A DNA stretch of 17,041 nucleotides from assembly GCA_903920405.1 (NCBI GenBank), contig CAIXMC010000048.1:1-17041 (forward strand), in the 5' to 3' direction. Each line of letters starts with the position of its first letter. Positions within the stretch are counted from its first letter, which is position 1. This stretch comes from an uncultured beta proteobacterium. GTDB lineage: Bacteria > Pseudomonadota > Gammaproteobacteria > Burkholderiales > Burkholderiaceae_C. This document shows, one piece after another, positions 1 to 17,041 of the stretch. The notes beneath the pieces are model-generated. The model was not told the DNA's origin, searched no databases, and was given only the letters and a program-made list of their open reading frames with translations. Made by a program: the position numbers and the translations under genes.

Positions 1-455
1 AATTTTTCATTATTTGGAATCTTGTTTTTGCAGGTTACATGAATACAAAATGAAAATCAATAACATACAACTAATGACCTACCATCCAGAAAGTGGGACA
101 GGAAATTGAGGAAAAACCATCGAATTTCGACAGCCTAGGGTTAGAGGGGATTTGGATGTCGCACCCAAGCAAAGCCACATCACTTTGAAACGCACCCGTC
201 ATGTGGAAATTCTACTAGCGGCCCGTCGAACTTAGGATATACCGAGCATGTCACCGTAGAATGATGGACACTGATACCCCAGCAATTCCCAATTTGTCCC
301 CCATTTAAATTCAATCTATTGCAGTTATCAAAGAAATCATAACTGCCTGACCAGATGAAGAGTATGTTTCGCAAACTATTGAATAATAAAAGTTGTTTTA
401 TTATTAAAAATTTCAAATTGATAACTGCTGCTGATACCCAAGAAAGAAACTTGTT
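1..455. other. Leader region without a recognisable gene
   Basis: I see no convincing gene here. A long minus-strand frame crosses this stretch but runs antisense through the clear cytidylyltransferase gene and resembles no family I know, so I treat it as chance. The last 80 bases before the first gene are very AT-rich and hold a perfect AT palindrome (listed separately). A promoter for the sugar operon probably lies here, but I could not pick convincing -35 and -10 boxes. I did not find the JUMPstart/ops motif that precedes many polysaccharide operons. Confidence 0.5.
382..405. repeat. AT-only perfect inverted repeat upstream of rfbF
   Basis: AATAATAAAA (382-391) is followed by a 4-base loop GTTG and the exact reverse complement TTTTATTATT (396-405). 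It lies about 50 bases before the rfbF start. It could be a weak hairpin, part of an AT-rich promoter or a protein-binding palindrome. All paired bases are A or T, so chance formation in this AT-rich stretch is quite possible. Confidence 0.4.
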
Positions 456-1229
456 ATGAAAGCAGTCATCCTGGCTGGTGGACTGGGCACTCGATTGAGC
501 GAAGAAACCGCCTCTCGCCCCAAACCCATGGTTGAAATTGGTGGGCATCCTGTGCTGTGGCACATTCTCAAGATATATTCCTACCACGGCATCAATGACT
601 TTGTCATTTGCTGTGGCTACAAGGGCTACCTCATTAAGGAATACTTTGCCAACTATTTTTTGCACATGTCTGATGTCACGTTTCACATGCAGTCCAACCA
701 GATGGAAGTGCATCACAAGCGTGCCGAGCCTTGGACAGTGACCTTGGTGGACACTGGTGAAACGTCCATGACGGGGGGGCGCTTGCGTCGTGTGGCTGAA
801 TATGTTCAAAATGATGAATTTTTTTGTTTCACTTACGGTGACGGTGTGAGTGATGTGGACATCGCAGACACGATTAACTTTCACCGCAGCCATGGCAAGG
901 CAGCAACCTTGACCGCTACCTTCCCGCCTGGTCGTTTTGGTGTTCTCGACATTCAAAACCGTCAGGTCATGAATTTCAAAGAGAAACCAAAAGGTGATGG
1001 TGCGGTGGTCAATGGTGGTTTTTTTGTGTTGTCGCCCAAAGTGCTTGGCTACCTTCAAGACGACAGCACCATCTGGGAGCAAGAACCTTTGATGCAATTG
1101 GCCAAAGATGGCGAACTGATGGCCTACCAGCACCAGGGATTTTGGCAGCCCATGGACACACTGCACGACAAGCAAACCCTTGAAAATTTGTGGGCAAGTG
1201 GTCAAGCACCCTGGAAAAAGTGGGACTGA
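456..1229 (+). CDS. rfbF: Glucose-1-phosphate cytidylyltransferase
   Basis: Forms CDP-glucose from CTP and glucose 1-phosphate in the cytoplasm, the first step toward CDP-linked 3,6-dideoxyhexoses. The 257-residue protein has the usual family length. It shows the sugar-nucleotidyltransferase signature AGGLGTRL (7-14), the RPKPMVEIG segment (21-29) with the expected lysine K23, the metal-binding YGDGVSDVD stretch (127-135) and FKEKP (174-178). The ribosome site before this ATG is weak (AAGAAAG at 440-446), but the protein begins exactly where the family does. It is the first gene of the operon; rfbG starts 7 bases after its stop. It is also called ddhA or ascA depending on the final sugar. Identification is firm. 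Confidence 0.96.
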
Positions 1230-1236
1230 CCCCAGT

Positions 1237-2319
1237 ATGACCCTTCATCACAACTTCTGGCGCGGCAAACGCGTTTTTCTTACCGGCCACACCGGCTTCA
1301 AAGGCAGTTGGCTTTCGCTCTGGCTGCAATCCTTTGGGGCAGATGTGACGGGCTACGCCTTGGCCCCGCCCACCCAGCCCTGCCTGTTTGAAATTGCTGA
1401 GGTTGCCAGTGGCATGACCAGCATCATCGGTGACATTCGGGACCTGTCCAAACTACAGGCCGCATTGAATATGCAACAGCCTGAAATTGTCATTCACATG
1501 GCAGCCCAGCCCCTGGTGCGTTACTCCTACCAACATCCGGTTGAAACCTACGCCACCAACGTCATGGGCACGGTTCATTTGCTTGAAGCCGTGCGCCATA
1601 CGCCCAGTGTCAAGGCTGTGGTCAACATCACCACCGACAAGTGTTACGACAACAAGGAGTGGCCCTGGGGCTACCGCGAAAACGAGCCTATGGGCGGCCA
1701 TGACCCCTACAGCAACAGCAAGGGATGTGCCGAATTGGTCACATCAGCCTACCGCAATTCATTTTTTCAGCACAACGGTATGGCCGTGGCCAGCGCACGT
1801 GCGGGCAATGTGATTGGTGGTGGCGACTGGGCTGCTGACCGACTGATCCCCGACATCTTGCGTGCCTTTGAGCAAAACCAGCCCGTTGTCATTCGCAACC
1901 CCCATGCCATACGCCCCTGGCAACATGTGCTTGAACCTTTGTCAGGCTACCTGACCTTGGCCGAACGTTTGTACACCGATGGATCATCTTTTGCTGAGGG
2001 CTGGAACTTTGGCCCCAACGATGACGATGCCAAACCTGTGCAATGGATTGTTGAGCAGATGGTCAGCAGTTGGGGACAGGGCGCTCGTTGGCAGCAGGAC
2101 GGTGGCCATCACCCGCATGAGGCCAATTATTTAAAGCTCGACATTTCCAAAGCCAAAGCCCGTTTGGGCTGGCATCCAAAATGGAGACTGGCACACAGTT
2201 TGGGCAACATCATGGCGTGGCACAAGGCTTTCCATGCCAAACAAAACATGCGTGACATATCACTTCAACACATCATGCACTATGTCAATTTTCAAGGAGA
2301 CCTGCCATGCAAGCAGTAA
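1237..2319 (+). CDS. rfbG: CDP-glucose 4,6-dehydratase
   Basis: An extended SDR enzyme that converts CDP-glucose to CDP-4-keto-6-deoxyglucose using tightly bound NAD. The 360-residue length fits the family. Visible features are the Rossmann motif TGHTGFKG (16-23), the TTDKCY segment from residue 132 and the catalytic YSNSK (Y158, K162). I chose the ATG at 1237 because the protein then opens with the family-like sequence NFWRGKRVFLTG; an upstream in-frame start at 1180 would overlap rfbF and add residues with no family match. The last 13 bases overlap the next small gene, whose ribosome site lies inside rfbG, so the two are likely translationally coupled. Confidence 0.96.
   Translation: MTLHHNFWRGKRVFLTGHTGFKGSWLSLWLQSFGADVTGYALAPPTQPCLFEIAEVASGMTSIIGDIRDLSKLQAALNMQQPEIVIHMAAQPLVRYSYQHPVETYATNVMGTVHLLEAVRHTPSVKAVVNITTDKCYDNKEWPWGYRENEPMGGHDPYSNSKGCAELVTSAYRNSFFQHNGMAVASARAGNVIGGGDWAADRLIPDILRAFEQNQPVVIRNPHAIRPWQHVLEPLSGYLTLAERLYTDGSSFAEGWNFGPNDDDAKPVQWIVEQMVSSWGQGARWQQDGGHHPHEANYLKLDISKAKARLGWHPKWRLAHSLGNIMAWHKAFHAKQNMRDISLQHIMHYVNFQGDLPCKQ
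2294..2300 (+). promoter_or_regulatory. Ribosome binding site inside the rfbG 3' end
   Basis: AAGGAGA lies 6 bases before the ATG at 2307, within the last codons of rfbG. It is one of the best Shine-Dalgarno matches in the operon and supports real translation of the overlapping small gene. Confidence 0.7.
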
Positions 2320-2570
2320 AAGCCCTTTACAAAGAAGGAAAAATTCAGTTGTTGGCCCCGCTGCAAGGCGTGACCGAAGCTGAATTGTTTGTGATAGTGC
2401 TCGACAAAAATGATCAAACCAGCAGCGTGGTGAACACCTGTCACCCTGTAGAACCTGATGAACTTGCTTCTGAGCAAAATTTCAAATCTTTGGGCCTGTC
2501 GAGTTTTTTTGAAACCGATGAAGACAATTCAGTCGATTGGGAGGAAGCGTTTGATGTTAAAGCCCGGTGA
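2307..2570 (+). CDS. Small antitoxin-like protein, partner of the PemK/MazF-like domain
   Basis: An 87-residue acidic protein. The N-terminal 35 residues (pattern [19 protein letters not shown], then a hydrophobic strand ending FVIVLDKND) resemble the short beta-barrel fold of AF2212-like and related antitoxin families (established family pattern, recognised by eye). The C-terminal half is rich in D and E and contains [18 protein letters not shown], which could be the toxin-neutralising tail. The gene overlaps rfbG by 13 bases upstream and overlaps the next gene by 17 bases, the antitoxin-first order typical of type II toxin-antitoxin pairs. The odd point is that the downstream toxin domain is fused to RfbH, so this protein may now bind a metabolic enzyme. 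The antitoxin role is inferred from context plus weak similarity. Confidence 0.7.
2539..2547 (+). promoter_or_regulatory. Ribosome binding site for the toxin-RfbH fusion
   Basis: GGGAGGAAG lies 6 bases before the ATG at 2554 and sets that start, rather than the in-frame ATG at 2458 that would add 32 residues with no family match. By contrast the internal ATG at 2881, where a stand-alone RfbH could begin, has only a distant GGATGAGG (2858-2865). Confidence 0.75.
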
Positions 2571-4167
2571 TATCGTTCTTTTGGATATTCCTCACACCCA
2601 TCAGGCGGGTAGTCAAGTGCGCCCCGGACTGGTTTTGGGTATCCATTCACATTCACACTCAAGCCAGGATGATGTCAGTGTGGCCTACATCACTTCCGAG
2701 GTCGATGCCTACATCCATGACACGTCGGCAGTCGCCATCACAGATGCAGACTTGTCCTCTGGCACGCTCAAGCGCAACAGTGTGGCGCGGGTGGATAAAG
2801 TGCTGACCCTTCACAGCAGCAAGTGTCGCAAGGTGGCACGTCTGACTCTGGGTAAAGTGGATGAGGCTTTGCGCAAAGCCATGTTAGTGCATGTTGAGAA
2901 TTTTGCTGCCAACAAATATACACCGCTGGCATTCATACCTGGCACCACAGTCGTTCCCCCCTCTGGAAAAGTCATCGGTGCGCAAGAATTGAAAAACATG
3001 GTCGAAGCCAGCCTGGACGGTTGGCTCACTACCGGTCGCTTTAACGCCGAGTTTGAAAAGAAACTCGCAGCCTTCATAGGCATCAAGCATCTGATCACCG
3101 TGAATTCTGGCTCGTCTGCCAATCTGGTGGCATTTAACACACTGACATCTCCCAAGCTGGGCACACGCGCCATTCAAAAAGGCGATGAAGTCATTGGCGT
3201 AGCGGCAGGATTTCCGACCACAGTGAACCCTATTTTGCAATTTGGGGCAGTGCCTGTGTTTGTGGATGTGGATGCCCTGACCCACAATATTGATGCCCAT
3301 AAAATTGAAGCTGCCATTAGCCCCAAAACCAAGGCCATCATGCTGGCGCACAGCTTGGGCAACCCCTTTAATCTGGATGTGGTCACTGCCCTGTGCAAAA
3401 AATACAACTTGTGGCTGATTGAAGACTGTTGCGATGCACTAGGCACTACCTATCGTGGCCAAATGGTCGGCACTTTTGGCGACATTGCGACCTTGAGTTT
3501 TTACCCGGCGCACCACATCACCATGGGCGAGGGCGGGGCAGTATTTACCAAACATGACGAGCTGAAAATTATTGCCGAGAGCTTTCGGGATTGGGGGCGT
3601 GACTGCTATTGCCAACCCGGCAAAGACAATACCTGTTGCAGGCGCTTTAGTCAAAAATTGGGTAGCCTGCCTGAAGGTTACGACCACAAATACACCTACA
3701 GCCACCTAGGCTACAACCTCAAAATCACCGACATGCAGGCCGCCTGCGGGTTAGCCCAACTGGAAAAAGCTCCGCAATTCATTCAAGCCCGCAAAGACAA
3801 CTTTGCTTTTTTGAAAGAACGTCTCAAAGACTGCGAAGAATTCGTCCATCTGCCGCAAGCCACCGAACATTCTGACCCCTCATGGTTTGGTTTTCCCATC
3901 ACGCTCAAACCCAACTGCCCGGTGACCCGCCTGGATTTGCTCACCTATCTGGATCAAAATAAGGTAGGAACGCGCCTTCTATTTGCCGGCAATTTGACAT
4001 GCCAACCTTATATGGCAGATGCTCATTACCGTATCAGCGGTGATTTGACGAATACAGACAATGTCATGAACAACACCTTCTGGATAGGTGTTCAGCCCGC
4101 GCTCACGCCTGAAATGCTGGAGTTTGCAGCAGCCAAAATTGAGAGTTATCTGGGGGTTAATTTTTGA
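2554..4167 (+). CDS. rfbH: PemK/MazF-like domain fused to CDP-4-keto-6-deoxyglucose 3-dehydrase (RfbH, E1)
   Basis: A 537-residue fusion. Residues 1 to about 105 resemble PemK/MazF toxins: start [12 protein letters not shown], then QVRPGLVLG, a YITSE strand, and the C-terminal [15 protein letters not shown] and [11 protein letters not shown] segments. From about residue 103 on, the protein is a full RfbH/DdhC, a PMP- and [2Fe-2S]-dependent dehydrase that removes the C3 hydroxyl of CDP-4-keto-6-deoxyglucose with electrons from a reductase (E3). The segment [21 protein letters not shown] and the rest match the family without gaps that I can see. The PLP-site histidine that replaces the usual lysine is H320 in PAHHIT. 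Four cysteines, C293, C351, C353 and C361, match the C-X57-C-X1-C-X7-C iron-sulfur pattern. Both parts look complete; the fusion adds about 100 residues to the usual 437. RfbH is near certain, the toxin-type domain likely. Whether the RNase fold is active is unknown. Confidence 0.93.
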
Positions 4168-4412
4168 GGGAATCTTCTGGCCTTTGGGAACTTGCCAGCC
4201 CGATTACCAACCCACAAACGTTTGCACAAGGCACCAAAATTCGTGAACTCAACCGACTCCTTGATGCCTACGGTGGAAAAAACTGGAAAAAGTGTAAAGG
4301 CTATGCGACCATATCCTTACTCGATACCGGTGAGTTGTTACCCGTAGAACTGCATTGGTATGAGGCACATGGTATTGGCAAAATCGAAATGAAAATTAAG
4401 GAATTGTTATGA
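4164..4412 (+). CDS. Conserved small protein, first of a two-gene pair
   Basis: An 82-residue protein translated from a TTG that overlaps the rfbH stop by 4 bases; GGGGG at 4152-4156 is a possible ribosome site. No ATG is available until the last few codons, so the TTG start is inferred or the 5' end has been trimmed. Residues 40-80 carry [17 protein letters not shown], then [19 protein letters not shown], which I recognise as a widespread small conserved family seen in scattered genomes, often beside a second small protein. Its function is unknown to me; a toxin-antitoxin role would be a guess from size, pairing and ATGA coupling. It sits inside the sugar operon but has no evident link to sugar synthesis. 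Confidence 0.7.
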
Positions 4413-4618
4413 AATGGATGATTTGCATCAAAAACACGGGCTACGAAGCCTCACTTGAGGCGCGCAAGCTCTACACACTAGAAGACGACCCCAAAGCGCA
4501 GACGCACGGCATGATCCGTGTTATTGATGAATCTGGCGAAAGCTACCTGTATCCGTCGCAAATGTTTGCCCCCATTGCGGTGCAAAATACGCTGGAATCT
4601 CAGTTGCTTGCGGCCTGA
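4409..4618 (+). CDS. Conserved small protein, second of a two-gene pair
   Basis: A 69-residue protein overlapping the previous gene by ATGA (4409-4412), so the two are coupled. It begins [21 protein letters not shown], continues LEDDPKAQTHGMIRVIDESGESYLYP, and resembles a small family of unknown function that commonly pairs with the preceding type of protein. No signal peptide, membrane segment or catalytic motif is visible. It may be the partner or antidote of the upstream protein, or an independent small regulator. It ends about 100 bases before the ThDP enzyme gene and may have entered the operon with its partner as a cassette. Confidence 0.7.
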   Translation: MKWMICIKNTGYEASLEARKLYTLEDDPKAQTHGMIRVIDESGESYLYPSQMFAPIAVQNTLESQLLAA

Positions 4619-4715
4619 ATTGTCAGCCAAAATAGTATCAATTTAACTCGCTAACGTCCGTCAATCAAGCGCAAGTAGCTACAAAGCAGATATCAATTCA
4701 ATAGTATTTTTCAAT
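4619..4715. repeat. Intergenic stretch with a decayed Burkholderiales-type repeat
   Basis: The stretch around 4645-4680 (GCTAACGTCCGTCAATCAAG, then CGCAAGTAGCTACAAA) resembles, by memory, the short repeat common between genes in Comamonadaceae, built around TAGCGC / GCGCTAG arms and an AGCTA(T/C)AAA end. The spacing and bases are degraded. A related trace lies at 9560-9610. No promoter or terminator was convincing. Confidence 0.3.
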
Positions 4716-6551
4716 ATGAAACCAACTCAAACCATCGAAAAAGTCAAGGTTAGTGATTTGATTGCAAAAGCGCTCGAAGACATGGGAATTCAACATGTTT
4801 TTGGCATTATTGGTGCGGGTAACGTACACTTGTTTGATGCCATTGCCCGCCGAGGGTACACAGAAATCGTCTGCGTTCATCATGAGCAAGCCGCGTGCAT
4901 GGCGATGCAAATCTATTACCGCACCTGTGGCAAGTTATCAGCGTCTTTATTGACTACAGGCGCTGGTTCAACCAATGGTGTCACTGGTGTCGTATCAGCT
5001 TGGGCTGATTCCATTCCTTGCCTCGTCATCGCTGGTAACGAAAACTCAAAATTCACCAAGCCCGAAAGCCCCTATCGTATGTGGGGCGTGCAGGGTTACG
5101 ACTCAGTTGATATGGTTCGCAAGGTCACCAAATATGCACATCGTGTCACGTCGCCTGACCAGGCTGTGTTTGAACTACAAAAGGCTGCTCATATTTCTCT
5201 TGATCAACGTCCTGGCCCCTGCTGGATTGAAATTCCCATGGATATTCAGGCCAGCAGAATTGAGCCAAGCGCTGCAATGCAGTTCGAGCCAACTGCACCT
5301 GTGAGTTTTTCAACACCACAGATGGCCGAACAAATCGACGGTGTGGTTGATGCCCTGCTTACTGCGCAGCGCCCACTGCTCTGGCTAGGTCACGGAATTC
5401 GACTGGCTGGGGCCGAAAAGCAAATTAAGCCTTTGCTTGATTTGCTGGGTGTACCCGCACTGGTGTCGTGGGCTGGCATTGACATGGTGGACTCAAAGCA
5501 CCCGCTGGTATTTGGTCGTGCCGGTGTTTACGGGCAACGTGCCGCCAACTTCATTTTGCAAAACTGCGATTACCTGTTGACCATCGGCACTCGACTGGCG
5601 ATACCTCAAATCGGGTACGACTTGTCGGAGTTGGCGCGTGGGGCACGCATTGACGTGGTTGATATTGACCCGCAAGAAGCTACCAAACATCAGGCACGCA
5701 TACAAAAAATGATCGTGAGCGATGCATCGGTTTTCATGACTACGTTAACTCAGAAATTAAAACAGCGGATCATCGAGCCAAAAACCGACTGGCTGGCCAA
5801 GTGCAATGCATATCGGAATGAGTTTCCTTGGGTGGGACCAGAGCACGCCGACCAAGGCGATTTCATGAACTCTTACCGTTTTATGGAACGACTCAACAGC
5901 TTTTTCAAGAAAGATCAAGTTGTTGTCACCGACATGGGCACAGCCCTGCTGAGTGGTCACCAGGTGCTGCACATTGCTGATGGCCAGAGGTTGATGACTT
6001 CCACAGGCCTTGGCGAAATGGGTTATGGCTTACCTGCTGCCATTGGTGCATCGTTCGCACTGAACCGTGGCGAAGTTATGTGTCTGAATTGCGATGGTGG
6101 CATGATGCTTAATTTGCAGGAGTTGCAAACGATAGCTCATCACCGGCTTCCCATCAAGCTGTTTATTTTTAACAATGATGGCTATTTGATGATTAAGCAT
6201 ACACAGAATGCATTATTCAAGACCGGATACGTTGGTACCGACAAAGCATCAGGCGTCTCGTGCCCAGACTTTTCCAAGATTGCTGCGGCTTTTGACATGC
6301 CCGCTTATCAAATACATCACTGGGATGAGTGCGATGCAACGTTAACCAAGGTACAAGCTGCAACCGGCCCGGTGATATGTGAGGTATTCATGCACCCCGA
6401 GCAGCTTTTCTCGCCTAAGTTATCTTTGGTGTCTAAGGAAGACGGAACATTGGTCTCACCGCCCCTCGAAGACTTGTCTCCACTGGTGTCTCGTGATGTA
6501 CTAGAGCGCGCCATGCTGGTTGGCATGCATGAGAAATCTAAGTCGCTATAA
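4716..6551 (+). CDS. Thiamine-diphosphate-dependent enzyme, acetolactate-synthase/YerE type
   Basis: A 611-residue ThDP enzyme of the acetohydroxyacid synthase superfamily. Visible features are the N-terminal PYR domain with the cofactor-activating glutamate E57 in VHHEQAACMA, the TTGAGSTNGVTGVVSAWADS stretch after it, a central domain (about 200-345) and the C-terminal PP domain with CDGGMMLNLQEL (from C459) and NNDGY (486-490). The usual first glycine of the GDG motif is cysteine here; the metal-binding aspartate D460 is kept. Placed after rfbFGH, it most resembles in role YerE of Yersinia pseudotuberculosis, which decarboxylates pyruvate and adds the acetyl unit to C4 of CDP-3,6-dideoxy-4-hexulose (known for YerE, inferred here). 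The donor may differ because an aldolase follows. Housekeeping acetolactate synthase is less likely because there is no ilvN and the context is sugar synthesis. The ribosome site is poor. Confidence 0.88.
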   Translation: MKPTQTIEKVKVSDLIAKALEDMGIQHVFGIIGAGNVHLFDAIARRGYTEIVCVHHEQAACMAMQIYYRTCGKLSASLLTTGAGSTNGVTGVVSAWADSIPCLVIAGNENSKFTKPESPYRMWGVQGYDSVDMVRKVTKYAHRVTSPDQAVFELQKAAHISLDQRPGPCWIEIPMDIQASRIEPSAAMQFEPTAPVSFSTPQMAEQIDGVVDALLTAQRPLLWLGHGIRLAGAEKQIKPLLDLLGVPALVSWAGIDMVDSKHPLVFGRAGVYGQRAANFILQNCDYLLTIGTRLAIPQIGYDLSELARGARIDVVDIDPQEATKHQARIQKMIVSDASVFMTTLTQKLKQRIIEPKTDWLAKCNAYRNEFPWVGPEHADQGDFMNSYRFMERLNSFFKKDQVVVTDMGTALLSGHQVLHIADGQRLMTSTGLGEMGYGLPAAIGASFALNRGEVMCLNCDGGMMLNLQELQTIAHHRLPIKLFIFNNDGYLMIKHTQNALFKTGYVGTDKASGVSCPDFSKIAAAFDMPAYQIHHWDECDATLTKVQAATGPVICEVFMHPEQLFSPKLSLVSKEDGTLVSPPLEDLSPLVSRDVLERAMLVGMHEKSKSL

Positions 6552-6564
6552 GCTGGAAGCCCAA

Positions 6565-7464
6565 ATGACATTCCCCAACAAACTCAAAATCGCCATCATC
6601 GGCACTGGCAACATCGGCACCGATCTGATGGTCAAAGTCATGCGCACCCAAGGGATGACCTGCACGTTGTTTACGGGTCGTCATTTCAATTCAGCGGGTA
6701 TGAAGCGCGCCAATGGATTGGGTGTAACGATTTCTGACCGTGGCATCGAAGCTATCGTGAATGATCCTGCTATTTGCGATGTTGTTTTTGATTGCACTTC
6801 AGCACACGCCCACATGGAACACTGGCCTATTTTGGACAAACTTGGCAAAACCGTCATCGATATGACCCCGGCCAAACTGGGTGGCCTGTGCGTACCAGCC
6901 ATCAATGCCGAAGAATGTCTGGGAACTAACGCCAGAAACATCAACATGGTGACCTGTGGCGGGCAGGCATCTATTCCCATCGCCTACGCCATTTCGCAAG
7001 TGCATAGCCATATTGAATACATTGAGGTAGCCTCCAGCATCGCGTCCAGAAGTGCTGGCCCCGCCACTCGACAAAATTTGGACGAATACATTGAAACCAC
7101 CCAAGACGCACTCATGGCGCTAACCGGTGCCAAGCACACCAAAGCCATTCTGATCTTGAATCCGGCGATGCCGCCCATTGATATGCAAACAACGATCTAC
7201 GCCAAGATCGCCAATCCTGACCTACCCGCCATTCAAGCTGCGGTGAACGCAATGGTTGAAAAAATCAAACAATATGTGCCGGGCTACAAACTGATCTTGC
7301 CGCCGACCATTCAAGACAACAAAATTATCACCACCATCAAGGTGGTGGGGGCTGGCGATTACCTGCCCCAATATGCAGGCAATTTAGACATCATTAACTG
7401 CGCCGCCATTGCCGTGGCGGAGCTTATTGCAAAATCTGCCAATTTTCTGGAGTCATCCACATGA
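6565..7464 (+). CDS. Acetaldehyde dehydrogenase (acylating), DmpF/MhpF family
   Basis: A 299-residue enzyme that interconverts acetaldehyde plus CoA and acetyl-CoA with NAD. It shows the nucleotide-binding IAIIGTGNIGTDLM near residues 9-22 and the catalytic cysteine C131 in VTCGGQASIPI, close to Cys132 of DmpF. Length fits the family. The ATG at 6565 has GGAAG 5 bases upstream; an in-frame TTG at 6520 lies inside the preceding gene and is less likely. It overlaps the aldolase by ATGA, as dmpF and dmpG relatives do, so a channelled complex is likely. In catabolism the pair degrades 4-hydroxy-2-oxovalerate; here, among nucleotide-sugar genes and with no meta-cleavage genes, it may run in reverse to supply an aldehyde (inference). 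Confidence 0.9.
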   Translation: MTFPNKLKIAIIGTGNIGTDLMVKVMRTQGMTCTLFTGRHFNSAGMKRANGLGVTISDRGIEAIVNDPAICDVVFDCTSAHAHMEHWPILDKLGKTVIDMTPAKLGGLCVPAINAEECLGTNARNINMVTCGGQASIPIAYAISQVHSHIEYIEVASSIASRSAGPATRQNLDEYIETTQDALMALTGAKHTKAILILNPAMPPIDMQTTIYAKIANPDLPAIQAAVNAMVEKIKQYVPGYKLILPPTIQDNKIITTIKVVGAGDYLPQYAGNLDIINCAAIAVAELIAKSANFLESST

Positions 7465-8483
7465 CAAAAAAAATTCTTATCAGTGACCCAACGCTGCGTG
7501 ACGGTAACCATGCGGTGCGCCATCAGCTCAGCCGTGAAAGCTTTGTAGCCTACTGCAAGGCGGCAGAGGCTGCTGGTGTGCCCATTGTTGAAGTGGGTCA
7601 TGGCAACGGTTTGGGTGCATCGTCCATGCTGGTGGGGGAATGCCGCTTGAGTGACGAAGAGATATTGACACTGTCACGCGCCAACCTGACCCAATCGCGT
7701 CTGGCTATTCACGTCATACCTGGTTTTGCCACCATCAAGCATGATTTGACAAGGGCGCTTGAGATTGGCGTTGATGTCTTTCGAATCGCCTCGCACTGTA
7801 CGGAGGCCGACATCACTGACCGGCACATTGCCTATGTTCGAAAAGCGGGTAAGGTCGCTTATGGGGTATTGATGATGAGTCACATGGCATCACCCGACGT
7901 TCTCTTGGAAGAAGCAAAAAAAATGGAATCCTATGGTGCAGAAGCCGTCATCATCATGGACTCTGCCGGTGCCTATTTTCCAGATGATGTAACACAGCGT
8001 ATCTCGACTCTGGCAGATGGTTTGTCTATACCGGTCGGCTTTCATGGCCATAACAACCTGGGTATGGCGGTTATCAATTCAGTGGCAGCCGTCAAGGCAG
8101 GTGCCACTATCATCGACGGCACTATTCGCGGTTTTGGGGCGGGAGCGGGAAACACACAGCTTGAAGTATTGGTGGCAGTGTTTGATCGACTGGGGTTTGA
8201 GACGGGTATTGACCTGTACAAAATTCTGGACGCCGCAGATGTTGCAGAGAAAGAATTTAACCCAGTCGCTGCAAGCATTTCACCGATGTCCATTGTGAGT
8301 GGCTTATCGGGTGTGTTTTCAGGATTTGCCAAGCCCGTTGCACAGGCGGCCAAGGAATACCAGGTGGATGGACGCGACATCTTTTTTGCCCTGGGTAAAC
8401 GCAAGGCCGTAGCCGGGCAGGAAAGTTTAATCTTTGAAGTGGCTAGAGAACTGGCCGCCAAAAATACGACAAAGGAAGATTAA
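7461..8483 (+). CDS. 4-hydroxy-2-oxovalerate-type aldolase, DmpG/MhpE family
   Basis: A 340-residue class II, metal-dependent pyruvate aldolase that splits or forms 4-hydroxy-2-oxo acids from pyruvate and an aldehyde. The HMGL-like TIM barrel shows DPTLRDGNHA (9-18) with R13, metal ligand D14 and H17, and the metal-binding HGHNN with H195 and H197. The C-terminal DmpG communication region appears present (length near the family's 340-345). It starts by an ATGA overlap with the dehydrogenase, its expected partner. In a sugar operon its likely product is a 2-oxo acid used by the ThDP enzyme, or it may work on a sugar side chain. The substrate cannot be read from sequence. Confidence 0.9.
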   Translation: MTKKILISDPTLRDGNHAVRHQLSRESFVAYCKAAEAAGVPIVEVGHGNGLGASSMLVGECRLSDEEILTLSRANLTQSRLAIHVIPGFATIKHDLTRALEIGVDVFRIASHCTEADITDRHIAYVRKAGKVAYGVLMMSHMASPDVLLEEAKKMESYGAEAVIIMDSAGAYFPDDVTQRISTLADGLSIPVGFHGHNNLGMAVINSVAAVKAGATIIDGTIRGFGAGAGNTQLEVLVAVFDRLGFETGIDLYKILDAADVAEKEFNPVAASISPMSIVSGLSGVFSGFAKPVAQAAKEYQVDGRDIFFALGKRKAVAGQESLIFEVARELAAKNTTKED

Positions 8484-8486
8484 GCC

Positions 8487-9542
8487 ATGACAACTGATCG
8501 TTTCACTGAAATTCGTCAAGACTGTTTGCTGGCTTGCGCCGCACAACCAGAAATACGCACAGCATTGGGCTTGCAGCACATTGCCGTCACGGGTGGTACG
8601 GGCTTTCTTGGTACATGGATGGCCGAAACAATCACCGCGCTCAATGACGAGTACCACCTAGGTATGACGCTGGATTTGTACGCACGCAATGTCAACAACT
8701 GGGCGCAAAAATACCCTCATCTGGCGCAACGCAGTGACATTCACTTGAAATCACAAGACGTGCGTTCACCGTTTGAGTTTGCCCGCAATACCAATTTTGT
8801 GGTTCATGCGGCCGGCCTGCCTAACAACCGTGTGCATTCGTCTGACCCGCTGCGGGTGTATCAGACCACGATGTCTGGTATTCACAATGCACTCGAAGCA
8901 GCAAGCCAGTTGGATAACCTGTTGCGCTTTGTGAACGTTAGCTCTTGCTTGGTCAGTGGCCCGCCTAACCGACCCGGTCCATTGGCTGAGACAGACTACT
9001 ATCCAATGCCGTGCGGCCAGTTGCATACAGTGTATGCCGAAGCCAAACGTGCAGCAGAAAACTTGGCAGCCATTTACCGCAGTCAGTTTCGTATGCCCGT
9101 CATCACCGTTCGTCCATTCACCTTCGCTGGCCCTTACCAAGAGTTGGATCGTCCGTGGGCGCTCAACAATTTTTTGCGTGACGTACTTACAGGTAGCGAT
9201 ATCCGTATTCATGGCGATGGTTTGGCACGACGCAGCTATCTTTATGGTAGCGATGCCGCCTGGTGGGTCATGGCAGCATTGGTCAATGGCATTGATGGGG
9301 CAGTCTATAACGTGGGCAGCCCTACCGTCGTCACCCATCTTGAACTTGTCAAGCGCATAGGTGAGCATGTTTCTCCCAAACCGCGTGTGGTGTTGAACAC
9401 CGTGCCATCCAAAAAGGGACAGCAAGACGATTTGTTTCCCAACCTGACCATCATCCAGAATAGCCTTGGCGTGACCCAAACCTGTTCACTAGAGCAAACC
9501 ATCTATAAAACCTGGCGCTGGTATGCTGGCTTGGCTCATTAG
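8487..9542 (+). CDS. NAD-dependent epimerase/dehydratase family protein (extended SDR)
   Basis: A 351-residue extended SDR with a 30-residue N-terminal helix region before the Rossmann motif GGTGFLG (36-42). The active site is VSS (serine strand) plus YAEAK (Y183, K187), and a PFTFAGPYQELDRPWALNNF substrate-loop region follows. It starts 3 bases after the aldolase stop and ends the tight operon. By position it could be the reductase that reduces the new side-chain carbonyl after ThDP transfer (the YerF role), or a C-5 or C-4 epimerase or dehydratase of the CDP-sugar. Sequence alone does not decide. It shares layout with the SDR at 10205-11281, suggesting related substrates. Confidence 0.85.
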   Translation: MTTDRFTEIRQDCLLACAAQPEIRTALGLQHIAVTGGTGFLGTWMAETITALNDEYHLGMTLDLYARNVNNWAQKYPHLAQRSDIHLKSQDVRSPFEFARNTNFVVHAAGLPNNRVHSSDPLRVYQTTMSGIHNALEAASQLDNLLRFVNVSSCLVSGPPNRPGPLAETDYYPMPCGQLHTVYAEAKRAAENLAAIYRSQFRMPVITVRPFTFAGPYQELDRPWALNNFLRDVLTGSDIRIHGDGLARRSYLYGSDAAWWVMAALVNGIDGAVYNVGSPTVVTHLELVKRIGEHVSPKPRVVLNTVPSKKGQQDDLFPNLTIIQNSLGVTQTCSLEQTIYKTWRWYAGLAH

Positions 9543-9646
9543 CATATTTTCAATATAAAAATCAGCTCTAGCGCCCGTCCAGCCTGCCTATGCTGCTATA
9601 AAAAATATATCAAAGCCATGACAACAGCGATGTAACAAACACCCCT
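9543..9646. repeat. Intergenic stretch with a second decayed Comamonadaceae-type repeat
   Basis: TCAGCTCTAGCGCCCGTCCA followed by a GCTGCTATAAAAAATAT end (about 9563-9610) resembles the same intergenic repeat as 4645-4680, here a little better preserved. It separates the end of the sugar operon from the nucleotidyltransferase gene. No clear promoter was seen. Confidence 0.35.
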
Positions 9647-9946
9647 ATGCGCCTGACCCCCGACCAAATCCAATCCATCAAACAAATAGCCAAGACGGTG
9701 CTGGGTGACGATGTGCGGGTTATCCTTTTTGGTTCTCGTGTTGACGATGCCAAAAAAGGAGGTGACATTGACCTGTTATTTGAAACCGATCATCCCGTTG
9801 GCAATCGTGCAACGACGATTGGTGCACTTTATGTTTCACTGATACGCAAGCTAGGTGATCGAAAAATCGACATCCTCCTGAAAGATGCAGACACGCCTTC
9901 GGCTCTAGTGCTAGAGGTAGCAAAAGAAACGGGAATCCAACTATGA
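9647..9946 (+). CDS. MNT-type nucleotidyltransferase domain protein (antitoxin-like)
   Basis: A 99-residue minimal nucleotidyltransferase of the DNA polymerase beta fold. The signature is FGSR (28-31), GGDIDLLFE with D40 and D42, and a third acidic residue D75 in RKIDILL, so the catalytic set looks complete. Such proteins usually pair with a HEPN-type or similar partner and form MNT/HEPN modules in which the transferase modifies and silences the toxin (family knowledge). Its stop overlaps an ATG (ATGA at 9943-9946), the normal start of a coupled partner, but a MITE-like element begins 4 bases later and no partner remains. It is probably an orphaned half of a module. Confidence 0.88.
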   Translation: MRLTPDQIQSIKQIAKTVLGDDVRVILFGSRVDDAKKGGDIDLLFETDHPVGNRATTIGALYVSLIRKLGDRKIDILLKDADTPSALVLEVAKETGIQL

Positions 9947-9949
9947 GCC
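9943..9949 (+). pseudogene. Start of a partner gene cut off by the MITE
   Basis: The ATG at 9943 overlaps the nucleotidyltransferase stop. After two codons (ATG AGC) the reading frame runs into the inverted repeat of the MITE and stops inside it after about 30 codons. I read this as the first codons of a lost HEPN-type or similar partner. No downstream remainder is visible after 10078, so deletion accompanied or followed the insertion. Confidence 0.4.
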
Positions 9950-10078
9950 TTAGGATATGGTCAATAATAAGTTCCGCATTTGGCTCGTCAGATTTGGGCG
10001 CACTGCGCGATTTGCGCCTAGCATTACATCTTTAACTCTGACGGCCAAATGCGGAACTTATTATTGACCATATCCTAA
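9950..10078. mobile_element. MITE-like element, copy 1 (129 bp)
   Basis: The left end (9950-9983) and right end (10045-10078) are perfect 34-base inverted repeats beginning TTAGGATATGGTCAATAATA. The internal part is about 60 bases and non-coding. Two related copies lie at 12363-12526 and about 12942-12994. No transposase is in the window, so movement would need one supplied elsewhere. I see no certain target-site duplication. Relative to copy 2 it lacks a 30-40 base internal segment. Confidence 0.85.
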
Positions 10079-10117
10079 ACATATAGTATTTATTATTCGT
10101 ATCCCACACCCCATGCC

Positions 10118-10201
10118 ATGAAAATAGCCATCATCGGCGCCACCAGCCAGATTGTCAAAGACTGGGTATGTCTTAACTGCCGTGAAAAAATGCCATCGTA
10201 G
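10118..10201 (+). pseudogene. Stub of an SDR (NAD-dependent epimerase-like) gene
   Basis: The frame from ATG 10118 reads MKIAIIGATSQIVKDW and then loses similarity, ending at TAG 10199-10201 after 27 codons. MKIAIIGATSQI is the typical N-terminal Rossmann strand and glycine loop of small SDR/WcaG-like nucleotide-sugar enzymes. The remainder of the gene is gone, replaced by the gene that starts at 10205. This suggests an internal deletion or replacement by recombination, close to the MITE. It is short, so the call rests on the motif only. Confidence 0.5.
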
Positions 10202-10204
10202 TCC

Positions 10205-11281
10205 ATGATTAAAATCACACAATCAATACTTGAAGTTAACCCAATCATTCGTGAAGACTTAGAGTCAATTGCTTCAGCAAAACTTCCATGGGAGGCCATG
10301 CGGGGCAAGACTGTTCTTGTTACTGGCGGAGGAGGTTTCTTGGCTGCCTATCTGGTTAAATCCTTGCTGACTATTGGATACGTTCATGATCTCAATATCA
10401 AAGTGATTTGTATCGTGCGAAGCAGGCAAAGTTTTAAAGCCAGGCTTGCCACATATTTGAGCGAACCCAATCTGACCGTTGTACTGCACGATATTTCAAA
10501 GCCGCTTCCGAATGGTTTACCCTCCGCTCATTTCATCATTCACAGTGCTAGCCAAGCCAGTCCAAAATATTATGGTGTTGATCCTGTTGGTACATTGCTT
10601 GCAAACTCAACGGGCACAATGTATCTGTTGGACTATGCCACAAAAATCAAAGCAGAAAAATTTCTATTTTTTAGCAGCGGCGAGGTATATGGTGTGCCTT
10701 TTGACTCCAATACGCTGGTTGGAGAGTTGGATTACGGCTACATTGACCCCATGAACGTTCGATCTTGTTACGCTGAGAGTAAAAGAATTGGAGAAACGAT
10801 GTGCGCAGCTTGGGCGCAGCAACATGGTCTGCATACCAGTGTGGTACGCCCGTTCCACACTTATGGGCCTGGTATGGCTCTTGACGACGGACGCGTATTT
10901 GCCGATTTTGTAGCGGACGTTGTTGCCAAAAGAGATATTGTTTTGAAGAGCGACGGATTAGCGCTGCGCCCATTTTGCTATATTGCAGACTTTACCATTG
11001 GTGTCCTGACTGTTCTATTGACTGGGGGAAAAGCACAGGCCTACAACATTGCGAATCCATCCGCTGAAATATCCATCAAAGACTTGGCAACACTGGTTGC
11101 AAATCTCTTCCCTGAACGCAATATTAAGACTCGGTTTGACGTACCTGTAAGCAGCAATGCTTATCTTAAAAGCCCAATTTTTCGATCGTGTCCCTCAATT
11201 GACAAAGTTAAAAGTTTAGGCTGGATACCAACCACGAGCGTGCGAGATGGTTTTCGCAGAACTATTCAATCATTTTTGTAA
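10205..11281 (+). CDS. NAD-dependent epimerase/dehydratase family protein (extended SDR)
   Basis: A 358-residue extended SDR. An N-terminal segment with IIREDLESIASAKLPWEAMRGKTVLV precedes the Rossmann loop GGGGFLA (41-47), where the third motif glycine is alanine, followed by the FFSSGEVYG strand and catalytic YAESK (Y189, K193). The N-terminal extension is a family trait, so I keep the ATG at 10205 although its ribosome site is poor. This subgroup, related to UDP-glucuronate decarboxylase and dTDP-glucose dehydratase, is common in polysaccharide loci; its exact reaction is not readable. The gene follows an SDR stub and precedes the FkbM gene, and its base composition is intermediate. It may have entered with the FkbM gene. 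Confidence 0.87.
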   Translation: MIKITQSILEVNPIIREDLESIASAKLPWEAMRGKTVLVTGGGGFLAAYLVKSLLTIGYVHDLNIKVICIVRSRQSFKARLATYLSEPNLTVVLHDISKPLPNGLPSAHFIIHSASQASPKYYGVDPVGTLLANSTGTMYLLDYATKIKAEKFLFFSSGEVYGVPFDSNTLVGELDYGYIDPMNVRSCYAESKRIGETMCAAWAQQHGLHTSVVRPFHTYGPGMALDDGRVFADFVADVVAKRDIVLKSDGLALRPFCYIADFTIGVLTVLLTGGKAQAYNIANPSAEISIKDLATLVANLFPERNIKTRFDVPVSSNAYLKSPIFRSCPSIDKVKSLGWIPTTSVRDGFRRTIQSFL

Positions 11282-11315
11282 TTTTAATTTCTTTAACTTG
11301 ATAGGATTAATATAT

Positions 11316-12251
11316 ATGAATTCAATAAATACAACACTTGCTAAATATACAGATGGATCTATTGATAAGTCAACTTTTATAAAAAGTATGTATGAAGATC
11401 ACCATGCAGCACTTTTTGACTATGCTGATTACCTTACACGGACGAACATAAAAAAAATTGAAATTGAGGATGGACGTGTGATTATGACTTCGCGTGATCG
11501 TGGTATCCGTATCGCGTGTGCATACGGTGATTTTCGAATTGCACCCATTGAGATGCTGAATTTTTTCGATTATGAGAAAAATGAATCCATTATGATGGAG
11601 AATTTGGTATCTGATGGAGATAATTATTTTGATATTGGCGCGAATATTGGTTGGTATTCCATCAACATCGCAGTATCACGACGTGCTGCTAAAATATTCA
11701 GCTTTGAGCCTATTCCGAAAACATATAGTCACCTGCAAAGAAATATCGAAATAAATTCGGTGCCAAATGTGAAGATACACAATTTTGGTTTTTCAAGTAA
11801 GGCAGGAGAGTTTCCTTTTTATTACTATCCTGAAGGGTCTGGAAATGCATCTTCGGCCAACGTGACTGGTCGTACTGATATCGAAACGGTACAATGCAAA
11901 GTTAAAACACTCGATGAATATATAACAGAGACATGTACACGTGTTGACTTTATCAAATGTGATGTAGAAGGCGCTGAATTATTAGTATTTCAAGGTGCAA
12001 TTAAAACAATTATCAAGGACAAACCTATTGTATTTTCTGAGATTCTAAGGAAATGGTCAGTAAAATTTAATTACAATCCAAATGAAATATTTGATCTATT
12101 CCGTCAGTATGGTTATCGGGTATTTACTGCAATAGATAATAACTTATTGGAGTTTGGTAACATGACTGAATCGACAACAGAAACAAATTTCTTTTTTCTT
12201 CATTCGGAAAAACATTTGCATCAGATTTCACGTTTCTTGAAGAATGTTTAA
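11316..12251 (+). CDS. FkbM-family SAM-dependent methyltransferase
   Basis: A 311-residue class I methyltransferase, likely O-methylating a sugar or other hydroxyl in polysaccharide synthesis. Motif I is YFDIGANIGWYS with D106; FSFEPIP and IKCDVEGAELLVFQGA follow, the FkbM pattern. I use the ATG at 11316, which has TAGGA 9 bases upstream; an in-frame upstream TTG at 11247 lies inside the preceding gene. The coding sequence is conspicuously AT-rich with many AAA, ATA and TTT codons, unlike the operon genes, which indicates recent transfer. The acceptor sugar is unknown. Confidence 0.9.
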   Translation: MNSINTTLAKYTDGSIDKSTFIKSMYEDHHAALFDYADYLTRTNIKKIEIEDGRVIMTSRDRGIRIACAYGDFRIAPIEMLNFFDYEKNESIMMENLVSDGDNYFDIGANIGWYSINIAVSRRAAKIFSFEPIPKTYSHLQRNIEINSVPNVKIHNFGFSSKAGEFPFYYYPEGSGNASSANVTGRTDIETVQCKVKTLDEYITETCTRVDFIKCDVEGAELLVFQGAIKTIIKDKPIVFSEILRKWSVKFNYNPNEIFDLFRQYGYRVFTAIDNNLLEFGNMTESTTETNFFFLHSEKHLHQISRFLKNV

Positions 12252-12362
12252 AATGGAGCTGCCTGCAATCGGCTATGCACAATCAATGTGGTCGCCTTTA
12301 ACTCTTCCGTCAGGTTGAGTTGTTGTCCGAAAAGTCCTGCTTTCATGCGCGTCCTCGGTGCT

Positions 12363-12526
12363 AAGGATGTGGTCAGTAATAAGTTCCCCATTTGGCCGTC
12401 AGAGTTGGGAGGTAATGCTAGGCGCAAATCGCGCGGTGTGGCCATGCCACATAAGCGATTTGTAACGACGCAGTGCGCCCAAATCTGACGAGCCAAATGC
12501 GGAACTTATTATTGACCATATCCTAA
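12363..12526. mobile_element. MITE-like element, copy 2 (about 164 bp, inverted relative to copy 1)
   Basis: The right end (12493-12526) is identical over 34 bases to the copy 1 ends. The left end (12363-12395) matches with about four mismatches. Read on the minus strand, the interior follows copy 1 (GTCAGATTTGGGCGCACTGC) but contains an extra segment of about 35 bases around 12437-12475 absent from copy 1, with an internal palindrome near GTGGCATGGCCAC. The two copies are therefore a full and an internally deleted form. Confidence 0.85.
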
Positions 12527-12691
12527 ATTGGTGCTTCCAACTAAAGTATAGCCGCCGGCCAATGAGGTGACGAAAAAGTTTACCGATCCATTCCACACAC
12601 CCAATTTCACAAGTTTTTGGCTGGCCCTCTTTGGATTTCCATCAAACTGACCATCGTGTATGACCGGTAACGCTGCCAACCAGTCAACGGA
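12527..12691. other. Non-coding gap between MITE copy 2 and yjfB-like gene
   Basis: About 165 bases without a gene or a repeat that I recognise. No terminator hairpin stands out. It lies downstream of the minus-strand yjfB-like gene. Confidence 0.5.
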
Positions 12692-12883
12692 CTACGCCAT
12701 CGTATTGACCTGTGTTCCCAAGTTGCCGCTTGTGGCCAACGGCAGGGCCTGCAATAACGTCATTGCACCGTTGGCCTGAATGTCCATCGCTTTCTTCAGT
12801 ACCATAATTTGGGCTGCTTGTGCCACTTGGCTTTGTTGCATTTGCGTCGATGCGCTGACGAGTTCGGTGGGGGAAATATCCAT
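12692..12883 (-). CDS. YjfB-like putative motility protein
   Basis: A 63-residue protein with the pattern MDISPTELVSAS, SQVAQAAQIMVLKKAMDIQA and MTLLQALP, which matches the small YjfB family (putative motility protein, function unproven). The minus-strand start has AAAGGA 8 bases upstream of the ATG and length fits the family. No flagellar gene is nearby; the gene is enclosed by MITE copy 2 and the partial copy 3, so it looks like a displaced orphan carried or stranded by these repeats. It could be transcribed from its own short upstream region (12884-12941). Confidence 0.75.
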   Translation of the reverse strand: MDISPTELVSASTQMQQSQVAQAAQIMVLKKAMDIQANGAMTLLQALPLATSGNLGTQVNTMA

Positions 12884-12941
12884 AGTGAAATCCTTTTGTG
12901 GTTGTCACTAATATCGGTGCGGCCACCAGCATTCTTGAATT

Positions 12942-12994
12942 GCATCTTTAACTCTGACGGCCAAATGCACAACTTATTATTGACCATATCCTAA
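12942..12994. repeat. MITE-like element, copy 3, one end only
   Basis: The sequence from GCATCTTTAACTCTGACGG to the terminal TATCCTAA repeats the right side of copy 1 with two changes in the inverted repeat (GCACAAC instead of GCGGAAC). No matching left end lies within 400 bases except that of copy 2. Either this is a truncated third copy, or 12363-12994 is a larger element bounded by the same ends that carries the yjfB-like gene. The outer end is 20 bases from the stop of the nuclease-like gene. Confidence 0.75.
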
Positions 12995-13014
12995 GCGGGA
13001 AGCCAGGACTGGAC

Positions 13015-14121
13015 TCACTTCCTATCCAATTTTTGCTTGCGTTTCCACAGTTCTTCACATGGTGAAAGGTGATCACGGATATTCGACACCTTTTCACCGC
13101 CAATGCCCCACTTGCCCTCAGCCGCATAGTCCATCAACTGACGTCGACGGTTTTTGCTGCTCCATGTGCCATATTGGCCTTTTGCATCGGGTTTGAGGTA
13201 GTCGCGCATCAGTGCTGCGATAAATTCCGACTCGGTTTGCGTGTTTTCCCCATGCCGCAATGCAAGGTCATGTTCAATCTCACCCGATGGGGTGAAATAA
13301 GTGGTGTTGTCAAACAGAAGCGCCGATAGAGCCAAAAGGTGGTCAACATTCGAGTCCACCGTCAATAAATTCAGCACGTCGTCAATATAGGCACTGTCCG
13401 TACTTTGGAAGACGATCCTTGCGCGTTTGAAGTCACTGACACTTGGCGAAACAATCTTTCCGTCATCATCGTTCACAAAAAACTTGGCTTGCAATGAAAG
13501 TGAAGCAAAGGGTGCTGTTGACACCAACAAACCACGCACCCGAAAAGTCCACTGATTTCCTTCAAATTCAACCTGCTGACCGCTCGCTGCCAATTGGCGA
13601 TCAACCACGTAGGGCATGTACAAAGTGGACACGATTTTGTAGTCCGACCAGCCCGCACCAGCCCCCACAATCAGCCCTTTGGGGTCAACAAAACCGAAGG
13701 TTTGTGTGCGCGTTGCATAGTCGATGATCCAGACAATAAAGTCTGGGTAATACCAGTCGGAATCATCCACGCGCAGCCGAAATGAATCATCTTGCTTTTC
13801 AATATTTCGCTTGAGCCAGATGTCCTTGCTGCCCCATTTGAGTGGCGTTTTCTCACTTTTCGGGTGATTGCCAGCGGGATAGAGGCGGCGAATAAGATCA
13901 CGCACAAAAGCTTCTTCATGCTCGTCTAGTTTTCCTGGTCCAACATCAATGTCCTTTTGATGAGGCGTGAGCAATAAGGGCTGATAGACGCTGCCTGGCG
14001 CCATGACCTCGAACTCGCCTTTGGGGTCCACGATGATGGGCATCCCGCCAATATCCGGACACGAGAGCAAGCCCCCAAACAATCCACTCTGTAGGGGCCG
14101 TACAGATTTATGGCTGGACAT
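13015..14121 (-). CDS. PD-(D/E)XK-like nuclease protein of a split type III-like restriction enzyme
   Basis: A 368-residue soluble protein. It contains WYYPDFIVWI with D127 and, 19 residues on, FVDPKG with D146 and K148: the PD...(D/E)XK arrangement of restriction-type nucleases, matching the endonuclease end of type III Res proteins. I start it at the ATG at 14121 (AAGGAA just upstream), overlapping the helicase gene by 14 bases; a start at 14172 would add residues antisense to nothing useful and lacks a better ribosome site. The order helicase-nuclease with overlap suggests that one Res protein has been divided into two coupled subunits. I have no close named family; the nuclease call rests on motif and context. 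Confidence 0.7.
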   Translation of the reverse strand: MSSHKSVRPLQSGLFGGLLSCPDIGGMPIIVDPKGEFEVMAPGSVYQPLLLTPHQKDIDVGPGKLDEHEEAFVRDLIRRLYPAGNHPKSEKTPLKWGSKDIWLKRNIEKQDDSFRLRVDDSDWYYPDFIVWIIDYATRTQTFGFVDPKGLIVGAGAGWSDYKIVSTLYMPYVVDRQLAASGQQVEFEGNQWTFRVRGLLVSTAPFASLSLQAKFFVNDDDGKIVSPSVSDFKRARIVFQSTDSAYIDDVLNLLTVDSNVDHLLALSALLFDNTTYFTPSGEIEHDLALRHGENTQTESEFIAALMRDYLKPDAKGQYGTWSSKNRRRQLMDYAAEGKWGIGGEKVSNIRDHLSPCEELWKRKQKLDRK

Positions 14122-16570
14122 GATGAAATTCCTTAAAGTACTGATCCGGAATGCCACTCTCGCACGCAGCAATCAGCGCGTAGCGACTCTTGCGGTTTTC
14201 TTGTTTACGGTACGCACTTTCAAACAAGCGACGTACCACGGTAGATGCCAGGCGATTGATTCGCACCAGGTCAGTTGCTTCTCGAACCGTCAACATTCCG
14301 GGAAAACCATAAATCTCAAACTTGCTGCTGGCCAAAGCGCTGTCAATGGCTTGGGCATCAAAAGCCAAATTCCACCAACGCTGTGAGCGTTTCCACTCAG
14401 TCAAATCTCGATACACCGCGTCACGATCGAACAGCACGGCCCAATGCTTGAACTCGGGCGTGATGTCCTGACCCATCACCCCTTGCAGAGCTGTCACGGT
14501 GCCGTCTTTGAGTCTTGATGTTGCAATGGATGCAGTCAGCGACACCTTGACCCTGTTGACACTCGCAAGCCAGGCAGCACCCAACACCGACACCTGAAAA
14601 TCATGCACAGATGGAGTCATCGTGCGAACCGACTGCAACACGGCGGGCGTGTGTTTGTGGATTGGACATTCAATCCGTCTCAAATCTGGAACGCCGTTGT
14701 CGGTCAGGCTTTTCAAAAAGGTATCAAGATAACCAGATTTCAGGCCAAACACATACGCGGTTTGCAAGGGTGCCAGCAGGGGTGCAGGCTTTTCCAGTCG
14801 CCGGCCGTTACCGCCCACACCCGCAAAACGCACGACTCGCCCGAACATTTGAATGATGAGTGAACCCTCACCCTGTCCCAGCCGAAGCAGGGTCAAACAA
14901 GACGCGCGGAAGTTGTCCCACCCCTCGGCAAATCGCCTTGATCCAATCAACACATTGAGGCCACTCCCGGAGGCATCGAGGGCAGCAAACAAAGAGCCTG
15001 ACATCGCATCATCCTCTACCGCCAGCTTGACCGATTCCAGTGCCTTTTTCAGACCAGCGGCATCGCCCACGTTGACCACGCCGTAGTAATGCGATGAATC
15101 GCCGCGCAACAACCCCAGGCCTAGTTCACCAGATGCTGCCTTGATCAGGCGCAATACCGGTTTGTCGCCCTGTTGCCAGCCAAAGCAGTCAGTCAGCACA
15201 CGCTCAGACAAGGCTTTGGCATCCCAGCCCATCATGGCGTGACGTACTTCTGGCGGAAGCATGTCAGTGCCAACAGCCGTTGCAGCCATCAACTGGCTCA
15301 CACTGGTCAGCAATTTTTCCGGCTGAGCCAGCATGGCCGTCAGATAGCTCAACACATCCACCACATCCGACGTTTGCAGCTTGTCATTTTCGTTTTTGGT
15401 ACTACCGATGACTGACAGCCCGAGTAGCACCCAAAGCGGCGACGCGACCTGCAATCCCAAGTTTGCAGCCGCCTGCTTTCCTTCGGTGGAACGAAAACAC
15501 GCCACCTGATGCCAGTAGGCCAACAATGCGGCCGTCATGGTTTGCCGCTGCGTTGTCTCGCTCGCCTCTGCACTGGACTGCACGCGCACATGCCAGAAGT
15601 CCTTGCCGTATCTGTCTTGGTGAAATCGATCGTAGGCATAGTCAAAAACCACCGCTTTGGCATAGCGACCAAACGCATGTTCGCCTTCGGCCACCTGACC
15701 AAACGTGGCAGAGAATTCGATCAACAAGCCACGATGCGCAGGTATTGGCGCGGCAATACCCGCCAGATCGGCTTGCAGAGCTTTCCACATGCCCGCTTCA
15801 GATTTTTGCCCCTTGTGGCCTTCATCGACAAACACCAGATTGCGTCCGTCTGCAAAAACCGAAGTGGGAACGGTCACCCCATCGCCTTTTTTTTCAATGG
15901 CCAGCTTGTTGATGTCCAGAACAATCACGGCATCGGGTGGCAACCGCCCCATGGCGGAAGCATCACCATCCATGGGGTAGGCAAAGACATCCCAAGTTGA
16001 CAAACTCCGCAACTTTTCGGTGTGCTGCCGAGTCAACGATTCAGAGGGCGTGATGATCATCAGTCGATCCCATGACCGGCATTTTTCCAACAGTGCCAGG
16101 CAGGCATGCAATACGTGGGTTTTGCCAGCCGCTGTCGCCATCCAAAACGCGGCCAGTTGCAAATCGGCTTCTTCAAAATCAGAAATTTCTTCACCCTTGG
16201 GCTTGTTGTCACCAAGATAAGCATTCAAGCGCACTAGAAACGCTGCGGCATCATCTAACTGGGCATGCACCCAATGGGCAAACATCATCAGCGCCAGATA
16301 TTGTGCATAGCGGGGCGCGAAGCGCACGCGAGCACAGGCTGCGCGCACCTGTGCATCCAACTCAGAGATATGACCAGCATCATCCTGGCACACCGACCCC
16401 ATGGCATCAAGGTACTTGCCTTCAGTCAGACCCTGTGCAGCCCCAATATTAGTTTCAACCGTGCGCAACTGCGACATCGCAGACAGCAGTGGAATGCCCA
16501 ACTCGGATGCCAGTGCGTCTCGCAACACCAACGCCGCTTTCAAGCGGGCATGGCCAGAACGTGTTGCCAT
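14108..16570 (-). CDS. SF2 helicase of type III restriction (Res-like) type
   Basis: An 820-residue superfamily 2 translocase. Motif I is ATAAGKTH (K150), motif II DEGH (249-252), motif III SATF soon after, and motif VI QMFGRVVR (574-581) preceded by GSRRFAEGWDNF. These are the Res-type DEAD/DEAH features. A long insert separates the two RecA-like halves (about 310-520). No nuclease motif was found in this chain; that function seems to lie in the overlapping next gene. It begins by a TAATG one-base overlap with the methyltransferase remnant, so it was coupled to modification. It would use ATP to move along or signal on DNA during defence. A non-type-III defence system with the same parts is possible. 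Confidence 0.87.
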   Translation of the reverse strand: MATRSGHARLKAALVLRDALASELGIPLLSAMSQLRTVETNIGAAQGLTEGKYLDAMGSVCQDDAGHISELDAQVRAACARVRFAPRYAQYLALMMFAHWVHAQLDDAAAFLVRLNAYLGDNKPKGEEISDFEEADLQLAAFWMATAAGKTHVLHACLALLEKCRSWDRLMIITPSESLTRQHTEKLRSLSTWDVFAYPMDGDASAMGRLPPDAVIVLDINKLAIEKKGDGVTVPTSVFADGRNLVFVDEGHKGQKSEAGMWKALQADLAGIAAPIPAHRGLLIEFSATFGQVAEGEHAFGRYAKAVVFDYAYDRFHQDRYGKDFWHVRVQSSAEASETTQRQTMTAALLAYWHQVACFRSTEGKQAAANLGLQVASPLWVLLGLSVIGSTKNENDKLQTSDVVDVLSYLTAMLAQPEKLLTSVSQLMAATAVGTDMLPPEVRHAMMGWDAKALSERVLTDCFGWQQGDKPVLRLIKAASGELGLGLLRGDSSHYYGVVNVGDAAGLKKALESVKLAVEDDAMSGSLFAALDASGSGLNVLIGSRRFAEGWDNFRASCLTLLRLGQGEGSLIIQMFGRVVRFAGVGGNGRRLEKPAPLLAPLQTAYVFGLKSGYLDTFLKSLTDNGVPDLRRIECPIHKHTPAVLQSVRTMTPSVHDFQVSVLGAAWLASVNRVKVSLTASIATSRLKDGTVTALQGVMGQDITPEFKHWAVLFDRDAVYRDLTEWKRSQRWWNLAFDAQAIDSALASSKFEIYGFPGMLTVREATDLVRINRLASTVVRRLFESAYRKQENRKSRYALIAACESGIPDQYFKEFHHVQP

Positions 16571-16932
16571 TACGGCTTTCCAAACTGCAGGGCAAAGACC
16601 GACTCGATGGATTCCAGGTGATCGCAGCCTTCAAAACTGAGTCCGGCCGGGTCATTGGTGTAAGAGCGGTCAGCCGGGTGCTGCGCCATTTTCTCTTTCA
16701 CCCAATCTGATGACCCTTCGACTGCGCTATCGCGGAAAAACACCGCCAGTGACTGGTTGCGACGATTGCGACCCAGCAACACCACACCCTGCGCTTCGCG
16801 GTAAAGCCGGGTGACATCCATCCCCAACAAATAGGGCAGACTTTCCACCAAATCAACCTCACAAGGCTGCGCCGCGCCCCCTTTGTCGGCACGCTTGAGC
16901 TGATAAGTTAGAATACATAAATTTTTTATCAT
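16570..16932 (-). pseudogene. C-terminal remnant of a type III-like (Mod) DNA methyltransferase
   Basis: A 120-residue frame. From about residue 12 it matches the C-terminal end of type III Mod or similar beta-class methyltransferases: VDLVESLPYLLG (compare the usual VDLVETFNYLLG), a VVLLGRNRRN strand, then a VFFRD segment, and a final IESVFALQFGKP. The SAM-binding and catalytic parts (FxGxG, DPPY) are absent. Upstream, from about 16915 to the window edge, the sequence turns AT-rich and shows no methyltransferase similarity, so the 5' part was lost or replaced. A complete methyltransferase might exist elsewhere, or the missing piece could lie beyond the edge after an insertion. Confidence 0.8.
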
Positions 16933-17041
16933 TCATATACTCGCCAAGCTACCACGTCCTGGCTTAAATTTGAATATTTTTAATCCTCTATACACCCAAT
17001 AAAGAACAAACTTGCTTGATAGTATCAAATTCACTTTAAAC
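16933..17041. other. AT-rich right edge, no gene seen
   Basis: About 110 bases much richer in A and T than the restriction genes. It directly abuts the broken 5' side of the methyltransferase remnant, so it likely marks a recombination or insertion boundary. I see no inverted repeat of the MITE family here. Confidence 0.5.

Follow-up and report, generated by a model that had tools for sequence, protein, structure and literature searches.

A MazF/PemK-fold domain fused to the sugar dehydrase RfbH, with matching upstream small ORFs and exchange of toxin types

What a toxin-like domain is doing at the head of an enzyme of sugar biosynthesis is the question raised by one gene of the window, by which we mean the whole stretch of 17,041 nucleotides analyzed here. 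An earlier note, made from the letters alone, had described this gene as one continuous frame, preceded by a strong ribosome site, in which about 100 residues of PemK/MazF-like sequence lead into a complete RfbH. Reading of the ORF bore out the single frame of 537 amino acids without any internal stop, and the Shine-Dalgarno-like site GGGAGGAA was present just 5' of the ATG (Table 1). The 3' end of rfbG overlaps the start of an 87-aa antitoxin-like ORF, and the start of the fusion is probably translationally coupled to this small ORF in turn. No start codon near the joint was conserved across the 21 fusions compared, and the toxin is not a separate small protein. An internal start yielding free RfbH was also considered and is unsupported, because the start codons around the joint vary by locus among these 21.

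Table 1. Positions of the fusion gene, its parts and its neighbors in the window
Feature	Position	Strand	Remarks
rfbF, glucose-1-phosphate cytidylyltransferase	456..1229	+	TIGR02623, 471.7 bits (cut-off 300.25)
rfbG, CDP-glucose 4,6-dehydratase	1237..2319	+	TIGR02622, 523.5 bits (cut-off 278.45)
Antitoxin-like ORF, type A, 87 aa	2307..2570	+	acidic tail with invariant Trp; relatives before other type A fusions
Shine-Dalgarno-like site of the fusion, GGGAGGAA	2539..2546	+	inside the 87-aa ORF, just 5' of the ATG
Toxin-RfbH fusion gene	2554..4167	+	ATG 2554, stop 4165-4167, 537 aa plus stop
MazF/PemK-fold domain, type A, residues 1-105	2554..2868	+	PF02452
Shared helix (predicted), residues 99-121	2848..2916	+	last helix in the toxin fold, first in RfbH
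RfbH (E1) domain, residues 103-537	2860..4164	+	catalytic residues kept; NF011936 and 3bcx match
Two small overlapping ORFs directly 3' of the fusion	4164-4412, 4409-4618		no match in Pfam or PHROG

Elsewhere in the window, the ORF at 9647-9946 matches PF01909 and resembles a minimal nucleotidyltransferase, as do ORFs of two other loci, L008 (210-509, minus strand) and L020 (2464-2715); the three are mutually similar and presumably may belong to modules of the HEPN-MNT type. Two large overlapping ORFs lie on the minus strand at 13015-16570; the 820-aa one resembles, by eye, a helicase or a restriction subunit.

When the N-terminal part was searched separately, its likeness to PemK/MazF held: the Pfam profile PF02452 (PemK_toxin) matched residues 1-105 with E 3e-8 and 34.3 bits (cut-off 23.1), and a MazF fold was predicted for this front domain by structure modeling. 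NCBIfam gave no match above its cut-offs for the toxin domains scanned, that of the window included. Alignments A1-A3 define the types of fused toxin: type A (the window, L015-L021, L052, L082 and L083), type B (L027, L036, L041, L050, L061 and L064) and type C (L039, L045, L060 and L063), with L052 and three further genomes, G127, G308 and G462, assigned by profile and the other loci by these alignments. Each type profile also recovers most members of the other types. Ten domains besides that of the window were scanned with PF02452. Those of L016, L019, L021 and L083, all of type A, reached 40.5-48.0 bits and that of L036 (type B) 23.6 bits, just above the cut-off; L039, L045, L060 and L061 stayed below it at 17.6-21.9 bits, and L041 (type B) gave no match, so that types B and C score mostly under the Pfam cut-off.

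The 20 domains of alignment A6 agree without exception at eight residues, namely G5, P13, R23, P24, D40, L72, K82 and R107. A profile of A8, whose 13 rows comprise types A and B (nine domains together) and four free toxins, matched MazF of S. aureus with E 8e-6, placing R23 on the Arg of the RP motif and T47, invariant in all 13 rows, on the Thr; with the profile of A1 alone, which is narrower than A8, no PDB sequence reached E <=0.01. We take the RP-Arg and the Thr to be catalytic at the RNA site of MazF, and the fused domain would probably be able to cleave RNA. In type C the RP-Arg is kept and the Thr, Arg79 and Asp81 of type A are replaced (alignment A5), and RNase activity is least certain for this type because these three are missing. 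Codon comparisons indicate that the toxin part is maintained by purifying selection. Its dN/dS was 0.057-0.255 in all 11 pairs, which share sequences and in two of which dS of the toxin is near saturation, and that of RfbH was 0.028-0.130 in the nine computable pairs. At the amino acid level the toxin is more divergent than RfbH in every one of the 11 pairs except L082/L083.

The enzyme part is a complete RfbH, as had been claimed. The RfbH equivalog NF011936 matched residues 103-534 with 732.5 bits (cut-off 423), and the solved structure 3bcx was matched with E 1.3e-200 over its residues 4-437. H320, C293, C351, C353 and C361 are invariant in an alignment of 33 rows of fused and plain RfbH; the His in place of Lys and the four Cys are presumably the functional residues of the E1 dehydrase, and the fused RfbH would be expected to work as one. 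The suggestion that the last helix of the toxin is shared with the first helix of RfbH is supported by the structure model, in which residues 99-121 form a single helix, and R107 of this helix does not vary among the 33 fused and plain sequences. In every toxin type the joint falls at the identical alignment position. Two irregularities were observed in RfbH parts. The type A fusion of L020 (3001-4761) carries an in-frame insertion of about 50 residues, and positions 4102-4168 of the window equal the first 67 bases (1-67) of contig C67 (L005) of the same genome, after which the sequences diverge. The latter overlap suggests a second rfbH copy or a strain variant with another downstream context.

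The same two-domain architecture was found repeatedly in other genomes, with several toxin types. The whole protein was scanned against a single genome for each species, which gave at least 590 stretches; out of 580 that were confirmed, the best 80 were taken as loci. Of these 80, 21 were fused, 20 of them with a whole toxin domain, a figure neither complete nor unbiased, since the best matches alone were taken and ranking by similarity to the window protein over-represents fusions. L062 begins within the toxin domain, at a contig start. The 21 should not be counted as that many independent and complete cases, because L017 and L018 share a MAG and L052, whose RfbH runs off the contig, is closely related to the window. 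Fused hosts among the best 80 include Rhodoferax, Methylococcales, Chromatiaceae, Chlorobiaceae, Rugosibacter and one Cytophagales MAG, and two are isolates, Rhodoferax antarcticus ANT.BR (L036) and Thiobaca trueperi DSM 13587 (L083). MAG labels may mislead for single contigs, above all for L041, which is labeled Cytophagales and yet has an RfbH that groups with a Comamonadaceae sequence in the tree, reflecting either horizontal transfer or a misplaced contig. It was also observed that one Chlorobiaceae MAG holds two fused copies of RfbH (L017 and L018) and one gammaproteobacterial MAG a fused and a plain copy (L021 and L081).

Outside the best 80, additional fusions were found in G127, G308 and G462. 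Among 369 genomes of the class of the window, RfbH (E <=1e-120) occurred in 10 including the window's own, and a recognizable toxin was fused to it in two (G127 and G308) of the other nine. Among 35 genomes of the same genus RfbH (E <=1e-100) occurred in five, one of them fused (G024, type B). In the 369 class genomes, at E <=1e-8, the type A profile matched 16 times, with 13 toxins judged free from the length of their frame and 3 fused to RfbH, the type B profile 19 times (18 free on the same criterion, one RfbH fusion) and the type C profile twice, both free; no other enzyme partner of these toxins was found in these genomes at this threshold. Searches with a single sequence are blind to the other types, as the window toxin, run against 60 relatives, matched one other sequence and failed to detect the type B fusion in G024. 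Against plasmids, the window toxin found one distant free PemK and the window antitoxin nothing.

The 87-aa ORF of the window matched nothing in Pfam, NCBIfam, PADLOC or PHROGs, and the antitoxins scanned against Pfam and NCBIfam fitted no curated family above cut-off; sub-threshold scores included 12.4 against 21.6 for AF2212-like and 14.3 against 70 for RelN. The near-terminal Trp is invariant across 23 aligned antitoxin ORFs. A small ORF of matching type lies immediately upstream in 23 of the 24 fused loci having upstream DNA (the window, 20 named loci, G127, G308 and G462), and related ORFs precede all other type A fusions except that of G127. The fusion starts inside the antitoxin ORF in 20 of 21 loci examined and 12 bases past it in L041. 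Toxin A is paired with antitoxin atA or atA2, B with atB or atB2 and C with atC or atC2, matches that arise by construction where the profiles were built, which was mostly from the same loci; the antitoxins of L130 and L137, which stood outside profile building, also match the expected type. The front parts vary, and L021 and L061/L064 combine the tail of their own type with a different front part. Free toxin relatives in other genomes are preceded by small ORFs as well, several with the acidic Trp tail. The view of the earlier note that the upstream protein is a partner of the toxin domain thus gains support, since the antitoxin type changes along with the toxin type, and the small protein would probably neutralize the fused toxin domain.

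In a tree of the RfbH core with 108 rows, 25 of them fused, fused and plain sequences are intermixed and require at least 15 changes between the two states, at least five of which are forced by strongly supported branches. A tree of 86 rows requires a minimum of 11, and a single clade of the 25 fused rows was rejected with p-AU 1.6e-59. These counts do not distinguish gain, loss and recombination, and both trees are quick searches, the 108-row run with a warning of long branches. Duplicates, paralogues and fragments (L002-L004, L006, L008-L010, L072, L095, L107, L108, L112-L114, L129 and L133) are left out of the 108 rows, and 22 more, all plain, out of the 86 (14 viral loci, L014, L134-L136 and L138-L141). 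Exchange of types is visible in pairs with similar cores. In Chlorobiaceae the cores of L050 (type B) and of L015, L017 and L018 (type A) are 92-94% identical and the toxins 25-30%; likewise, the cores of L061 (B) and L063 (C) are 92.5% identical and the toxins 25%. In such pairs identity climbs only past the helix, toward the F-x-P-G segment. Cores this similar next to toxins that stay divergent until past the helix mean that antitoxin, toxin and helix move together. Between the window and L052 synonymous divergence was unequal in the two parts (0.49 and 0.11), a difference that fits recombination close to the joint.

Antitoxins of other types have been left beside some of the present modules. 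The type C fusion of L045 has an intact type A antitoxin ORF upstream, with 65% identity to that of the window, and the type A fusion of L021 an intact type C antitoxin ORF; in L060 a fragment of a B2-type antitoxin remains, and in L064 a C2-type antitoxin broken into two. At L068 a type C antitoxin ORF stands in front of a plain RfbH, and no antitoxin match was found at the other plain RfbH loci of the same scan. These leftover antitoxins presumably predate the present module. A short ORF of L068 resembles by eye the start of a type C toxin, although the toxin profiles did not report it. Long matches had hinted at a remnant toxin before the plain RfbH of L043 and L093, where the profiles found none.

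The opposite case, a fused domain lacking its antitoxin, is G127. No antitoxin ORF match was found upstream, and the DNA before the start resembles by eye the antitoxin end of other loci. Its toxin carries the changes Y53 to C and K82 to Q at positions that are both invariant in type A, and in G462, where the antitoxin is present, 19 of 19 checked type A residues are kept. It is suggestive, with one case each, that lack of the antitoxin goes with change of toxin residues. A further observation is the RfbH of L139 in G219 (1219-2871), which starts at the rfbG stop and has an N-terminal extension of about 110 residues; no Pfam family or toxin profile matched this extension, no antitoxin ORF was found before it, and it is possibly a decayed or different fused domain. 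From G127 and G219 it follows that RfbH may retain an N-terminal domain without an antitoxin.

Sequence comparison and structure modeling together show the fusion and its fold, conservation and purifying selection, upstream ORFs of matching type, repeated gain, loss or exchange, and the leftovers. To explain them we propose a MazEF/PemIK-like type II toxin-antitoxin (TA) module between rfbG and rfbH that acts as an addiction lock on the O-antigen locus, a proposal on which our own judgment is evenly divided. The last helix of the toxin would double as the first helix of RfbH, and the upstream small protein would be the antitoxin. One chain would then serve as the CDP-6-deoxy-hexulose 3-dehydrase (E1) for 3,6-dideoxyhexose synthesis while its MazF part is silenced by the antitoxin. 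Such a lock would follow from the fact that toxin and enzyme are inseparable save by an exact in-frame change and that loss of the locus ends antitoxin synthesis. Antitoxin, toxin and helix would be swapped en bloc by recombination, and a cell that retains the old antitoxin would survive the module switch. An addiction purpose is favored because intact antitoxins of another type beside the module are what surviving such a switch requires, and the fused module may therefore serve addiction. The high turnover suggests that the lock is far from perfect. The retention of the fused domain in G127 without an antitoxin, which a merely selfish module would not need, argues against the proposal. More tentatively, the 5' end of rfbH may be a docking site for competing TA cassettes, making O-antigen loci addictive, their variants incompatible and alleles mutually exclusive; a new variant of the locus could then replace the resident only by bringing along or retaining the resident antitoxin.

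Several other explanations were weighed against the lock. The domain could have been domesticated, its MazF fold having given up RNA cleavage to scaffold or regulate RfbH in partnership with the small protein. The constant joint in all types and the purifying selection on the toxin part agree with this, as do the missing antitoxin and two changed type-invariant residues of G127, the absence of the MazF Thr from type C, and the RfbH of G219 with its unrecognized N-terminal domain and no antitoxin ORF. However, divergent toxin types are swapped together with their own antitoxins, the MazF Arg and Thr are kept in types A and B, and plain RfbH branches among the fused sequences of the tree, so that the enzyme can do without the domain; domestication is accordingly doubtful to us. 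The turnover and the matching and leftover antitoxins look more like a TA cassette in an enzyme gene than like a regulatory domain of the sort envisaged in the earlier note. Defense against phages is the other main rival, and we regard it as unlikely. The O-antigen is a frequent phage receptor, and a phage that disturbs its synthesis or the antitoxin would free or activate the toxin and arrest the cell in abortive infection, exchange of toxin types being an arms race against phage-encoded antitoxins. Module types are indeed often swapped at one site, and RfbH-like genes occur in phage records and viral contigs, but PADLOC gave no match for the seven toxin and antitoxin proteins scanned, and the toxin domain was present in none of 19 viral loci, two of which (L107 and L108) start inside RfbH and are uninformative.

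TA complexes often repress their own promoter, and by such autoregulation the pair could control transcription of the operon and link the dose of RfbH to its own level. We consider this very improbable, given that the window antitoxin starts in overlap with rfbG, with no room for an intergenic promoter before it, and that no DNA-binding family was found in the antitoxins scanned. Finally, the fusion could be an artefact of a chimeric contig or a missed stop codon, as the genome is split into 458 contigs, one of which is the window, and the end of rfbH has 67 bases in common with a second contig. Against this, 20 further loci carry a whole toxin domain, the isolates L036 and L083 among them, and the toxin part is under purifying selection. 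Since isolates and other MAGs carry the fusion, an artefact is rejected as a general explanation, and a sequencing error hiding a stop codon, a doubt raised in the earlier note, is ruled out as a general cause; for an artefact of any kind we see next to no chance.

Compared with mazEF/pemIK, the loci are alike in the fold of MazF/PemK (PF02452), in the RP-Arg and Thr (types A and B only) and in having a small acidic-tailed ORF first, mostly overlapping the toxin start. They differ in that the toxin, elsewhere a free protein, is the N-terminal part of a biosynthetic enzyme, and in that the antitoxins fit no curated family. Compared with RfbH/AscC, the E1 CDP-6-deoxy-L-threo-D-glycero-4-hexulose 3-dehydrase (3bcx, 3bb8), the enzyme is likewise complete with its His and four Cys, whereas the fusion adds about 100 N-terminal residues and the first helix is, by prediction, shared with the toxin fold. 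Orphan antitoxins and anti-addiction are also familiar, an antitoxin being kept without its toxin; here, by contrast, an antitoxin of another type adjoins a present module upstream of one enzyme gene. Another case of a toxin domain on a larger protein is that of HicA, which occurs in fusions with other domains, SMC-HicA among them (PMC10865869). These fusions involve a different toxin family and mostly join a toxin to an antitoxin, and in the available part of that paper neither a biosynthetic enzyme nor successive replacement of toxin types is described. In the open-licence literature nothing was found on RfbH together with MazF or PemK, and the papers there on RfbH and toxin-antitoxin systems deal, in their available parts, with other subjects and contain no fusion. 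As far as this literature was searched, it contains no description of a MazF-type toxin that is joined to a biosynthetic enzyme and serially exchanged between types.

TA modules are usually viewed as free-standing pairs, and their role on chromosomes is disputed. Here, one TA class is joined to a biosynthetic enzyme of an exchange-prone surface locus at a fixed joint, in several divergent toxin types, with matching antitoxins and leftovers of others. The helix predicted to be shared would be a structural way to attach a toxin to the terminus of an enzyme with the catalytic residues of the latter intact, and the function of a chromosomal TA module becomes testable in cultured hosts.
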